In this document: positions 1 to 64,000 of the stretch, piece by piece | Layout of the letters: each line of letters starts with the position of its first letter | How positions within the stretch are numbered: position 1 is the stretch's first letter | Assembly: GCF_014054725.1 (NCBI RefSeq) | Contig: NZ_CP059563.1 | Location: 1,701,749-1,765,748, forward strand | DNA: 64,000 bases | Direction: 5' to 3' | Origin: Conchiformibius steedae | Lineage (GTDB): Bacteria > Pseudomonadota > Gammaproteobacteria > Burkholderiales > Neisseriaceae | Translations under genes and position numbers: made by a program | Notes under the pieces: model-generated | Told to the model about the DNA's origin: nothing | The model's database searches: none | What the model saw: only the letters and a program-made list of their open reading frames with translations

Positions 1-270
1 ATAGCTTTGTTCCAAATCCAAAGGGGTTTTGTGCAGGTTTTCCACAGACGGGGTGGCGGCAAGGATTTCAGGACTGCTGACGGCTGCCGTTTCGCTATCG
101 GCAAACAGGCGGTCAAAACACGCCAAGCGTTTGTTACGGTCAGACAAGGAAGTGCAGCTTTGCACATCGGCAGGAAGCACACCTTTTTTATCGGGTGTTT
201 GCGCCTGCGCCATCTGCTGCCAAGCCACCAGCAGCGACACCGGCAAAAGTAAAGCACGGGGTTTGCTCAT
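1..270 (-). CDS. pldA: Outer-membrane phospholipase A, N-terminal part (partial)
   Basis: Reading leftwards from an ATG at 270 gives 90 open codons that run off the window edge. The start has a GGAG ribosome site about 8 bases upstream. The product begins with a signal peptide ending near AQAQT, followed by a Cys-containing stretch, CTSLSDRNKRLACFDRLF. That stretch resembles the segment just after the signal peptide of neisserial phospholipase A (PldA), which hydrolyses phospholipids in the outer membrane. The catalytic beta-barrel lies outside the window, so the call rests on the N-terminus alone. Another outer-membrane or periplasmic protein with the same short Cys motif cannot be excluded. 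Confidence 0.6.
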   Translation of the reverse strand, partial: MSKPRALLLPVSLLVAWQQMAQAQTPDKKGVLPADVQSCTSLSDRNKRLACFDRLFADSETAAVSSPEILAATPSVENLHKTPLDLEQSY

Positions 271-298
271 GATAAAACACTCCAATTAACAGATTGGT

Positions 299-314
299 TT
301 AGGGCTTGTCCCTA
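299..314 (+). repeat. Degenerate solo copy of the 16-base terminal repeat
   Basis: TTAGGGCTTGTCCCTA differs by one base from the terminal repeat of the element at 421-568 and has the same orientation as that element's left end. It stands alone, with no matching inverted partner before 421. Confidence 0.7.
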
Positions 315-376
315 GTAAACAAAACATCACTCTGCCTGAATCTTAACCGATACGGGCACACCGGCAAACAAACAAA

Positions 377-404
377 CCGTACAACAGCGGCAACTGTTGT
401 ACGG
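377..404 (-). terminator. Stem-loop terminator behind ppiC-type gene
   Basis: CCGTACAACAG and CTGTTGTACGG form a perfect 11-bp stem with a 6-base loop. Read on the minus strand, the stem is followed by the T-rich stretch TTTGTTTGTTTG, which fits a factor-independent terminator for the gene ending at 578. The inserted MITE-like element now lies between that gene and this stem. Confidence 0.6.
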
Positions 405-420
405 AATACCAAATGCCGTA

Positions 421-568
421 TTAGGGCGTGTCCCTATCTACTTATGCGACAGTATTTTTGGCACAAATCCGTGTCTGCCGCGTTAAAAATCCTTGCAAGG
501 TGTCCACAACCTTGCGCGGATTTTTACTCAAAAAACCGCTCAACAAAGCAAATAGGGACACGCCCTAA
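421..568. mobile_element. MITE-like element with perfect 16-bp terminal inverted repeats
   Basis: The 148-base segment begins with TTAGGGCGTGTCCCTA and ends with its exact reverse complement. Inside, 485-500 and 510-525 form an imperfect hairpin (14 of 16 bases pair). There is no coding capacity. Size, perfect ends and a lack of genes are typical of miniature inverted-repeat elements mobilised in trans by a transposase. The end sequence resembles IS5-family ends as I remember them, but that assignment is inference. No clear target duplication is visible: the flanks are GTA on the left and CCC on the right. Solo or partial copies of the same end occur at 299, 18223 and 52671. Confidence 0.7.
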
Positions 569-577
569 CCCGCAGGT

Positions 578-1459
578 TTATTTGGCAGGCACGATTTTGG
601 CTTTTTGTCCCAAAGCATCTACCGCCGCATCCCAATGGATTTGATGCAGGTTTTGTTCGATTTCGGGTTTGAGTGCCTCAAACGCGGGCAATTGCACTTT
701 GCGTTTGTCGTTCACATACAAAATCAAACCGATATTGCCTTCTTGCAGCGGCGATGGGGTGTACTGTCCCTTACCTAAGCCCGATACTGCCTGATACACG
801 GTCGGATTTTGTTCTTTCAGGTTTTTCAAAGGCATGTATTCGGGGTCAATACCGCCTGTTTGTTTGGCATCGGCACGCAGGCTGTATTTTACCGCCACTT
901 CAGAAAACTTTTTCTTGGCTTTCAGTTCTTTTAAAGCGGCGCGTGCCTGCTCCGCCTTATCGGTTACAATCAAACCCAGCTGTACTTCTTCGCTGTTGCG
1001 GTAATAATCGGCAATGCGCTGGTATTGTTGGCGCAATTCGGCATCGCTAATGGGATTTTTACGCGCAATATCCAAAGCATAAGCCCGCATCAATAAATGA
1101 TTGCGGTAATCTGCCCAATTTTGCTGAAAGTTTTTGTCTTTGTCCAAGCCTTCGGCTTTGAGGGCTTTAAGGGCTTCGGATTCCATTTTTTGATAATCGC
1201 TGCCCTTGTCCAGTTTTAACCGTTTGGCTTCTTGCGTAACCAGCGTTTCAATAATCAGCTCGCGGGTGATTTCGTTGCGCAGTTCGGGTCCGTCCTGAAT
1301 CTGACCGTTGCTGTTGGCTTGGAAAATTCGGGCGCGGCGTTCAACGTCTTTGCTGTCCACAGGCGTGCCGTTTACCGTTACCACCGTTTGGGCGGAAAGG
1401 GCGGCAGACACCAGCAAAAGAGCCGTTGCCGCTGCCTTTTGGTACAAACGCATTTTCAT
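578..1459 (-). CDS. Periplasmic peptidyl-prolyl isomerase, PpiC/SurA parvulin type
   Basis: A 293-residue protein with a signal peptide (Lys/Arg start, hydrophobic Ala/Leu core, cleavage near ALSAQ), a SurA-like N-terminal helical region (VNGTPVDSKDVERRARIFQ and following) and a parvulin-type rotamase domain at about residues 155-250. It probably assists folding of exported proteins in the periplasm. I chose the ATG at 1459 because AAAGG lies 4 bases upstream. An upstream in-frame TTG at 1477 has no better ribosome site and would place charged residues before the signal peptide. The same gene follows bolA, yciI and yciB in Neisseria, where it is often called cell-binding factor. The family is secure; the substrates are unknown. 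Confidence 0.9.
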   Translation of the reverse strand: MKMRLYQKAAATALLLVSAALSAQTVVTVNGTPVDSKDVERRARIFQANSNGQIQDGPELRNEITRELIIETLVTQEAKRLKLDKGSDYQKMESEALKALKAEGLDKDKNFQQNWADYRNHLLMRAYALDIARKNPISDAELRQQYQRIADYYRNSEEVQLGLIVTDKAEQARAALKELKAKKKFSEVAVKYSLRADAKQTGGIDPEYMPLKNLKEQNPTVYQAVSGLGKGQYTPSPLQEGNIGLILYVNDKRKVQLPAFEALKPEIEQNLHQIHWDAAVDALGQKAKIVPAK

Positions 1460-1481
1460 GTTCAACCTTTCTTTCAATTCA

Positions 1482-1512
1482 TTAAGATAATTAGTTCATT
1501 TAAGATAATTAG
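1482..1512. repeat. 13-base direct repeat upstream of the PPIase gene
   Basis: TTAAGATAATTAG occurs at 1482-1494 and again at 1500-1512, an 18-base period, just upstream of the PPIase start. It may be a regulator site or an AT-rich promoter element. No function can be read from the sequence alone. Confidence 0.5.
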
Positions 1513-1537
1513 GAACAAATTTTGACAAAACACGGCA

Positions 1538-1822
1538 TTATAAACCAAAAAACTCGGCAGGCGTTTTTGCCGTCAGCGACAGCGCGTGAATGCGCCCTTG
1601 TGCAAACGCTTCCTGCAAACGCTGCTGCACCATGCGCTGCCGCGCCAGCCGCGATACGCCTTCAAAATGTGTACTGACCACAGTCAGCGCGTAATGTCCG
1701 CCGCCACGGTTGCCCGCGTGTCCGATGTGCAGGTGGCTGTCGTCGCGGAATTCAAACACTTCGGGCGACAAATCTGCCAAGCACTGCGCCATTTCGCGTT
1801 CCATGTGTTCGGCTTCATTCAT
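1538..1822 (-). CDS. BolA family protein
   Basis: A 94-residue protein with the BolA fold signature: a HIGH-type motif (HLHIGHAGNRGGGHY) in the first half and a second half rich in Arg/Gln with ARQRMVQQRL. BolA proteins bind glutaredoxin and [2Fe-2S] clusters and act in iron-sulfur trafficking or stress responses. The start overlaps the end of the YciI gene by 8 bases (TGATGAATGA context) with no separate ribosome site, so translation is probably coupled. An alternative in-frame ATG 18 bases further in would shorten the N-terminus. It belongs to the yciB-yciI-bolA-ppiC run on this strand. Confidence 0.9.
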   Translation of the reverse strand: MNEAEHMEREMAQCLADLSPEVFEFRDDSHLHIGHAGNRGGGHYALTVVSTHFEGVSRLARQRMVQQRLQEAFAQGRIHALSLTAKTPAEFFGL

Positions 1823-2111
1823 CAGGAAACACTTTCACATAAGGGCGAATCATCACTTCGGCATACACGCCCGCATCTACATAAGGGTCGTTTTGAATCC
1901 ATGCTTCGGCGGCGTCCAAATCATCAAAATCGGCGATAATCAAACTGCCCGATACCGTACCGTCTTGGCTGTCGGGCATGGGCGTGGGACCTGCGGTAAA
2001 CAGGCGGTTTTGCGCCTGCAATTCGCGCAAACGCGCCAAATGGGCTTCACGCGCTTGGGCGCGGGCTTCGCCGCTGTTATCATTATCGGTGGCAAGAAAA
2101 ACGTACAACAT
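1815..2111 (-). CDS. yciI: YciI family protein
   Basis: A 98-residue YCII-domain protein: LYVFLATDNDNS at the start, EAHLARLRELQAQNRLFTAGP in the middle and a YAEVMIRPYVKVFPDE end. The family has a ferredoxin-like dimer fold with a conserved His (in REAHLARL) and Asp, and is related to small dehydrochlorinases. Its physiological role is not established. It lies 3 bases behind yciB and overlaps bolA, consistent with one operon. Confidence 0.9.
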   Translation of the reverse strand: MLYVFLATDNDNSGEARAQAREAHLARLRELQAQNRLFTAGPTPMPDSQDGTVSGSLIIADFDDLDAAEAWIQNDPYVDAGVYAEVMIRPYVKVFPDE

Positions 2112-2114
2112 TGT

Positions 2115-2663
2115 TTATTTGTCCTGTGTTTTGGGCAGATGGCGCATAATGTACACGCCCTGCGCGATGGAAAAAACCAGCGTAATCGGCAGGTAAACGT
2201 AAAATTTAAAATCTACCCAAAACGCTTCGCGCTCTGGGGTAAACGGATAGGCAATCGCCAAATTGACCACGCCCATCACAAAGAAAAATCCCGCCCACGC
2301 ATACGATAGGCGTGTCCATACGTTTTCGGGCAAGCTTAATTCGCTGCCCATCAGCATTTTTAAGCCGTTTTTGCCCATAAACTGACACACCAACACGGCA
2401 ATGGCGCTAATCCAGCAGATAACGGTGGTTTTGAGCATAATATAGACGGAATCTTTCAATAAAATGGTGGCGCCGCCAAATACCACCACCACAATCAGGC
2501 TCACCCACTGCATGGCACTTAAAGTTTTGGTTTTCCACCATGTGTAGGCAGCTTGTGCCAAGCCGATAACCACGGCAACGGCAGTCGCTGCCACCATGTC
2601 TTTGGTTAGGGAATAGGTAATAAAAAACAAAAATAATGCTAAAAAGTCGCTGAGTGCTTTCAC
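2115..2663 (-). CDS. yciB: Inner-membrane septation protein A family (YciB)
   Basis: A 182-residue, very hydrophobic protein with about five membrane helices and the family features LFFITYSL near the N-terminus, ARP-like polar loops and a C-terminal YVYLPITLVFSIAQGVYIMRHLP. YciB (IspZ) affects cell-envelope synthesis and septation in enterobacteria. The start codon is GTG at 2663 with AAGGAAG 7 bases upstream. It is the first gene of the leftward group yciB-yciI-bolA-ppiC and is transcribed divergently from tspA. Confidence 0.93.
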   Translation of the reverse strand: MKALSDFLALFLFFITYSLTKDMVAATAVAVVIGLAQAAYTWWKTKTLSAMQWVSLIVVVVFGGATILLKDSVYIMLKTTVICWISAIAVLVCQFMGKNGLKMLMGSELSLPENVWTRLSYAWAGFFFVMGVVNLAIAYPFTPEREAFWVDFKFYVYLPITLVFSIAQGVYIMRHLPKTQDK

Positions 2664-3050
2664 AAATCTTCCTTGAACTGAAAATTATTTTACGGATAAA
2701 CGGCAGCCGCTGCCGCACACGCTTTAGCACGGCATCATAGCAGTGTTTGGGGTTTTGTTACAGTCTGTCTGTTTTGTTGGCAATTGGTTACACACTGTTT
2801 TGCACCGCGCCAAACGGGACAAACGTCCGCATATCCGCACATTCGGGCGATTTTTGCCTGCAATTTTACGGTTTTGGCTGCTGCCGCAAGCGGCAGGTGC
2901 AGACAAAATACCCTGTGTTGTTTTGTGCTTTTGGGTTAAGCGGTGTTAAACAAAACGCGTTTTTTACTTGGCAGACAAGCCAGTAACCCGCTATCATAAC
3001 GCCTATTTGCAATCAACCAAGAAACCGGTATCCCGGATGGGAGATAAATT
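2664..3050. other. Divergent intergenic region between yciB and tspA
   Basis: 387 bases without a convincing gene. The right end carries a good promoter for tspA (2968-2997). The short open frames on both strands have neither ribosome sites nor protein-like composition. No repeats of the families seen elsewhere in the window occur here. Confidence 0.6.
2968..2997 (+). promoter_or_regulatory. Sigma-70 type promoter of tspA
   Basis: TTGGCA (2968-2973), an 18-base spacer and TATCAT (2992-2997). The expected start of transcription lies about 45 bases before the TTG start codon of tspA. Confidence 0.55.
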
Positions 3051-6000
3051 TTGAATACCAATATCAAGATCATTGTTGCTTCCGTATCGTTGGCGGCATC
3101 GGTTAGCGCATGGGGGGCAATGGGCGGGCTGAACGTGCGTTCCCATTTGGGCGAGCCTTTTGCCGGCAGCATTACCGTAAGCGGCGATGAGGCCAAAGCT
3201 TTGATGGAAGGCGGCAGGCTGAGCGTTTCGGGCGGGGTGCGCGGCAGTGTTTCCAAAAACGGTAACGGTACGGTAACGGTACATCTGCGTTCTGCCACAC
3301 CGGTACACGAACCGGTATTGTCGTTTACCGTGAGCGCAGGTCAGCAAACGCGCCAATACACGGCATTGCTGGACCCGCCGCGCTACAAACCCGCCAAACC
3401 CAAAGCCGAACCCAAGCCCAAACCGGAAAAACCCCGCGCCGAAGCGAAACCTTCTGCCGAAAAAGGGGTAAAAGTACCGATTAACCAAGATTTTATTGAA
3501 AAGAAAAAAACCGAAAACGATAGCCAGCCCAAAGCGACACCCAGCGAAAAAACCAAAACCCGCGCACAAGAAAAAGCCGAACGAAAACCCGCCGCCGAGC
3601 CGCAACAGCGCAACGCGGAAACGGCAAAAGTGAAAAAACCGAGCAAAGCCGCGGTAACGCCGCGCCGCCACCGTGCATATGCGGGCGAAAAACTGGCAGA
3701 TATTGCGGCACGTTACCGTCCGCACAATATGAGCCAGCAAACCGCCATGCGTGCTTTGGTGATGGCAAATCCGCGCGCGTTCCGCCACGGCACCACCGTG
3801 CGCCGCAGCGTTACCCTGTATATCCCCACTGAAGCACAATGGCATGTGTATGCACAACGGGCAGCGCAGCAGCAACAGTCTGCCGCCGCGCCGCAACACC
3901 GTGCCGCACCTGCCCCGCGTCCGATACCTGCGCCTGCCGCGCCCGCACCGCAACCGAATGCAGTTGCGCCGTCTTCGGTGGCACCGGTAACGCCGCCGCA
4001 ACCGAGTGTGGCACCGCCGCCGCCCCCACCTCCCCCACCGCCGCCGCCTCCCCCGCAGGAAACGGTGCCGCAAGAGGCTTCGCCGCCGCCGCAAACCGCA
4101 GCTTCGGTTAATGACGCGCCCAATGCCGTATCGTCTGCCGCCGCTTCCGCACAAACTCCCCCAACAGTGTCGGATGCCGCTTCTGCCACTGCTGCCGTGT
4201 CGGACACCGCTTCATCAGACGTATCTGCCGCCGTGGTGCCGCCGCCCGTCCCCACTCCGCCGCCTGTTGCCAACAACGGCGCATCGGAAGTGGTGGAAGA
4301 AGAAGGTGAAGAAAGCGACAATACCCTGATGTGGGCGATGGCGGGCGCAGGTGCGCTTGCCGTAGGCGGTTTGGTGGCAGGCGGTTTGCTGCTGATGCGC
4401 CGCCGCCGTCAGCAAGGCGGTAATGATGCTTCCGCATACGCCCCTGATGATGATTACATTGATGATGACGATGTCATTATCGATGGTGATGATGACGACC
4501 AATGGGATGTGGATAAAGAGCCTTCCAGCACCGCCCAACGCGCCAAAGACGATTTGTCCCGCGCCCGCGCTGCGGTAGAATCACACGGCAGCACCGCAGC
4601 AGCCGCTGCTGTGGGCGCGGCAGGTGCTGCCGCCACTGCCGATTATGTTGCCGAAGAAGACGACGGCGTGTTCTTCGGTTCAGACAGCCCCGCCCAAACC
4701 GATGCCGCCGCACCTGCTGCCGATGCGGACGACAATTGGGATTGGCTGGAAGGTGCAGGCAAAACCCATGCCGCGCCTGCCGACAGCGGCAACGATTTTG
4801 AAGTGGACGACTGGTCTTTGGAAAAAGAAGGCACGTCAGACGGCTTGGGCAGCGATTTTGAAGTAGATGATTGGTCGGTAGAAAAAGAAAACGCTGCCGC
4901 TGCCGCCCCGAATCTTGCCAAAGAAAACGAATTTGTCGTCAGCGATGACGAATTCGGCGATTTTGGTGACTTTGGCGATTTCAATTTGGACGACAGCCCC
5001 GCGCCTGCCGCACCCGCTGCCACACCCGCACCCGCCGCCGATGACAGCTTGGGCGATTTTGGCGACTTCGGCGATTTCAATTTGGACGATATTCCCGCCG
5101 CCCCTGCAGCAGCCGCTGCCGCCCCCGCCATGGACGATTTGGACGCTTTCGCCCAATCCGCACTGGAAGGCTTGGACAGTTTTGAACTGCCCGATGCCGC
5201 ACAGCCGCAACAACCGCACGTTTCATCCGTATCCGTGCCGAGCCAAAATTCCGGTTTTGCCGATTTGTCTTTTGATTCTTTAGACGATTTGGTACTGGAA
5301 GACACCCCTGCTGCGCCCGCGCCTGCCGATGATTTGGATTCGCTTGCCGATGCCGCCTTGCAGGATTTGGACTCGTTTGAGCTGCCCCCGCCCGACAGCG
5401 TGGATATGTCCGCCATGCCCGACAACAGCGGTTTGGACGGTTTGTCGTTTGACGATTTCAGCCTGCCCGAAACACCCGCCGCCGCGCCTGCCGCTGCAGA
5501 CGATTTGGACGCGCTTGCCGCTGCCGCATTGGACGGCTTGGATTTGCCCGGCATGGATGATTTGCCTGCCGCCCCACAACAAGCAGCCGACACTTCCCTG
5601 CCCGATTTTGGCGATTTGGACTTCAGCGGTTTGGACAGTTTGGTGGAAGAAAAACCCGCCGCCGCCCCCAGCACCGCTGCTGCCCCCCCAGCAGACGATT
5701 TGCCCGATTTCGCCCTGAACGACATCGAAACCGCCGCCATCGGCGCTGCGCCTGCCTTGGACGACTTGGACTTTAGCGGCTTGGATGCTTTCGTTACCGA
5801 TACCCCCCCCGCACCCAAGCCCGCCGCACCCGCTGCCGAACCTGCCGCAGCCGCCGTCGCCGATATGGATTTTGGCGATTTCAGCGATTTTGACTATGGC
5901 GACACCGTGGTAACCACCCCACCCGCCCAAGCCGATTTCGGCGCAGCCGAGCCGTTTGAGCAGCCTGCCGACAAACCCAATAGCGACACCGGTTTGTCTT

Positions 6001-6581
6001 CCCTGCTGGACGAAAAACTCGCCGCCAAACTCGCCGATTTGAACATGGCAGACGTACTGACCCCCGTCAGCAATGCCACGCCCAAACTGGTGGTGGAAAC
6101 CCCCGAAACCCATTTGGACAGCGCGGCAGACAATGGCTTGGCAGATTTTGACTTAAGCCTGCCCGACGACAGCGAGCATGAATTGGATGCCGTGGACCGC
6201 GTGTTGGCAAATCAAGCCGCCACCGCCATGGGCGACGCCCTGCCCGAAGAAGAATCGTGGTTAAACGATTTGGACAGCCTGCACATCGCCGAAGACGACT
6301 TTGCCGCCAACGGTAACGGCAACGGCAGTACCGATTTGACCGAATTGGAAAACTTTGATGCCAATTGGGGGGCAGACGACGAACCTGCATTGTCCAATGT
6401 CGGTTTCGTTTCCGAAGCCGTAGGCACAGAAGAACCGCAGGAAGCCAAATTGGAGCTGGCGAAAATGTATGTGGAAATTGAAGACCTGTCCGCCGCACGG
6501 GAAACCTTGGGCGAACTGGTTGCCGAATCCAGCGGCGAAGTGAAAGCCGAGGCCGAACGCCTGTTGGCACAACTGGGTTAA
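3051..6581 (+). CDS. tspA: FimV/TspA-like LysM membrane protein
   Basis: A 1176-residue protein. Order of parts: signal peptide (1-22); FimV N-terminal domain (GLNVRSHLGEPFAGSITVSG region); Lys/Glu/Pro-rich linker; LysM peptidoglycan-binding motif (about 203-255); proline-rich stretch with a run of about 13 Pro (about 319-335); one membrane helix followed by RRRRQ (about 426-453); a long acidic Asp/Ala/Pro region with repeated GDFGDF and DDLD motifs (about 470-1060); and the conserved FimV C-terminal helical domain (EAKLELAKMYVEIEDL to the end). FimV-type proteins organise type IV pilus machinery at the cell envelope. The meningococcal homologue TspA is an adhesion and T-cell antigen. The start codon is TTG, preceded by GGGAG, and the signal peptide begins exactly there. 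The gene contains C7 (5683-5689) and C8 (5803-5810) tracts. Confidence 0.93.
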   Translation: MNTNIKIIVASVSLAASVSAWGAMGGLNVRSHLGEPFAGSITVSGDEAKALMEGGRLSVSGGVRGSVSKNGNGTVTVHLRSATPVHEPVLSFTVSAGQQTRQYTALLDPPRYKPAKPKAEPKPKPEKPRAEAKPSAEKGVKVPINQDFIEKKKTENDSQPKATPSEKTKTRAQEKAERKPAAEPQQRNAETAKVKKPSKAAVTPRRHRAYAGEKLADIAARYRPHNMSQQTAMRALVMANPRAFRHGTTVRRSVTLYIPTEAQWHVYAQRAAQQQQSAAAPQHRAAPAPRPIPAPAAPAPQPNAVAPSSVAPVTPPQPSVAPPPPPPPPPPPPPPQETVPQEASPPPQTAASVNDAPNAVSSAAASAQTPPTVSDAASATAAVSDTASSDVSAAVVPPPVPTPPPVANNGASEVVEEEGEESDNTLMWAMAGAGALAVGGLVAGGLLLMRRRRQQGGNDASAYAPDDDYIDDDDVIIDGDDDDQWDVDKEPSSTAQRAKDDLSRARAAVESHGSTAAAAAVGAAGAAATADYVAEEDDGVFFGSDSPAQTDAAAPAADADDNWDWLEGAGKTHAAPADSGNDFEVDDWSLEKEGTSDGLGSDFEVDDWSVEKENAAAAAPNLAKENEFVVSDDEFGDFGDFGDFNLDDSPAPAAPAATPAPAADDSLGDFGDFGDFNLDDIPAAPAAAAAAPAMDDLDAFAQSALEGLDSFELPDAAQPQQPHVSSVSVPSQNSGFADLSFDSLDDLVLEDTPAAPAPADDLDSLADAALQDLDSFELPPPDSVDMSAMPDNSGLDGLSFDDFSLPETPAAAPAAADDLDALAAAALDGLDLPGMDDLPAAPQQAADTSLPDFGDLDFSGLDSLVEEKPAAAPSTAAAPPADDLPDFALNDIETAAIGAAPALDDLDFSGLDAFVTDTPPAPKPAAPAAEPAAAAVADMDFGDFSDFDYGDTVVTTPPAQADFGAAEPFEQPADKPNSDTGLSSLLDEKLAAKLADLNMADVLTPVSNATPKLVVETPETHLDSAADNGLADFDLSLPDDSEHELDAVDRVLANQAATAMGDALPEEESWLNDLDSLHIAEDDFAANGNGNGSTDLTELENFDANWGADDEPALSNVGFVSEAVGTEEPQEAKLELAKMYVEIEDLSAARETLGELVAESSGEVKAEAERLLAQLG

Positions 6582-6594
6582 TTTTCCGTTTTGC

Positions 6595-6628
6595 CGCGCC
6601 CGAAGCCCACAAGGTTTCGGGCGCGTTG
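6595..6628 (+). terminator. Terminator of tspA
   Basis: CGCGCCCGAA and TTTCGGGCGCG form a GC-rich 10-bp stem with a 10-base loop, followed by TTGTTATT. It lies 14 bases after the tspA stop codon. Confidence 0.7.
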
Positions 6629-6684
6629 TTATTCATATAAGGTGTTAAATATTTGTGCAATAAGGTTAAATACCGCTAAACAGA

Positions 6685-6713
6685 TTGTTGCGCCACCACA
6701 CTTGCGGTATATT
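6685..6713 (+). promoter_or_regulatory. Sigma-70 type promoter of the SlyB-like lipoprotein gene
   Basis: TTGTTG (6685-6690), a 17-base spacer and TATATT (6708-6713), 45 bases before the ATG at 6758. Confidence 0.55.
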
Positions 6714-6757
6714 CCGCCATCAAACCAAACCTTGTTTCAAACAAGAAAGGAATCATC

Positions 6758-7222
6758 ATGAAAAAACTGACTTTAAGCGCGGCACTGGCTGCCATGCTTG
6801 CCGTATCGGGCTGCGCCAATACCGATGTATATGGTGGCAATGTTTACCGTGGCAATCAAGCCAAAGAAATGCGTAACATCAGCTACGGTACCATCGTATC
6901 GGTGCGCCCCGTGCAAATCCAAGCCCCCCATTCGGGTGCGGTCGGGTCGCTTGGCGGCGGGATTATCGGCGGTATTGCCGGCTCATCGGTGGGCGGCGGA
7001 CGCGGCAGTGCCATTATGGGTACGGTAGGCGCGATTGCCGGCTCGCTGCTGGGCAGCAAATTGGAACAAAAAGCCGCTTTGGTCAATTCTTTGGAAATGG
7101 TTATCCGCAAAGACGACGGCAATGAAATCGTGGTGGTACAAAAACAAGAAGCAGGCTTTACCCCCGGACGGCGTGTGCGTATTGTCGGCAATGCTTCCGA
7201 TGTGAATGTTTCGCCCATGTAA
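6758..7222 (+). CDS. slyB: Glycine-zipper outer-membrane lipoprotein, SlyB family
   Basis: A 154-residue lipoprotein. The signal peptide ends in the lipobox VSGC, so the mature protein starts at Cys20. A glycine-zipper segment follows (GSLGGGIIGGIAGSSVGGG and the next glycine-rich turn), then a C-terminal domain with VIRKDDGNEIVVVQKQ and GRRVRIVG, typical of SlyB/PcP (17-kDa antigen-like) proteins. SlyB supports outer-membrane integrity and can surround barrel proteins. The ribosome site AAAGGAA lies 7 bases upstream. It is transcribed alone, with its own promoter and a terminator shared with purH. Confidence 0.9.
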   Translation: MKKLTLSAALAAMLAVSGCANTDVYGGNVYRGNQAKEMRNISYGTIVSVRPVQIQAPHSGAVGSLGGGIIGGIAGSSVGGGRGSAIMGTVGAIAGSLLGSKLEQKAALVNSLEMVIRKDDGNEIVVVQKQEAGFTPGRRVRIVGNASDVNVSPM

Positions 7223-7233
7223 ATCCCGCAAAA

Positions 7234-7268
7234 AAATCCCGCCCAATCATCATGATTCGGCGGGATTT
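7234..7268. terminator. Bidirectional terminator between slyB and purH
   Basis: AAATCCCGCC and GGCGGGATTT pair perfectly (10 bp). A-rich sequence on one side and TTAAGTT on the other allow use from both converging genes. Confidence 0.75.
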
Positions 7269-7285
7269 AAGTTCAGCAATCAAAA

Positions 7286-8863
7286 TTAGTGGCGGAAATG
7301 GCGCACGCCCGTTACCACCATTGCCATGCCGTGTTCGTCTGCAGCGGCAAACACTTCTTCATCGCGCACCGAACCACCGGGGTGAATCACCGCCTTAATG
7401 CCTTGTTCAGCAATCACATCCACACCATCACGGAACGGGAAAAACGCATCGGAAGCCGCGCACGCGCCTTGCAAATCAAAACCGCCATCCTGCGCCTTAC
7501 GCGCCGCAATGCGCGTAGAATCCACACGGCTCATCTGACCCGCGCCAATGCCGTAAGTCTGTCCACCCTTACCAAACACAATCGCATTGGATTTCACAAA
7601 CTTGGCAACATTCCACACAAACAGCAAATCCTGCCATTCCTGCTCGGTAGGTTGGCGTTTGGACACCACTTTCACGTCTTCACGCTGTAAACGGTGCAAA
7701 TCGGGTGATTGCAGCAACAAACCGCCGCCCACACGTTTCAATTCAAAACGGTTCGCCCCCGCCGCCAAAGGAATTTCCAACACACGCACATTTTTCTTAT
7801 TGGCAATCAGCTCTTTGGCAGCATCGGTAAACTTCGGCGCCATCAGCACTTCCAAAAACTGCCCCGTTACCGCTTCCACCGTATCGGCATCCACTTCGCG
7901 GTTAAACGCAATAATGCCGCCAAATGCGCTGGTGGTATCCGTTGCAAACGCCAATTTATACGCATTCAAGGGCGTATCCGCCACCGCCACGCCGCAAGGA
8001 TTGGCGTGTTTGACAATCACACAAGCAGGCGCATCAAACGACTTAACCGCTTCCCAAGCGGCATCGGCATCGGCAATATTGTTATAAGACAATTCCTTAC
8101 CTTGCAACTGCGTGTAAGCACTCAAGCTGCCCGCCGCAGGATAAACATCGCGGTAAAACGCCGCGTGCTGGTGCGGATTTTCGCCATAACGCATTTCCTG
8201 AACTTTCAACCAGCTTTGGTTAAACTGCGCGGGAAACGTCCCGATTTGCGGCTCGCCGTCCAATTTATCAGGCGAAACACTGGTTAAATAATTGGAAATC
8301 ATGCCGTCATACTGCGCCGTGTGGCTAAACGCCTTGCACGATAGCGCAAAACGGGTTTTTTCCGACAATTTGCCGTCATTTTCGCTCATTTCGGCGACAA
8401 TCGGCTCAAAATCGCCGTTATCGGTTACAATGGCAACGTGTTTCCAGTTTTTCGCGGCGGAACGCACCATAGTCGGTCCGCCGATATCAATGTTTTCCAC
8501 CGCATCTTCCAGCGTACAGCCCGGTTTGGCAATGGTCGCCGCAAACGGATACAGGTTCACACACACCAAATCAATATTGCCGATGCCGTGTTCCGCCATT
8601 TTTTCAACGTGTTCACCCACATCGCGCCGCCCCAAAATCCCGCCGTGGATTTTCGGGTGCAGGGTTTTCACACGTCCGTCCAGCATTTCGGGAAATCCCG
8701 TATAATCAGCCACTTCAATCACGGGAATATCGTTATCGGCAAGCAGCTTGGCAGTGCCGCCCGTAGAAAGGATTTCCACCCCCAGCTCGTGCAAAGCGCG
8801 GGCAAATTCTACCGCCCCCGTTTTGTCGGACAAACTGATTAAAGCGCGTTGGATTTTCGGCAT
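7286..8863 (-). CDS. purH: Bifunctional AICAR formyltransferase / IMP cyclohydrolase
   Basis: A 525-residue PurH catalysing the last two steps of IMP synthesis. The N-terminal MGS-type IMP cyclohydrolase domain (about 1-145) has the motifs [19 protein letters not shown] and [13 protein letters not shown]. The C-terminal formyltransferase domain contains KHANPCG and ends with [32 protein letters not shown]. The length matches the family. AAGGAA precedes the ATG. fis follows on the upstream side in the same direction, so the two may share a transcript. Confidence 0.98.
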
Positions 8864-8946
8864 AAAATATTCCTTATCAACATCAACAAATTACAGATAA
8901 AACAAAAACCATTCCATTCAACAGATACCACCTATCTACCGATTGC

Positions 8947-9189
8947 TTATTCTACTAATAAGCCCTGTTCTGCCAGTTTCTTACGCAGCGTATTGCGGTT
9001 CAAGCCCAATATCCGTGCTGCCTGCGACTGGTTGCCGCCGCACATGTTCAGCACATAGCCCAATAGCGGACGTTCCACCTGCAACAACACCATCGCATAC
9101 ACATCAGACGGATTTTCCCCTTGCAAATCATGAAAATACTTATCCAAATTTTGCTCAATACATTGGGCGATATCGGGAAGCTGGGACAT
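8947..9189 (-). CDS. fis: Fis-type nucleoid/DNA-binding protein
   Basis: An 80-residue protein. Its C-terminal half carries the Fis helix-turn-helix (GGNQSQAARILGLNRNTLRKKL) and its N-terminal half the dimerisation helices. Fis bends DNA and activates growth-related promoters. The gene directly precedes purH with an 83-base gap. In many gammaproteobacteria fis follows dusB; here dusB is elsewhere in the window (25109). Confidence 0.95.
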   Translation of the reverse strand: MSQLPDIAQCIEQNLDKYFHDLQGENPSDVYAMVLLQVERPLLGYVLNMCGGNQSQAARILGLNRNTLRKKLAEQGLLVE

Positions 9190-9507
9190 GGCGCGGCAAA
9201 AAAATTCAAACTGCTTATTTTAGCCTGTTTTTATCCAAAACGCAGCCGCATCACGCGCCTACTTTACATAAGGCATTGTTTTGCAAAAAAAGTGTATGGA
9301 TATGTAAATCACATCACACAATTGGCATAAAAATTCACTTTTATTAAAAAACCAGCATATTTATGGCAAACCACCGCATTATACTTGTCAATCAGACAAT
9401 AAATTTCGTATAGTTTGCCTACGCCGCATTACACCCGTTTCAACAGGTGTTTTGAATTCGGTTTCACAAGAAAAATCTTCACATTACCTACACTTGGAGC
9501 TTCATTT
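9190..9507. other. AT-rich divergent region between fis and aceA
   Basis: 318 bases without a gene, markedly AT-rich compared with its surroundings. It contains the aceA promoter at 9385-9414 and a long untranslated leader of about 90 bases. I checked for FNR- and CRP-like palindromes and found only weak half-sites around 9300-9320. Confidence 0.55.
9385..9414 (+). promoter_or_regulatory. Sigma-70 type promoter of aceA
   Basis: TTGTCA (9385-9390), an 18-base spacer and TATAGT (9409-9414), close to consensus. The leader to the ATG is about 85-90 bases. Confidence 0.6.
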
Positions 9508-11106
9508 ATGAGCAATTACCAGCAAACCGTTCAATCTGCCGCCGCCTTAACCGATGCACAAGGCGCAAGCTGGGCAGCCATCAATCCCGAATACGTTGCC
9601 CGTATGCGCCTGCAAAACCGTTTCAAAACGGGTTTGGACATCGCCAAATACACCGCCGCGATTATGCGCCGCGACATGGCGGAATACGATGCCGATTCAG
9701 CCAATTACACCCAATCTTTGGGCTGCTGGCACGGTTTTGTCGGACAGCAAAAGCTGATTTCCATCAAAAAACATCAAAAAAGCACCAATAAGCGTTATCT
9801 CTACCTGTCTGGTTGGATGGTAGCCGCGCTGCGTTCCGAGTTTGGCCCCCTGCCTGACCAATCCATGCACGAAAAAACTTCTGTGCCTGCGCTGATTGAA
9901 GAGCTGTACACTTTCCTGCGCCAAGCCGATGCGCGTGAACTGGATTTGCTGTTTACCGCTTTGGACAACGCCCGCGCCGCAGGCGACAAAGCCAAAGAAG
10001 AAGAATTGCTGAACCAAATCAACAATTACGAAACCCATGTTGTGCCGATTATCGCCGATATTGACGCGGGTTTCGGTAATGCCGAAGCCACTTATCTGCT
10101 GGCGAAAAAAATGATTGAAGCGGGCGCGTGCTGTATTCAAATTGAAAACCAAGTGTCTGATGAAAAACAATGTGGTCACCAAGACGGCAAAGTAACCGTT
10201 CCGCATGTGGACTTTTTGGCGAAAATCAATGCCGTGCGTTACGCATTCTTGGAATTGGGCGTCGATGACGGCGTGATTGTGGCGCGTACCGACTCTTTGG
10301 GCGCAGGCTTGACCAAGCAAATCGCATTTTCTGCCGAAGAAGGCGATTTGGGCGACCAATACAACAGCTTCTTGGAAGGTGAAGAAATCACCGACATCAG
10401 CCAAATCAAAGCGGGCGATGTGGTGGTGCGTACCAACGGCAAAACCATCAAGCCCACCCGTTTGGCAAGCAATCTGTTCCAATTCCGCAAAGGCACAGGC
10501 GTGGAGCGCGTGGTGCTGGACTGCATCACTTCGCTGCAAAACGGCGCGGATTTGCTGTGGATTGAAACCGAAAAACCGCATATCGGTCAGATTAAAGAAA
10601 TGGTGGACAAAATCCGCGAAACCATTCCCAATGCCAAATTGGTGTACAACAACAGCCCGTCCTTTAACTGGACCTTGAATTTCCGTCAGCAAGTGTTTGA
10701 TGCGTGGAAAGAAGCAGGCAAAGATGTATCGGCTTACGAGCGCGACAAGCTGATGAGCGCGGATTATGACGACAGCGAATTGGCGAAAGAAGCGGACGAG
10801 AAAATCCGTACTTTCCAAAAAGACGCTTCGGCACAAGCAGGTATCTTCCATCACTTGATTACCCTGCCCACTTACCATACTGCTGCGCTGTCTACCGACA
10901 CTTTGGCAAAAGGCTACTTCGCCGAAGAAGGTATGCTGGCTTATGTGAAAAACGTTCAGCGTCAGGAAATCCGCAACGGCATCGCCTGTGTGAAACACCA
11001 AAATATGGCGGGTTCGGACATCGGCGACAACCACAAAGAGTATTTTGCCGGTGAAGCCGCACTGAAAGCGGGCGGTAAAGACAATACGATGAACCAGTTT
11101 GCCTGA
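9508..11106 (+). CDS. aceA: Isocitrate lyase
   Basis: A 532-residue isocitrate lyase that splits isocitrate into succinate and glyoxylate, the first step of the glyoxylate shunt. The active-site signature reads KQCGH (about residues 220-224) with the catalytic Cys. Nearby are DIDAGFGN (Mg-binding region) and ARTDSLGAG. The Gln in place of the usual second Lys, and the length, match the longer isocitrate lyase class found in Pseudomonas and Neisseriaceae. I chose the ATG at 9508 because TTGGAGC lies 8 bases upstream. An upstream in-frame start at 9415 would add 31 unconserved residues and overlap the promoter. Confidence 0.97.
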   Translation: MSNYQQTVQSAAALTDAQGASWAAINPEYVARMRLQNRFKTGLDIAKYTAAIMRRDMAEYDADSANYTQSLGCWHGFVGQQKLISIKKHQKSTNKRYLYLSGWMVAALRSEFGPLPDQSMHEKTSVPALIEELYTFLRQADARELDLLFTALDNARAAGDKAKEEELLNQINNYETHVVPIIADIDAGFGNAEATYLLAKKMIEAGACCIQIENQVSDEKQCGHQDGKVTVPHVDFLAKINAVRYAFLELGVDDGVIVARTDSLGAGLTKQIAFSAEEGDLGDQYNSFLEGEEITDISQIKAGDVVVRTNGKTIKPTRLASNLFQFRKGTGVERVVLDCITSLQNGADLLWIETEKPHIGQIKEMVDKIRETIPNAKLVYNNSPSFNWTLNFRQQVFDAWKEAGKDVSAYERDKLMSADYDDSELAKEADEKIRTFQKDASAQAGIFHHLITLPTYHTAALSTDTLAKGYFAEEGMLAYVKNVQRQEIRNGIACVKHQNMAGSDIGDNHKEYFAGEAALKAGGKDNTMNQFA

Positions 11107-11113
11107 TCAACCG

Positions 11114-11149
11114 CGGGGTATGCCAAACACAGGCATACCCCGTTTTTTT
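11114..11149 (+). terminator. Strong terminator of aceA
   Basis: CGGGGTATGCC, a 7-base loop, GGCATACCCCG and seven T. Perfect 11-bp stem, 8 bases after the aceA stop. Confidence 0.9.
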
Positions 11150-11173
11150 CAAATTGTTCAATCCCCTATCTTA

Positions 11174-11203
11174 CTTCCCTTCCCTGCAAACAGGGAAGGG
11201 AAG
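11174..11203. repeat. Perfect 13-bp hairpin just upstream of the glcB ribosome site
   Basis: CTTCCCTTCCCTG (11174-11186) and CAGGGAAGGGAAG (11191-11203) pair perfectly around a CAAA loop. The hairpin ends 11 bases before the AAGGAA ribosome site of glcB and has no T-run, so it is not a normal terminator. It may be a degenerate member of the CCCTCCCC/GGGGAGGG repeat family seen at 13422 and 50198, or an RNA structure protecting or controlling the glcB message. Confidence 0.7.
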
Positions 11204-11226
11204 CCAGTTTGAAAAAGGAATTTCAA

Positions 11227-13401
11227 ATGACCCAACACTACACCCCCGCCGCAGGTTTGCAAGTAGAAACCCATTTATATGATTTTGTGCAAAATGAATT
11301 GCTGGCACAGCATCCGAATGTTAAAGCAGATGAATTTTGGGCGGATTTTGCCGCTTTGCTGAACGAATTTACCCCGCGCAACCGCGCCTTGCTGCAAAAA
11401 CGCGATGAGATTCAGGCAAAAATTGATGCGTGGCACGCTGAAAACCCGCAATTTGATGCGGAAAAATACCGCGCATTCTTGCGCGAAATTGCTTATCTGC
11501 TAGATACGCCCGCGCCCTTCCAAATCGCCACAGAAAATGTGGACCGCGAATTGTCGGAACAGGCTGGTCCGCAACTGGTTGTGCCGATTAACAATGCGCG
11601 TTATGCCTTAAACGCCGCCAATGCGCGTTGGGGCAGCCTGTACGATGCGCTGTACGGCACCGATGCCATTCCCCAAGACGGCGAACTCGCCCCCGCCAAA
11701 GCCTATAACCCCAAACGCGGCGATGCCGTGATTGCTTTTGCGCGCCGCTTTTTAGATGAAAGCCTGCCTTTGGTTTCAGGCAGCCACAGCGATGTTTTGC
11801 GCTATTTTGTGCGCGACGGTGCGCTTCAGGCAGCCTTAAAAAACGGCAGCGAAAGCGGTTTGTGCCAACCGCAAAACTTTGTCGGCTACAACGGCTCAGC
11901 AGACGCACCCGATTCTTTACTGTTTTTGCACAACGGCTTGCATATTGATATTTTGATTGATAAAAACAGTCCTATCGGCGCACAAGACCCCGCAGGCGTG
12001 AAAGACATTATTTTGGAAGCGGCGTTGTCCACCATTATGGACTGCGAAGATTCCGTAGCGGCGGTGGACGGCGAAGACAAAACGCTGGTTTACCGCAACT
12101 GGCTGGGGCTGATGACGGGTACGCTCACCGAAGAAGTGGAAAAAAATGGCAAAACCTTTACCCGCAAACTGAATGCCGACCGCCCCTACACCACGCCCGA
12201 CGGCTCAGGCAGCTTTACCCTGCCCGGACGCTCGCTGCTGTTTATCCGCAATGTCGGACACCTGATGACCACCCCCGCCGTGTTGGACGCAGAAGGCAAT
12301 GAAATCCCCGAAGGCATTTTAGACGGCGTGATGACCGCGCTGATTGCCCCGTTTGACTTTGCCCGCAGCGAAAACAAAAACAGTCGCAGCGGTTCCGTGT
12401 ACATCGTTAAACCCAAAATGCACGGTCCTGAAGAAGTGGCGTTTGCCAACGATTTGTTTGCCGCCATTGAAAAATTAACGCGCCTGCCCGCCAACACCCT
12501 GAAAATGGGCATTATGGACGAAGAACGCCGCACTTCGGCAAACTTGGCAGCTTGTATCCGTGCCGCACACGAGCGCGTGGTGTTTATCAATACAGGCTTT
12601 TTGGACCGCACAGGCGACGAAATCCACACTTCCATGAAAGCAGGCGCAGTGATCCGCAAAGGCGAAATGAAAGCCAGCAAATGGATTCATGCCTACGAAA
12701 ACAGCAATGTACAAACAGGCGTGGACTGCGGCTTACCCAACAAAGCCCAAATCGGCAAAGGCATGTGGGCGATGCCCGATTTGATGGCGGAAATGCTGAA
12801 ACAAAAAATCGGACACCCCAAATCAGGCGCAACCACCGCATGGGTACCTTCGCCCACCGCCGCCACCCTGCACGCCCTGCATTATCATCAAGTTAATGTT
12901 TTCCAAGTGCAAAAAGAACTGGCACGGCTGCCTGAAAACGCCCTGCAAGACGATTTGCTGACCATTCCGCTTGCTGCTTCAACCGATTGGTCAGACGAAG
13001 AAAAACAGCAGGAATTGGACAACAACTGCCAAGGTATTCTCGGCTATGTGGTGCGCTGGGTGGAACAAGGCGTAGGCTGTTCCAAAGTGCCTGATATTCA
13101 CAATGTCGGACTGATGGAAGACCGCGCCACCCTGCGCATTTCCAGCCAACACATCGCCAACTGGCTGGCGCATGGTGTGGTGACACCCGAACAAGTACGC
13201 GCCACGCTGGAACGCATGGCAGCGGTGGTGGACGCGCAAAACGCAGGCGATGCCGCCTACACGCCGATGGTGGGACGTTTTGACAGTTCGCCCGCCTTTC
13301 AGGCAGCCTGCGATTTGGTATTTAAAGGCACGGAACAGCCCAACGGCTACACCGAACCTTTGCTGCACCATTGGCGGCGCGTAGCCAAAGCGCAGGGCTA
13401 A
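11227..13401 (+). CDS. glcB: Malate synthase G
   Basis: A 724-residue malate synthase G, which condenses glyoxylate with acetyl-CoA to malate and completes the glyoxylate shunt begun by AceA. Recognisable segments are LYDALYGTD, the active-site region [26 protein letters not shown], and [15 protein letters not shown] near the C-terminus. The length agrees with the single-chain G isoform. The ATG at 11227 has AAGGAA 6 bases upstream; an in-frame TTG at 11209 lies within the leader and is unlikely. Two exact DNA uptake words lie in this gene (11825 and 13298). Confidence 0.97.
11825..11836 (-). repeat. DNA uptake sequence, AG-simDUS, exact
   Basis: TTCAGGCAGCCT is the reverse complement of AGGCTGCCTGAA. 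It lies inside glcB. A near match (11 of 12) lies 50 bases upstream at 11775-11786. Confidence 0.8.
13298..13309 (-). repeat. DNA uptake sequence, AG-simDUS, exact
   Basis: TTCAGGCAGCCT, the reverse complement of AGGCTGCCTGAA, in the last 100 bases of glcB. It is the nearest uptake word on the left of the inserted two-gene cassette. Confidence 0.8.
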
Positions 13402-13421
13402 AAGCCAACGCAACCCACTTA

Positions 13422-13457
13422 CCCCCTCCCCACTGGTGGGGAGGGATGGGGTGGGGA
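13422..13457. repeat. C/G-rich repeat (CCCTCCCC hairpin plus GGGGTGGGG tail)
   Basis: CCCCTCCCCACTGGTGGGGAG forms a hairpin and is followed by a GATGGGGTGGGGA tail. The same pattern occurs twice, in opposite orientation, at 50198-50302. It lies just behind glcB. Confidence 0.65.
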
Positions 13458-13467
13458 AAATAAAGGC

Positions 13468-13498
13468 AGCTTGGGTTAAAAACCCAACTGACTTAACT
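13468..13498. repeat. Palindromic repeat, left of the Imm49-like gene
   Basis: The sequence contains TTGGGTT/AACCCAA as an inverted pair and continues with CCCAACTGACTTAA. A related copy (AACCCAACTCACTTAA) stands on the right side of the next gene at 14422-14460, so the gene is bracketed by imperfect direct repeats. Confidence 0.55.
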
Positions 13499-13594
13499 GA
13501 AAATTATTGTAATCGGCGTTAAAAAAGGGGACAGTTTAGACAAAAGCAGCATTTCTTTCATTCCGTTTATCGCACCTGAATTCAAGGAAAAATA

Positions 13595-14398
13595 ATGAAA
13601 AAGTTTAATAAACAAAAAGCATTAGAACGTTTAAACCATATAGATGCCCATTTTAATTCAGGTTGGTTAAAAACGAACGATGTTCAATTTTGGGATAAGA
13701 AACTGTCCAATATTGAAAACTACAAATGGGGCTTTGTGCGATTACAAGGTTACTGTGTTTTACAAATCATGAGAAATTGGTTTCATTGTCATGATATAGA
13801 AGCAGTTAGAAAATATGCTTTTAATCATGTGAAATTGGATTATGTAGCTAATCAGCCTCCTTATAATTATATTGAAGGTATTTATATCACTAATGGTTTG
13901 TGGTGTTTGTTATCTAACCATCAAAAACTCATTGAGTGGTACTTAAATCTGGATAGATATTTCGGAGAAACTGCTAACAGTCCTAAATCAGTTGATTTTT
14001 GCAAAAGAAATTTTTTTCTTGCTTTGCGTGGCGATTGGGATTTATTAAAGCAAAGATGTGAAATGATTTTTAATACAGAGATTAAAAATTCTGTTATGAA
14101 AACCTTTTTGCCAGACTATGAATTTTATTTTGCTTTAGCTGATGGCGATACGGAAAAAATGCAAATAGCATTGTATGCGTTATTAGATGCTAGAAAATTT
14201 AACGGTAGGCGTAATTGGGAAAGTGGATACACCTTGGATTTAATTTATACTTTTGTGGTTTTATATACCAAATTGGCGTGGTATCACGGTTATCAAATCT
14301 ATATTGATAGTGAATACATTCCAATGGAATGGATGGATATGACCCCTTTGGCATCATATCATAATGAATTTAATTTTATGAAGAATTATAATATATAA
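13595..14398 (+). CDS. Imm49-like immunity protein (orphan)
   Basis: A 267-residue protein, AT-rich and unlike its neighbours in base use. It is predicted all-helical, rich in Tyr, Trp and Lys, with no signal peptide. The C-terminal part, ending in EYIPMEWMDMTPLASYHNEF, and the GDWDLL segment in the middle are reminiscent of the Imm49 family of immunity proteins, which neutralise polymorphic toxins. This is recognition by pattern, not a database result. AAGGA precedes the ATG. No toxin gene is next to it, so it would be an orphan immunity gene. It sits between glcB and aceK, flanked by palindromic repeats, which suggests acquisition by transfer. Another unknown helical family is possible. Confidence 0.55.
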   Translation: MKKFNKQKALERLNHIDAHFNSGWLKTNDVQFWDKKLSNIENYKWGFVRLQGYCVLQIMRNWFHCHDIEAVRKYAFNHVKLDYVANQPPYNYIEGIYITNGLWCLLSNHQKLIEWYLNLDRYFGETANSPKSVDFCKRNFFLALRGDWDLLKQRCEMIFNTEIKNSVMKTFLPDYEFYFALADGDTEKMQIALYALLDARKFNGRRNWESGYTLDLIYTFVVLYTKLAWYHGYQIYIDSEYIPMEWMDMTPLASYHNEFNFMKNYNI

Positions 14399-14421
14399 TA
14401 TAGAAAGCAAACATAGCAAGT

Positions 14422-14460
14422 AGCTTTGGTTGAAGCGTAGTATAAACCCAACTCACTTAA
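14422..14460. repeat. Palindromic repeat, right of the Imm49-like gene
   Basis: TTGGTTGAAGCGTAGTATAA and AACCCAACTCACTTAA. It shares its last 16 bases, with one mismatch, with the copy at 13468-13498. The form resembles the widespread intergenic palindromes with a GGTT-AGCG-AACC core. Confidence 0.5.
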
Positions 14461-14474
14461 TTTAATCAACAAAC

Positions 14475-14502
14475 GCTGGGTTACTGCTACGCCTAACCCA
14501 GC
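14475..14502. repeat. GCTGGGTTA/TAACCCAGC palindrome
   Basis: A perfect 9-bp inverted repeat with a 10-base loop, directly upstream of the next gene. It lacks a T-run on either side. It belongs to the same TGGGTTA/TAACCCA class as the two repeats around the Imm49-like gene. Confidence 0.6.
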
Positions 14503-14537
14503 CTGCCACGAATCCATTTAAATTTAAGGATAAAACC

Positions 14538-15263
14538 ATGCTTCCCGAAACCACCAACATTACCGTATTAAATGAACATTTAAGACCTTTTCCTGAAGCA
14601 GAAGCTGTTTTTTGCCCCGAACAGGCTTGGTTATCCAAACACTTTATTCCTTTATTATCCATTGATTTGGCAGTATTCAATCCCGAATGGGCAGGCACAG
14701 TCGTGCATATGCTCAATCCGATTGAACCCTATGACTGCGTTATTGGCGATACAACAACGGAATACCATAATGAATTTACCTGCCCCAATTGGCTGGCATT
14801 TCGTTTAAACGATGACAACCGCTATGTTTTTTTAGGTCAGGAAGGCTATTTCCAGAATACACCGTTTCATAAAGTCAATACCTATTTACTGCAAAAGGAA
14901 GCGGAAATGCGGGAAAGCTACCAGCACGCCAAACAATTTTTTCAAGAACACGATCAATTACCTAACAATAATGCGTTTTTAGATGTTTTGGGTGGTGACT
15001 TCACAGATGACAACTGGTCAAGCGGCAGCCATATACCACCCTCTGCTTTTACCATTCCCTCCGAACCAGCTTTCTCACCACCGCACCCTGATTTTGAGGA
15101 CTGGCTGATATATGATTTTTCAAACATAAGCTACCAAGGTAACCCCATGATTCATATTGCTGAAGTAGCAGGCTATAATTGGTGCTCAGACGGTGCAGAT
15201 GCGATTATTTTGATGTATGAACCTGAAAGCAGAACTGTATTGTTTACCTTTAACTGGACTTGA
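14538..15263 (+). CDS. Uncharacterised protein, possible second immunity or accessory gene
   Basis: A 241-residue cytoplasmic-looking protein with no signal peptide or membrane segment, rich in Phe, Tyr, Pro and acidic residues. It ends with AEVAGYNWCSDGADAIILMY and a short hydrophobic strand. AAGGA lies 8 bases before the ATG. I do not recognise the family with confidence. The Trp/Phe-rich, acidic composition and its place behind an Imm49-like gene would suit an immunity protein, but this is inference. It ends 9 bases before aceK, which has no good ribosome site of its own, so aceK may now depend on this gene's transcription and translation. Confidence 0.6.
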   Translation: MLPETTNITVLNEHLRPFPEAEAVFCPEQAWLSKHFIPLLSIDLAVFNPEWAGTVVHMLNPIEPYDCVIGDTTTEYHNEFTCPNWLAFRLNDDNRYVFLGQEGYFQNTPFHKVNTYLLQKEAEMRESYQHAKQFFQEHDQLPNNNAFLDVLGGDFTDDNWSSGSHIPPSAFTIPSEPAFSPPHPDFEDWLIYDFSNISYQGNPMIHIAEVAGYNWCSDGADAIILMYEPESRTVLFTFNWT

Positions 15264-15272
15264 TTTGTTATC

Positions 15273-17030
15273 ATGAACACCCCGCATCAAACCGCCGCCG
15301 CCATTCTCGCTGGCTTTAACAAACACTACACCCTGTTCCGCGCCAAATCCGCCGCCGCCAAAGCCCTGTTTGATGCGGGCGACTGGCACGGTATTCAGCA
15401 GCTTGGCACCGACCGCATTGAAATGTACGACAGCCGCGTAAACGAAACCGTTGCGCTGCTGCGCCAAAACCACCAGTCCGCCGCCGACAACTTGTGGGCG
15501 CAAGCCAAACGCGAATACATTGCCCTGCTGGTCAATCACCCTCAACCCGAACTGGCGGAAACCTTTTTTAATTCCGTATCCACCAAATTGCTGGACAAAC
15601 GTTATTACAATAACGAACACCTGTTTCTCAAACCCGCCACCAGCACCGAATACATCGACAGCGACGAACCCACTTTCGTATCGTTCTATCCCAAAGAAGA
15701 AGGGCTGGCAGGCTGCCTGAAAAACCTGCTCTGCCATTTTAACTGGCAAACCCCGTTTGCCTGCATCAAACGCGACATTACCAATATCCTGCACGCCGCC
15801 CGCGACCACCTGCGCCGCCATCAAGAATGGCCGCCGCAAGAACTCAACCTGCATATTCAGGTGTTACACTCGCCGCTGTACCGCAACAAATCCGCCTATA
15901 TTTTCGGCTGTATTATCAACGGCAACCATTCCCACCCCTTTGCCCTGCCCGTGGTGCACAACAGCCGTGGCAAGCTGGTGGTGGATGCCGCCCTGTTTGA
16001 ACCGCAACAAATTTCCGTGCTGTTTTCCTTTGCCCGCAGCTATTTTCTTGCCGATATGCCCGTTCCCAGCAGCTATGTGCGCTTTTTACGCAAAATGCTG
16101 CCGATGCGTAACAACGGCGATTTTTACACCCTTTTGGGCTTGCACAAACAGGGTAAAAACATCTTTTGGCGCGAATTTTTGCAACACCTGCGCCATTCAG
16201 ACGACAAATTTATCCTTGCCCCCGGTATTAAAGGGCTGGTGATGACCGTGTTTACCCTGCCCTCGTTTCCCTATGTTTTTAAAGTAATTAAAGACGTTTT
16301 TGGTGCAAATAAAGATTTTGACCGCGAATACGTCCGCCAAAAATACCTGCTGGTAAAAAAACACGACCGTGTTGGGCGCATGGCGGATACGATGGAATTT
16401 TCCAATGTTGCCCTGCCCAAATCGCGTTGCAGCGAAGCCTTTTTGCAGGAAATGCGCCAGCTTGCCCCCAGCCAAATGGAAGAATCGGAAGATTGGGTCG
16501 TGATTAAGCACGTTTATATTGAATACCGCCTGAAACCCTTGAATTTATTTATGCAATCCGCCGAACCCGAAGCCAAAGCCGCCGCCGTGATTGATTACGG
16601 TTTTGCCCTGAAAGAGCTGGCTTCCGCCAATATTTTCCCTGGCGATATGCTGTATAAAAACTTTGGTATGACCCGTTTCGGGCGTGTGATTTTTTACGAT
16701 TACGATGAAATTGAATACATGACCGATTGCAACTTCCGCCGCATTCCGCCTGCACCCAATCCCGAAATGGAAATGTCGGGCGAAGTGTGGTATCCCGTGC
16801 ATAAAGGCGATGTTTTCCCTGAAGAATTTGCGCCGTTTTTGCTGGGCGAACCCGATGTGCGTCAAGTATTTATGCAGCATCACGCCGATTTGCTCACGCC
16901 CGAATTTTGGCAAAATAAAAAAGAACGCCTGCAACGCGGCGAATTGGACGATTTTTATCCCTATCCGCAATCGGTGCGCTTTAAGCCTGCGGAAGTGGCA
17001 GAAGGCTTGGTCGATAATACAGACGTTTAA
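15273..17030 (+). CDS. aceK: Isocitrate dehydrogenase kinase/phosphatase
   Basis: A 585-residue AceK. It phosphorylates isocitrate dehydrogenase to inactivate it and also removes the phosphate, setting the split between the TCA cycle and the glyoxylate shunt. Visible landmarks are the N-terminal regulatory half with LFDAGDWHGIQQLG and RIEMYD, the kinase-like half with PGIKGLVMTVFTLPSFPYVFKVIKD (about 325-350), and the catalytic loop region DMLYKNFGMTRFGRVIFYDYDEI. Length is as in the family. It completes the aceA-glcB-aceK set, though two foreign-looking genes separate it from glcB. An exact DNA uptake word lies at 15710. Confidence 0.97.
   Translation: MNTPHQTAAAILAGFNKHYTLFRAKSAAAKALFDAGDWHGIQQLGTDRIEMYDSRVNETVALLRQNHQSAADNLWAQAKREYIALLVNHPQPELAETFFNSVSTKLLDKRYYNNEHLFLKPATSTEYIDSDEPTFVSFYPKEEGLAGCLKNLLCHFNWQTPFACIKRDITNILHAARDHLRRHQEWPPQELNLHIQVLHSPLYRNKSAYIFGCIINGNHSHPFALPVVHNSRGKLVVDAALFEPQQISVLFSFARSYFLADMPVPSSYVRFLRKMLPMRNNGDFYTLLGLHKQGKNIFWREFLQHLRHSDDKFILAPGIKGLVMTVFTLPSFPYVFKVIKDVFGANKDFDREYVRQKYLLVKKHDRVGRMADTMEFSNVALPKSRCSEAFLQEMRQLAPSQMEESEDWVVIKHVYIEYRLKPLNLFMQSAEPEAKAAAVIDYGFALKELASANIFPGDMLYKNFGMTRFGRVIFYDYDEIEYMTDCNFRRIPPAPNPEMEMSGEVWYPVHKGDVFPEEFAPFLLGEPDVRQVFMQHHADLLTPEFWQNKKERLQRGELDDFYPYPQSVRFKPAEVAEGLVDNTDV
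15710..15721 (+). repeat. DNA uptake sequence, AG-simDUS, exact
   Basis: AGGCTGCCTGAA within aceK. Together with the copy at 13298 it brackets the Imm49-like cassette on the right. Confidence 0.8.
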
Positions 17031-17037
17031 AAAAACA

Positions 17038-17063
17038 ACAGGCTGCATCAAAATGCAGCCTGT
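17038..17063. terminator. Bidirectional terminator between aceK and sbp
   Basis: ACAGGCTGCAT, CAAA loop, ATGCAGCCTGT: perfect 11-bp stem between converging genes, with A-rich sequence on the left and ATGATTTT on the right. Confidence 0.8.
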
Positions 17064-17080
17064 ATGATTTTAAACTTGGC

Positions 17081-18112
17081 TTAACGTTTGCTGATTTGGT
17101 CAAACACACCGCCATCGGCAAAATAGGTTTTCATGATTTCATCCCACGAACCGAATACATCGTTGGCACGGAATGTTTCCACTTTCGGAAAACGGTCGGC
17201 AAATTTTGCTAACACTTCGGGCTTGGCAGGACGCAGATAATTTTCTGCCGCCAATGCTTGTGCTTCGTCTGACCACAAATACGCCAAATAGGCTTTGGCG
17301 GCTTCGCCAGTGCCTTTTTTCTGGCTAACGCTTTGCACCACCGCCACAGGACTTTCTGCTGCCACCGAATATTTGGGATAAACAATCTCAAAACCGTCTT
17401 CACCAAACTGCTTGGCGGTTAAATTGGCTTCATTTTCAAAGGTAATCAACACATCGCCAATTTTGCGCTGCACAAATGTGGTGGTTGCGCCGCGCCCGCC
17501 TGCTTCCATTACCGCAGCATTGGCAAACAGTTTGCGGACAAAATCTTTCGCTGCATCATGCTGATTGCCCGATTGTTTTAATGCGTGTCCGTAAGCCGCC
17601 AAAAACGTATAACGCCCGTTACCTGCCGTTTTCGGGTTGGCCAACACCAGCGACACCCCGTTTTTCGCCAAATCGTCCCAATCGCGGATGTTTTTCGGAT
17701 TGCCCTTGCGTACCAAAAATACAGTTGTACTGCCAAAAGGCACAGCCTGATTGGGAAACGCCTGCTGCCAATCAGCAGCCACCAAGCCTTTGTTTTGCAA
17801 TAATTCAATATCAGAACTTTGGTTCATGGTTACTACATCGGCCTGCAAACCATTGGCAACCGATAAAGCCTGTTTGCTGGAACCGCCGTGCGACTGCTGA
17901 ACGTCTATCGCGCCATGTTTTTGTTGATAATGTTTCACAAACAACGGATTGTATTGCTTATAAAAATCACGCATCACATCATACGACACATTCAGCAATT
18001 GCACTTGTGCGCCATCTTTGCCCGAAGCAGCCTGATTGCCGCCCTGTCCGCCATCGCCGCACGCTACCAACCATACCACCGCTGCCGCTGCCCAAAAAGA
18101 TTTTTTCCACAT
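17081..18112 (-). CDS. sbp: Sulfate/thiosulfate-binding lipoprotein of an ABC transporter
   Basis: A 343-residue protein starting with a lipoprotein signal (WLVACG, Cys18). It has the sulfate-binding protein sequence LLNVSYDVMRDFYKQYNPLF, QSHGGSSKQA (sulfate-contacting loop), LANPKTAGNGRY and a C-terminal YFADGGVFDQI. It would deliver sulfate or thiosulfate to a CysTWA permease, whose genes lie 27 kb away at 44953-47685. AAAGGAAG precedes the ATG. The upstream region contains a solo copy of the dispersed repeat at 18223. Confidence 0.96.
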   Translation of the reverse strand: MWKKSFWAAAAVVWLVACGDGGQGGNQAASGKDGAQVQLLNVSYDVMRDFYKQYNPLFVKHYQQKHGAIDVQQSHGGSSKQALSVANGLQADVVTMNQSSDIELLQNKGLVAADWQQAFPNQAVPFGSTTVFLVRKGNPKNIRDWDDLAKNGVSLVLANPKTAGNGRYTFLAAYGHALKQSGNQHDAAKDFVRKLFANAAVMEAGGRGATTTFVQRKIGDVLITFENEANLTAKQFGEDGFEIVYPKYSVAAESPVAVVQSVSQKKGTGEAAKAYLAYLWSDEAQALAAENYLRPAKPEVLAKFADRFPKVETFRANDVFGSWDEIMKTYFADGGVFDQISKR

Positions 18113-18222
18113 GCTTACTTCCTTTGTACACAGTAAAATACGCCGCCCATCTTAACGGGACAGCGCATTTTTGGGAAAGAACATCGGGCTTATTACTAAA
18201 GACATTCAAGTTATAAAACAAA

Positions 18223-18238
18223 TAGGGACACGCCCTAG
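18223..18238 (-). repeat. Solo terminal repeat TAGGGACACGCCCTAG
   Basis: Matches 15 of 16 bases of the right end of the element at 421-568, and the CAAA just before it is also shared. It lies between sbp and uvrB, about 110 bases upstream of the sbp start, with no second end nearby. Confidence 0.75.
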
Positions 18239-18252
18239 CCCACGAGTAGAAA

Positions 18253-20268
18253 TTATCCTTTTTCCAATAAAATCCTGTCCCGCAAAGCATGAATTTGGTC
18301 GCGCAATACCGCCGCTTCTTCAAACTGCAAATCCCGCGCCGCTTGCTGCATGGCTTTTTCCAAACGCGCCATTTCTTTTAAGGCATCGTCTTCGCTGATT
18401 ACCTTGCCAGACAACGGGTCTGCACAGTTTTTAGCGGGGGCATCATCGTGATACACGCCGTCAATCAAATCTTTAATTTGCTTGTTGATTTGCTGCGGTG
18501 TGATGCCGTGTGCCTGATTAAACGCCTTTTGTTTGTCGCGGCGGCGTTCGGTTTCGTCTATGGCGGATTGCATGGAATCGGTGATTTTATCGGCATACAA
18601 AATCGCCACGCCGTTCACATTCCGCGCCGCACGTCCGATGGTTTGAATCAGGCTGCGGTGCGAGCGCAAAAAGCCTTCCTTATCCGCATCCAAAATCGCC
18701 ACCAGTGACACTTCGGGAATGTCCAAGCCTTCGCGCAGCAGGTTAATCCCCACCAGCACATCAAATACACCCAAACGCAAATCGCGAATAATTTCAACCC
18801 GTTCCACCGTATCAATATCGCTGTGCAAATAGCGCACTTTCACGCCCAACTCGCCGTAATATTCGGTAAGCTGTTCCGCCATGCATTTGGTTAAAGTGGT
18901 TACCAACACGCGCTCGCCCTTGTCGCTGCGGGCGCGGATTTCCGCCAGTAAATCATCAACCTGTGTGGCAACGGGACGGACAATAATTTGCGGGTCGAGC
19001 AAACCTGTGGGGCGCACGACTTGTTCCACCACCTGACTGGCGTGTTCGGCTTCGTATTGCGCGGGCGTGGCGGAAACAAACACGGTTTGCGGCATAATCC
19101 GTTCAAATTCATGGAATTTTAGCGGACGGTTATCACGCGCAGACGGCAGCCTGAAACCGTAATCCACCAAATTTTGTTTACGCGCGGCATCGCCTTTGTA
19201 CATCGCGCCGATTTGCGGCACGGTAACATGGCTTTCATCAATAAACATCAAGGCGTTACGCGGCAGATAATCCAGCAGCGTGGGCGGCGGTTCGCCTTCC
19301 GCCTTGCCCGAAAAGTGGCGTGAGTAGTTTTCAATGCCTTTGCAAAAACCCATTTCATACAGCATTTCCAAATCAAAACGGGTGCGCTGTTCAATGCGCT
19401 GCTGCTCTACGGGGCGATTTTCTTGGGTAAAAAAATCAATGCGTTCACGCAATTCGGCTTTAATGGCTTCGCAGGCGCGTAATACGGTATCGCGCGGGGT
19501 AACGTAGTGGCTGGACGGAAACACGGTATAACGCCCGATACGCCGAATCGGGCTGCCTGAAAGCGGGTCAAATAAATCCAAACGTTCAATTTCGTCATCA
19601 AACAGGCTGATGCGTAAGGCAATATCGGCGTTTTCGGCGGGGTAAATATCGATGCTGTCGCCGCGCACGCGGAAACTGCCGCGTTTAAAATCCATCTCGC
19701 CGCGCTCGTACTGCATGGACACGAGAATTTTAACAATGTCTTCCCGCGCCAAGATATCGCCTTCTTTTACCGACAAAATCATTTGCTGGTATTCGCGCGG
19801 GTCGCCGATGCCGTAAATGGCGGACACGGTGGCGATAATGACTACGTCGTTGCGCGTCATCAGGTTTTTGGTGGCGGAAAGGCGCATCTGTTCAATGTGT
19901 TCGTTGATGGCGGAATCTTTTTCAATAAACAGGTCGCGACTGGGAACGTAGGCTTCGGGCTGGTAATAATCGTAATAGGAAACAAAGTATTCGACGGCGT
20001 TGTCGGGGAAAAATCCGCGCATTTCGGCGTAAAGCTGGGCGGCAAGGGTTTTGTTGTGCGCCATAATAATGGCGGGTCGTCCGCTTTGGGCAATCACGTT
20101 TGCCATGGTGTAGGTTTTGCCCGAACCGGTTACGCCGAGCAGGGTTTGCGCCGATAAGCCGTCTGCCAAACCTTCCAATAAGGCGGCAATGGCAGTAGGC
20201 TGGTCGCCCGCAGGCGGAAAGGGCTGGTGCAGCACAAACGGGGAATCGGGAAAGTGAAGAATCTGCAT
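18253..20268 (-). CDS. uvrB: Excinuclease ABC subunit B
   Basis: A 671-residue UvrB, the damage-verifying helicase-like subunit of nucleotide excision repair. Walker A GVTGSGKT is at residues 45-52. The beta-hairpin region is [21 protein letters not shown]. Helicase motifs include MFIDESHVT and QTIGRAARN, and a UVR domain that contacts UvrC sits at the C-terminus ([18 protein letters not shown]). Length is normal. It is transcribed alone, divergently from mgtE. Confidence 0.98.
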
Positions 20269-20293
20269 AAGGGATAATCAGGGCAAAACGGCG

Positions 20294-20343
20294 ATTATAG
20301 TCAAACTTCCGCTTCTTTGCCCTGTGTGAAAATATGTTAAAAT
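20294..20343. promoter_or_regulatory. Divergent promoter region uvrB/mgtE
   Basis: On the minus strand a perfect TATAAT (20299 to 20294) could be the -10 element of uvrB, but no good -35 is seen. On the plus strand TTTGCC (20316-20321), a 16-base gap and TAAAAT (20338-20343) could serve mgtE. Confidence 0.35.
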
Positions 20344-20461
20344 TGGCTGTTTTTATTTTCGCGCACGCCGCCTGTAATGGACGAACCGCCGTCATCTTGC
20401 CCGATTCACCCTGTGTAAACCCTGCCGTTTGCTTCTTCCTGCGCGGCAGGCGGAGTAAACC

Positions 20462-21889
20462 ATGTCTCACATTTCCAGCCGTATCAACGAAACCGAACGT
20501 CTTGCCGCCGATATTGAGCGCATTCACGAACTGGCCGAAACCCTGTTGCCCCACATCGGCGATGCCCCCGAAATCCCCCCCGCCAGCAGCGAAGCCGCCG
20601 AGCGTTTGTCTGCCCTAACCGCCATTTTGCACGAGCTGCACCCCGCCGACGTTGCCACTGCGCTGGAACACCTGCCGCAAAAAGAACGCGCCTTAGTGTG
20701 GGCGTTGGTCAAGCCCGAAGAAGACGGCGATGTGTTGTTGGAAGTGTCGGAAGCGGTGCGCGAAAGCCTGATTGAAGACATGGACGAAGCCGAGCTGGTG
20801 GCAGCGGTGGAAGACATGGAAGCAGACGAGTTGGCAGAACTGGCCGACAGCCTGCCCGACAAAGTCGTTGCCGAAGTGCTGAAAGATTGGGACGACGAAG
20901 AACGCGCCCAAGTCCGCGCCGCCATGTCTTACCGCGACGACCAAGTGGGCGCGATTATGGATTTTGAAACCGTCAGCGTGCGTGCTGATGTCAGTTGTGA
21001 AGTGGTGTTGCGCTATTTGCGCCGTTTTGACAGCCTGCCCGACCACACCGATAAAATCTTTGTGGTAGATGACCACGATATTTTGCAGGGCGTGCTGCCC
21101 ATTCGCAAACTGCTGGTATCCGACCCCGATGATTTGGTGGAAAACGTGATGGCACGCGATATTGTCCGTTTCAGCCCCGATGACGATGCCGAAGAAGCCG
21201 CCGCCGCTTTTGAACGTTACGACTTGGTAACCGCGCCCGTTACCGATGCCGCTAACAAGCTTATCGGACGCTTAACCGTTGATGAAATGGTAGACGTGAT
21301 TCGTGAAGAAGGCGAAGCCGATATGTTAAACATGGCGGGTTTGCAGGAAGAAGAAGACCTGTTTGCCCCCGTGTTAAAATCGGTGCGTAACCGCTGGTTT
21401 TGGCTGGCGGTCAATTTGGGAACGGCATTTGTTGCCAGCCGCGTTATCAGCCATTTTGAACACACCATCGCCCAAATTGTCGCCTTGGCAGCACTGATGC
21501 CGATTGTGGCGGGCATCGGTGGCAATTCAGGCAACCAAACCATCACCATGATTGTCCGTGCCATGGCAATGGGGCAACTTTCAGGCATTCAGGCGCTGCA
21601 TTTGCTGAAAAAAGAAATCGGCGTGGCACTGGTAAACGGAATGGTGTGGGGCAGCGTGATGGGCGTGATTTCCTACCTGCTCTACCACAATACGGGCATT
21701 GCGCTGGTGATGGTCGCCGCCATGACGCTCAACCTGCTGCTCGCGGCACTGCTGGGCGTGCTGATTCCCGTTACCATGGAAAAACTCGGCAAAGACCCTG
21801 CCCTAGGCAGTTCGGTATTGATTACCGCCGTAACCGATTCGGGCGGATTTTTGATTTTCTTGGGTTTAGCAAGTTTATTCTTGATTTAA
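20462..21889 (+). CDS. mgtE: Magnesium transporter MgtE
   Basis: A 475-residue protein with the MgtE plan: an N-terminal superhelical acidic domain (LHPADVATALEHLPQKER), two CBS domains (about 145-265, including TAPVTDAANKLIGRLTVDEM), and five membrane helices at the C-terminus with the pore motif GIGGNSGNQ and PVTMEKLGKDPALGSSVL. It is a magnesium-gated Mg2+ channel/importer of the inner membrane. A GGCGGAG ribosome site lies 6 bases before the ATG. Confidence 0.96.
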   Translation: MSHISSRINETERLAADIERIHELAETLLPHIGDAPEIPPASSEAAERLSALTAILHELHPADVATALEHLPQKERALVWALVKPEEDGDVLLEVSEAVRESLIEDMDEAELVAAVEDMEADELAELADSLPDKVVAEVLKDWDDEERAQVRAAMSYRDDQVGAIMDFETVSVRADVSCEVVLRYLRRFDSLPDHTDKIFVVDDHDILQGVLPIRKLLVSDPDDLVENVMARDIVRFSPDDDAEEAAAAFERYDLVTAPVTDAANKLIGRLTVDEMVDVIREEGEADMLNMAGLQEEEDLFAPVLKSVRNRWFWLAVNLGTAFVASRVISHFEHTIAQIVALAALMPIVAGIGGNSGNQTITMIVRAMAMGQLSGIQALHLLKKEIGVALVNGMVWGSVMGVISYLLYHNTGIALVMVAAMTLNLLLAALLGVLIPVTMEKLGKDPALGSSVLITAVTDSGGFLIFLGLASLFLI

Positions 21890-21954
21890 CCATAGTTGAT
21901 TAAAATCGCAACAATACCGCGTTGCTCTCGTTTTTATTTTCATCAACTATAAAC

Positions 21955-21990
21955 AACACGCGCCAAATGTATACATTGGCGCGTGTTTTT
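21955..21990. terminator. Bidirectional terminator between mgtE and ttcA
   Basis: ACACGCGCCAA and TTGGCGCGTGT pair, with more pairing toward the loop and TTTTT to the right. It lies between the two converging genes. Confidence 0.85.
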
Positions 21991-21998
21991 ACCATGAT

Positions 21999-22919
21999 TT
22001 ATTTGGGTTTATTGCCCAAAATATTGATTACCTTGCGCGGTGGCGCATCGGCTGCGCCGCTGCCGTGAAACGCAGCAGGCACAGTTTCGCGGTCAAACGC
22101 CGTATCGCCGCCGTGCCGCAACGCCTGTCCGCGCTGCAATCCCGAAAAATCAAACAGTTCCGTATCCGCCAAATGCGAAGGCACCACATTTTGCAGCGCC
22201 GAAAACATACTCTCAATCCGCCCTGGAAAACGCCTGTCCCAATCGTTCAGCATTTCCTTAATCACCTGCCTTTGCAAATTGGGCTGCGAACCGCACAAAT
22301 TACACGGAATAATCGGAAACTGCTTCACTTGGGCATAACGCGCCAAATCCTTTTCTTTACAATAGGCTAAGGGACGGATAACAATGTGTTCGCCGTTGTC
22401 CGACACCAGCTTGGGCGGCATCGCCTTCAGCTTGCCCCCGTAAAACATATTTAAAAACAAGGTTTCCAAAATATCATCACGGTGATGTCCCAGCGCGATT
22501 TTGCTGCAACCGTGTTCTTTTGCCACGCGATACAGCACGCCGCGCCGCAAACGGCTACACAGCGAACATGTGGTTTTGCCTTCAGCAATTACCCGTTTCA
22601 CCACCGAATAAGTGTCTTCTTCCACAATATGATACGGCACGCCGATGCTGTCCAGATAATCGGGCAAAACGTGTGCGGGAAATCCGGGCTGTTTTTGGTC
22701 CAAATTGACTGCCAACAGCTCAAAATCCACGGGCGCAGACGCTTGCAGATGGCGCAAAATATCCAATAGCGCGTAACTGTCTTTCCCACCCGACAGGCAC
22801 ACCATGATTTTGTCGCCGTTTTCAATCATATTGAAATCATTAATCGCATCGCCCACGGCGTGGCGCAGGCGTTTGTGCAATTTATTGTTTTCCAGTTCGG
22901 TTTTGCTTTTTTCAGACAT
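21999..22919 (-). CDS. ttcA: tRNA 2-thiocytidine(32) synthetase TtcA
   Basis: A 306-residue PP-loop ATPase that thiolates C32 of certain tRNAs. The PP-loop SGGKDS is at 43-48. The Cys pairs CSLC (118-121) and CNLC (206-209) bind the [4Fe-4S] cluster and are both intact. The C-terminal tail past DLSGLQ-like sequence is Ala/Arg-rich and typical in being poorly conserved. It starts 13 bases behind the MAPEG gene on the same strand. Confidence 0.97.
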
Positions 22920-22931
22920 GGTATTAACCGC

Positions 22932-23315
22932 TTAAAACGCAGCCAAAAACAGAGCAATAATGCTCAACAAGCCCACAGCAAAGCTCACACTACGCAGCAG
23001 GGCTTGGTCTTTAATATAAAAATAAATAAAGGCAACACGGCTGCACACAAAGACGAATGCCCAAAAATTCATCACGCCCTGCGCGGCTTCGCCCGTGGCG
23101 TGGGCAATAATTACTGCTGCGGCAAAGGCGGGGAAAATTTCATAGCTGTTTTGTTGGGCGGCGTTGGCACGGGCAGCCGCGCCTTCGGCTTTGGCAAGGA
23201 ATTCACGCGGATTGCGATTGTCTGCCACGGTAAAACCCGAAGCTTTTTTGGCGTAAACCGCGCAAAACAAGGGCAAAAAAATGGCGAAAAATACACAAAA
23301 ATAGGCAAAAGTCAT
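22932..23315 (-). CDS. MAPEG family membrane protein
   Basis: A 127-residue protein with four membrane helices and the bacterial MAPEG pattern: NRNPREFL after the first helix, then ANAAQQNSYEIFPAFAAAVI. MAPEG proteins are membrane-bound enzymes of glutathione or eicosanoid type in eukaryotes; the role of the bacterial branch is mostly unknown. AGGAAG precedes the ATG. Probably cotranscribed with ttcA. Confidence 0.9.
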   Translation of the reverse strand: MTFAYFCVFFAIFLPLFCAVYAKKASGFTVADNRNPREFLAKAEGAAARANAAQQNSYEIFPAFAAAVIIAHATGEAAQGVMNFWAFVFVCSRVAFIYFYIKDQALLRSVSFAVGLLSIIALFLAAF

Positions 23316-23432
23316 GATTTAGCTTCCTGAAAATAAAAAAGTTCCAACACTGCGACAACAGTCGGAAAGGCGATTATAGCGGATATTGGCGCAATATTCG
23401 CCGATAAATCCGATACACGGCAAAAGATTTGG

Positions 23433-23438
23433 TATAAT
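23433..23438 (+). promoter_or_regulatory. Extended -10 promoter of the DUF4349 lipoprotein gene
   Basis: TGGTATAAT, a TGN-extended perfect -10 hexamer, 48 bases before the ATG. No convincing -35 is seen, as is usual for extended -10 promoters. Confidence 0.55.
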
Positions 23439-23486
23439 TTGGACGATGTGCGTTTTCGGTACGTCCGAAAACAAAAGAGGTTTGTT

Positions 23487-24713
23487 ATGGAAAAAATCCG
23501 AAATTTATTATTTTGCGGCGGTTTGTCGCTGTTGCTGGCAGCGTGCGGCGGTCAGCCTGTGGAAGACCGTCTTGACCACACTGCACTGCCCGCCGCCGCC
23601 AGCGACCCCAATGAATACAACTACCTGACTTCGGCAACTTTTCCGTTTGACGGGCAGCAGCAGCTGAATGCGTCTGATGCAAGCATCCCGCATGTTCCCA
23701 TGCAGGACAAAATCACCAAAGCCGATTTAACGTTTGAAACAGAAGATGTACGTACCGTTGCAGTAGAAATCGCCAAGCTGACCTACCAATACCGCGGTAT
23801 TGTGGCGGACAACCGCATTTTTTACCTCAACGACCCCGCCCAACACTACAAACACAGCGAAGGCAAAACGCTGGAACTGACCCGTTACAGCTACAAAGCC
23901 GATATGGTGGTGCAGATTCCGCGTGAACAAACCCAAAACTTTTTGATTGCCATTCAAAAATACATGACGGTTTTGAAAAGCGAAGTCAAAACCACTCAAG
24001 ATTTGCTGACCGATATGCGCCTCAAAGCCCTGTTTAATGCCTATCAAAAACAGCAGGCAGACGCCACGGCACAGCACGAACCGCTGGTAGAGGAAGCCTC
24101 ACTGCCCCAGCTGCCGTCCCCACAAAACGGCTTGGCAATACAACAGCAGATTTCATTGGCAGAAGCCGCGTCTGCAGTTGCCGCTTCGCTGCCTGCCGCC
24201 GTTACCGAAAACACCGTGCTGACGGCTCAAGCCGCCGCACCTGCCCCGTCCAAATGGAAATACCAAAACGAATTTGACACCCTGCAACGCCGTTATTGGC
24301 AAGACAAAATCCGCTTTGCCACCATTTACCTGCACTTTTCCCAGCCCATTAGGGTAGACAGCAGGGTATTGCCCAACACCAATCTTGACACGCTGGTTGG
24401 GCAGTACCGCCCTGGTTTCGGACATCAGCTTGCGCCCATGTTTCGTGAAGGCTGGAGCGGCTTTTTAAGCGTGGTTTTATTTTTTATCGGCGTGTGGCCC
24501 TTGGCATTGGGTCTGCCTTTGGTGTGGCTGGGCTGGAAACGCTGGCGACAATCGGCAGGTGCTGCCGCAGCCGAAGAAGAAGCCATGTTGGACGAACCCT
24601 TCCGCCTGCCCGATACCCACCGCGAACCCGATGAAACACACCCACACCGCGAAGCCCACCACCGCAGACCGCGGCGGCGTTCGTATTTTGATGACGATGA
24701 CGACGATTTTTAA
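23487..24713 (+). CDS. DUF4349 domain lipoprotein
   Basis: A 408-residue lipoprotein with lipobox LLAAC (Cys17). The DUF4349 region begins at about residue 75 ([20 protein letters not shown]) and contains the typical pairing of a coiled-coil-like central part ([22 protein letters not shown]) with a membrane helix near the C-terminus ([20 protein letters not shown]). After the helix comes a His/Arg/Asp tail ending in six Asp. Its function is unknown. I chose the ATG at 23487 (AAGAGG upstream) because an upstream in-frame ATG at 23439 would bury the lipoprotein signal. Compared with shorter family members, an Ala/Pro-rich insert lies at about 205-265. cyaY follows 11 bases later. Confidence 0.85.
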
Positions 24714-24724
24714 GAAAGCCCGCC

Positions 24725-25045
24725 ATGACCGAAACCGAATTTTTACAACATTCCGATGCCCTGTTTGCCCATATTGAAGATGCCATTGACGAAGGCGGCT
24801 GGGATTTGGATTGCCAACACAGCGGCAATGTACTGACCATTGAAGCCGATGATGGCACACAAATTATTGTTAACCGCCACACCCCCAATCAAGAATTATG
24901 GATTGCCGCCAAAAGCGGCGGTTATCATTTTTCCCGCCAAAATAATAGCTGGTTGGCAACACGCGACGGCAGCGAATTTTTCGCCGTACTCAGCCGCGTA
25001 TTGGGCGAAGCCTGCGGCGAAACGGTTCGCATTACTGCCCCGTAA
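24725..25045 (+). CDS. cyaY: Iron donor protein CyaY (frataxin)
   Basis: A 106-residue frataxin homologue with an acidic first helix ([14 protein letters not shown]), the beta-sheet [21 protein letters not shown] and the conserved [13 protein letters not shown]. It binds iron and regulates iron-sulfur cluster assembly. It lies 11 bases behind the DUF4349 gene and is followed by a terminator. Confidence 0.95.
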
Positions 25046-25063
25046 TGCCGATATTTTGATTAT

Positions 25064-25097
25064 TCAGGCATATCTGACAAGATGTGCCTGATTTTTT
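25064..25097 (+). terminator. Terminator of cyaY
   Basis: TCAGGCA ... TGCCTGA stem with inner pairs, followed by six T (25092-25097). It stands only 11 bases before the dusB start codon. Confidence 0.75.
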
Positions 25098-25108
25098 ATT
25101 GAACTATT

Positions 25109-26119
25109 ATGAACACACAGCCATCAGCGCCAATATCGGTTAAAGATGCCATCAAACAAGCACGGGTCTTGCTTGCCCCCATGGCAGGAATCACAGATAA
25201 ACCAATGAGAATATTGGCAAAAAAATTCGGTGCAGATTGGGCAGCAAGCGAAATGATTACCGACAATCCCAGCCTGCGCCACACCCGCAAAACCCTCAGC
25301 CGCAGCGACCACACAGGAGAAAGCGGCGTCATTGCCGTACAAATTGCGGGCAGCGACCCACAACAAATGGCGCAAGCCGCTCAATACAATGTCGCCAACG
25401 GCGCACAAGTCATTGACATCAACATGGGTTGTCCCGCCAAAAAAGTGTGTAATGTATTGGCAGGCAGTGCCTTGTTGCAAAATGAAAAATTGGTAGAACA
25501 GATTTTAACCGCCGTAGTGGGCGCGGTAAACGTTCCTGTAACCCTGAAAACCCGTTTGGGCTGGGACGACCAACATCAAAACCTACCCACCATTGCCCGC
25601 ATCGCCGAACAAGCAGGCATTGCCGCGCTGGCGGTACACGGGCGCACGCGCACGCAAATGTATCTCGGCGAAGCATCATACGATTTAATTGCAAAAGTAA
25701 AACAACAGATTGACCTACCCGTTTGGGTAAACGGCGATATTGATTCCCCGCAAAAAGCAGCGGCGGTGTTGGCACAAACGGGCGCAGACGGAGTGATGAT
25801 AGGACGGGCAGCACAGGGCAATCCGTGGTTGTTCGCACAAATCAAATATTTTTTTGCCAACAAGCAATTACCCCCGCCGCTGCCCTTCCAGCAAGCCTGC
25901 GAAACCGTGTTGGCACATTTACGCGCCATCCACGATTTTTACGGCGAAACGGCAGGGGTACGCATTGCCCGTAAACACATAGGCTGGTATGTGGCGCGAC
26001 TGCCCGATGGCGAAATTTTCCGCAAAGCATTCAATCAATTGGATTCAGCAGCAGCACAACAGGACGCATTGGCAGCATTTTTGGCGCAACAGGCAACACA
26101 CCATGAATTTTGGCATTGA
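25109..26119 (+). CDS. dusB: tRNA-dihydrouridine synthase DusB
   Basis: A 336-residue FMN enzyme that reduces uridine to dihydrouridine in tRNA. The N-terminal TIM barrel has LAPMAGITD (22-30), INMGCPAKKVC with catalytic Cys108, LKTRLGWDD and HGRTRTQMY. A helical tRNA-binding domain ends the protein. Here dusB is not followed by fis but converges with rsmB, the two stop codons being one base apart. Confidence 0.96.
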   Translation: MNTQPSAPISVKDAIKQARVLLAPMAGITDKPMRILAKKFGADWAASEMITDNPSLRHTRKTLSRSDHTGESGVIAVQIAGSDPQQMAQAAQYNVANGAQVIDINMGCPAKKVCNVLAGSALLQNEKLVEQILTAVVGAVNVPVTLKTRLGWDDQHQNLPTIARIAEQAGIAALAVHGRTRTQMYLGEASYDLIAKVKQQIDLPVWVNGDIDSPQKAAAVLAQTGADGVMIGRAAQGNPWLFAQIKYFFANKQLPPPLPFQQACETVLAHLRAIHDFYGETAGVRIARKHIGWYVARLPDGEIFRKAFNQLDSAAAQQDALAAFLAQQATHHEFWH

Positions 26120-26120
26120 A

Positions 26121-27386
26121 TCAGGCGGTTTTGCGTTCAAACACAGCGGCAAAAAAACCGTCTGTGCCGTGTTGTTCGGTATTTAATTTCAAATACATAC
26201 CCGTATCCAAATCAATTTTTTGCGCTTTTAACAGGGCAGCGCAGTCCACCGCAACAAAATCAGGGTGTTCCGCCAAAAAGCGTTCTGCCTGCGCTTCGTT
26301 TTCTTCGGGCAACACGCTGCAAGTGGCATACACCAAACGCCCGCCCACACGCACCAGCTCGGCAGCAGCATTTAGGATACTGTGTTGTTCTAAAATCAAA
26401 TTATTTACCGTAGCAGCAGATTGACGGTATTTTAAATCGGGATTGCGCCGCAGCGTTCCCAAGCCCGAACAGGGCGCGTCCACCAACACGCGGTCGGCTT
26501 TGCCGCGTAAACGGGCAATGCGCGGGTCGCGCTCGGAACTGATGCGTTCGGGGCTGATATTGGTCAAACCTGCGCGGGTCATGCGCGGTTTCAGTTTTGC
26601 CAATCTTTTTTCTGATACATCAAAAGCATAAATTCGCCCTGTATTGGCGGTTTGTGCACCGATGGCAAGGGTTTTTCCGCCGGCGCCTGCGCAAAAATCC
26701 ACCAGAATTTCGCCACGTTTTGCACCCACCAAACACGCCAACAGCTGACTGCCTTCGTCCTGCACTTCCAACGTGCCGTCTAAAAACAGCGGATGGCGGT
26801 TGAGTGCGGGTTTGTCGTGCAAACGGATACCGTGCGGCGCATAAGGCGCAGCTTGGGCATCGGCAAACTCGTTTTGCAATTGCACCAATATCTTATCGCG
26901 CTTACCTTTTAAAGTATTCACGCGCAAATCCAAAGGCGCACCACGGCACACGCTGCGCCCGAATGCCAAAATTTCTGCTTCAGAAAGATGGGCTTGCAAT
27001 TGCAAAATCAACCATTCGGGCAATTCGGCAGCGGTGTTTAACTGTGCGGCAAATTCGCTTTTGCGGGCTTTCAAACGGCTTAAAAATTCGCGCTCGCCTT
27101 CGTCTAACACGCTGTCTAATTGGCTGATATTGCAAGCGCGTCCCAATATCAAAGCAGCCAGCGCGGCACGGCGTGAATCTTCCGCAGGCTTGGGCAACAC
27201 GGCGTTGATTTTTTGATAATGGCGCAAAGCAGCAAACGCAGTTTCGGCGATTTCGCGGCGGTCGTTGCGCCCCAATTTAGGATGACGGCGCAAATACGCC
27301 GATAAAACGGCATCGGCAGGCTGGGAAAAGGTCAGCATCTGCGCCAATACAGCGGCGCAATGGTTTAATTGAACAGGGCTTAACAT
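26121..27386 (-). CDS. rsmB: 16S rRNA (cytosine-967-C5)-methyltransferase RsmB
   Basis: A 421-residue protein of the NOL1/NOP2/Sun family. The N-terminal NusB-like RNA-binding domain covers about 1-130. The methyltransferase domain has DFCAGAGGKTLA for S-adenosylmethionine binding, DAPCSGLGTLRR and TCSVLPEENE, whose two Cys are the catalytic and release residues. I prefer the ATG at 27386 (MLSPVQLNHC), because the upstream extension of 18 residues is hydrophobic and unlike the family. There is no clear ribosome site. Confidence 0.94.
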   Translation of the reverse strand: MLSPVQLNHCAAVLAQMLTFSQPADAVLSAYLRRHPKLGRNDRREIAETAFAALRHYQKINAVLPKPAEDSRRAALAALILGRACNISQLDSVLDEGEREFLSRLKARKSEFAAQLNTAAELPEWLILQLQAHLSEAEILAFGRSVCRGAPLDLRVNTLKGKRDKILVQLQNEFADAQAAPYAPHGIRLHDKPALNRHPLFLDGTLEVQDEGSQLLACLVGAKRGEILVDFCAGAGGKTLAIGAQTANTGRIYAFDVSEKRLAKLKPRMTRAGLTNISPERISSERDPRIARLRGKADRVLVDAPCSGLGTLRRNPDLKYRQSAATVNNLILEQHSILNAAAELVRVGGRLVYATCSVLPEENEAQAERFLAEHPDFVAVDCAALLKAQKIDLDTGMYLKLNTEQHGTDGFFAAVFERKTA

Positions 27387-27470
27387 GGCAAAAACAGGCA
27401 CAAAAGCGCGGATTGTAACGGCAATCGCCGTCAAAACCAAGAACGGCAGCCGTTTGCCGCCGTACGGAAA

Positions 27471-27499
27471 TTGAATTTTTCCGCACCCACGCTTATACT
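27471..27499 (+). promoter_or_regulatory. Sigma-70 type promoter of clpX
   Basis: TTGAAT (27471-27476), a 17-base spacer and TATACT (27494-27499), 47 bases before the clpX ATG. Confidence 0.6.
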
Positions 27500-27546
27500 T
27501 GCCTATTTTGTCTGCGCCCTGTGGCGCGAATCGGAATGCACCCCTT

Positions 27547-28809
27547 ATGTTGAAAAAAACCCGTTATTGCTCGTTTTGCGGTCAGGCAGAACACGAAATC
27601 AAACATTTGGTTGAAGGTAATGAAGACCATATTTTAATTTGTGACGAATGTATTTTAGACAGCGCGGAAATAATGGGTCTCAAACCCGCTGCGCCAGCCG
27701 CCGCCGAAGACACAGTTACCGAAGTACCCGACAACAGCCACCTGCCCACCCCGTCTGAAATCGTTGCCCAGCTCAACGACCACGTTATCGGTCAGGAAAC
27801 CGCCAAAAAAGCCCTTGCCGTAGCCGTGTACAACCACTATAAACGTCTGCGCCATCCGCAAGAAGACGGCAAAGTGGAATTGTCCAAATCCAATATTCTG
27901 CTGATTGGTCCGACAGGTTCGGGCAAAACCCTGTTGGCGCAATCGCTGGCGCGTAAATTAAACGTCCCCTTTGCCATGGCAGACGCCACCACGCTGACCG
28001 AAGCAGGCTATGTGGGCGAAGATGTGGAAAGCATTGTCACCAAATTGCTGGTGAATTGCGACGGCGATGTCGATAAAGCCCAACGCGGCATTATTTATAT
28101 TGACGAAATTGACAAAATCTCACGCCGCAGCGACAGCCCGTCCATTACCCGCGACGTGTCGGGCGAAGGCGTACAACAAGCCTTGCTGAAACTGATTGAA
28201 GGCACAGTGGCAAACGTTGCACCGCATGGCGGACGGCGCAGCCCCGACCAAAAATTGGTTGCCGTGGATACCAGCAATATTTTGTTTGTGTGCGGCGGCG
28301 CATTTGCGGGATTGGAAAAAGTGATTCGCCAACGCACCGAACAAGGCGGCATCGGCTTTGGCGCACAGGTTCACAGCAAAGACGACAATGCTGACATTAC
28401 TGAATTATTCCAACAGGTTGAACCCGAAGATTTGATTAAATTCGGTTTGATTCCCGAGCTTATCGGACGTTTGCCCGTTATCGCCACCTTGGAAGAACTG
28501 GACGAAGAAACGCTGGTGCATATCTTAACCGAGCCGAAAAATGCCCTCGTCAAACAATATCAAGCCCTGTTTGGCATGGAAGGCGCGGAATTGGAAATCA
28601 CCCCCGCCGCCCTAAAAAGCATCGCCAAACTGGCAATGAAGCGCAAAACAGGCGCGCGCGGTTTGCGTTCGCTGGTAGAAAAAGCCCTGCTAGAAACCAT
28701 GTACGCCCTGCCCGATAACAAAAACGTGGCAAAAGTGGTGGTAGATGCCGATGTGGTCGAACAAGGCGTTCAACCCAAATTATTGGATAAAAACTGCAAT
28801 ACCGTTTAA
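27547..28809 (+). CDS. clpX: ClpX ATPase subunit of the ClpXP protease
   Basis: A 420-residue AAA+ unfoldase. The N-terminal zinc-binding domain (CSFC and CDEC pairs) recruits adaptors. The ATPase core has Walker A GPTGSGKT, Walker [11 protein letters not shown] and the RPD-like sensor region. The IGF loop that docks ClpP appears as IGFGAQV. The ATG at 27547 begins directly before the zinc domain. No clpP gene is next to it. Three small genes follow in tight succession. Confidence 0.97.
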
Positions 28810-28810
28810 T

Positions 28811-29299
28811 ATGGCAATACGCTTTGAAACGGCGGAAGATAACGGCATTGTTTACCATTTTGCCGACTTCCGCGTTGCTAATATTGATTATATGGCTGTT
28901 TTTTCTGACGATGCCGCTACCCTGCTGTATTTTCAAGAAGAGGAAACTTTAGCCCATTTGATGCGCGGCAAACGGGTTTATTCCATAAAATTTGCAGTAA
29001 AATCCTATTTGGAACAAGGCAATGAGGACTTATACGCCCCACCGCCCGCACACGGCTTCGGCAAAACGGAAATCATTGCCTTAAAAAAGCAACTGGAACA
29101 ATTGGTTTGGGCGCATTATCAACAGTTTCAGCCCGATGCTTATTTATTTGTGGCAGAACGCCCATCGCTCAAGCGCATGTATCAAAAAATGTGTACCCAT
29201 TTAAATAATGATATGTTAGACTTTGTTCCGATTATGAATTTGGGCGAGTATCAAGATTGCTTTTTTATTCAAACCCCTCATTATCAGGAGGCATCATGA
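28811..29299 (+). CDS. Conserved-looking hypothetical protein behind clpX
   Basis: A 162-residue protein starting one base after the clpX stop codon, so coupled to clpX translation. It is soluble, aromatic-rich and mixed alpha/beta in appearance (FETAEDNGIVYHFADFRVAN at the start, DAYLFVAERPSLKRMYQKM in the last third). I do not recognise a family. The context suggests a role or regulation linked to ClpX, but that is inference. Confidence 0.75.
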   Translation: MAIRFETAEDNGIVYHFADFRVANIDYMAVFSDDAATLLYFQEEETLAHLMRGKRVYSIKFAVKSYLEQGNEDLYAPPPAHGFGKTEIIALKKQLEQLVWAHYQQFQPDAYLFVAERPSLKRMYQKMCTHLNNDMLDFVPIMNLGEYQDCFFIQTPHYQEAS

Positions 29300-29442
29300 C
29301 TGATACGGAAAACCGCAAACTGTCTGCCGCCGAATGGAAACGCCGCCAATTGCAGGCTTTTCGTGCGGCTTATCAGAAAAAGCAGGCGGCAGCCAAATGG
29401 TCCGATTCTTCTCTTTCAACTACGCAAAAGGAAATAAAATAA
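29296..29442 (+). CDS. Small basic protein
   Basis: 48 residues, rich in Lys, Arg, Gln and Ala with WKRRQLQAFRAAYQKKQAAA, predicted to be one amphipathic helix. It has a perfect AGGAGG ribosome site and overlaps the previous gene by ATGA and the next by one base, which makes it a convincing small gene. Function unknown; a nucleic-acid or membrane-surface binding peptide is conceivable. Confidence 0.65.
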   Translation: MTDTENRKLSAAEWKRRQLQAFRAAYQKKQAAAKWSDSSLSTTQKEIK

Positions 29443-29570
29443 TGAAACGCTTGGGTTTATTGGTATTTTGCTGCGCCATTTTGGGCGCGTGTGCGGCAAA
29501 CGGCGGTCAAGGCAATACGCAAATGTACGGCGAAATCAGCGGCGGTGTAGAAAGCAGCAAATCTTTTTAA
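29442..29570 (+). CDS. Small lipoprotein (42 residues)
   Basis: The product has a complete lipoprotein signal with lipobox LGAC (Cys17) and a mature part of only about 26 residues ending GEISGGVESSKSF. AAAAGGAA lies 7 bases before the ATG, and the start overlaps the TAA of the preceding gene. The hydrophobic signal and the context support a real gene. A terminator follows at once. The short mature part is reminiscent of the tiny periplasmic lipoproteins common in Neisseriaceae. Confidence 0.75.
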   Translation: MKRLGLLVFCCAILGACAANGGQGNTQMYGEISGGVESSKSF

Positions 29571-29594
29571 ATTGACGGCTAACATACCATAACA

Positions 29595-29629
29595 AAACAG
29601 TCTTTCCGAATTAGGGAAAGACTGTTTTT
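29595..29629. terminator. Terminator behind the clpX group, shared with accD
   Basis: ACAGTCTTTCC and GGAAAGACTGT pair, followed by TTTTT on the plus strand; A-run on the other side, so it can also serve accD. Confidence 0.85.
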
Positions 29630-29633
29630 GCTT

Positions 29634-30560
29634 TTAGATATCTGCTTCAGTAAGCGGCGGTTCGGACGGTGCATCGTCCTTGCAGCAGGCATTTGACGGC
29701 TGGGGCTGCGGCAGATTTTGCAGCAGGCACAGCAGTTGCGCCAAACGGTTTTTTAACTCGCGGCGGTCGACAATTTGGTCAATCGCGCCTTTTTTCAGCA
29801 GAAATTCGGCACGTTGAAAGCCCTCTGGCAAGGTTTCGCGCACGGTTTGTTCAATCACACGCGGACCCGCAAAACCAATCAACGCATTGGGCTCAGCCAG
29901 CACCGCATCGCCCAAAAAGGCAAAACTGGCAGACACCCCACCCATGGTCGGGTCGGTCAGCACCGAAACAAACGGCAGCTTGCGTTCCGACAACAAATGC
30001 AGCGCAGCAGAGGTTTTTGCCATTTGCATCAATGAGTTTAAGCCTTCCTGCATCCGTGCCCCGCCCGAAGCCGCCACGCAGATAAAAGCACAATTTTTTT
30101 CTACCGCACGGCGCACGCCCTGCACAAAACGCTCGCCCACCACCGAACCCATAGAACCACCGATAAAGCGGAATTCAAACACCGCCACCACCGCAGGCAC
30201 GCCGCAGATTTTGCCTTCCGCCACCACCAGCGCATCTTCTTCGCCCGTGCTTTTGCGGGCAGCACTCAAACGGTCGGGATATTTTTTGCTGTCTTTAAAC
30301 TTCAAAATATCAATGGGTTTGATATGAGCAGCAATTTCTTCACTGTCGTTTTCGTCAAACAGCATCGCCAAACGCTCACGGGCATTGATGGCGTGATGAT
30401 GGTTGCATTTGGGGCAAACGTGATGATTGTTTGCCAGCTCGGTGGTGTACAGCGTGGTACCGCAAGCGGCACATTTGCTCCACAAGCCTTCGGGAATGGC
30501 GGATCTGCCGTTGTCTTCGCGTTTGATTTTTGGGGGCAGGATTTTGTCCAACCAGCTCAT
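29634..30560 (-). CDS. accD: Acetyl-CoA carboxylase carboxyltransferase subunit beta
   Basis: A 308-residue AccD. It starts with the conserved [11 protein letters not shown], followed by a zinc ribbon (CAAC ... CPKC, about residues 31-53) and the crotonase-fold carboxyltransferase domain with GGARMQEG and [12 protein letters not shown]. With AccA (51596-52555) it transfers the carboxyl group from biotin to acetyl-CoA, the committed step of fatty-acid synthesis. AAGGAG precedes the ATG. Confidence 0.97.
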
Positions 30561-30589
30561 AGCACGCTCCTTCTGGGAAATTGGCTGCG

Positions 30590-30595
30590 ATTATA
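30590..30595 (-). promoter_or_regulatory. -10 element of accD
   Basis: A perfect TATAAT on the minus strand, 30 bases before the accD start. The -35 region is poor. Confidence 0.4.
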
Positions 30596-30635
30596 CCCTG
30601 AAAGTTTCATTTTAGAACTTATATTCTTATAACTG

Positions 30636-30664
30636 TTTCCCCCTGCGCCCAACACAGGGGGAAA
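30636..30664 (-). terminator. Stem-loop behind secF
   Basis: TTTCCCCCTG and CAGGGGGAAA form a perfect 10-bp stem with a 9-base loop, 10 bases downstream of secF. The T-run is weak, so it may be a 3' stabiliser rather than a terminator. Confidence 0.6.
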
Positions 30665-30673
30665 ACCTTGCCT

Positions 30674-31609
30674 TTACACCACCACTTCTTCTTTTTCCTG
30701 CTGCTGCTTCACAATATTGCTGCGGTTTAATCCAAACATCAGCAATAAAGGACTGGCCACCAGCACCGAAGAATAAATACCGAACACAATCCCGATGGTC
30801 AATGCCAGCGCAAAGCCTTCCAACGCCGCGCCGCCAAACACCAGCATGGAAATCACCATTGCTTCGGTAGAGCCGTGGGTAATCACTGTGCGCCCCATGG
30901 TGGCGGTAATCGCATTATTGATGATGTCTGGCACTGAACGGTTACGCATGGAACCTTTGCGGAAGTTTTCACGGATACGGTCAAACACCACCACCGATTC
31001 GTTTACCGAATAGCCCAGCACCGCCAACACACCCGCCAATACCGTCAGCGAAAATTCCCATTGGAAAAAGGCAAAACAGCCCAAAATAATAATCACGTCG
31101 TGCATATTGGCAATAATCGCCGATACCGCAAAACGCCATTCAAAGCGCATCGCCAAATACACAATAATGCCAATAATCACCATGCCCAATGCCAGCAAAC
31201 CATTGCTGACCAGCTCTTCACCCACAGACGGACCAATAAATTCCACCTGCCGCAACGACACATCCGAGCTGTCTTTTTTCAGCACATCCATTACGCGGTT
31301 GGACAACTGCGCGGACGACACATCGGTTTTATTGGGCAGACGAATCATAATGTGTTTGTTCGTACCCAAAGCCTGTACCTGAATTTCGCCCAAACCGAGG
31401 CTTTCCAAGCTGTGGCGCACGTCGTCCAGCTTCGCACCCTGCTGGTATTCCACTTCCATCAGCGTACCGCCAGTAAACTCAACCGAATAGTTCAGCCCAC
31501 GTGTTACCAGAAAAAACACCGATAAAATAAAGGTGACCAAGGAAATAAACGTGGTGAGTTTGCCATAACTCATAAACGGGATGTCCCGTTTGAATTGAAA
31601 CAGTTCCAT
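30674..31609 (-). CDS. secF: Protein translocase subunit SecF
   Basis: A 311-residue RND-type membrane protein. One N-terminal helix, a periplasmic domain (NYSVEFTGGTLMEVEY), then five helices with the conserved GYSVNESVVVFDRIRE motif. With SecD it uses the proton gradient to help complete protein export. Its ATG overlaps the TAA of secD by one base. Confidence 0.97.
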   Translation of the reverse strand: MELFQFKRDIPFMSYGKLTTFISLVTFILSVFFLVTRGLNYSVEFTGGTLMEVEYQQGAKLDDVRHSLESLGLGEIQVQALGTNKHIMIRLPNKTDVSSAQLSNRVMDVLKKDSSDVSLRQVEFIGPSVGEELVSNGLLALGMVIIGIIVYLAMRFEWRFAVSAIIANMHDVIIILGCFAFFQWEFSLTVLAGVLAVLGYSVNESVVVFDRIRENFRKGSMRNRSVPDIINNAITATMGRTVITHGSTEAMVISMLVFGGAALEGFALALTIGIVFGIYSSVLVASPLLLMFGLNRSNIVKQQQEKEEVVV

Positions 31610-33471
31610 TATGATTCCTTTTCTGCGGTGTCAAAGTCGCGGTCCAGCACAGGCGGATAAGACACGCCGATAGACAGTTTTTTCAGTTTGCGGCGGCGAC
31701 CGTACCACAGATTCACCAAGGCACGCGATACCACAACCGAAGAATAAATGGACGTGATAATACCCAAGCAATGCACAATGGCAAAACCGCGCACAGGTCC
31801 TGAACCGAAAATCAGCAGGGCAATACCCGCAATCAGCGAAGTCAGGTTAGAGTCCAAAATGGTGTCCCAAGCGTGGTCGTAACCTTCTTTAATCGCCACT
31901 TGCGGTTTTTGACCGTTACGCAGTTCTTCGCGGATACGCTCGTTAATCAATACGTTCGAGTCAATCGCCATACCCAAAGTCAATGCCATCGCGGCAATAC
32001 CCGGCAGGGTAAGCGTGGCTTGCAATGCTGACAAAATAGCAAATAAGAACAGCAGGTTGGCGCTTAATGCCACAGTGGAAAACACACCGAACAAGCGGTA
32101 GTAAATCACCATAAACACCGCTACGGCAACAAAACCCCACACGGTGGAATCAATACCTTTTTTGATGTTTTCCGCGCCCAAAGACGGACCGATGGTGCGC
32201 TCTTCCACAATTTCCATCGGCGCAGCCAGCGAACCAGCACGCAGCAGCAGGGAAACGTCGTGGGTTTCGGCGGGGGTAAAGCGTCCGGTAATCTGTACAC
32301 GCCCGCCGGTAATGGGCTCGTTGATTTGCGGGGCGGTAACGATTTCGGATTTGCCTTGGTCAATCAATACCATCGCCATGATTTTGCCTTTATTGGCGGT
32401 GGTCAGGTCGGCAAAAATCGCTGAACCTGTGCTGTCCAAATTGATATTGACGGCGGGGCTTTCGTGTTGGTCAAAACCCGCTTGGGCGGAATTGATGTTG
32501 TCGCCCGTCAGTTCTACTTGTTTGCTGACCAACATGGGGTATTTTTCGCTGCCCCCGCTGTACAGCAGTTCGTAACCGTCAGGCACATTGCCTGCCAGTG
32601 CCTGCTGCAACTGCACGGGGTCGTCCAATACCAAACGCACTTCCAAAGTGGCGGTACGCCCGATAATGTCTTTGGCTTTGGCGGTATCGGTCATGCCCGG
32701 AAGCTGCACGACAATGCGGTCTGCGCCTGCCTGCTGAATCACAGGCTCGGACGTACCCAATTCGTTTACGCGGTTGTGCAGGGTGTTGATGTTTTGCTTG
32801 ACGGCATCTTTACGCATTTGTGCCAGCAACTCTTCGGGCAACACCAGCTTTAAGTTGCGCCCTTCTGCCGACAATTGCACGCCTTCCAGCAGACGGGTCA
32901 GCTCGGGCAGGGCTTTGTTCAGGTCGCTTTCGTCTTGAAAGGGAATGGTGAGGCTGTTGCTTTGTTTTTGAATCGTGCCGCTGCGGATTTTGAGTTTGCG
33001 TAATTCGCGGCGCACGTCGCCTGCATAGCGGTCAAGCGTTTTTTCCAAGGCGGCTTTCATGTCCACCTGCATGGTAAAATGCACACCACCGCGCAAATCC
33101 AAGCCTAAAAACATGGGGTTGGCATTGATTTTGCTCAACCACTCGGGGCTGTTGGAAATTTGGTTCTGCGCCACGATGTAGCCTTCGCCTAAAGCAGCAT
33201 CAATGGCATCACGGGCGCTGATTTTGTCGGCATCAGACACGCGCACTTTCAGGCTGCCGCCAGCAATAAACATGCCGCCGTGCGGAATTTTGGCTTTTTC
33301 CAGTGCCTGTGTAACTTGGTTTTGGGTCTGCTCGTTGATTTGAAGGGACTGGCGGTTGGTGGAAATCTGAATGGCGGGGGTAACACCGTAAAAATTGGGC
33401 AAGGTATAAACCAAAGCCAATGCCACGGTAAACGCAATCAGCAGGTATTTCCAAAGCGGATAACGGTTCAT
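31609..33471 (-). CDS. secD: Protein translocase subunit SecD
   Basis: A 620-residue protein. N-terminal membrane helix, a large periplasmic region with GLDLRGGVHFTMQVD, and the second RND half with TIGPSLGAENIKKGIDS and DSNVLINERIREELR. I use the ATG at 33471 (MNRYPLWKYLL), the usual SecD start. The longer open frame up to 33552 would add 27 residues not found in the family. Operon order is yajC-secD-secF. Confidence 0.96.
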   Translation of the reverse strand: MNRYPLWKYLLIAFTVALALVYTLPNFYGVTPAIQISTNRQSLQINEQTQNQVTQALEKAKIPHGGMFIAGGSLKVRVSDADKISARDAIDAALGEGYIVAQNQISNSPEWLSKINANPMFLGLDLRGGVHFTMQVDMKAALEKTLDRYAGDVRRELRKLKIRSGTIQKQSNSLTIPFQDESDLNKALPELTRLLEGVQLSAEGRNLKLVLPEELLAQMRKDAVKQNINTLHNRVNELGTSEPVIQQAGADRIVVQLPGMTDTAKAKDIIGRTATLEVRLVLDDPVQLQQALAGNVPDGYELLYSGGSEKYPMLVSKQVELTGDNINSAQAGFDQHESPAVNINLDSTGSAIFADLTTANKGKIMAMVLIDQGKSEIVTAPQINEPITGGRVQITGRFTPAETHDVSLLLRAGSLAAPMEIVEERTIGPSLGAENIKKGIDSTVWGFVAVAVFMVIYYRLFGVFSTVALSANLLFLFAILSALQATLTLPGIAAMALTLGMAIDSNVLINERIREELRNGQKPQVAIKEGYDHAWDTILDSNLTSLIAGIALLIFGSGPVRGFAIVHCLGIITSIYSSVVVSRALVNLWYGRRRKLKKLSIGVSYPPVLDRDFDTAEKES

Positions 33472-33558
33472 AAGGCAAGCCTTTAATGGCAAACGGAAAA
33501 TAAATAAAGCGGTACGCGCTTTCAGGCGTGCTGAAAACGCATACCGTTCCAACGGGGC

Positions 33559-33894
33559 TTATTCGGCTTTCGGGGCTTCGGCAGCGGCTTCCGCACCTTC
33601 AGGCGCTTTGGCGGCGATGGCGTTACGCGCCACTTCCACCTGTACGCCCTTTGCCAGCTCGATGGTAAACACGTTTTCGCCTGGTTTAACCACTTTGCCG
33701 TACAAGCCCGAACTCAACAGCACGCGGTCGCCTTTTTTCAGCTCGCTAATCATGGCTTGGCGGTTTTTTTCCTGCTTTTGCTGCGGACGAATCATCATAA
33801 AATACATCAGGGCAAAAATACCAATCCACGGCAAAATCGCCATCCAAGTGTTCGGCTGCGCGGCAGCATCGGCGGCGTGGGCAAATTCAATCAT
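33559..33894 (-). CDS. yajC: Sec translocase accessory subunit YajC
   Basis: A 111-residue protein with a single membrane helix (LPWIGIFALMYFMMIRPQQK) and the conserved cytoplasmic part ELKKGDRVLLSSGLYGKV. It accompanies SecDF in the holotranslocon. An Ala/Glu-rich tail follows. AAGGAA precedes the ATG. Confidence 0.96.
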   Translation of the reverse strand: MIEFAHAADAAAQPNTWMAILPWIGIFALMYFMMIRPQQKQEKNRQAMISELKKGDRVLLSSGLYGKVVKPGENVFTIELAKGVQVEVARNAIAAKAPEGAEAAAEAPKAE

Positions 33895-34095
33895 CGTGAT
33901 TCCTTACTTCGGATAAAACAAAACAAATATTTTAACAGAGTCGGCATATTCGGGAAACCACGGCAACAGCAGCGAGTTTGTGCCAAGTACGCGCAGAACG
34001 GCGGCAATTTGCGCTAAAATAGCAAACCTGCGGCGGTTGCCTCTGCTACTGCCCAAACTTTTGCCGCCAAAGCCAAAATCTAAAGTACCCACGCC

Positions 34096-35610
34096 ATGAT
34101 GACACCGATGCGCCTAATCCCTTCCGCCCTGCTGCTGGCTGTTGCGCCCGCTGCCGCACAAAACCTGCAACAAGTCCTGCAAAACGCCCTACGGAACGAC
34201 CCCGCCGTCTTGGAAGCCCAAGCCGATGCCGCCGCTGCCGAAAGCGACGTGGACATTGCCCGCGCCGGACACCAGCCCGTCATCACCCTAACGGGTTCGC
34301 AAACCCTGCTGCAAAAACAACGTTATAACAACCGCAAAGCCCGTTTCAACCCCGGTGTGCAAGCCACCTTAAATCTGTATTCGTGGGGCGCGGTGGAAAG
34401 CCGAATCAGCCAAAGCCGTCACCGTTTGGGCTATTACCGCCACAAAGCCAACGAAGTCAGCGACACCGTCGGTCAGGAAATCGGCGCGCTGTATCTGTCT
34501 GCCCTACGCGCCAAAGAACTGATTAGCGCCGCCCAACACAACCTCAAACGCCATCACGCCATTATTAAAGATTTACAAATCATTACCCGCCACGACAAAG
34601 GACGGCTGTCGGAACTGGTACAGGCACGCGCCCGCGCCTTGCAGGTAGAATCGTATTTGGCAGAGCAAACCCGTTTGCTGGAATTGGGCTTGAGCCGTTT
34701 GGGAAAATACACCGGTAACCGCATTGCCCCGCAGCATTTGCGCGACCCCTTTGTCCGCGACACTCCCGACAGCCTGATTCAGCGTTACCGCAACCGTGAT
34801 TTGGCATCATTGCCCAGCTATCGCGCACAAGCCGCCGAGCGTGAAAGCGTGTTGGCAGAAGGCAACACCCGCAAAGCCTCACGCTATCCCGGCATCAACC
34901 TGATTGCCAACGCCAGCCGCGACAACCGCGAAATCTACATCAGCCTGTCGTGGGACGCCTACAACCCCGCCGCCGCTGCCGAAGTGGAAAAAAGCGCCCA
35001 CACCCTTGCCGCCGCCGAAGCCAAAATGGATGCCGTTTTACGCGACAGTGCCGAACGCAGCCGCAGTGCTGAAGTGGATATGCGCCAGAGCCTCAAACGC
35101 GCCGCCATCGCCCAACAGCAAATCGCCGCACAAAAACAAGTGGTTAAAGCCTATGAATTGCAATTTAAAATTGCACGGCGCACCCTGTTGGACGTATTAG
35201 ACGCCTATTCCGATTTGTCGTCTATTGAATTGGCGGAAGTATCGGCGCAAAACGATTTTCGTGATGCCGCGTGGAATTATTTGGCGGCGCAAGGTGCGTT
35301 GGTCAAATGGGCAGGCGTATCTGCCTCATTACCTGCGGCGGCGGAAGCCCTATCTGTTGCGCCCGAACAACAGGCACACCGTTCCAAGCATTTGATACCC
35401 GCACCGCGCACCCCCGACAGCCAACGTTTCCGCGACCGCGCTTGGCTGTATCCCACCGCACAACGCGCCCGCCAGCTCGCCCAATCCGCACAGAAAAAAC
35501 CACACCGTTACCGCGACCGCAGCCCCATTATCCGCAGCCATGCCCCCATATTAAGCGTGGGCGCAGAAGCCGTCTTTACCCCCACCGCCGTCCAAGCCAA
35601 AACTTTCTAG
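34096..35610 (+). CDS. TolC-family outer-membrane channel of a type I secretion system
   Basis: A 504-residue protein with a signal peptide ending near PAAAQ and two TolC-type OEP repeats rich in coiled-coil helices (for example NDPAVLEAQADAAAAESDVDIARAG and KLQFKIARRTLLDVLDAYSDL-like sequence). The outer-membrane channel extends to about residue 405. Beyond it lies an unusual Arg/Pro/Ser-rich tail of about 95 residues. It is followed after 12 bases by a LapB-like exporter, so it is probably the LapE/TolC component of a dedicated secretion system. The start lacks a strong ribosome site; an ATG 3 bases later is equally possible. Confidence 0.9.
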   Translation: MMTPMRLIPSALLLAVAPAAAQNLQQVLQNALRNDPAVLEAQADAAAAESDVDIARAGHQPVITLTGSQTLLQKQRYNNRKARFNPGVQATLNLYSWGAVESRISQSRHRLGYYRHKANEVSDTVGQEIGALYLSALRAKELISAAQHNLKRHHAIIKDLQIITRHDKGRLSELVQARARALQVESYLAEQTRLLELGLSRLGKYTGNRIAPQHLRDPFVRDTPDSLIQRYRNRDLASLPSYRAQAAERESVLAEGNTRKASRYPGINLIANASRDNREIYISLSWDAYNPAAAAEVEKSAHTLAAAEAKMDAVLRDSAERSRSAEVDMRQSLKRAAIAQQQIAAQKQVVKAYELQFKIARRTLLDVLDAYSDLSSIELAEVSAQNDFRDAAWNYLAAQGALVKWAGVSASLPAAAEALSVAPEQQAHRSKHLIPAPRTPDSQRFRDRAWLYPTAQRARQLAQSAQKKPHRYRDRSPIIRSHAPILSVGAEAVFTPTAVQAKTF

Positions 35611-35622
35611 AAAGTCCCATTC

Positions 35623-37773
35623 ATGCAAGCCATTATCGAACACCTGTCGCTCGCCACCCGTTTGCACGGCACGCCTGTTGCCGAAGCCGCCCTTTCCGCC
35701 CAAGTTCCGCACGGCGGTGCATTGGGCGACAGCGCCCGCGCCTTGTCAGAAGTGTTGCTCAGTTTTGGTTTTGACAACCATTTGGACAAACGCGCCCTAG
35801 GCGACATTCCCAGCCTTGCCCTGCCTGTGGTGTTGGTATTGCGCGACAACGAAGCCGCTTTGCTTACCCGCATAGACGGCGCAGGCATCGCCCGCCGCTA
35901 CACCCTGCGCCAAGGCGCACACACCGCTGTCCAGCTCGACCATCACGAACTGATGCAGCGTTATTTAGGCTACTGTTGGTTTATCAAACCCAAAATCAGC
36001 GCAGACGGACGTTCGGAACTGCCCGAATACAGCCTGCCCAAAGCATGGTTTTGGAAAGTGATTGCCCGTTTCCGCCGCTATTATTACCAAGTGATTCTTG
36101 CCACTGTGGTGATTAACTTTCTCGCGCTCGTCAGCTCGCTGTATGTGATGCAGGTGTACGACCGCGTGATTCCCAACCAAACCTATGAAACCCTATGGGC
36201 GTTAAGCATAGGCGTGGTGATTGCCATTGTGTTTGAACTGATTGCCAAACTGGTGCGCGGGCATTTAACGGATATTGCTGGTAAAAAAGCCGATTTAATC
36301 ATCAGCTCTGCCCTGTTTCGCCGCGTGATGGCATTACGATTGGCAGAAAAACCCGCTTCATCAGGTTCTTACGCCAGCAATTTGCGTGATTTTGAAGCGG
36401 TGCGCGAATTTATGACCAGCGCCAGTCTGCTGGCATTGGTGGATTTGCCGTTTTTGCTGTTGTTTGTTGGCGTGATTGCTCTGATTGGCGGCAAACTTGC
36501 GCTTGTTCCGCTTACCATTATTCCTACTGTGATTCTGGTCAGCCTGTTGATACAACGCCCCCTTTCTCGCTACATCAACGAATCCATGCGCGAAAGTTCG
36601 CAACGTCAGGGCTTGGCGGTAGAAGCCGTAGAAGGCATTGAAACCTTAAAAGTAAACAACGCCGCCAATTGGGCGCAACAAAAATGGGACGCTTACACCG
36701 CCAAAACCGCCGCCGCTTCCATTAAAGTGCGCGACACCAGCAATTTTTTAGTGAATTTTGCCGTTGCCATGCAGCAGTTCAACACCGTGGCATTGGTGGT
36801 GGTGGGAACGTTTTTGATTCACAGCACCAATCCCGCCGAACAAATCAGCATGGGCGCACTGATTGCCTCGGTGATTTTATCGGGACGCGCCCTTGCCCCG
36901 CTGGGACAAATTGCAGGTTTGGCAACGCGTTACCAATCCGCCAAACACGCTTTGGACGGCGTAAACAAAATTGTGGAACGCCCGATTGAACGCCAGCCCG
37001 AACGCCAATACATCACGTTGGACGAACCGCGCGGCGAGATGCAGTTTAAACAAGCTCGTTTTGTTTACCGCCCTGACCTACCCCCCGCCTTAAACGGCTG
37101 CAACCTGCACATTCGCGCTGGCGAAAAAGTCGCCATTTTGGGCAGCATCGGTTCGGGCAAATCCACGCTGTTAAAACTGGCAGCGGGGCTTTACGAAGCC
37201 CAACAGGGCAACATCACCCTAGACAACGCCGATTTGCGCCAGCTTGACCCCAGCTTTTTACGCCAAAACATTGCCCTGCTGAACCAAGCCCCGCGCCTGT
37301 TTCTCGGCACGCTGCGCGAAAACATGGATTTGGCACGCGCAGACGGCTTTTTTCACGGCGACCAAGCCTTATTGGACGCGTTGGCGCGTTTTGGTTTGGA
37401 CAAACTGGTGCAAAACCACCCCAAAGGCTTGGATATGCCTTTGGGCGAAGACGGCTTGGGCTTATCAGGCGGACAAAAACAAATTGTGGCACTGGCACGC
37501 CTGACCCTGCGCCAACCGCGTGTGGTGTTGCTGGACGAACCCACCACAGGGCTGGACCCCCACAGCGAAAATCTTGCCCTCAATGCCTTGGCACAATGGG
37601 CGCACGATAAAACCCTGATTGTCGTTACCCATCGTCCGCAGGTGCTGAAAATGGTGGAACGCGTGATTGTGATGGACAACGGCGTAGTTGCTATAGATGG
37701 TGCGCGTGATGCCGTTTTGCAAAAATTGATGGAAAACGAACGGGCGCAAAATCAAAATAAGGAACGGCAATGA
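35623..37773 (+). CDS. Type I secretion ABC exporter, LapB/HlyB-like
   Basis: A 716-residue protein. The N-terminal C39-like domain (about 1-130) lacks the catalytic Cys of true C39 peptidases, so it should bind rather than cut the substrate. Six membrane helices follow (about 145-430), then the nucleotide-binding domain with Walker A GSIGSGKST, signature LSGGQ and Walker B VVLLDEPTTGLD. This architecture is that of LapB and HlyB exporters, which secrete large repeat adhesins or RTX proteins in one step. No substrate gene is visible in the window. It overlaps the PIN-like gene by 4 bases (ATGA). Confidence 0.94.
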   Translation: MQAIIEHLSLATRLHGTPVAEAALSAQVPHGGALGDSARALSEVLLSFGFDNHLDKRALGDIPSLALPVVLVLRDNEAALLTRIDGAGIARRYTLRQGAHTAVQLDHHELMQRYLGYCWFIKPKISADGRSELPEYSLPKAWFWKVIARFRRYYYQVILATVVINFLALVSSLYVMQVYDRVIPNQTYETLWALSIGVVIAIVFELIAKLVRGHLTDIAGKKADLIISSALFRRVMALRLAEKPASSGSYASNLRDFEAVREFMTSASLLALVDLPFLLLFVGVIALIGGKLALVPLTIIPTVILVSLLIQRPLSRYINESMRESSQRQGLAVEAVEGIETLKVNNAANWAQQKWDAYTAKTAAASIKVRDTSNFLVNFAVAMQQFNTVALVVVGTFLIHSTNPAEQISMGALIASVILSGRALAPLGQIAGLATRYQSAKHALDGVNKIVERPIERQPERQYITLDEPRGEMQFKQARFVYRPDLPPALNGCNLHIRAGEKVAILGSIGSGKSTLLKLAAGLYEAQQGNITLDNADLRQLDPSFLRQNIALLNQAPRLFLGTLRENMDLARADGFFHGDQALLDALARFGLDKLVQNHPKGLDMPLGEDGLGLSGGQKQIVALARLTLRQPRVVLLDEPTTGLDPHSENLALNALAQWAHDKTLIVVTHRPQVLKMVERVIVMDNGVVAIDGARDAVLQKLMENERAQNQNKERQ

Positions 37774-38906
37774 AACACCTGCTAATTGACTTTGAAAACC
37801 TGCAACCTGAAAATCTTGACCAAATACCTGTTGCCCACACCCATATTTGGTTATTTGTCGGCGCTATCCAAAAAAACATCACCATTGAATTGGCACAATC
37901 GCTGCTGCGCTTTGGCGAACGCGCCCATATCGTGCGTGTGAAAAAAACCGGTAAAAATGCGTTGGACTTCTATTTAAGCTATTACTTGGGCAAAATTACC
38001 GCCACCGACCCCGAAGCCACCATTGTTATCTTATCCAAAGATGGCGGTTATGATTTGCTGCTGGAACACATTGAAGACGAGCAGCAGGCGCAAGGCATTG
38101 TGCGCCTTGCCGCATTAGACAGCAGCAGCCCCGCTACTGCCGTGCCTGCCGTGTTGCCCGAAACACCCGAAGCAGACACTACACCACAGCACCGCCCTGT
38201 CGCCCCTTATTACCGCACCGCTTTGGCAGCTTTGCGACAAGCTGGCGCTTTCCGCCCCAGCCGTGTCCACAATTTGTTTTTGAATATCAAAAACCATATT
38301 CTACTAGAACAATTAAGCGACAAAGACGAAGCGGAACGCGAACACATTGTCCACATCATTATCCGTAAATTAACGCAGCACAAACTGATTGACATTGACG
38401 ATGCCCGTCAAACCGTTACCTATCATTTAAGCGACCGGCACATTTTGCAGAAAATCCGTAAGTATGTATTACAACACAAACCGAAAACCGCCGCCGAATT
38501 TCAAGCAATGGTACTGGAACGCGCCGAAGCCCTTGCTTTAACTGTTGGCGAGAATGATGTGGTTGATTTTACCCGCTTATTGGTACAAGAAGGCTTGTTG
38601 CGGCAGGTGCAAAACAACATGTTGTATCCGCCGTTTCCGTCTGAAGCCCCAAGCACCACCCCAACGGTAAAGCCCCCAACACCCTCCCAAGCTGCCCCCG
38701 TTAAAGCCCCGGTCAAGCAGCCAATTCCCGAAAAACTATTGGCAATTATTCAGGTAAAAAACCGCCCCACCAAACGCAAAAAATTGCTGAATGCCATTAC
38801 TACCACCTTAAAATGCAGCCGCCAACAGGCAGAACAGTATGTGGCAAATTTGGAAAAACAAAAATATTTTGCCTTTAACGGCGAAACCATTGTGTATAAA
38901 AAATAA
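37770..38906 (+). CDS. PIN/NYN-like nuclease-domain protein in the type I secretion operon
   Basis: 378 residues. The first 110 or so form a PIN-like fold with the acidic residues expected of a metal-dependent ribonuclease: D7 and E9 in LLIDFENLQP, D66 in NALDFYLSYYLG, D91 and D95 in ILSKDGGYDLL. The rest looks like two or three small helical domains, possibly winged helices, joined by a Pro-rich linker (about 285-315). The start overlaps the ABC exporter gene by ATGA and the adaptor gene follows 14 bases later, so it is inside the secretion operon. A link between an RNA-cleaving protein and secretion is not known to me; chance insertion into the operon is the alternative. The domain call is fairly secure, the role is not. 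Confidence 0.8.
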   Translation: MKHLLIDFENLQPENLDQIPVAHTHIWLFVGAIQKNITIELAQSLLRFGERAHIVRVKKTGKNALDFYLSYYLGKITATDPEATIVILSKDGGYDLLLEHIEDEQQAQGIVRLAALDSSSPATAVPAVLPETPEADTTPQHRPVAPYYRTALAALRQAGAFRPSRVHNLFLNIKNHILLEQLSDKDEAEREHIVHIIIRKLTQHKLIDIDDARQTVTYHLSDRHILQKIRKYVLQHKPKTAAEFQAMVLERAEALALTVGENDVVDFTRLLVQEGLLRQVQNNMLYPPFPSEAPSTTPTVKPPTPSQAAPVKAPVKQPIPEKLLAIIQVKNRPTKRKKLLNAITTTLKCSRQQAEQYVANLEKQKYFAFNGETIVYKK

Positions 38907-38920
38907 ATATTGGAAACATT

Positions 38921-40153
38921 ATGTCAAAACCCCGCCGCGATGACTCTGTCTCGCCTGCCGACCTGCATTTAATCAACGACCTGAACGCCGCCCTGCAAAC
39001 CGAAAAACACCGAGGCTTATTCGCCGTGGTGCTGTTGTTGTTTGCTCTTGCTGCTGCTTTTGTCATATGGGCATACCACAGCAAAGTGGAAGAAGTTACC
39101 CGTGGGCAAGGCAGCGTGATTCCCAGCAGCCGCGAACAAATCGTACAAAGCCTAGACCCCGGCACCATTGCCGAAATGCTGGTTAAAGAAGGCGATGTGG
39201 TAGAAAAAGACCAAGTTTTACTGAAGTTAGACGACACCCGCAGCATGGCAGTGTTGCGCGAAAGTGCCGCCAAAGTAATTAACTTGGAAGCCATGATTGC
39301 CCGTTTACGCGCCGAAGCCTATCACGCCGAGCTGTCTTTTCCCAAACACATCCCTCCCGAACTGCGCCAACGCGAATCCGCCGCCTACCACGCTCGCCGC
39401 CGCGCCATGACCGATTCGGTACAAGGTTTAAGCGTCAGCAAAGCCACATTAGACCGCGAAATCGCCATTACCGAACCGATGGTTAAACAAGGCGTGATGT
39501 CGGAAGTAGAGCTGCTGCGCATGAAACGCGAATCCGCCAATCTTGCCCTGCAAATTGCCGACAAACAAAACCAATACGCCGCCGAAGCCAATAACGAATT
39601 GGTAAAAGTAGAAGCCGAATTGGCACAAGCGCGTGAAAACATGGCGGTACGCGCCGACCCTGTGGAACGTTCCGAAATCCGCGCCCCGCTGCGTGGTATT
39701 GTGAAAAACATCAAAATCAATACTTTGGGTGGTGTGGTACAAGCTGGTCAGGAAATTTTAGAAATTGTGCCTTTAGATGATAAGTTGTTGGTAGAAGCCT
39801 ATATCCGTCCGCAAGACGTAGCGTTTATGCGCCCCGGTTTGGATGCAGTGGTCAAAATCAGTGCTTACGACTACGCCATTTACGGCGGTTTAAACGGCAA
39901 AGTTACGTTGATTTCGCCCGACACTTTAAGCAACCAACGCCGTGCCGATGATTTAAAACTGGACCCCAATCAGCAGTATTACCGTATTTTGGTGGAAACC
40001 GATGGCAAGGGCATTACCGATAAAAACGGCAAAGCGATGGAAATTATCCCCGGTATGGTGGCAACTGTGGATGTCAAAACGGGCGAAAAAACCGTGTTTG
40101 ATTATCTGATTAAACCGATTACGCGCCTGAAACAAGCCCTGCGCGAAAGATAA
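38921..40153 (+). CDS. Type I secretion membrane-fusion protein, HlyD/LapC-like
   Basis: 410 residues: short cytoplasmic N-terminus, one membrane helix (AVVLLLFALAAAFVIWAY), the lipoyl/barrel-sandwich motif (VTRGQGSVIPSSREQIVQSL), a long coiled coil in the middle and the C-terminal beta-barrel region VEAYIRPQDVAFMRPGLDA with the RTX-adaptor ending EIIPGMVATVDVKTGEKTV. It bridges the ABC exporter and the TolC-like channel across the periplasm and completes the secretion set. Confidence 0.94.
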   Translation: MSKPRRDDSVSPADLHLINDLNAALQTEKHRGLFAVVLLLFALAAAFVIWAYHSKVEEVTRGQGSVIPSSREQIVQSLDPGTIAEMLVKEGDVVEKDQVLLKLDDTRSMAVLRESAAKVINLEAMIARLRAEAYHAELSFPKHIPPELRQRESAAYHARRRAMTDSVQGLSVSKATLDREIAITEPMVKQGVMSEVELLRMKRESANLALQIADKQNQYAAEANNELVKVEAELAQARENMAVRADPVERSEIRAPLRGIVKNIKINTLGGVVQAGQEILEIVPLDDKLLVEAYIRPQDVAFMRPGLDAVVKISAYDYAIYGGLNGKVTLISPDTLSNQRRADDLKLDPNQQYYRILVETDGKGITDKNGKAMEIIPGMVATVDVKTGEKTVFDYLIKPITRLKQALRER

Positions 40154-40179
40154 AAGTTAAAATGCCTGCTTTCCCATAC

Positions 40180-40235
40180 CGCGTTGGCGCTGCCTTGCCG
40201 TATTACGCATACTGTCTGCGGCAGCGCCGCCTTGT
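40180..40235. repeat. Neisserial-type dispersed repeat, copy 1
   Basis: A 56-base segment with GGCGCTGCC (40186-40194) and GGCAGCGCC (40220-40228) as inverted arms and TTGCCGTATT ... TACTGTCTGC between them. A second copy (63055-63110) matches it in nearly all positions outside the loop. The segment resembles the GCAGACAGTA/CGCCGTAC part of repeats common in pathogenic Neisseria. It sits just upstream of dsdA. Confidence 0.75.
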
Positions 40236-40276
40236 CTGGAAAATCAATCATTTCAACCGCATTTTTTAGGAAATCC

Positions 40277-41515
40277 ATGTCTCAAAATCCCGACCCGCTG
40301 ATTCGCACCCTGCAATCGCGCCAGCCGCTGTGTTGGCACAATACCCAACTTGCCCCGTTTGCACAGGCACGCACCGCTTGTCCGTTTGATGTAGACGATG
40401 TTGCCGCTGCTGCTGCGCGTTTGCAACGTTTTGCGCCGTGTATTCGCGCACTTTTCCCCGAAACCGACACAGGTTTGATTGAAAGCCCTTTACGGCGCAC
40501 GCCCACGCTGCAACAACACGCAAACGGCGCAGGTGAATTATGGGTGAAATGCGATGGCGAACTGCCGATTTCCGGCTCGGTAAAAGCGCGTGGCGGTATT
40601 TATGAAGTGTTGTGCCATGCCGAAGAAGTGGCTTTGCGCCACGGCGTGTTGGCAAACACTGAAGACGATTACGCCAAACTCGCCGCTGCGCCTGCGCGGG
40701 CAGTATTTTCGCAATATTGCATTGCTGTGGGTTCAACGGGTAACTTGGGTTTGTCCATCGGCATTATGGCGGCGAAACTGGGTTTTCAAGCAGCGGTACA
40801 TATGTCTGCCGATGCCCAAGATTGGAAAAAACAGCTGTTGCGTGAAGCGGGCGCACAGGTGTTTGAATACGCGGGCGATTACGGCGCGGCGGTGGCAGCG
40901 GGCAGACAGTTGGCAGAAAACGACCCGCAGACTTATTTTGTCGATGACGAACAGTCGTCACGGCTGTTTTTGGGCTATGCGGTGGCGGGGGAACGGCTAA
41001 AAGCGCAGTTGGACACGGCAGGCGTGGCGGTTTCGCGCGAACGTCCGCTGTATGTGTACCTGCCCTGCGGCGTGGGTGGCGCACCGGGTGGGATTGCGTT
41101 TGGCTTAAAGCTGGTGTTTGGCGATGCGGTGCGCTGTGTGTTTGTTGAGCCTGTTGATGTGCCGTGCATGCTGTTGGGCGTGTACACGGGCAAACACGAA
41201 CAGATAAGCGTGCGCGATATTGGCTTGAGTGGGGAAACGTTGGCAGACGGGTTGGCGGTGGCACGTCCTTCAGGCTTGGTGGGACGGGCAGTTGGGCGCA
41301 TGATTGAGGCGTTTGTGACGGTGGCGGATAAGGATTTGCTGCAATGGTTGGCACGGGCGCACCGCGATGAAGGGCTGAAACTGGAACCTTCTGCCTGTGC
41401 GGGCTTGGCAGCGTGGCAGCACTTTGCAGAACACGATGCGGTGCATATTGTGTGGGCAACAGGCGGGGGCATGATGCCTGACGGGGTATTTGCCGATTAT
41501 TTGGCGCAGGCATAA
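40277..41515 (+). CDS. dsdA: D-serine ammonia-lyase
   Basis: A 412-residue PLP enzyme that converts D-serine to pyruvate and ammonia. The cofactor lysine is K103 in GSVKARGG. The glycine-rich phosphate loop is VGSTGNLGLS, and ATGGGMMP sits near the end. It is slightly shorter than the E. coli enzyme. The ATG at 40277 has AGGAA 6 bases upstream; the upstream extension of the frame lies in the repeat and is not coding. No dsdC regulator or dsdX transporter is adjacent. Confidence 0.94.
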   Translation: MSQNPDPLIRTLQSRQPLCWHNTQLAPFAQARTACPFDVDDVAAAAARLQRFAPCIRALFPETDTGLIESPLRRTPTLQQHANGAGELWVKCDGELPISGSVKARGGIYEVLCHAEEVALRHGVLANTEDDYAKLAAAPARAVFSQYCIAVGSTGNLGLSIGIMAAKLGFQAAVHMSADAQDWKKQLLREAGAQVFEYAGDYGAAVAAGRQLAENDPQTYFVDDEQSSRLFLGYAVAGERLKAQLDTAGVAVSRERPLYVYLPCGVGGAPGGIAFGLKLVFGDAVRCVFVEPVDVPCMLLGVYTGKHEQISVRDIGLSGETLADGLAVARPSGLVGRAVGRMIEAFVTVADKDLLQWLARAHRDEGLKLEPSACAGLAAWQHFAEHDAVHIVWATGGGMMPDGVFADYLAQA

Positions 41516-41519
41516 ATAA

Positions 41520-41552
41520 AAAACCAAACGGTTATCATCGTTTGGTTTTTTT
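41520..41552. terminator. Bidirectional terminator behind dsdA
   Basis: AAACCAAACG and CGTTTGGTTT pair, with a T-run to the right and an A-run to the left. It separates dsdA from the converging hypothetical gene. Confidence 0.85.
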
Positions 41553-41560
41553 AAATTTAC

Positions 41561-42772
41561 TTACACATTTTCATCATCGGGAACGGCGGTATATTCGCGC
41601 ACTTCTTCATGCGCGGCTTCGCGTTTGACCAGATGGATGATTTCGTCCAAATGGTGTTGCAAAATTTCTTCCACCACTTGTGGCACTTCTTCGTTTAACT
41701 GCATTTGCAAATCGTAAGACAGGGCAGCGGTTTTACGCAGCAGTACGCGGTGGGTCAAACCCGCTACGGCATTGGCGATATGCGGTTGCAGACGGCTGCG
41801 GATGCCGTCAATCAGGGCTTCTTCCGACAGGATTTTCACGCGCTTGCCGATGGGCAGTTCGGGCGGGTTGTACACATGCACGGTGATTTCGGGGGCATCG
41901 GGCGTTTCGGGGCTTTTCAGGGTATGGGTATGCACGGGCAGTAAAAACTCTTTGCTTTGTTCGGATTCTAGGGCGTTTTGAGCGGCAAGCCAATCTTCTT
42001 GAATCAAAATGGCATTTTGTTCGCCGCTGTCGTCAAACAGGTTGCGGTTGTGTTCGTCTGCCAGATGTTGCAGATAACGCAAACGTCCGTATTCGCGCTC
42101 TTCGGGGGTGGTTTCGCGGGCAGGTTTGGCGGGCGCGGGTTCGGGCAGGGCGTTGTCGGAATGGTCGGCAAGGGCTTCGGGGGCGTGCAGTCCGGCAATG
42201 CGGGCAGCCAGCGAACCGGCAGGCAACTCGGCGGCGCGTTCTGCCAAGGGTTTTTCGCGTTCGGGCGCAGGTTCGTTATCGGCAGGGGGCGGGTCGGGCA
42301 GACGGTAATCGGGCACAGCGGCGGGGTCGCGTATGATTGCGGGTTCGGACGAGGCTTCGTCTGCGGTTTCTTGTGCGGTTTCTTGGCTGTCGTTTTCTGC
42401 CTGATTAAGCGCGTCCAAGGCGGCAGCAGCCACTTTGTCTGCAAATTGTTCGTCTGCCGACTGTTCGTTTTCTTCTGCCTGTGTGCCGTGCACGGCGGCG
42501 CTTTCGTCTGCGGCGGGGCGGAACGGGGCTTCCTGCGCTTCCGACTGCGGCGGCGGTTCAGGGATGTCGTCCGCTGCCGACACGGGCGCGGCGGCTTGCG
42601 GGGCATAAGCGGCAGGGTCTGCCGTGCCGTATTCGGCGGGGGATTCGGGTTCGCGCCAGTCGTGCGGTGCGGTTTCCCAAGTGTCTTGTTCGTGCGCGTC
42701 GGGCAAGGCGTTGTGCTCGTCTTGCAAGGTAAACACCATGGAGGCATTCTGGTTATTGTCTCGCTCTTCCAT
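41561..42772 (-). CDS. Uncharacterised acidic protein with a conserved-looking C-terminal domain
   Basis: 403 residues without signal peptide or membrane helix. Residues 1-215 or so are low-complexity, rich in Ala, Glu, Pro and Asp. From about 225 onward the sequence becomes ordered, with EERE-YGRLRYLQHLADEH, then ITVHVYNPPELPIGKRVKIL, then helices (IANAVAGLTHRVLLRKTAAL) and VPQVVEEILQHHLDEI. The last part recalls the C-terminal helical domain of some betaproteobacterial DUF proteins, but I cannot name the family. It may be a scaffold protein. It starts 128 bases from the divergent small gene at 42901. Confidence 0.8.
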   Translation of the reverse strand: MEERDNNQNASMVFTLQDEHNALPDAHEQDTWETAPHDWREPESPAEYGTADPAAYAPQAAAPVSAADDIPEPPPQSEAQEAPFRPAADESAAVHGTQAEENEQSADEQFADKVAAAALDALNQAENDSQETAQETADEASSEPAIIRDPAAVPDYRLPDPPPADNEPAPEREKPLAERAAELPAGSLAARIAGLHAPEALADHSDNALPEPAPAKPARETTPEEREYGRLRYLQHLADEHNRNLFDDSGEQNAILIQEDWLAAQNALESEQSKEFLLPVHTHTLKSPETPDAPEITVHVYNPPELPIGKRVKILSEEALIDGIRSRLQPHIANAVAGLTHRVLLRKTAALSYDLQMQLNEEVPQVVEEILQHHLDEIIHLVKREAAHEEVREYTAVPDDENV

Positions 42773-42900
42773 ATCAATGATTTTCCGTATTTTTCCCGAT
42801 GGTTAAACGGGGTGGTTCGTTGAAAAACACCGGCGGGCGGTTGCCGAATTGCTACAGGCGGTTTTACAATGCGCCGTTTTTCCCTTTTGCCGGAGATGCC

Positions 42901-43152
42901 GTGGATACCCAATTAGAACAGAGACTCGAAGACTTGGAAGCCGCCCATGATGCCTTACGCATGCACAACCGTATGCTCACGGCGGCTTTGCAGGGGCTGT
43001 TTCGCGCCCTGCCTGCCGATTGGGCGGAAGATGCCGCCGAATCGGTACAGCAGGCGTTTGAAGACGAGCTTGCCCAATTGGATTATGAAAACAGCCCGCA
43101 CGCCGATGCCTTTCAAGACGCAGTGGCAACATTCTGGCGCAACAGCCGCTGA
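42901..43152 (+). CDS. Small coiled-coil hypothetical protein
   Basis: 83 residues. It begins with a heptad pattern like that of SlyX (LEQRLEDLEAAHDALRMHN) and ends in an acidic helical part. The start is GTG at 42901 with GGAG five bases upstream. The frame is open further upstream to 42799 but that part looks non-coding. Function unknown. Confidence 0.65.
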   Translation: MDTQLEQRLEDLEAAHDALRMHNRMLTAALQGLFRALPADWAEDAAESVQQAFEDELAQLDYENSPHADAFQDAVATFWRNSR

Positions 43153-43355
43153 TGCGGCGGGCTTTCCTGTTTCTGTGCCTGAAAACGTGCGCAGCCGGAA
43201 AGCAGTTTACCCCAAAACGCCCGTTTTGTGGCAGCCGCATGGCGCAAGGCTCACCCGTCCGTGCCGAAAAAGGCACACTTTCCGCACAAAATGCCGCCAC
43301 GCACCGCCGCCGCTTATGATATGATTCGCCCCATTGCAACAAAAACTTAACACCC

Positions 43356-43799
43356 ATGCAAACCGTTTATCTTTATACCGACGGCGCTTGTAAAGGCAAT
43401 CCGGGACGCGGCGGCTGGGGTGCGCTGCTGCGCTGCGGCCGTCACGAAAAAGAACTGTTTGGCGGCGAAGCACACACCACCAACAACCGCATGGAACTGA
43501 CCGCCGTCATCCGTGGCTTACAGGCACTCACCCGCCGCTGCCGCGTGCATATCCACACCGATTCGCAATATGTGAAAAACGGTATGGAAAGCTGGATACA
43601 CGGCTGGAAACGCAACGGCTGGCAAACCGCCGCCAAAACCCCCGTTAAAAACGGCGATTTGTGGCAGATGCTGGACAGTTTGGTGTCGCAGCACGATATT
43701 TGCTGGACGTGGGTAAAAGGCCACGCCGGTCATGCCGACAACGAACGCGCCGACCAACTTGCCAACCTAGGCGCACAACAAAAAACAGCCCAAACCTGA
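43356..43799 (+). CDS. rnhA: Ribonuclease HI
   Basis: A 147-residue RNase H that degrades RNA in RNA-DNA hybrids. The catalytic set is intact: D9, E47, D69 and D133, with H123 in the flexible loop. The basic protrusion ([11 protein letters not shown]) is present, as in E. coli RNase HI. The J-domain gene follows 25 bases later. Confidence 0.97.
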
Positions 43800-43824
43800 A
43801 ACGCACGCCGCAGCAGGGCAGCAG

Positions 43825-44784
43825 ATGCCGCAGCGTCCGTCCCAACCCCCATGCGGCGTATGCAATGCGCCGTCCGAAACCACTATGCACATTCACACCC
43901 ATTACGACAATTTACAGCTGCCTCAAAGCGCCACCGATGCCGAAATCCGCCAAGCCTACCGCCGCCTGTCCAAGCGTTACCACCCCGATTTAAACGCCGA
44001 CCCCGATGCACACCGCATCATGCAGCTGATTAACCGCGCCTATGAAGTGCTGTCCGACCCTTCCAGCCGCGCCGAACACGACCGCTGGATTCGCGCACAA
44101 TACCGCCGTCAGTATGAAGTGATGCCGCAGCCCATTACCTACTATTATGCCGAATCCGCACCCGCTGCCCCTGCCCGCACGCCCGTCAAACTGATGTTTG
44201 CCTTATTTGGCGTGTCGCTGCTGTTAGCGGTGCTGGCATTGTGGTTGGGTTTGGGCTGGCTGCAACAAAGCAACCAAGCCCCTGTGGAAACCGCTGCCCC
44301 CGCGCCCGCGCAGCCCATTCAAATCCACATTGGTGTCAACAGCGGCACAGCGGCAGAAACCGTTCCTGCCGCACCGCCGCCCCTGCCCGCCGCCCCTGCC
44401 TACTACATCCGCACCGACACCGCCCCCAACGGCACACCTTGGCCGGGCGAATCGGGCTATATCGGCGGCTACCCCATTGTCAGCGGCAGCGGCGGCAGCA
44501 CCATTTACGCCGACAACGTCCGCAATTCCTCCGACGTATTCGCCCAGCTATACGAAAAACACAGCCCGCAGCCCCTGCGTACCTTCTTTTTACAAGAGCG
44601 CAGCGAACTGCCGCTTAAAAATTTAGACACAGGCGAATACTTTATCCGCTACCAGCAGTTAGACAACGGCGAATTTCTCGACAGCGAAAGCATTGCCATC
44701 GGCGACAACGGACAAAAAGCCACCATCTACCTGCAACGCGGCAAAGCCCCCGCCCCCAAGCTACACCACGACGAATCCCCATAA
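43825..44784 (+). CDS. Membrane-anchored J-domain protein
   Basis: 319 residues with a DnaJ domain at about 25-95 (YDNLQLPQSATDAEIRQAYR and the HPD motif in RYHPDLN), so it should stimulate an Hsp70. It continues with one membrane helix (LMFALFGVSLLLAVLALWLGL, about 133-153), a Pro/Ala-rich linker and an unknown periplasmic domain ending DNGQKATIYLQRG. I keep the ATG at 43825, which has AGGG upstream; the ATG at 43885, closer to the J domain, is a real alternative and would remove 20 residues. The topology (J domain inside, unknown domain outside) is inferred. Confidence 0.85.
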   Translation: MPQRPSQPPCGVCNAPSETTMHIHTHYDNLQLPQSATDAEIRQAYRRLSKRYHPDLNADPDAHRIMQLINRAYEVLSDPSSRAEHDRWIRAQYRRQYEVMPQPITYYYAESAPAAPARTPVKLMFALFGVSLLLAVLALWLGLGWLQQSNQAPVETAAPAPAQPIQIHIGVNSGTAAETVPAAPPPLPAAPAYYIRTDTAPNGTPWPGESGYIGGYPIVSGSGGSTIYADNVRNSSDVFAQLYEKHSPQPLRTFFLQERSELPLKNLDTGEYFIRYQQLDNGEFLDSESIAIGDNGQKATIYLQRGKAPAPKLHHDESP

Positions 44785-44789
44785 ACCCC

Positions 44790-44830
44790 AACTGCCTGAG
44801 AAATAAAAATTTTCAGGCAGTTTTTATTTT
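44790..44830 (+). terminator. Terminator of the J-domain gene
   Basis: AACTGCCTGA and TCAGGCAGTT pair, followed by TTTATTTT. The stem contains the CTGCCTGA core of the local DNA uptake word, as neisserial terminators often do. Confidence 0.75.
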
Positions 44831-44952
44831 CCATCACAACGGTCAATCCCCATTCTTCAAACACGAATATGGTTCATAACCATTCATTCTTTCCCAATTT
44901 CCCACAAGACAGATAAAGTGGCTGCTTCTTTTATCGGCGAAGCAATCACACC

Positions 44953-45777
44953 ATGGCGCGTTCTTCCGTATTGCCCGCATTCGGGTTAAGTTTTGGCATC
45001 AGCATCAGTGCCTTATCGCTGCTGGTTCTGTTGCCGTTTGCCATGCTGCTGTGGACGGTATCGGGCATGGGTTGGACCGGATTTTGGCAAACCGTATCCG
45101 AACCGCGCACCTTAGCAGCCGTTCAATTAACTTTACAAACATCGTTTTGGGCGATGCTCACCAATGCCGTTTTCGGCACGCTGACCGCATGGGTATTGGT
45201 GCGTTACCGTTTTGTCGGGCGCAACATCATCAATGCGCTGGTGGACCTGCCCTTTGCCCTACCCACTGCCGTCACAGGTGTGGCACTGGCTACCCTGTAC
45301 GCCCCCAACGGTTGGCTGGGACGCTGGTTCGCCCCTTTTGACTTAAAAATCGCCTTTACCCCCATCGGCATTTGGATTGCGCTGGTGGTGGTGGGACTGC
45401 CGTTTGTGGTGCGCTCGGTACAGCCTGTATTGGAAGAGTTGTCGCCCGAATACGAAGAAGCCGCTGCCGTCTTGGGCGCAGGACGTTTCACCGTGTTCCG
45501 CCGCGTGCTGTTGCCCGAAATCCTACCCGCTTTGGTCACGGGTGCAGGCATGGCGTTTGCGCGGGCAACAGGCGAATACGGTTCAGTGATTTTTATTGCA
45601 GGCAATATTCCCATGCAATCGGAAATTTTGCCGCTGATTATCGCGGGCAAGTTTGAATTGTTTGACATACAGGGCGCAGCTGCCGTGTCTTTGTTTATGT
45701 TGGCAATTTCATTTGTGATTTTGCTGGCTTTAAACGCATGGCAATGGCGTTTGTCCAAACGGGGCAAGAAAAAATGA
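44953..45777 (+). CDS. cysT: Sulfate/thiosulfate ABC permease CysT
   Basis: A 274-residue inner-membrane protein with six helices and the binding-protein-dependent transport motif (EEAAAVLGAGRFTVFRRVLLPEI, about 170-195). LPAFGLSFG near the start and GEYGSVIFIAGNIP are typical of CysT/CysU. It forms the sulfate pore with CysW. It overlaps cysW by 4 bases (ATGA). Confidence 0.95.
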   Translation: MARSSVLPAFGLSFGISISALSLLVLLPFAMLLWTVSGMGWTGFWQTVSEPRTLAAVQLTLQTSFWAMLTNAVFGTLTAWVLVRYRFVGRNIINALVDLPFALPTAVTGVALATLYAPNGWLGRWFAPFDLKIAFTPIGIWIALVVVGLPFVVRSVQPVLEELSPEYEEAAAVLGAGRFTVFRRVLLPEILPALVTGAGMAFARATGEYGSVIFIAGNIPMQSEILPLIIAGKFELFDIQGAAAVSLFMLAISFVILLALNAWQWRLSKRGKKK

Positions 45778-46613
45778 AAACCAATCCCTTAATTATTGAA
45801 CCCAAAGCAGTGCGTGTGTTGTTGATTGGCTTGGTGTGGGTGTTTTTGAGCCTGATGCTGGCTGTGCCTTTGGTGGCGGTGTTTTGGTATGCGCTGGAAC
45901 AAGGCTGGTCGGTTTATCTTGCCGCCTTGCGCGACAGCGAAGCCTTACACGCCGTAAAGATGACGCTGCTGATTGCCGCAATTGTTGTTCCCGTTAATGC
46001 CTTATTGGGGATTGCATTGGCATGGCTGCTGACCCGTTTTCAATTTCGCGGCAAACAATTATTAACCACTTTGCTGGATTTGCCATTTTCGGTGTCACCC
46101 GTGGTGGCAGGGCTGATGTTTGTACTGATGTTTGGCGCACACAGCGCGTTTGGCAGTTGGTTGGAAGCGCATGGCATACAAATTATTTTTGCCTTACCCG
46201 GTATGGTGTTGGCAACCTTGTTTGTAACTTTCCCCTTTGTTGCCCGCGAGCTGATTCCGCTGATGCAGGCACAGGGCGACAGTGAAGAACAGGCTGCGCT
46301 GATATTGGGGGCGAATGCGTGGCAGATGTTCCGCCGCGTTACCCTACCCAATATCAAATGGGCGTTGCTGTACGGCGTGATTTTAACCAACGCCCGTGCC
46401 ATGGGCGAATTTGGCGCGGTGAGCATGGTGTCGGGGCATATACGCGGTCAAACCAACACCCTGCCCCTGCAAGTGGAAATTTTGTATAACGAATATCAGT
46501 TTACCGCTGCTTTTGCCCTGTCTAGCCTGCTGGCACTGCTGGCATTGCTTACCCTGCTGATACAACAGCTTTTGGTGCGGCGCAAAGCCTTCGGAAAGGA
46601 ACACCATGATTGA
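45774..46613 (+). CDS. cysW: Sulfate/thiosulfate ABC permease CysW
   Basis: A 279-residue permease with six helices, the coupling motif [20 protein letters not shown] and the CysW-type [15 protein letters not shown]. The ATG at 45774 overlaps the cysT stop codon. cysA begins 8 bases before its end. Confidence 0.95.
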
Positions 46614-47685
46614 CATTCAAAACCTTAACAAGCATTTTGGTTCGTTTCATGCCCTAAAAGACATTTCTTTAAATGTGGCGGCAGGCAGTTTGACTGCATT
46701 ATTAGGACCTTCAGGCTGCGGCAAAACCACCTTATTGCGCCTGATTGCAGGCTTGGAACAGCCCGACAGCGGAAAAATCCTGTTTGACGGGCAAGATGTT
46801 ACCCGCACGCACGTCCGTGAACGCGGCATCGGCTTTATGTTTCAGCATTACGCCCTGTTCCGCCACATGAGCGTGTTTGACAACGTGGCTTTTGGTTTAA
46901 CCGTACTGCCGCGCCACCAACGTCCGCACAAAAACGCCATTGCCGCCAAAGTGTCGCAACTGCTGCAACTGGTGCAGTTAGAACACCTCGCCCAATCCTA
47001 TCCCGAACAATTATCAGGCGGACAACGCCAGCGCATCGCCTTGGCACGCGCACTCGCCACCGAGCCGCGCCTGTTGCTGCTGGACGAACCTTTTGGCGCA
47101 TTAGATGCCAAAGTGCGTAAAGAACTGCGCCAATGGCTGCAACAAATCCATCACGAATTGGGCATTACCAGCATTTTGGTTACCCACGACCAAGAAGAAG
47201 CCCTAGAAATGGCAGACCAAATTGTGCTGATGAATCACGGCGTGATTGAACAAAGCGGCAACGGGCAAGACTTATACCACCACCCCGCCAGCGTGTTTGT
47301 TACCGAATTTTTGGGCGAAAGCAATGTATTTGACCAAGCCCGTATCGAGCAGGGACAATTGCGCATCGGCAGCTACCGCCAAAGCGTTCCCGACCACGCC
47401 GCACAACGGCAAAGCGTCAGCGCCTATGTGCGTCCGCACGATATTTCATTACACCGCAGCGAACCTGCCAATGCCATCGGTGCAGCCACCGTGCTTAACG
47501 TCCGTGCCATAGGTGGCAATGTGCGTGTACTGCTGGAATCCCCACACAGCAGCAAACCTGTACAAGTCGTGTTGGAACACGCCCGCTTCCGTACCGAACC
47601 GCTGCAAACGGGCGAGCGCGTGTGGCTGCTGCCGCATGCCGTTACCGTTTTTCGTTTGCCGCAAATGGTGGAATACGTTATTTAA
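46606..47685 (+). CDS. cysA: Sulfate/thiosulfate ABC ATPase CysA
   Basis: A 359-residue ATPase with Walker [10 protein letters not shown] (34-42), signature [15 protein letters not shown] and Walker [13 protein letters not shown]. The C-terminal TOBE-like regulatory part has [11 protein letters not shown]. It drives sulfate import through CysT/CysW. No substrate-binding protein is encoded in this operon; sbp at 17081 is the likely partner. Confidence 0.96.
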
Positions 47686-47758
47686 ATCCCATCAGCCCTT
47701 TTATTCCACCACCAAAACCGCGATAATCCCCCTTTTCCGACCACATAAAGGAAATCCG

Positions 47759-48256
47759 ATGAAAGTCAGCATTCCCGTTCTAGAAAACGGCGTGATTCCC
47801 GACCGTTATGGCAAACGCGGCAGCCAACTGGGTAAAAACGACATGCCCACCCTGTCGCTGCCGTTTGAAATCAGCGATGCCCCCACAGGCACACAATCTT
47901 TTGCCGTGGTGTTTGACGACAAAGATGCCGTTACCGCCGCAGGTTTTGTGTGGGTGCATTGGCTGATTGCCGATTTAACCCGCACATCCGTCAGCGAAAA
48001 CGACAGCCAGTCCGCGCAGGATTACACACAGGGTGCCAACAGCTGGGCAAGCGTATTGGGTGGTTTGACAGCCGAAGAAGCCGCCTGTTACGGCGGACCT
48101 GCTCCGCCCAACTGCCTGCACCGTTACGACTTTACCGTGTACGCCCTAGATTGCAAACTCAATCTGCCCCATGCTTTCCGTTATAACGAACTGCATTACG
48201 CCATGCAGGGGCATATTTTGGCACAAGCCACCGTTACCGGTACTTATGATGTGTGA
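47759..48256 (+). CDS. YbhB/YbcL-type PEBP family protein
   Basis: A 165-residue phosphatidylethanolamine-binding (Raf-kinase-inhibitor-like) protein with SLPFEISDAPTGTQSFAV at the ligand pocket, then FVWVHWLIADL and the conserved YGGPAPPN and HRYDFTVYAL segments. The bacterial members have no settled function. AAAGGAAA precedes the ATG. It lies 73 bases behind cysA with no terminator between, so it may be cotranscribed with the sulfate transporter. Confidence 0.93.
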   Translation: MKVSIPVLENGVIPDRYGKRGSQLGKNDMPTLSLPFEISDAPTGTQSFAVVFDDKDAVTAAGFVWVHWLIADLTRTSVSENDSQSAQDYTQGANSWASVLGGLTAEEAACYGGPAPPNCLHRYDFTVYALDCKLNLPHAFRYNELHYAMQGHILAQATVTGTYDV

Positions 48257-48268
48257 TTTGCCCTAAAA

Positions 48269-48305
48269 AACAACACGCCGTTTTGCAAACAAACGGCGTG
48301 TTGTT
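48269..48305. terminator. Bidirectional terminator behind the PEBP gene
   Basis: AACAACACGCCGTTT and AAACGGCGTGTTGTT form a perfect 15-bp stem with a 7-base loop. Confidence 0.85.
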
Positions 48306-48315
48306 CCATATTTAA

Positions 48316-49314
48316 TCAATTACTTAAAAACGCATCGCTGTAAAACGCTGCATCGTCCAAACCCCGTGCCAAACACACGGCACGCGCCGCCGCAATCATC
48401 GCAGGCGAACCGCAGGCATACACCTCACAACCCGCCAAATCCGCATAATCCTGTTCCAACTGCTGCTGAACATAGCCCTGTGCGCCCGTCCAATCCGCAT
48501 CGGGGCGCGACAGCACGGGCGTATAACGCGCCCCATACAAGCGCGACAACAAGGCTTTTAATTCGGTTTCATCATATAATTCATCAGCATGGCGCACACC
48601 GTGATACAGATGCACAGGACGGTAAGGCGCGGTATCCGCCAAATGCGCCAACAGGCTTTTTAAAGGCGCAAACCCCGTGCCTGTGCCTAAAAAAATCATC
48701 GGACGGCTGCTGTCTTCGTTTAAAGTAAATCCGCCCAAAGGTCCGCGCAGGCGCAAAATCGTGCCTGCTTTTACCCGTCCGTCAAACAACAGCGGCGAAA
48801 ACAAGCCGTTTTCGTGATGGCGGATGTGAAATTCCAATACATCGGTTTGCGCGGGGGCATTGGCAACGGAATAGCTGCGGCTGCCGTCTTTTAACAGCAC
48901 GTCCATATATTGCCCTGCGTAAAATTTAAACGGTGGCGCTTTGGGCAACGCCACTTTAACCACGGCAATACTGCCGCGCACATCTACCGACAACACCCGT
49001 GCAGGCAAGGTGCGGATGCTGACCGCTTTTGCGCCCGCATAAGCAGGCATATCCACTTCCACATCGCCATCGGCGCGGTTGCAACACAATAAAATCATGC
49101 CGTTGGCGTGTTCGTCTGGCGTAAGGACATAATCATCATATTCGCCGTTTGGCACAACTTTTCCCGACACCAGCCGCGCCCGACACGAACCGCACACCCC
49201 GCTTTGACAGGCGTGGGGCAGGTTGTGACCGTGGCGCAAGGCAGCGGCTAAAATGGTTTCATCGGGCGCGGCAGTAAAAACGGTTTGACTGGGGGAAACG
49301 GTGATTTGCGACAT
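48316..49314 (-). CDS. Ferredoxin-type NAD(P)H oxidoreductase (2Fe-2S, FAD, NAD domains)
   Basis: 332 residues. The N-terminal plant-type [2Fe-2S] domain has Cys36, Cys41, Cys44 and a distal Cys77. The FAD-binding domain carries GSRSYSVANAP, and the NAD domain LGTGTGFAPLKSLL and YACGSPAMI. The layout matches reductases such as the CDP-6-deoxy-glucoseen reductase (AscD) type and phenol hydroxylase reductases. Since no partner oxygenase or sugar gene is adjacent, the electron acceptor is unknown. Confidence 0.92.
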   Translation of the reverse strand: MSQITVSPSQTVFTAAPDETILAAALRHGHNLPHACQSGVCGSCRARLVSGKVVPNGEYDDYVLTPDEHANGMILLCCNRADGDVEVDMPAYAGAKAVSIRTLPARVLSVDVRGSIAVVKVALPKAPPFKFYAGQYMDVLLKDGSRSYSVANAPAQTDVLEFHIRHHENGLFSPLLFDGRVKAGTILRLRGPLGGFTLNEDSSRPMIFLGTGTGFAPLKSLLAHLADTAPYRPVHLYHGVRHADELYDETELKALLSRLYGARYTPVLSRPDADWTGAQGYVQQQLEQDYADLAGCEVYACGSPAMIAAARAVCLARGLDDAAFYSDAFLSN

Positions 49315-49368
49315 GATTTGTTACGGCAGACAAAGTATAAAGGGGCGCATTATAAGCGAAAACGGCGT

Positions 49369-50121
49369 TTAAGGCGTTGGCAGATAAGCATCAAAACGGG
49401 TGGATTTGCCCGTGTATTGGTAGGCGGGCGTTGCGCCGCATAAATATTCGCCCAAACGCGGACGCTTCACGACAACACGTTTGCCGGCACAGGCACGCGC
49501 CGCCGCCAACAAATCGGCATCGTCCTGCGCTGTTGCCTGCCCCACCAAGGCATGAAAATACGCCATTTCCTTTTTCACGGCAGCGGATTTTTGCCGTTCG
49601 GGATACATCGGGTCAAGGTAAACCACATCGGGCTTGCCGTATTGCGCGGCGTATTCGGGCAACAAAACGGCGGCATCGCCATGATGCAGCGAAATATTTT
49701 GCACAATTTCCGCCGTTTCCGCACATTGCGCGGCGCGCGCCAAACCGTCTGCCAACAGGCAATACACGGCGGCATGGCGTTCAAACACACGCACGCGCAA
49801 ACCCAGCCCCGCCAACACAAAGGCATCGCGCCCCAAACCGCCCGTTGCGTCCCACACGCTGGCGCAGGCGCGGCGGTTAACCGCTTTGGACAACAGCTCG
49901 CCGCCGCCTTTGGTACGGCGGTAGTGCGCCGCGCCGCCGACAAAATCCACCCGCACCCGTCCTTTTTGCCCTGCTTGGCACAGGCTGATGCCGTCGCTGT
50001 CGTGGTGCAGGTAGAGGCCGTTTTCAGGCAGCGTATCGGTAATGTGGCAATCGGGGATTTGGGCGTAGTCGGGTAGGGATTGGGGGATAAGGTGTATAAA
50101 ATCATTTTTTAGAGAAATCAA
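49369..50121 (-). CDS. rsmJ: 16S rRNA (guanine-1516-N2)-methyltransferase RsmJ
   Basis: A 250-residue methyltransferase with the RsmJ hallmarks: VDFVGGAAHYRR, DATGGLGRDAF for S-adenosylmethionine and YLDPMYPERQKSA for catalysis. The start appears to be TTG at 50121, with AGG just upstream and no in-frame ATG before conserved sequence. The beginning is therefore less certain than the rest. Confidence 0.94.
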   Translation of the reverse strand: MISLKNDFIHLIPQSLPDYAQIPDCHITDTLPENGLYLHHDSDGISLCQAGQKGRVRVDFVGGAAHYRRTKGGGELLSKAVNRRACASVWDATGGLGRDAFVLAGLGLRVRVFERHAAVYCLLADGLARAAQCAETAEIVQNISLHHGDAAVLLPEYAAQYGKPDVVYLDPMYPERQKSAAVKKEMAYFHALVGQATAQDDADLLAAARACAGKRVVVKRPRLGEYLCGATPAYQYTGKSTRFDAYLPTP

Positions 50122-50197
50122 GCTGCCTAAAATAAAAAAGGGCTTTCAGGCTGCTTTTTGGTACACAATAAAAAAGCTTGCGTTGTGCCTGAACCGT

Positions 50198-50302
50198 ACT
50201 CCCTCCCCTGCCAAAGCGGGGGAGGGTTGGGGTGGGGGCAAGCAATGAAATACCAACCCATTTCCCCCACCCCAGCCCTCCCCCGTGCGAACGGGGGAGG
50301 GA
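50198..50302. repeat. Inverted pair of C/G-rich repeats
   Basis: CCCTCCCC-loop-GGGGGAGGG followed by TTGGGGTGGGGG, then a 26-base spacer and the inverse arrangement CCCCCACCCCAGCCCTCCCC-loop-GGGGGAGGG. The two halves can pair over about 30 bases. A single half copy exists at 13422-13457. It lies between rsmJ and zapE. Confidence 0.75.
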
Positions 50303-50339
50303 ACAATGTCGCAACAAGAATAAAAACTGCCTGAAATCC

Positions 50340-51473
50340 CTACTTCACCGTCAAATGCGCCAACGCCAAATAATCCCCCGACTGCATTTCCACCAAACGG
50401 CTGACGGTACGCACAAATTCATGGGCAAAATCGCCTTCGGTATACAGTTCTTCCATCGGCACTTGCGCGGTGGCGCACAGCTTCACGCGGTAGTCGTAAA
50501 ACACGTCCACCAGCAGGGTTAAACGGCGGGCTTCGTTTTTCTCGTTGGGGCTCATTTTTTCCATGCCCGACACCAGCACATGCGTACAATGTTCCGCCAA
50601 CCACAAATAATCCGCCTGCGAACGCGGGCCAAAACACAGGGCGCGGAAGTCAAACCACATCACTTTGCTAGCCTGCCCTTTGCAGGGAATATCGCGCCCG
50701 TGAATGCTGACACTGCCTGCCTGCGCTTCGCTGCCGCTTAATTGTTTAAACAGCGCGGCAAGTTTGGCTTCGTTTGCATCGTTATTGGGGATATAAAACA
50801 CATCGGCAGGGGTCAGGGTACGCATACGGTAATCTTCGCCGCTGTCCACGTTTAACACGGTTAATTTCTTTTCCAACAGGGCAATGGTGGGTAGAAAACT
50901 GCTGCGGTTTTGCCCCTGCGGATACAGTTCGGACGGGGCATAGTTGGACGTTGCCACCAGCACCACGCCTTCGGCAAACAGGCTTTCCAGCAAACGCCCC
51001 AAAATCATGGCATCGGCAATATCGCTCACGTGAAATTCGTCAAAACACAGCACGCGCGTTTCTTCGGCAATGTTTTTGGCAACGGCTTTTAAGGGGTCGG
51101 CTTCGCCGCGTTTGTCGCGCATACGCTTATGCACTTCCGCCATAAAAGCGTGAAAATGCACGCGGCGTTTGCGGCGGTAGGGCAAGCAGCCGAAAAAAGC
51201 GTCCATCAGGAAACTTTTGCCGCGCCCCACGCCGCCGTAAAAATACAGTCCTGTCGGCACTTGCGGCGAACGCAGGCTGCGCCCGAGAAAACGGTTGCGC
51301 TTGCGTTTGAACATCATCAGTTCCGTCCACAGGCGGTCAAGGTGTTCAATGGCGCGTTGTTGGGCGGCATCGCGGATAAAGGCGGGCTGCTGCGCGGCTG
51401 CCTGATACCAAGTCAGCGGGCTATGGTTAGCAAAGGGGGGCGGGGTAAAACGGGTGGCGGTTTCGGTGGTCAT
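50340..51473 (-). CDS. zapE: Cell division protein ZapE (AFG1-like ATPase)
   Basis: A 377-residue P-loop ATPase. Walker A GGVGRGKS at 80-87, Walker B VLCFDEFHV, and the family motifs FHAFMAEVHKRM and ATSNYAPSELY. ZapE associates with the Z-ring under stress in E. coli. Length fits the family. Confidence 0.95.
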   Translation of the reverse strand: MTTETATRFTPPPFANHSPLTWYQAAAQQPAFIRDAAQQRAIEHLDRLWTELMMFKRKRNRFLGRSLRSPQVPTGLYFYGGVGRGKSFLMDAFFGCLPYRRKRRVHFHAFMAEVHKRMRDKRGEADPLKAVAKNIAEETRVLCFDEFHVSDIADAMILGRLLESLFAEGVVLVATSNYAPSELYPQGQNRSSFLPTIALLEKKLTVLNVDSGEDYRMRTLTPADVFYIPNNDANEAKLAALFKQLSGSEAQAGSVSIHGRDIPCKGQASKVMWFDFRALCFGPRSQADYLWLAEHCTHVLVSGMEKMSPNEKNEARRLTLLVDVFYDYRVKLCATAQVPMEELYTEGDFAHEFVRTVSRLVEMQSGDYLALAHLTVK

Positions 51474-51522
51474 GGCGGTGTGTCAAGATAAAAAGTTGGG
51501 CTTGTAGCAAAAATCATGTAAA

Positions 51523-51549
51523 AACAGGACATCATTATAATGATGCCCC
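51523..51549 (-). terminator. Probable terminator of accA
   Basis: The palindrome CATCATTATAATGATG with flanking GGGG/TCC pairs is followed, on the minus strand, by TGTTTTTAC. It lies 46 bases downstream of accA. Confidence 0.5.
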
Positions 51550-51595
51550 GTTGTTTGTGAAAGGCTTTTTCAAGTATCGGACGGGATACGATGGC

Positions 51596-52555
51596 TTATT
51601 TTTCGGCAAATTGTCCGTAAGCCATAATGCGCTCAAAACGGCGCGACAGCAAGTCTTGCACGGGCAAGGCTTGCGCTTCAGCCAATTGTTTTTCCAAAAC
51701 TTCTTTAATGCGGCTGGCGGTTTCAGCATGGTCGCGGTGCGCCCCGCCCAAAGGTTCTTCAATCACTTCGTCAACCAAGCCCAATTTATGCAAACGCTCG
51801 GCGGTAATGCCCAAAGCGGCGGCGGCATCGGCAGCTTTTTCGGCGGTTTTCCACAAAATAGATGCACAACCTTCAGGCGAAATCACCGAATAAGTGGAAT
51901 ATTGCAACATATTCACATAATCGCCGACGGCAATCGCCAATGCACCACCCGAACCGCCTTCGCCAATAATGGTACACAGCACAGGCACTTTTAATTTGCT
52001 TAATTCATACAGATTTTTACCGATGGCTTCGGATTGGTTACGCTCTTCCGCACCGATGCCGGGGTAGGCACCGGGGGTATCGACAAAAGTCAGCACAGGC
52101 AAACCGAATTTTTCCGCCATCTGCATCAGGCGCAGGGCTTTGCGGTAGCCTTCGGGTCGCGGCATACCAAAATTGCGGCGGATTTTTTCTTTGGTGTCGC
52201 GCCCTTTTTGGTGTCCGACAACCACCACGCTTTGTCCGTTAAACCGCGCCAATCCGCCCACAATGGCATCATCATCGGCGAAATGGCGGTCGCCGTGCAG
52301 TTCCTGAAAATCAGTACACAGCGCGGCGATGTAGTCCAAAGTATAAGGACGCTGCGGATGGCGCGACACCTGCGACACCTGCGCGGGCGTGAGTTTGGCA
52401 AAAATGGATTTTGCCAAATCGCGGCTTTTTTTCTGCAAACGGTCAATTTCTTCGGAAATGTCCACGGCAGATTCGCCCTGCACAAAACGTAACTCTTCAA
52501 TCTTTTTGGTTAATTCTGCAATCGGTTGTTCAAAATCGAGAAAAACGGGTTTCAT
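51596..52555 (-). CDS. accA: Acetyl-CoA carboxylase carboxyltransferase subunit alpha
   Basis: A 319-residue Acc[21 protein letters not shown] at the N-terminus, [31 protein letters not shown], then [16 protein letters not shown] and [15 protein letters not shown] of the carboxyltransferase active site. It partners with AccD encoded at 29634-30560. ATG at 52555 with AAGGAA upstream; an adjacent TTG one codon earlier is less likely. Confidence 0.97.
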
Positions 52556-52670
52556 CAATATTCCTTTTTCGGTTGCCTTGCTTACCTGACGGCAGCGGTA
52601 TTGCCGCCATCATACGCCATTGCGGGGGTTTTTGCACTTATGTTTAGAGCATTTGCTTACGGTTGCTTGC

Positions 52671-52687
52671 CTAGGGCGTGTCCCTAG
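52671..52687. repeat. Solo terminal repeat with CTAG ends
   Basis: CTAGGGCGTGTCCCTAG contains the same core as the element ends at 421-568. The last bases of the Spy-like gene, including its TAG stop codon, lie within it. Confidence 0.75.
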
Positions 52688-53106
52688 CCTGTCGTGACTC
52701 GCGCACTAAAATCGCGGATACATTTTGCCAACCATGTTTCCTGCTGGTTCTTATCCAGCATCTGAAACAAATCGTGGTAAAAATTCAGTTCCGCCACCGT
52801 CATTTGTATATCGTCTGCATAGCGTTCTTGGGCAATACGCAGGGCTTGGCTGCGGTCAAACGCGCTTTTTTGCAGCAATTGGCGCAATGGCGTGTCTTTG
52901 CTTTGGCGGGCTTGGGTTTGAATTTGGCGCAATTGGTCTTTATACTGCTGACGGCGCTGATGCAGTTTGTCGTGCTGGCTGCTGCTCAAACCCAAAGTGC
53001 GGATGTCGCAGTTGGGACGGATATCAAACGCCACAGCAGGCGCAGTCCACGCGGCACAACACGCGGCAAGCACCCACCCTGCCCCGAACTTTACAAATTG
53101 AAACAT
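52684..53106 (-). CDS. Spy/CpxP-like periplasmic protein with repeat-derived end
   Basis: 140 residues: signal peptide ending near PAVAF, then a helical Arg/Gln-rich protein with LGLSSSQHDKLHQRRQQYKDQ and a second FQMLDKNQQETWL motif, the pattern of the LTxxQ (Spy/CpxP) chaperone family of the periplasm. The TAG stop is formed by the first bases of the dispersed repeat at 52671-52687, so the C-terminus may have been truncated or altered by its insertion. I use the ATG at 53106, which has AGGGA upstream; the longer frame to 53139 would precede the signal peptide by 11 residues. Confidence 0.75.
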   Translation of the reverse strand: MFQFVKFGAGWVLAACCAAWTAPAVAFDIRPNCDIRTLGLSSSQHDKLHQRRQQYKDQLRQIQTQARQSKDTPLRQLLQKSAFDRSQALRIAQERYADDIQMTVAELNFYHDLFQMLDKNQQETWLAKCIRDFSARVTTG

Positions 53107-53237
53107 AGCAGATTCCCTTAATGATGGTGGCAGCGGCAAATACCGCCTTTAATGGGAATTATACCCGCACCGTTCAATCTTGCACCGATTTCGTTTTCAA
53201 GAAATAAACTGTTTTCTATAGATAGTAAGGATAACTG

Positions 53238-53918
53238 ATGAACTACCGTATTGCCCCCAGCATTTTGGCTGCCGATTTTGCCCGTTTGGGCGAAGAAGTT
53301 GCCGCTGTTACCGCCGCAGGCGCAGATTTGATTCATTTTGACGTAATGGACAACCATTATGTGCCAAACTTGAGTTTTGGTCCAATGGTGTGTTCTGCCA
53401 TCAAACCGCACACCACGCTGCCAATAGACGTGCATTTAATGGTAGAACCCGTTGACGGCATGATTCAGGCGTTTATCGCGGCAGGCGCAGACATTATTAC
53501 CTTCCACCCCGAAGCCAGCCGCCATGTACACCGCAGCTTGGCACTGATTAAAGACGCAGGCTTGCAAGCAGGATTGGTGCTCAATCCCGCCAGTCCGATT
53601 TATTTATTGGAAAATGTGTTGGAACAATTGGATATGGTGTTGTTGATGTCGGTAAACCCCGGATTTGGCGGACAGAAATTTATCCCCGCCACGCTGGACA
53701 AAATCCGCCGCGTGCGCCAATTATTAGATGCGTATCAAGCCGAAAGCGGACGGCGCATTGCCTTGGAAATAGACGGCGGCATCAGCCCCGCCAATATCGC
53801 CGCCGCCGCCCAAGCAGGTGCAGACACTTTTGTGGCGGGTTCGGCGATTTTCGGGCAAGCGGATTATGCGGCGGTTGTCACTGAAATGCGGGCGCAATTG
53901 GCTGCCGTTTCGCGTTAA
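53238..53918 (+). CDS. rpe: Ribulose-phosphate 3-epimerase
   Basis: A 226-residue TIM-barrel enzyme interconverting ribulose-5-phosphate and xylulose-5-phosphate. Motifs: [32 protein letters not shown] with metal ligands, DVHLMVEP, and [19 protein letters not shown] precedes the ATG. It converges with the glycosyltransferase gene, the two stop codons overlapping. Confidence 0.97.
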
Positions 53919-54715
53919 GCGCGACTCACGGTCAGTGGCGTACTGCCGCAGCGTTCCACATTCAAAATAGGGCGTAATGCCTGCAAACCACTACCGATGG
54001 CAGCGGTAACGGCTTCTGCTTGCGCCATCTGTTCTGCGCCGATGCGCGGGTCGTGCCAACCGAACAAATGCGCGTCCAACAGCCTTTGCGCGTGCATGCC
54101 TTCGCGGCAATGGTGCAACACCGCAGGTTCGCCTTCATCAAATAAAGTCCCCACCACGCTGTTTTGCACGGTGGCAATGCCTAATGCTCCGTCTTCGCCG
54201 CCCAAAGTGCGGAACAGCGCATCTTGCGGAAAACCGCCGCAAGCCAGAAAAAAACGGCGGCGAAATACGGTATTTCCGCCCACCGTCATTTGCACAATCC
54301 GCCATGCTTCAGGCAATCGGGGATGCTGTGCATAGCGTTCGGGCAAACCCACTGCCTGCAAACGCAAACGGATTAAACCCAAATGCGGCAGCTGCTGCAA
54401 GGCAAACGCCGCCGCTGCCAACGCGCCGTCTTGGTATTCGTCATCAGCATCCAAAAAGGCAATAATCTCTGCATCGCTTTGTAATGCGCCCCAATTACGC
54501 GCCCGCGCCACGCCGCCGTTGTTCGGCAAACGCTCGGCGCAAACTTGCGGATATGCCTGCGCCAACTCACACAGCCGCTGCCAAGTGTCGTCATCAGAAG
54601 CATCATCTACCACATACACGCGGCGGATTTCGGGCTGACGCAAAGCACTTTCCACCGCACGGCGCAGCGTTGCCGCCGCACGGTAACACGGAATCACCGC
54701 GTCAATCGTCATCAT
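53915..54715 (-). CDS. Family 2 glycosyltransferase
   Basis: A 266-residue GT-A fold enzyme: [29 protein letters not shown] for nucleotide-sugar binding, [12 protein letters not shown] and the metal-binding [10 protein letters not shown]-terminal GCGG...GGED segment is acceptor-side. The product may be lipooligosaccharide or another surface glycan; the substrate cannot be read. It overlaps the end of hprK by 14 bases. Confidence 0.92.
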
Positions 54716-55673
54716 AATCGCTGTCTTCCTGATTAAACGCTTCTTCTTTCATCATTGCCTGATGGCGTTCTAAAAACTCGCGGGTGCTGTCTTTACCGCG
54801 CAATTGCAAAATATAATTGCGTACCGCCGCTTCCACCAAAACCGCAAGGTTGCGCCCCGCCGCCACAGGCAAGGTAACGGCGCGGATACGCACGTTTAAA
54901 ATGGATTCCGTTTCACTGCGTATGCTCAAACGGTCCAACTGCTTCATGTCTTCGTCATCAGCAGGCACAAGGTTGATAATCAGTTTCAACTGTTTTTTCG
55001 GGCGTATCGAGGTTTCGCCGAAAATATGGCGAATATTCAACACACCCAAGCCGCGCACTTCTAAAAAGTCGCGCAACATGGTCGGACAACGCCCTTCCAG
55101 CACTTCGGGCGAAGTGCGGTGCAGCTCTACCGCATCGTCTGCCACCAAGCTGTGCCCGCGCGAAATCAGTTCCAATGCCAATTCGCTTTTGCCCAAGCCC
55201 GAAGAGCCTGTCAGCAGCACGCCGATTTCAAATACATCCAAAAACACGCCGTGCTTCATGGTGGAGACTGCCAACACCCTTTGCAGGTAAATACGCAGCA
55301 CGTCCATCAGATAGGGGCTTTCCAACGCAGACGTGAGCAAAGGCACGTTGTGGGTATGGCAATAATCGCGCAAGGTGTTGGGTACGGGCAGGTCGTTGGC
55401 AACAATTACCAGCGACATGGGAAAATCAAAAAGCCCGTCCAAGCCGGTGCTGTTTTCGGCTTGTTCGAGCTTGTTCAGGTATTCCACTTCTGCCACGCCC
55501 AACACCTGCACTTGATTGTGGTGGATAAAATTCAGGTGTCCCACCAGTGCCAGCACGGGTTTGTCGGCAGCCACACCGATGCGGTTGTCGCCGCCGCCTG
55601 TGCCTGCCGTCCATGCCAAATGCAGTTTCTGCTGATTGTCTTTATACAGACGGCGTACGGAAATACTGGGCAT
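54702..55673 (-). CDS. hprK: HPr kinase/phosphorylase
   Basis: A 323-residue HprK. The N-terminal domain precedes the kinase core with Walker [10 protein letters not shown] (about 155-165), DDAVELHR and the HprK signature [15 protein letters not shown]. It phosphorylates HPr on Ser46 and removes that phosphate. In Neisseriaceae it accompanies an incomplete phosphotransferase system that signals rather than imports sugars. ptsN lies 21 bases upstream on the same strand. Confidence 0.97.
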
Positions 55674-55694
55674 AATCAGTCCGTTAAATTGGGT

Positions 55695-56141
55695 TTACGC
55701 CACCAGCAGCGCGCGGGCTTCATCGGCACTTTGGCAGCGGTTCAGTGCATCGCGCACGTTTTTATCGGCAAAACGCTCGGCAAGGTGCGACAAAATTTCC
55801 AGATGTTCGCCCGTGGCGTGTTCGGGAACCAGCAGCACAAACACCAGCGAAACGGCTTGTCCATCGGGCGCATCAAAATCAATCGGCTCGCGGGTGCGGA
55901 CAAACGCAGCAACTGCCTGTTCCACGCCGCTGTAGCGTCCGTGCGGTACGGCAACGCCCTGTCCCAAACCTGTCGTACCGAGTTTTTCGCGGGCAAACAA
56001 ACAATCAAACACTTCTGCCTGCGCCAAACCCGCCTGCGCCTGCAAAAGCTGTCCCACTTCTTCAAACAGACGTTTTTTGCTGCTCACGTCCATATCCAGC
56101 ACCACACGCTCAAGCGGAAGAATTTCGCCAATTAATTTCAT
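55695..56141 (-). CDS. ptsN: PTS nitrogen-regulatory EIIA protein
   Basis: A 148-residue EIIA-Ntr/mannitol-type domain; the phosphorylated residue is His67 in GVAVPHGR. EIIANtr senses phosphoenolpyruvate and nitrogen state and controls other proteins by binding. The ATG at 56141 has AAAGGAA upstream. It is the first gene of the ptsN-hprK-glycosyltransferase group and has its own promoter. Confidence 0.95.
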   Translation of the reverse strand: MKLIGEILPLERVVLDMDVSSKKRLFEEVGQLLQAQAGLAQAEVFDCLFAREKLGTTGLGQGVAVPHGRYSGVEQAVAAFVRTREPIDFDAPDGQAVSLVFVLLVPEHATGEHLEILSHLAERFADKNVRDALNRCQSADEARALLVA

Positions 56142-56299
56142 CAAGTTTCCTTTTCGGTTTGAAACCCTGCCGTTTACGGCGGTAAAATAAGCTTTTATTT
56201 GGACGGGGCATTCCCCCTTCCAAATCAGGGCTATACTTGATGTTCAGCCCTGTGTGTTGAAACATTACTTGCATCAATCCATCTAAAGATTATCGGGGA

Positions 56300-56328
56300 A
56301 TTTTAACGCTGGCTTACATTTATCTCAA
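56300..56328 (-). promoter_or_regulatory. Sigma-70 type promoter of ptsN-hprK
   Basis: On the minus strand TTGAGA (56328-56323), a 17-base spacer and TAAAAT (56305-56300). It leaves a leader of about 150 bases before ptsN. Confidence 0.55.
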
Positions 56329-56363
56329 CAGGTAAAGAAAAATTTACATATCCGCAGCAGGCA

Positions 56364-56395
56364 GAAAAACAGGGCAGACCCAGCGTGTCTGCCCT
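56364..56395 (-). terminator. Terminator of leuA
   Basis: AGGGCAGAC and GTCTGCCCT form a perfect 9-bp stem, followed on the minus strand by GTTTTTC. It lies 56 bases downstream of the leuA stop. Confidence 0.8.
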
Positions 56396-56451
56396 ATGTG
56401 GTGGCGGCGCACAGGCTGCGCCGCGTGTGGTTTATTCGGCAAAAAACAGGC

Positions 56452-58239
56452 TTATACGCCGCTGCCTTGTGCTTTCAAACGCTCGGGCGCATCCAGCTTG
56501 GACAGCGCCGACAAATACGCTTTGGCGGTTGCCACCAGCACATCGGTATCCGCACCCTGACCGTTGGCGATTTTACCGCCACGCGCCAGCCGTACCATGG
56601 TTTCGCCTTGGCTTTCCGTGCCTTGAGTAACAGCGTTTACCGAATAAATCTGCAATTCCGCGCCGCTTTGCGCCACGCTTTCAATGGCTTTGAAAATGGC
56701 ATCTACAGGACCTGAACCCGTAGATTGGGCGTGTTTTTCCTCGCCGCGCACGCTGAACACGATTTCGGCACGCGGCAGTTCGCCCGTTTCGGTGGTAATA
56801 CGCTGCGAAATAAATTTGTAATGGTCTTGCGACAGGCTCACCAAACCGTCTGACACCAGCGCGTGCAAATCTTCGTCAAAAATCTCGCGTTTTTTGTCTG
56901 CCAATTCTTTAAAACGGGCAAAGGCGGCGTTCAGGGCTTCTTCGCTGCCCAATTCAATACCCAATTCTGCCAATTTGGTCTTAAAGGCGTTGCGCCCCGA
57001 CAGCTTGCCCAAAGTTAAGCGGTTGGCAGCCCAGCCCACTGATTCAGCAGACATAATTTCATAGGTTTCGCGGTGTTTGAGTACGCCGTCCTGATGAATG
57101 CCCGATTCGTGCGAAAAGGCGTTCGCGCCAACCACGGCTTTATTCGGTTGCACAGGATAACCTGTGATGCCAGACACCAAACGCGAAGCGGGAACAATTT
57201 GGGTGGTGTCAATGCCTGTTTCAAAACCAAACACATCGTGGCGCACTTTTAATGCCATCACAATTTCTTCAATGGCAGCGTTGCCTGCGCGTTCGCCCAA
57301 GCCGTTTACTGTGCATTCCACCTGACGCGCCCCGCCGCGCAAAGCCGCCAACGAATTGGCAACCGCCAAGCCCAAGTCATTATGGCAGTGCGCCGACCAA
57401 ATCACTTTGTCGCCGCCCTGTGTGCCTGCAATCAGTTCGCGGAAAAAGGCTTCGGTTCGGTGGGGAACGGAATAACCCACCGTATCGGGAATATTGACGG
57501 TGGTTGCGCCCGCTTCAATCACCGCGCCGCAAATCTCGGTTAAAAAGCCCAATTCGGAACGCAGCGCGTCTTCACAGGAAAATTCCACATCATCGGTATA
57601 TTCTTTGGCGAGTTTTACCGCTTTTACCGCTGCTTCAATTACTTGCTGCGGTTTCATTTTCAGCTTGTATTCCATGTGAATGGGGCTGGTGGCGATAAAA
57701 GTGTGAATGCGCGGACGGGCTGCATGCGATACCGCTTCGCCTGCCAAACGGATATCACGTTCCACCGCACGCGACAGCGAACACACGGTAGATTGGGTAA
57801 TGGTTTTGGCAATTTCGCTTACCGCTTCAAAATCCCCAGGGCTGGCGGCAGCAAAACCCGCTTCAATCACATCTACGCCCAGTTTTTCCAATTGGCGGGC
57901 AATGCGGATTTTGTCGTCTTTGCTCATGGCGGCACCAGGCGACTGTTCGCCGTCGCGCAAGGTGGTGTCAAAAATAATGATGCGGTTGTCGGCGCTCATA
58001 ATCGGTTTCTCCAAAGTGGTTTGCTGGTGCATAAAGGCATTTAAGTCCAAAGGTCTGCCCTGTAATTCGGCAAGGGTGGCGAGTTTTTGCAGCTGATGCA
58101 GGGGCATAGAGCCGCGTGCGCGCCATTTGTAGATGGCAGCCGTGCCAACAGGCTGGTCGGGAAAGTGTTGTTTTAAAGCTTGGGCAAGCGCGTTTACGCC
58201 GCCAAAATAGGCAATCAGCCGTTCAATGTCTGCTTGCAT
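56452..58239 (-). CDS. leuA: 2-Isopropylmalate synthase with in-frame N-terminal helix-turn-helix domain
   Basis: The continuous reading frame encodes 595 residues. Residues 81-595 are a full Leu[43 protein letters not shown] and the C-terminal leucine-binding regulatory domain ([15 protein letters not shown]). LeuA condenses acetyl-CoA with 2-oxoisovalerate, the first step of leucine synthesis. Residues 1-75 look like a YdaS/Cro-type DNA-binding domain ([11 protein letters not shown], then [21 protein letters not shown]). No stop codon separates the two. An internal ATG at 57999 has TTGGAG nine bases upstream and would give a normal 515-residue LeuA, while the first ATG at 58239 lacks a good ribosome site. 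So either a fused protein, or a regulator with LeuA read from the internal start, or both. Confidence 0.93.
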
Positions 58240-58241
58240 GG

Positions 58242-58353
58242 TTGTCTAAAAAGGGGAAAGAATGGCGGCGATAATAATCAGTTTTAGACGGTTTGGCAAA
58301 TTGTTTTTGAAATTTTGTGAAACATGGCGATTTTTGCGATAATTTTTAGACAA
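58242..58353. promoter_or_regulatory. Three TTTTAGACAA-like sites upstream of leuA
   Basis: TTGTCTAAAA at 58242-58251 (directly before the start codon), TTTTAGACGG at 58282-58291 (between the -10 and -35 elements) and TTTTAGACAA at 58344-58353. Spacing and promoter overlap suggest operators, possibly for the DNA-binding domain encoded at the start of the same frame. Confidence 0.5.
58271..58299 (-). promoter_or_regulatory. Sigma-70 type promoter of the HTH-leuA frame
   Basis: On the minus strand TTGCCA (58299-58294), a 17-base spacer and TATTAT (58276-58271), giving a leader of about 25 bases before the first ATG. Confidence 0.6.
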
Positions 58354-58434
58354 ATTGTATAAACCACAATCTTTCTGCGATTAGGCATCACGCCCAAATC
58401 ATTGTAAAATGGCGTTTATTTATCCACCAAAATC

Positions 58435-59070
58435 ATGAAAATAAAATATTTAGCTTCTACAGATGCCTTGCCTGCGCTACTGGCATTGGTTTTTATTGGT
58501 CTGACATTGTGGTCGGGCATCGCCCCCGCCGACCGCGCTGTGTGGTATGCCGAAATGTTGCCCGTGCTGGCGGTTTTTGTGCTGCTGCTGTGTACCTTCC
58601 GCCGCTTCCGTTTCAGTAATACGGCTTATGTACTGATGGCGTGTTGGCTGTTTTTGCACACGGTGGGCGCACGTTACACCTTTGCCGATGTGCCGTTTGA
58701 ATGGGGCAACCGCCTGTTGTCGCCGCTATTGGGCGAAGGGCGCAACCATTTTGACCGTTTCGCCCATTATATTATTGGTTTTTATGCCTTTCCGATGGCA
58801 GAATGGCTGTTGCGGCGCGGCAAATGCACCTTTGGCACGGCGATGTTTTTCGGATTGTTTTTTGTGATGTCGGTAGCGGCGGCGTACGAAATCATTGAAT
58901 GGCAATACGCCGTGATGGAAGGCGGACAGGCAGGCATTGAATTTCTTGGTTCGCAAGGCGATGTGTGGGACGCGCAAAAAGATATGTTGGCAGACACCTT
59001 GGGCGCACTCACCGCATTGGCATTATTTGCCTGCTTGCGCCCCGATTTATCCCCAGCAACAACAACATGA
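58435..59070 (+). CDS. DUF2238 inner-membrane protein (YjdF type)
   Basis: A 211-residue protein with about six membrane helices and the DUF2238 signature: HTVGARYTFADVPF, NHFDRFAHYIIGF and AAAYEIIEWQYA, then DVWDAQKDMLADTLGA. The His/Asp/Glu residues in the membrane suggest an enzyme or metal site, but the role is unknown. It overlaps the HAD gene by ATGA. Confidence 0.92.
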   Translation: MKIKYLASTDALPALLALVFIGLTLWSGIAPADRAVWYAEMLPVLAVFVLLLCTFRRFRFSNTAYVLMACWLFLHTVGARYTFADVPFEWGNRLLSPLLGEGRNHFDRFAHYIIGFYAFPMAEWLLRRGKCTFGTAMFFGLFFVMSVAAAYEIIEWQYAVMEGGQAGIEFLGSQGDVWDAQKDMLADTLGALTALALFACLRPDLSPATTT

Positions 59071-59528
59071 TTATTTTCTTGGATTTTGACGGCGTACTGC
59101 ACCCCAATCTTGCCTTGCGCCAACGCAGCCGTTTGTGGCAGCAACTACCCGTTTTCACTGAATTTTTATCACAAAAAGAATGGGCTGACGTGCCTGTGGT
59201 GGTGTCGTCTTCGTGGCGCATCGGGCGCGATTTGGCTCAACTGCAAACGGTTTTCCCGCCTGATTTGCGCCCACGCATTATCGGTACGACACCGATACTG
59301 CACACCCACAACCGCACACGCGGCAGCCGTCAGCGCGAAATAGAATGTTGGCTGCGTGATTTTGCTTATCCTACCGATGCTTGGCTGGCATTGGACGACA
59401 CCGCTTGGTATTTTGACGAATATTGCCCCCATCTGTTTTTATGCAACGGACAAACAGGCTTAAGCCACGCCGATTTACCCCGTTTACACGCCCAATTGCA
59501 CACCCTATCCGCCAAGCCATTGCCATAA
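59067..59528 (+). CDS. HAD-like protein of the Swiss Army Knife RNA-repair type
   Basis: A 153-residue HAD protein with motif I DFDGVLHP (D6, D8), motif II VVVSSSWR, and a C-terminal WLALDDTAWYF acidic motif. This compact form resembles the HAD domain in SAK RNA-repair proteins; phosphatase or polynucleotide-phosphatase activity is possible but not shown. The start overlaps the stop codon of the DUF2238 gene. Confidence 0.85.
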   Translation: MIIFLDFDGVLHPNLALRQRSRLWQQLPVFTEFLSQKEWADVPVVVSSSWRIGRDLAQLQTVFPPDLRPRIIGTTPILHTHNRTRGSRQREIECWLRDFAYPTDAWLALDDTAWYFDEYCPHLFLCNGQTGLSHADLPRLHAQLHTLSAKPLP

Positions 59529-59626
59529 AACACACGACAAACCCATTAAACGGGCGTATGATAAAAAGATAAAAATAATCGTTTCCCAAACCTGTTTTCC
59601 GTAACCATCAGATAAGGAGAGACATA

Positions 59627-61177
59627 ATGCGGACAAACAAAAAATGGTGGCAAATCAGCGCAGCAGCAGTGGCAGCGGCGGTTTTGCTGTTGGGCGGGAC
59701 GCTGGCAGGTATGCGCGGCACAGACGCTGCCGCTGCCGATACGCCCTTGCAGCAGTTAAAACAACTGCCGCAGGCAAACGGCAAATCCGCCGAAGCCTTG
59801 CTGCAAGCCAAACGCCCTACTTTGGTTAAATTTTGGGCGAGCTGGTGTCCTTTGTGTTTGAGCGAGTTGGGCGAAACCGAAAAATGGGCACAGGAAGCCG
59901 AATTCCAACGCGCCAATTTGCTTACCGTGGCATCGCCTGCCTTTTTGGGCGAGAAAAAACAACCCGATTTCAGCCAATGGTATGGCGGTTTGGATTACGC
60001 CAAACTGCCCGTGCTGCTGAACGAAGGCGGTTCGCTGGCAAAATCATTGGGGATTAAAGTGTATCCGTCTTGGGTGCTGTTGGACGAAAAAGGCGAAGTT
60101 GCCCGTGTGGTGCGCGGCAGCTTAAACCGCGCCCAAGCCCTTGCCCTGCTCGACAACCCGCAGGCAGAACTCAAATCCCTGCAACAATCGTTTTACCAAC
60201 CCGATAAAAAAACAGGAAACAAACCGATGAATACCCAAACCATTTATCTGGCAGGCGGCTGCTTTTGGGGCTTGGAAGCCTATTTCCAACGCATTGACGG
60301 CGTAGCCGATGCCGTATCGGGCTATGCCAACGGCAAAACCGAAAAACCCAGCTATGAAGACGTGGTTCACCGCAACACAGGACACGCCGAAACCGTTAAA
60401 GTGGTGTACGATGCCGACAAACTCAGTTTGGACGACATTTTGCAATACTATTTCCGCGTGATTGACCCCACCAGCCTGAACCAACAGGGCAACGACCGCG
60501 GCACCCAATACCGCACGGGCGTGTATTACACCAATCCTGCCGAAAAAAGCGTGATTGACGCAGCGTTTGCCCGCGAGCAGAAAAAACACAGTCAAAAAAT
60601 CGTGGTGGAAAACCTACCCCTGCAACGCTTTGACGAAGCAGAAGAATACCATCAGGATTATTTGTTAAAAAACCCCAACGGCTACTGCCATATTGACATC
60701 CGCAAAGCAGACGAACCGCTGCCGCATCAAAAAACCTCTGCCAAACCATCAGCAGACGAACTGCGCCGCACCCTTACCGCCGAGCAATACCGCATCACCC
60801 AAGAAAACGGCACAGAACGTGCCTTCAGCCACGAATACGACCATTTGTTTGCCGATGGCATTTATGTGGACGTGGTGGGTGGACAGCCTCTGTTCAGCTC
60901 TGCCGACAAATACGATTCGGGCTGCGGTTGGCCCAGCTTTACCCGCCCGATTGAAGCTACTGCCGTTACCGAACACGACGACAACAGCTACAATATGCAC
61001 CGCGTGGAAGTGCGCAGCCAACAGGCAGATTCACATTTGGGACACGTTTTCCCCGATGGTCCGCAGGATAAAGGCGGATTGCGCTACTGCATTAACGGCG
61101 CGAGTTTGAAATTTATCCCGCTGGAACAAATGGACGCGCAAGGCTACGGCGCGTGGAAAGACAAAGTGAAAAAATAG
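59627..61177 (+). CDS. msrAB: Thioredoxin / methionine sulfoxide reductase A and B fusion (PilB type)
   Basis: 516 residues in three parts: signal anchor and thioredoxin-like domain with CPLC (74-77), MsrA with catalytic Cys212 in GGCFWG, and MsrB with catalytic Cys488 in RYCIN. It repairs both S- and R-methionine sulfoxide in exported proteins, the first domain supplying electrons. The same three-domain arrangement is known from Neisseria. GGAGAG precedes the ATG. Confidence 0.97.
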
Positions 61178-61184
61178 TTCACAG

Positions 61185-61211
61185 GGGCAGGAAAAATTCC
61201 TGCCCTTTTTT
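61185..61211 (+). terminator. Terminator of msrAB
   Basis: GGGCAGGAA, AAA loop, TTCCTGCCC and six T. Confidence 0.9.
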
Positions 61212-61302
61212 ATTTAATCTGCATAAGCCAAATAAGTACAATTTATTTGGCAACAGCCCGTTTTCGCCTACAATGCCCTTTTTTCCCTTTCGGAATCCCA
61301 TT

Positions 61303-62145
61303 ATGTTGAAACACACCCTTGCCCTTTCCGTATGCGCCTTGTTTTTGAGCGCCTGCGGACAGCAGCCGCAACAGCAAACCGCCGCATCTGCCGCTTCAGG
61401 CACAGCCGCACCCGCCGCCAATTCCGACGGCAGCCTGATGGAACGCATCAGCAGCAAAGGCACGATTACCGTGGGCACGGAAGGCACTTACGCCCCGTTT
61501 ACCTATCACGATAAAGACGGCAAATTAACGGGCTACGATGTGGAAGTGACCCGCGCCGTTGCCAATAAATTGGGCGTAAAAGTAGAATTCCGCGAAACCC
61601 AGTGGGACGCGATGCTGGCGGGTTTGAAAGGCGGACGTTTTGACATGATTGCCAACCAAGTGGCACTCACCACCCCCGAGCGTCAGGCAACCTTTGACAA
61701 ATCCGAACCTTATAACTGGAGCGGTCCAATGATGCTGGCGCGCGCAGACGAAACCCGCATCAAAACTTTAGAAGACATTAAAGGCTTGAACGCCGCGCAA
61801 ACCTTGAGCAGCAACTACGGCGAAATGGCGGTTGCCGCACAAGCCAAAATCGTGCCTGTTGACGGTATGGCGCAAGCCCTGTTGCTGGTGCAGCAACGCC
61901 GCGCCGATTTAACCCTCAACGACTCACTGGCGCTGTTGGACTACCTGAAAAAAACCCCCGATTCGGGCTTAAAAGTGGTGTGGCAGGCAGCAGGCGACAA
62001 AAAAGTGGGCGCAGGTTTGGTGTTGAACAAAGGCAATACCGAAGCCTTGGAAAAAATCAACCAAGCCATGCGCGAACTGCACCAAGATGGTACGCTGAAA
62101 AAATTGAGTGAAGAATTTTTTGGCGCAGACGTTACCGTCAAATAA
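61303..62145 (+). CDS. Cystine/polar amino-acid ABC transporter substrate-binding lipoprotein
   Basis: 280 residues with lipobox LSAC (Cys18), an Ala/Gln-rich linker and an SBP family 3 domain: GTITVGTEGTYAPFTYHD, GYDVEVTRAVANKLG, FDMIANQVALTTPERQ. The closest pattern is the cystine-binding FliY/TcyJ group. The ATG at 61303 begins the signal peptide; the longer open frame from 61153 is leader DNA. A stem-loop separates it from the permease gene. Confidence 0.93.
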   Translation: MLKHTLALSVCALFLSACGQQPQQQTAASAASGTAAPAANSDGSLMERISSKGTITVGTEGTYAPFTYHDKDGKLTGYDVEVTRAVANKLGVKVEFRETQWDAMLAGLKGGRFDMIANQVALTTPERQATFDKSEPYNWSGPMMLARADETRIKTLEDIKGLNAAQTLSSNYGEMAVAAQAKIVPVDGMAQALLLVQQRRADLTLNDSLALLDYLKKTPDSGLKVVWQAAGDKKVGAGLVLNKGNTEALEKINQAMRELHQDGTLKKLSEEFFGADVTVK

Positions 62146-62165
62146 AACGGCAGTTTGGGCTGTGG

Positions 62166-62198
62166 TGCGGTCTGTGCCTTGAGTGCAGACCGCATTTT
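62166..62198 (+). terminator. Stem-loop between binding-protein and permease genes
   Basis: TGCGGTCTG, an 11-base loop and CAGACCGCA followed by TTTT. A partial terminator or 3' stabiliser here would let the binding protein be made in excess over the permease. Confidence 0.65.
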
Positions 62199-62306
62199 GT
62201 CGCGCTTTTACCGCCTGCCACACACGCCCGTCTGCACAAAACATGACTTTTGCCCTCGATTTAACGTAAAATCGCCTTTTTCCCGTCTAAACAGAGAGAT
62301 TTTTTC

Positions 62307-63029
62307 GTGTTAAACAGTCTTTTGGCTTCGCTGCCGTTTATGGATGCCACCCGCGCCGAAATGTTGGTCGGCGCGTTTTGGCCCATGCTGAAAGCAGGCA
62401 TTTTGGTGTCGGTGCCGCTTGCCGTGGCATCGTTTATTATCGGCATGGCGATTGCCGTTGCCGTGGCGCTGCTGCGGATTAGCCCCGTGCGCACGCGCAC
62501 CCACCGCATTTTGTTGCGCCTGTGCAAAGCCTATATTTCCATTATTCGCGGCACGCCCATGCTGGTGCAGATTTGCGTGGTGTTTTACGGTTTGCCCGCC
62601 ATTGGCATTTACATCAACCCCATTCCCGCCGCCATTATTGGTTTTTCGCTGAATGTGGGCGCATACGGCTCGGAAACGGTACGCGCTGCCATTTTGTCTG
62701 TTCCAAAAGGACAATGGGAAGCAGGCTATTCCATCGGCATGACCCATATTCAAACTTTCCGCCGCATTATTGCCCCACAAGCCTTCCGCGTTGCCGTACC
62801 GCCGTTAAGCAATTCGTTTATCGCCCTGTTTAAAGACACTTCTTTGGCAAGTTTTGTCACCGTTACCGAAATGTTCCGCGTGGCGCAGCAGCACGGCAAC
62901 GCCCGTTACGATATGTTGCCCGTTTACATACAGGCAGGTTTGATGTACTGGTGTTTTTGCTGGGTGCTGTTTTGGGCGCAAGCGCGTTTGGAAAAACATT
63001 TCAGCCGCCACACCGTCAAAACTTCTTAA
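62307..63029 (+). CDS. Cystine/polar amino-acid ABC permease
   Basis: A 240-residue His/Glu/Gln/Arg/opine-type permease with five or so helices and the motif QWEAGYSIGMTHIQTFRRII for contact with the ATPase. YISIIRGTPMLVQ is typical of the TcyL/YecS group. The start is GTG at 62307 with a GAGAG sequence about 9 bases upstream. Confidence 0.92.
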   Translation: MLNSLLASLPFMDATRAEMLVGAFWPMLKAGILVSVPLAVASFIIGMAIAVAVALLRISPVRTRTHRILLRLCKAYISIIRGTPMLVQICVVFYGLPAIGIYINPIPAAIIGFSLNVGAYGSETVRAAILSVPKGQWEAGYSIGMTHIQTFRRIIAPQAFRVAVPPLSNSFIALFKDTSLASFVTVTEMFRVAQQHGNARYDMLPVYIQAGLMYWCFCWVLFWAQARLEKHFSRHTVKTS

Positions 63030-63054
63030 CAGTTGAAATGCTTGATTTCCCCTA

Positions 63055-63110
63055 CGGCGTTGGCGCTGCCTTGCCGTATTTTTATACTGTCTGCAGCAGC
63101 GCCGCCTTGT
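63055..63110. repeat. Neisserial-type dispersed repeat, copy 2
   Basis: A close match to 40180-40235: GGCGCTGCCTTGCCGTATT, then TACTGTCTGCAGCAGCGCC. It stands in the gap between permease and ATPase genes of one transporter. Confidence 0.75.
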
Positions 63111-63153
63111 ATGAAAAAGCAATCATTCCAACTGAACACGGAAATATGAAATC

Positions 63154-63921
63154 ATGATTAAAATCCGCAATATCCATAAACGCTTTGGCACGCACAATAT
63201 TTTAAACGGCATTGATTTAGACATCATCAAAGGACAAGTGGTGGTGATTTTAGGACCTTCAGGTTCAGGCAAAACCACTTTTTTGCGCTGCTTAAACGCA
63301 TTGGAAGTGCCCGAACAGGGCAGCATCACATTTGAAGCCGAACCGCCGCTGCACATTGATTTTGCCCGCCTGCCCGACCAAAACGAAATCCTCGCCCTGC
63401 GCCGCCGTTCGGGCATGGTGTTTCAGCAATACAATCTGTTCCCTCACAAAACCGCTTTGGAAAACATTATGGAAGCGCCCGTACAGGTGCAGGGCAAACT
63501 GCCCGCCAAAGCCCGTTTGCAAGCCAGCGAGCTGTTGGAAAAAGTGGGCTTGGCAGACAAAGCCGATTTGTATCCCGAACAGCTTTCGGGCGGACAGCAG
63601 CAGCGTGTGGGCATTGCCCGCGCCCTTGCCCTGCAACCCGAACTGATGCTGTTTGACGAACCCACTTCCGCGCTGGACCCCGAACTGGTGCAGGAAGTGC
63701 TGAAAACCATGAAAGAACTCGCCAACGAAGGGCGCACCATGCTGGTGGTCACCCACGAAATCCAGTTTGCGCTGGACGTGGCAGACGTGGTGGTGGTAAT
63801 GGACGAAGGCAAAATCGTGGAAAAAGGCTTTCCTGAAGATTTGTTCCGCGACCCGCAGCACGAGCGCACCCGCGCCTTTTTAAGCCGCATCGCCGTGCAA
63901 CCGCCGCCGGCCGCTGCCTAA
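63154..63921 (+). CDS. Cystine/polar amino-acid ABC ATPase
   Basis: A 255-residue ATPase with Walker A GPSGSGKTT, the PAAT-family FQQYNLFPHKTALENI, signature LSGGQQQRVGIARAL and Walker B LMLFDEPTSALDPE. It energises the transporter encoded by the two preceding genes. A dispersed repeat separates it from the permease gene, but the three genes clearly belong together. Confidence 0.95.
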   Translation: MIKIRNIHKRFGTHNILNGIDLDIIKGQVVVILGPSGSGKTTFLRCLNALEVPEQGSITFEAEPPLHIDFARLPDQNEILALRRRSGMVFQQYNLFPHKTALENIMEAPVQVQGKLPAKARLQASELLEKVGLADKADLYPEQLSGGQQQRVGIARALALQPELMLFDEPTSALDPELVQEVLKTMKELANEGRTMLVVTHEIQFALDVADVVVVMDEGKIVEKGFPEDLFRDPQHERTRAFLSRIAVQPPPAAA

Positions 63922-63944
63922 AGCACCCGTGCGCTTGAAATTGC

Positions 63945-63970
63945 CCCCACATACCCCCATGTGGGGTTTT
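63945..63970 (+). terminator. Terminator of the amino-acid transporter operon
   Basis: CCCCACAT, a 6-base loop, ATGTGGGG and TTTT. Confidence 0.8.
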
Positions 63971-64000
63971 ATTATTTATCCCCAGAGATAGCCATGTCCC

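Follow-up and report, generated by a model that had tools for sequence, protein, structure and literature searches.

A helix-turn-helix domain fused to LeuA in Neisseriales and its conserved 17-bp dyads: a putative enzyme-repressor of leucine biosynthesis

The window, that is, the whole analysed stretch of 64,000 nucleotides from Conchiformibius steedae, carries on the minus strand a gene (56452..58239) encoding a protein of 595 amino acids, in which a helix-turn-helix (HTH) domain of the carph-isopro type is followed by a linker and by 2-isopropylmalate synthase with a LeuA_dimer domain. The frame is identified as LeuA by NF002087 (879 bits; cut-off 729) and TIGR00973 (688 bits; cut-off 598.7), and it contains the Pfam domains HMGL-like, HCS_D2 and LeuA_dimer (PF08502, E 1.1e-34). 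The HTH domain (residues 5–65; 58045..58227, minus strand) belongs to NCBIfam NF046037.1, covering model positions 1–54 of 54 and scoring 77.3 bits with an 80-residue query and 72.6 bits with the whole protein, about twice the cut-off of 38. Membership in P22_Cro (PF14549) was considered as well and rejected, the score of 17 bits being under the Pfam gathering cut-off of 30.2.

The AlphaFold model of the HTH domain is compact and helical (pLDDT 83), and its nearest solved fold is Cro of phage N15 (probability up to 0.95, rmsd 1.2 over 54 columns), with a Foldseek E of 0.4–1.1 that is not significant. The linker between the HTH and the enzyme (residues 72–83; 57991..58026, minus strand) has pLDDT below 50 in the full-length model and is probably flexible. 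As the full-length model (pLDDT 73, pTM 0.51) is poor at residues 72–83, 352–413 and 446–470, we claim no domain arrangement. The closest LeuA chain in the PDB is 3rmj, which we take to be the meningococcal LeuA, and the match runs from residue 81 onward; the PDB sequence search gave no chain matching the HTH domain.

The initial annotation had pointed to three similar boxes within 112 bases around the promoter of this gene, and their positions stand. Two exact copies of TTTTAGACAA lie in opposite orientation at 58242–58251 (minus strand) and 58344–58353 (plus strand), and the copy matching in eight of ten positions, TTTTAGACGG, lies at 58282–58291 (plus strand). The middle box is situated, as had been noted, between the -35 and -10 elements, TTGCCA (58294..58299) and TATTAT (58271..58276), both predicted on the minus strand by consensus match only; these two elements, 17 bp apart, make up the sole promoter-like site that 58150–58460 contains on the leuA strand. 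The third box occupies the ribosome-site position, being followed by two bases and then by the ATG at 58239.

The 10-mer as a unit did not hold. There are only two exact copies of TTTTAGACAA in the 64-kb window, and at up to two mismatches the bare word is not enriched there (92 matches versus 75.8 in shuffles, with 4 of 100 shuffles reaching 92). Its genome-wide count, proposed in the initial annotation as a check, gave no signal: 20 exact copies in 2.2 Mb versus 29 for the reversed control. Of the copies outside the window (n = 18), four lie outside frames of at least 80 codons and the rest inside such frames; by simple arithmetic from the 20 exact copies, about 0.02 pairs within 112 bp are expected in the whole genome. 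Thus, in the absence of genome-wide enrichment, the 10-mer alone is no evidence.

When the leuA upstream regions of the family were read together, the boxes turned out to be half-sites of a longer, 17-bp dyad with the consensus TTAGAC-N5-GTCTAA, placed once upstream, once over the -35 element and the spacer, and once before the ATG. The upstream candidate operator O1 (TTAGACAAATTGTATAA; 58346..58362, no strand assigned) includes most of the box at 58344–58353, is conserved in the family and is the best match in the genome, being the sole site with one mismatch to TTAGACANNNTGTCTAA, while the next eight sites have two. The candidate operator O2 (TTAGACGGTTTGGCAAA; 58284..58300, no strand assigned), whose centre is 62 bp from that of O1, overlaps the -35 element and the spacer, includes most of the box at 58282–58291, and has two to three mismatches (two to TTRGACN5GTCYAA). 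O3 is the half-site TTTTAGACAA at 58242..58251 (minus strand) directly before the ATG, its second half being poor in this genome. At up to three mismatches the dyad is not enriched in its own genome (79 forward sites versus 114 in the reversed control), hence only the top of the site list is informative.

The enzyme and the DNA-binding domain share one open frame in most relatives. Among the family genomes (n = 83), 78 have a LeuA match, and in 76 of the 83 this match starts at residues 1–4, i.e. includes the HTH; as for the others, one is cut by a contig end (G030), one lacks the HTH (G063), and five have no match. A scan of named genomes with an HTH alignment confirmed 104 relatives, of which 80 were kept, and at 79 of these 80 loci the HTH continues in frame into LeuA. 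At L364 (Paludibacterium denitrificans) the HTH frame ends after 69 residues, owing to a frameshift, an assembly error or a split gene. The fusion is found in Neisseria (N. gonorrhoeae included), Snodgrassella, Chromobacterium, Vogesella, Chitinibacter and relatives; the lineages looked up for Conchiformibius, Chitinibacter and Chromobacterium place them in Neisseriales, and we assume the same for the remaining named genera. It was also seen under two ill-fitting names, Beta proteobacterium L13 and Xenophilus sp. AP218F; the latter locus (L352) carries HTH-LeuA together with a perfect O1 dyad, and as Xenophilus is a genus of Burkholderiales, this is either a misnamed genome or a transfer.

In most genera of the family, the leuA upstream regions have boxes in the same three places. 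Identical leuA regions were counted once (77 reduced to 76), G063 was kept separate as a control, and G030, whose contig ends inside the domain, was excluded. TTRGACN5GTCYAA was then found before leuA with at most one mismatch in 51 of the 76 distinct regions and with at most two in 71, compared to shuffle means of 0.03 and 1.23, five regions being without it; these sequences are related, so that here and below the counts are not independent events. Thus, the enrichment upstream of leuA in relatives, on which the initial annotation had made its proposal depend, is very strong. In 66 of the 76 relatives, TTRGAC lies at most 25 bases from the leuA start. Several g8 genomes have a perfect TTAGACAAAATGTCTAA as O1, and O3 there overlaps the apparent start codon. 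At the outer loci (L322–L366 minus L332 and L357) the dyad was observed in 40 of 43 cases, 20 of them with at most one mismatch, this count and the family count not being blind, since the family regions had themselves supplied the motif and its 6-5-6 form was set after the outer loci were known.

For the wider-order leuA test, the carA family test and the second carA set, the pattern was fixed beforehand. The wider-order test covered 30 of 112 matches (111 of 130 genomes): at up to two mismatches, the dyad preceded 14 of 15 leuA genes with the HTH, at least three of these 15 loci (G000, G016, G431) having been known earlier, and 0 of 15 leuA genes without it. The HTH-less G063, a loss control consisting of one g8 draft genome, has a LeuA frame that starts near the internal start of the other genomes and is 81% identical to the LeuA of Snodgrassella and of G064; its best dyad has four mismatches, so that both the domain and the operator are missing. 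An operator conserved at the gene's own promoter is therefore tied to the domain. These comparisons of sequences argue for the autoregulation by the downstream-encoded domain that the initial annotation had suggested. It did not recognise the dyad, and the targeting of leuC, the parallel with CarA and the second start within the frame had no place in it either.

Genome-wide, the number of dyads with at most one mismatch was above the control in 11 of 12 genomes, the exception being G005 (0 versus 5). G064 has just two exact dyads in its whole genome, each of them at leuA; G072 has two sites at up to one mismatch, neither of them at leuA or leuC. Of the 21 additional dyads of relatives, found in 20 stretches, 18 are inside frames of at least 100 codons, two precede ilvC (G082, G002), and one is outside such frames (G055). 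In G066, TTRGACANNNTGTCYAA is unusually frequent (18 sites versus 3 in the control), two of these sites being at leuA and leuC; the 11 sites that were inspected (ten stretches, L217–L226) are all in open frames, and the excess probably reflects codon usage.

A second target was observed at the next pathway step. In C. steedae, one of the exact boxes outside frames lies some 100 bases ahead of leuC, which is also preceded by a dyad with three mismatches, and in the family the dyad was found in 69 of 77 leuC regions at up to two mismatches and in 50 at up to one, compared to 1.2 and 0.1 in shuffles (the set excludes L141 because of a wrong offset, and G004, G060 and G062 because of a contig edge or a partial match). 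The dyad is missing from eight regions, those of G040, G053 and G081 and of every g8 genome (three) and g6 genome (two) examined; thus, the leuC branch is not universal, leuC being co-targeted in 9 of 12 genera.

The ilvC gene served as a negative control, with the dyad in 2 of 49 regions of 180 bases. Among its 50 loci, 49 of which were usable (L241 had a wrong offset), repeated sites were found only in G082, G002 and G003, while half-sites occur twice in G057 and once each in G009, G008, G000 and G066. The LeuA-type dyads or half-sites before ilvC in G082, G002 and G003 were seen at L231 (position 1501), L264, L263 and L273. The putative sites of these three genomes are a lineage-specific extension of the predicted regulon; as such sites are confined to few genomes, general control of ilvC is not claimed. 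Upstream of ilvB in 24 genomes, the expression used retrieved no dyad, and single half-sites were seen in eight. A wider branched-chain regulon, considered as a candidate, was rejected on these grounds.

The same domain is found on a second enzyme. In 15 of 398 Pseudomonadota genomes the carph-isopro domain is above the cut-off, and the eleven domain-bearing stretches that were read comprise five fusions to CarA, the carbamoyl-phosphate synthase small subunit (recognised by eye from the sequence), three small proteins, one HTH-LeuA (L398) and two long proteins. In the last two (L391, L396) the domain lies within a protein with a membrane-like segment and no adjoining enzyme. All five CarA fusions come from the family f50, which is unrelated to the HTH-LeuA family. 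Upstream of HTH-carA, first in these five fusions, we observed a different 17-bp dyad of the same 6-5-6 layout, TGGGAA-N5-TTCCCA.

The carA loci (L403–L432 and L464–L482) cover all but about ten of the 58 matches in f50. Among the usable family loci (n = 28, three of which were known earlier), this dyad is present at up to one mismatch in 26 and at up to two in 27, compared to 0.03 and 0.23 in shuffles; L417 and L418, left out of this first count because of wrong offsets, are the same genes as L480 and L481, both with the dyad. At least two dyads were found at 20 of the 28 loci, with the centres 38–40 bases apart at 17 of these. In the second set (loci within L464–L482), the dyad was found at 18 of 19 further HTH-carA loci, L475 having none, and the loss control, which is the single genome G507, has a carA match without the HTH and no dyad. 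Of 14 exact CarA-type dyads in ten genomes, 12 are directly before HTH-carA; since eight of these genomes were already known to have an exact carA site, the new information is that no more than two copies occur elsewhere. G503 has no exact dyad of this type, and in G376 the single exact site is elsewhere than carA. In the cross-check at up to two mismatches, the LeuA-type dyad was found in 0 of 28 carA regions and the CarA-type dyad in 0 of 77 leuA regions. One domain on two enzymes of committed steps, accompanied by two dyads of one geometry, is the strongest evidence for recognition of the sites by the domain itself.

In 102 of the 110 regions with both sites, the distance between the centres of O1 and O2 falls in one of three clusters: 52–54 (12 regions, all g10), 60–64 (53 regions, comprising most Neisseriaceae genera and five outer loci) and 71–75 (37 regions, comprising the outer genera and g6); in the remaining regions it is 84 in one and 26–44 in seven. 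With the clusters about one helical turn apart, the face of the DNA seems to matter. The data fix the period only loosely (the resultant is 0.73 at both 10 and 10.5 bp, compared to 0.71 at 11 and 0.65 at 12), and as the regions are related and sites with up to four mismatches were allowed, the spacing analysis is no formal test.

The leuA frame also contains a predicted second translation start, the ATG of residue 81 (57997..57999, minus strand), preceded at 9 nt by the Shine-Dalgarno (SD) sequence GGAG (58009..58012, minus strand). This internal methionine, at the junction of the HTH and LeuA, corresponds to where ordinary LeuA starts. In 70 of 79 relatives (Neisseriaceae 32 of 37, outer loci 38 of 42), the 16 bases from -20 to -5 of the internal methionine include an SD-like word (AGGA, GGAG or GAGG); by way of background, such a word precedes 5.7% of codons and 9.3% of the remaining methionine codons in Neisseriaceae genes, and 12.4% and 11.8%, respectively, in the outer genera. 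GGAG itself is 9 or 10 bases before the internal ATG in 63 of 79. In Neisseriaceae, the residues encoded under it are LEK or LER in most cases, GAG being used though it accounts for 20% of their Glu codons; in the outer genera they are GR, WR, RS or QEH. Thus, the nucleotides are kept while the reading frame and the residues vary, which indicates an internal ribosome site, and leuA probably yields both HTH-LeuA and plain LeuA. The internal SD could also be a relic of the gene as it was before the fusion.

A strict SD precedes the long start in 9 of 37 Neisseriaceae (24 of 37 with a looser pattern) and in 41 of 42 outer loci; hence a weak long start, considered as a general rule, was rejected, as it holds only in Neisseriaceae. 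A general internal start in carA was rejected too: among the 28 loci, 13 have an internal ATG with an SD, five an ATG without an SD, and ten no ATG, so that the two-start claim is kept for leuA alone.

LeuA is dimeric and is inhibited by leucine through its C-terminal domain. Comparative analysis establishes the fusion, the putative operators, their coupling to the domain, the leuC sites and the internal SD; on this footing, we infer with a probability of roughly 0.83 that the fused HTH reads the dyads and represses leuA. The leuA product would then be a bifunctional enzyme-repressor, where the dimeric enzyme would hold two Cro-like HTHs together, placing a dimer on each 17-bp dyad. With O1 upstream, O2 over the -35 element and the spacer, and O3 at the ribosome site, RNA polymerase would be blocked and leuA repressed, O2 and O3 blocking transcription and possibly translation, and the dyads before leuC would extend the repression to the next pathway step. 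The spacing steps between clades might reflect two HTH pairs of one oligomer bound to the same DNA face, presumably with looping. The second start with its conserved SD would provide LeuA without the HTH, so that the output of the enzyme need not equal that of the repressor.

As for the signal, we lean towards leucine as the co-repressor, based on the LeuA_dimer domain: leucine bound there would both inhibit the enzyme and favour DNA binding, and feedback inhibition and repression would thus share one sensor. Feedback inhibition of LeuA by leucine is stated in a review (PMC10464499). Within the core reading there is also the variant that autoregulation is real and leucine-independent, HTH-LeuA simply keeping its own concentration constant. 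This would agree with the contrast between the long start and the internal start in Neisseriaceae (a strict SD in 9 of 37 versus an SD-like word in 32 of 37), whereas the strict SD on 41 of 42 long starts in the outer genera, the presence of the leucine-binding domain, and the joint targeting of leuC (9 of 12 genera), more in keeping with control by the end product than with self-homeostasis, make it unlikely.

The opposite sign of regulation, where HTH-LeuA would activate leuA and leuC with O1 as the activator site until released by leucine, draws on the position of O1, which in most clades lies upstream of the promoter at an activator-like distance. We consider it very unlikely, as O2 on the -35 element and the spacer and O3 in the leader are in the usual positions for repression, and in the outer genera a half-site of O2 apparently itself forms the -35 element TTGACA (by eye).

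The boxes might also be bound by a separate regulator encoded elsewhere, the HTH of LeuA having another role or none. Lrp-type control is usual for leucine genes, which counts for such a regulator. In a gonococcal RNA-seq study, moreover, leu1 is induced without oxygen, lower leucine is suggested, and Lrp is discussed in connection with leu1 (PMC3032703). For this gene HTH-LeuA offers a candidate direct alternative to Lrp. A separate regulator is nevertheless highly improbable, as the boxes track the fused domain both in the wider order (14 of 15 versus 0 of 15) and in G063, and as the CarA-linked dyad of equal geometry would be left unexplained. Chance AT-rich words, consistent with the lack of genome-wide enrichment of the bare 10-mer and of the dyad at three mismatches, are already refuted by conservation far above shuffles and by the coupling to the domain, and an RNA element (leader attenuation, a riboswitch) finds neither an Rfam match in 58050–58500 nor a terminator-like site in 58150–58460, leaving this explanation a practically negligible probability.

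Returning to repression by the fused domain, the LeuA and CarA systems can be joined in a broader scheme that we put forward tentatively, at somewhat less than even odds. Carph-isopro proteins would in general be self-repressing enzymes of committed steps, in which the small Cro-like domain, borne by LeuA (in Neisseriales) or by CarA (in an unrelated family), recognises a 17-bp dyad of the 6-5-6 form at the promoter of its own gene, and the allosteric sensor of the end product sets transcription of the pathway; in the case of leuA, the two products would form mixed oligomers that tune repression and bridge operators in helical register.

PutA, NadR and BirA are trigger enzymes with a fused DNA-binding domain. 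HTH-LeuA resembles them in combining a catalytic part and a DNA-binding domain in one polypeptide, with genes of its own pathway as the (here predicted) targets, and differs in being another enzyme with an unrelated Cro-like HTH, in acting at a committed anabolic step, in carrying a domain for allosteric control by the end product, and in its predicted second product without the HTH. The Cro proteins of phages N15 and P22 act at several short dyad operators around a promoter; the HTH of LeuA has N15 Cro as its nearest predicted fold and likewise several short dyads at the promoter, but here it is probably the enzyme that provides the dimer. Elsewhere, leucine control of leuA is exerted by Lrp, LeuO or attenuation, with the regulator separate from the enzyme; the target gene and the end product are the same here, while HTH-LeuA would need no separate regulator. 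Enzymes repressing their own genes are a known kind; within the literature searched, what appears new is the HTH-LeuA family with its operators, the parallel in CarA and the double start that is predicted.

The NF046037 model names a domain, and no function, operator or regulon was seen attached to it. The name carph-isopro itself, as we read it, fits carbamoyl-phosphate synthase and isopropylmalate synthase; the full-text literature search for it returned no paper, and in the literature searched, which contains few subscription papers, we found no description of the fusion or of leuA control in Neisseria. The domain, for which no described role was found, thus gains a likely function, operator and regulon. 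Leucine control of leuA would be accounted for across an order, Neisseria gonorrhoeae included, with no separate regulator. Work on the enzyme without the N-terminal 80 residues, such as the solved fragment 3rmj, which matches only from residue 81, would miss the regulatory half. Two enzymes sharing one domain and having different dyads also provide a natural experiment on the change of the recognition site of a Cro-like protein.

On the other side of the intergenic region, a divergent gene encodes a DUF2238 membrane protein (58435–59070, plus strand), and O1 is located approximately 73–90 bases before its start. A plus-strand promoter-like site (58315–58343) lies between O1 and O2, and the DUF2238 gene could be co-regulated. 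A pair of dyad-like sites elsewhere in the same genome (C3:426307) was rejected as a further target, since it falls within an open frame. Further along the window, a long plus-strand frame (59627–61177) apparently joins a thioredoxin-like domain to methionine sulfoxide reductase domains, as judged by eye from its translation.
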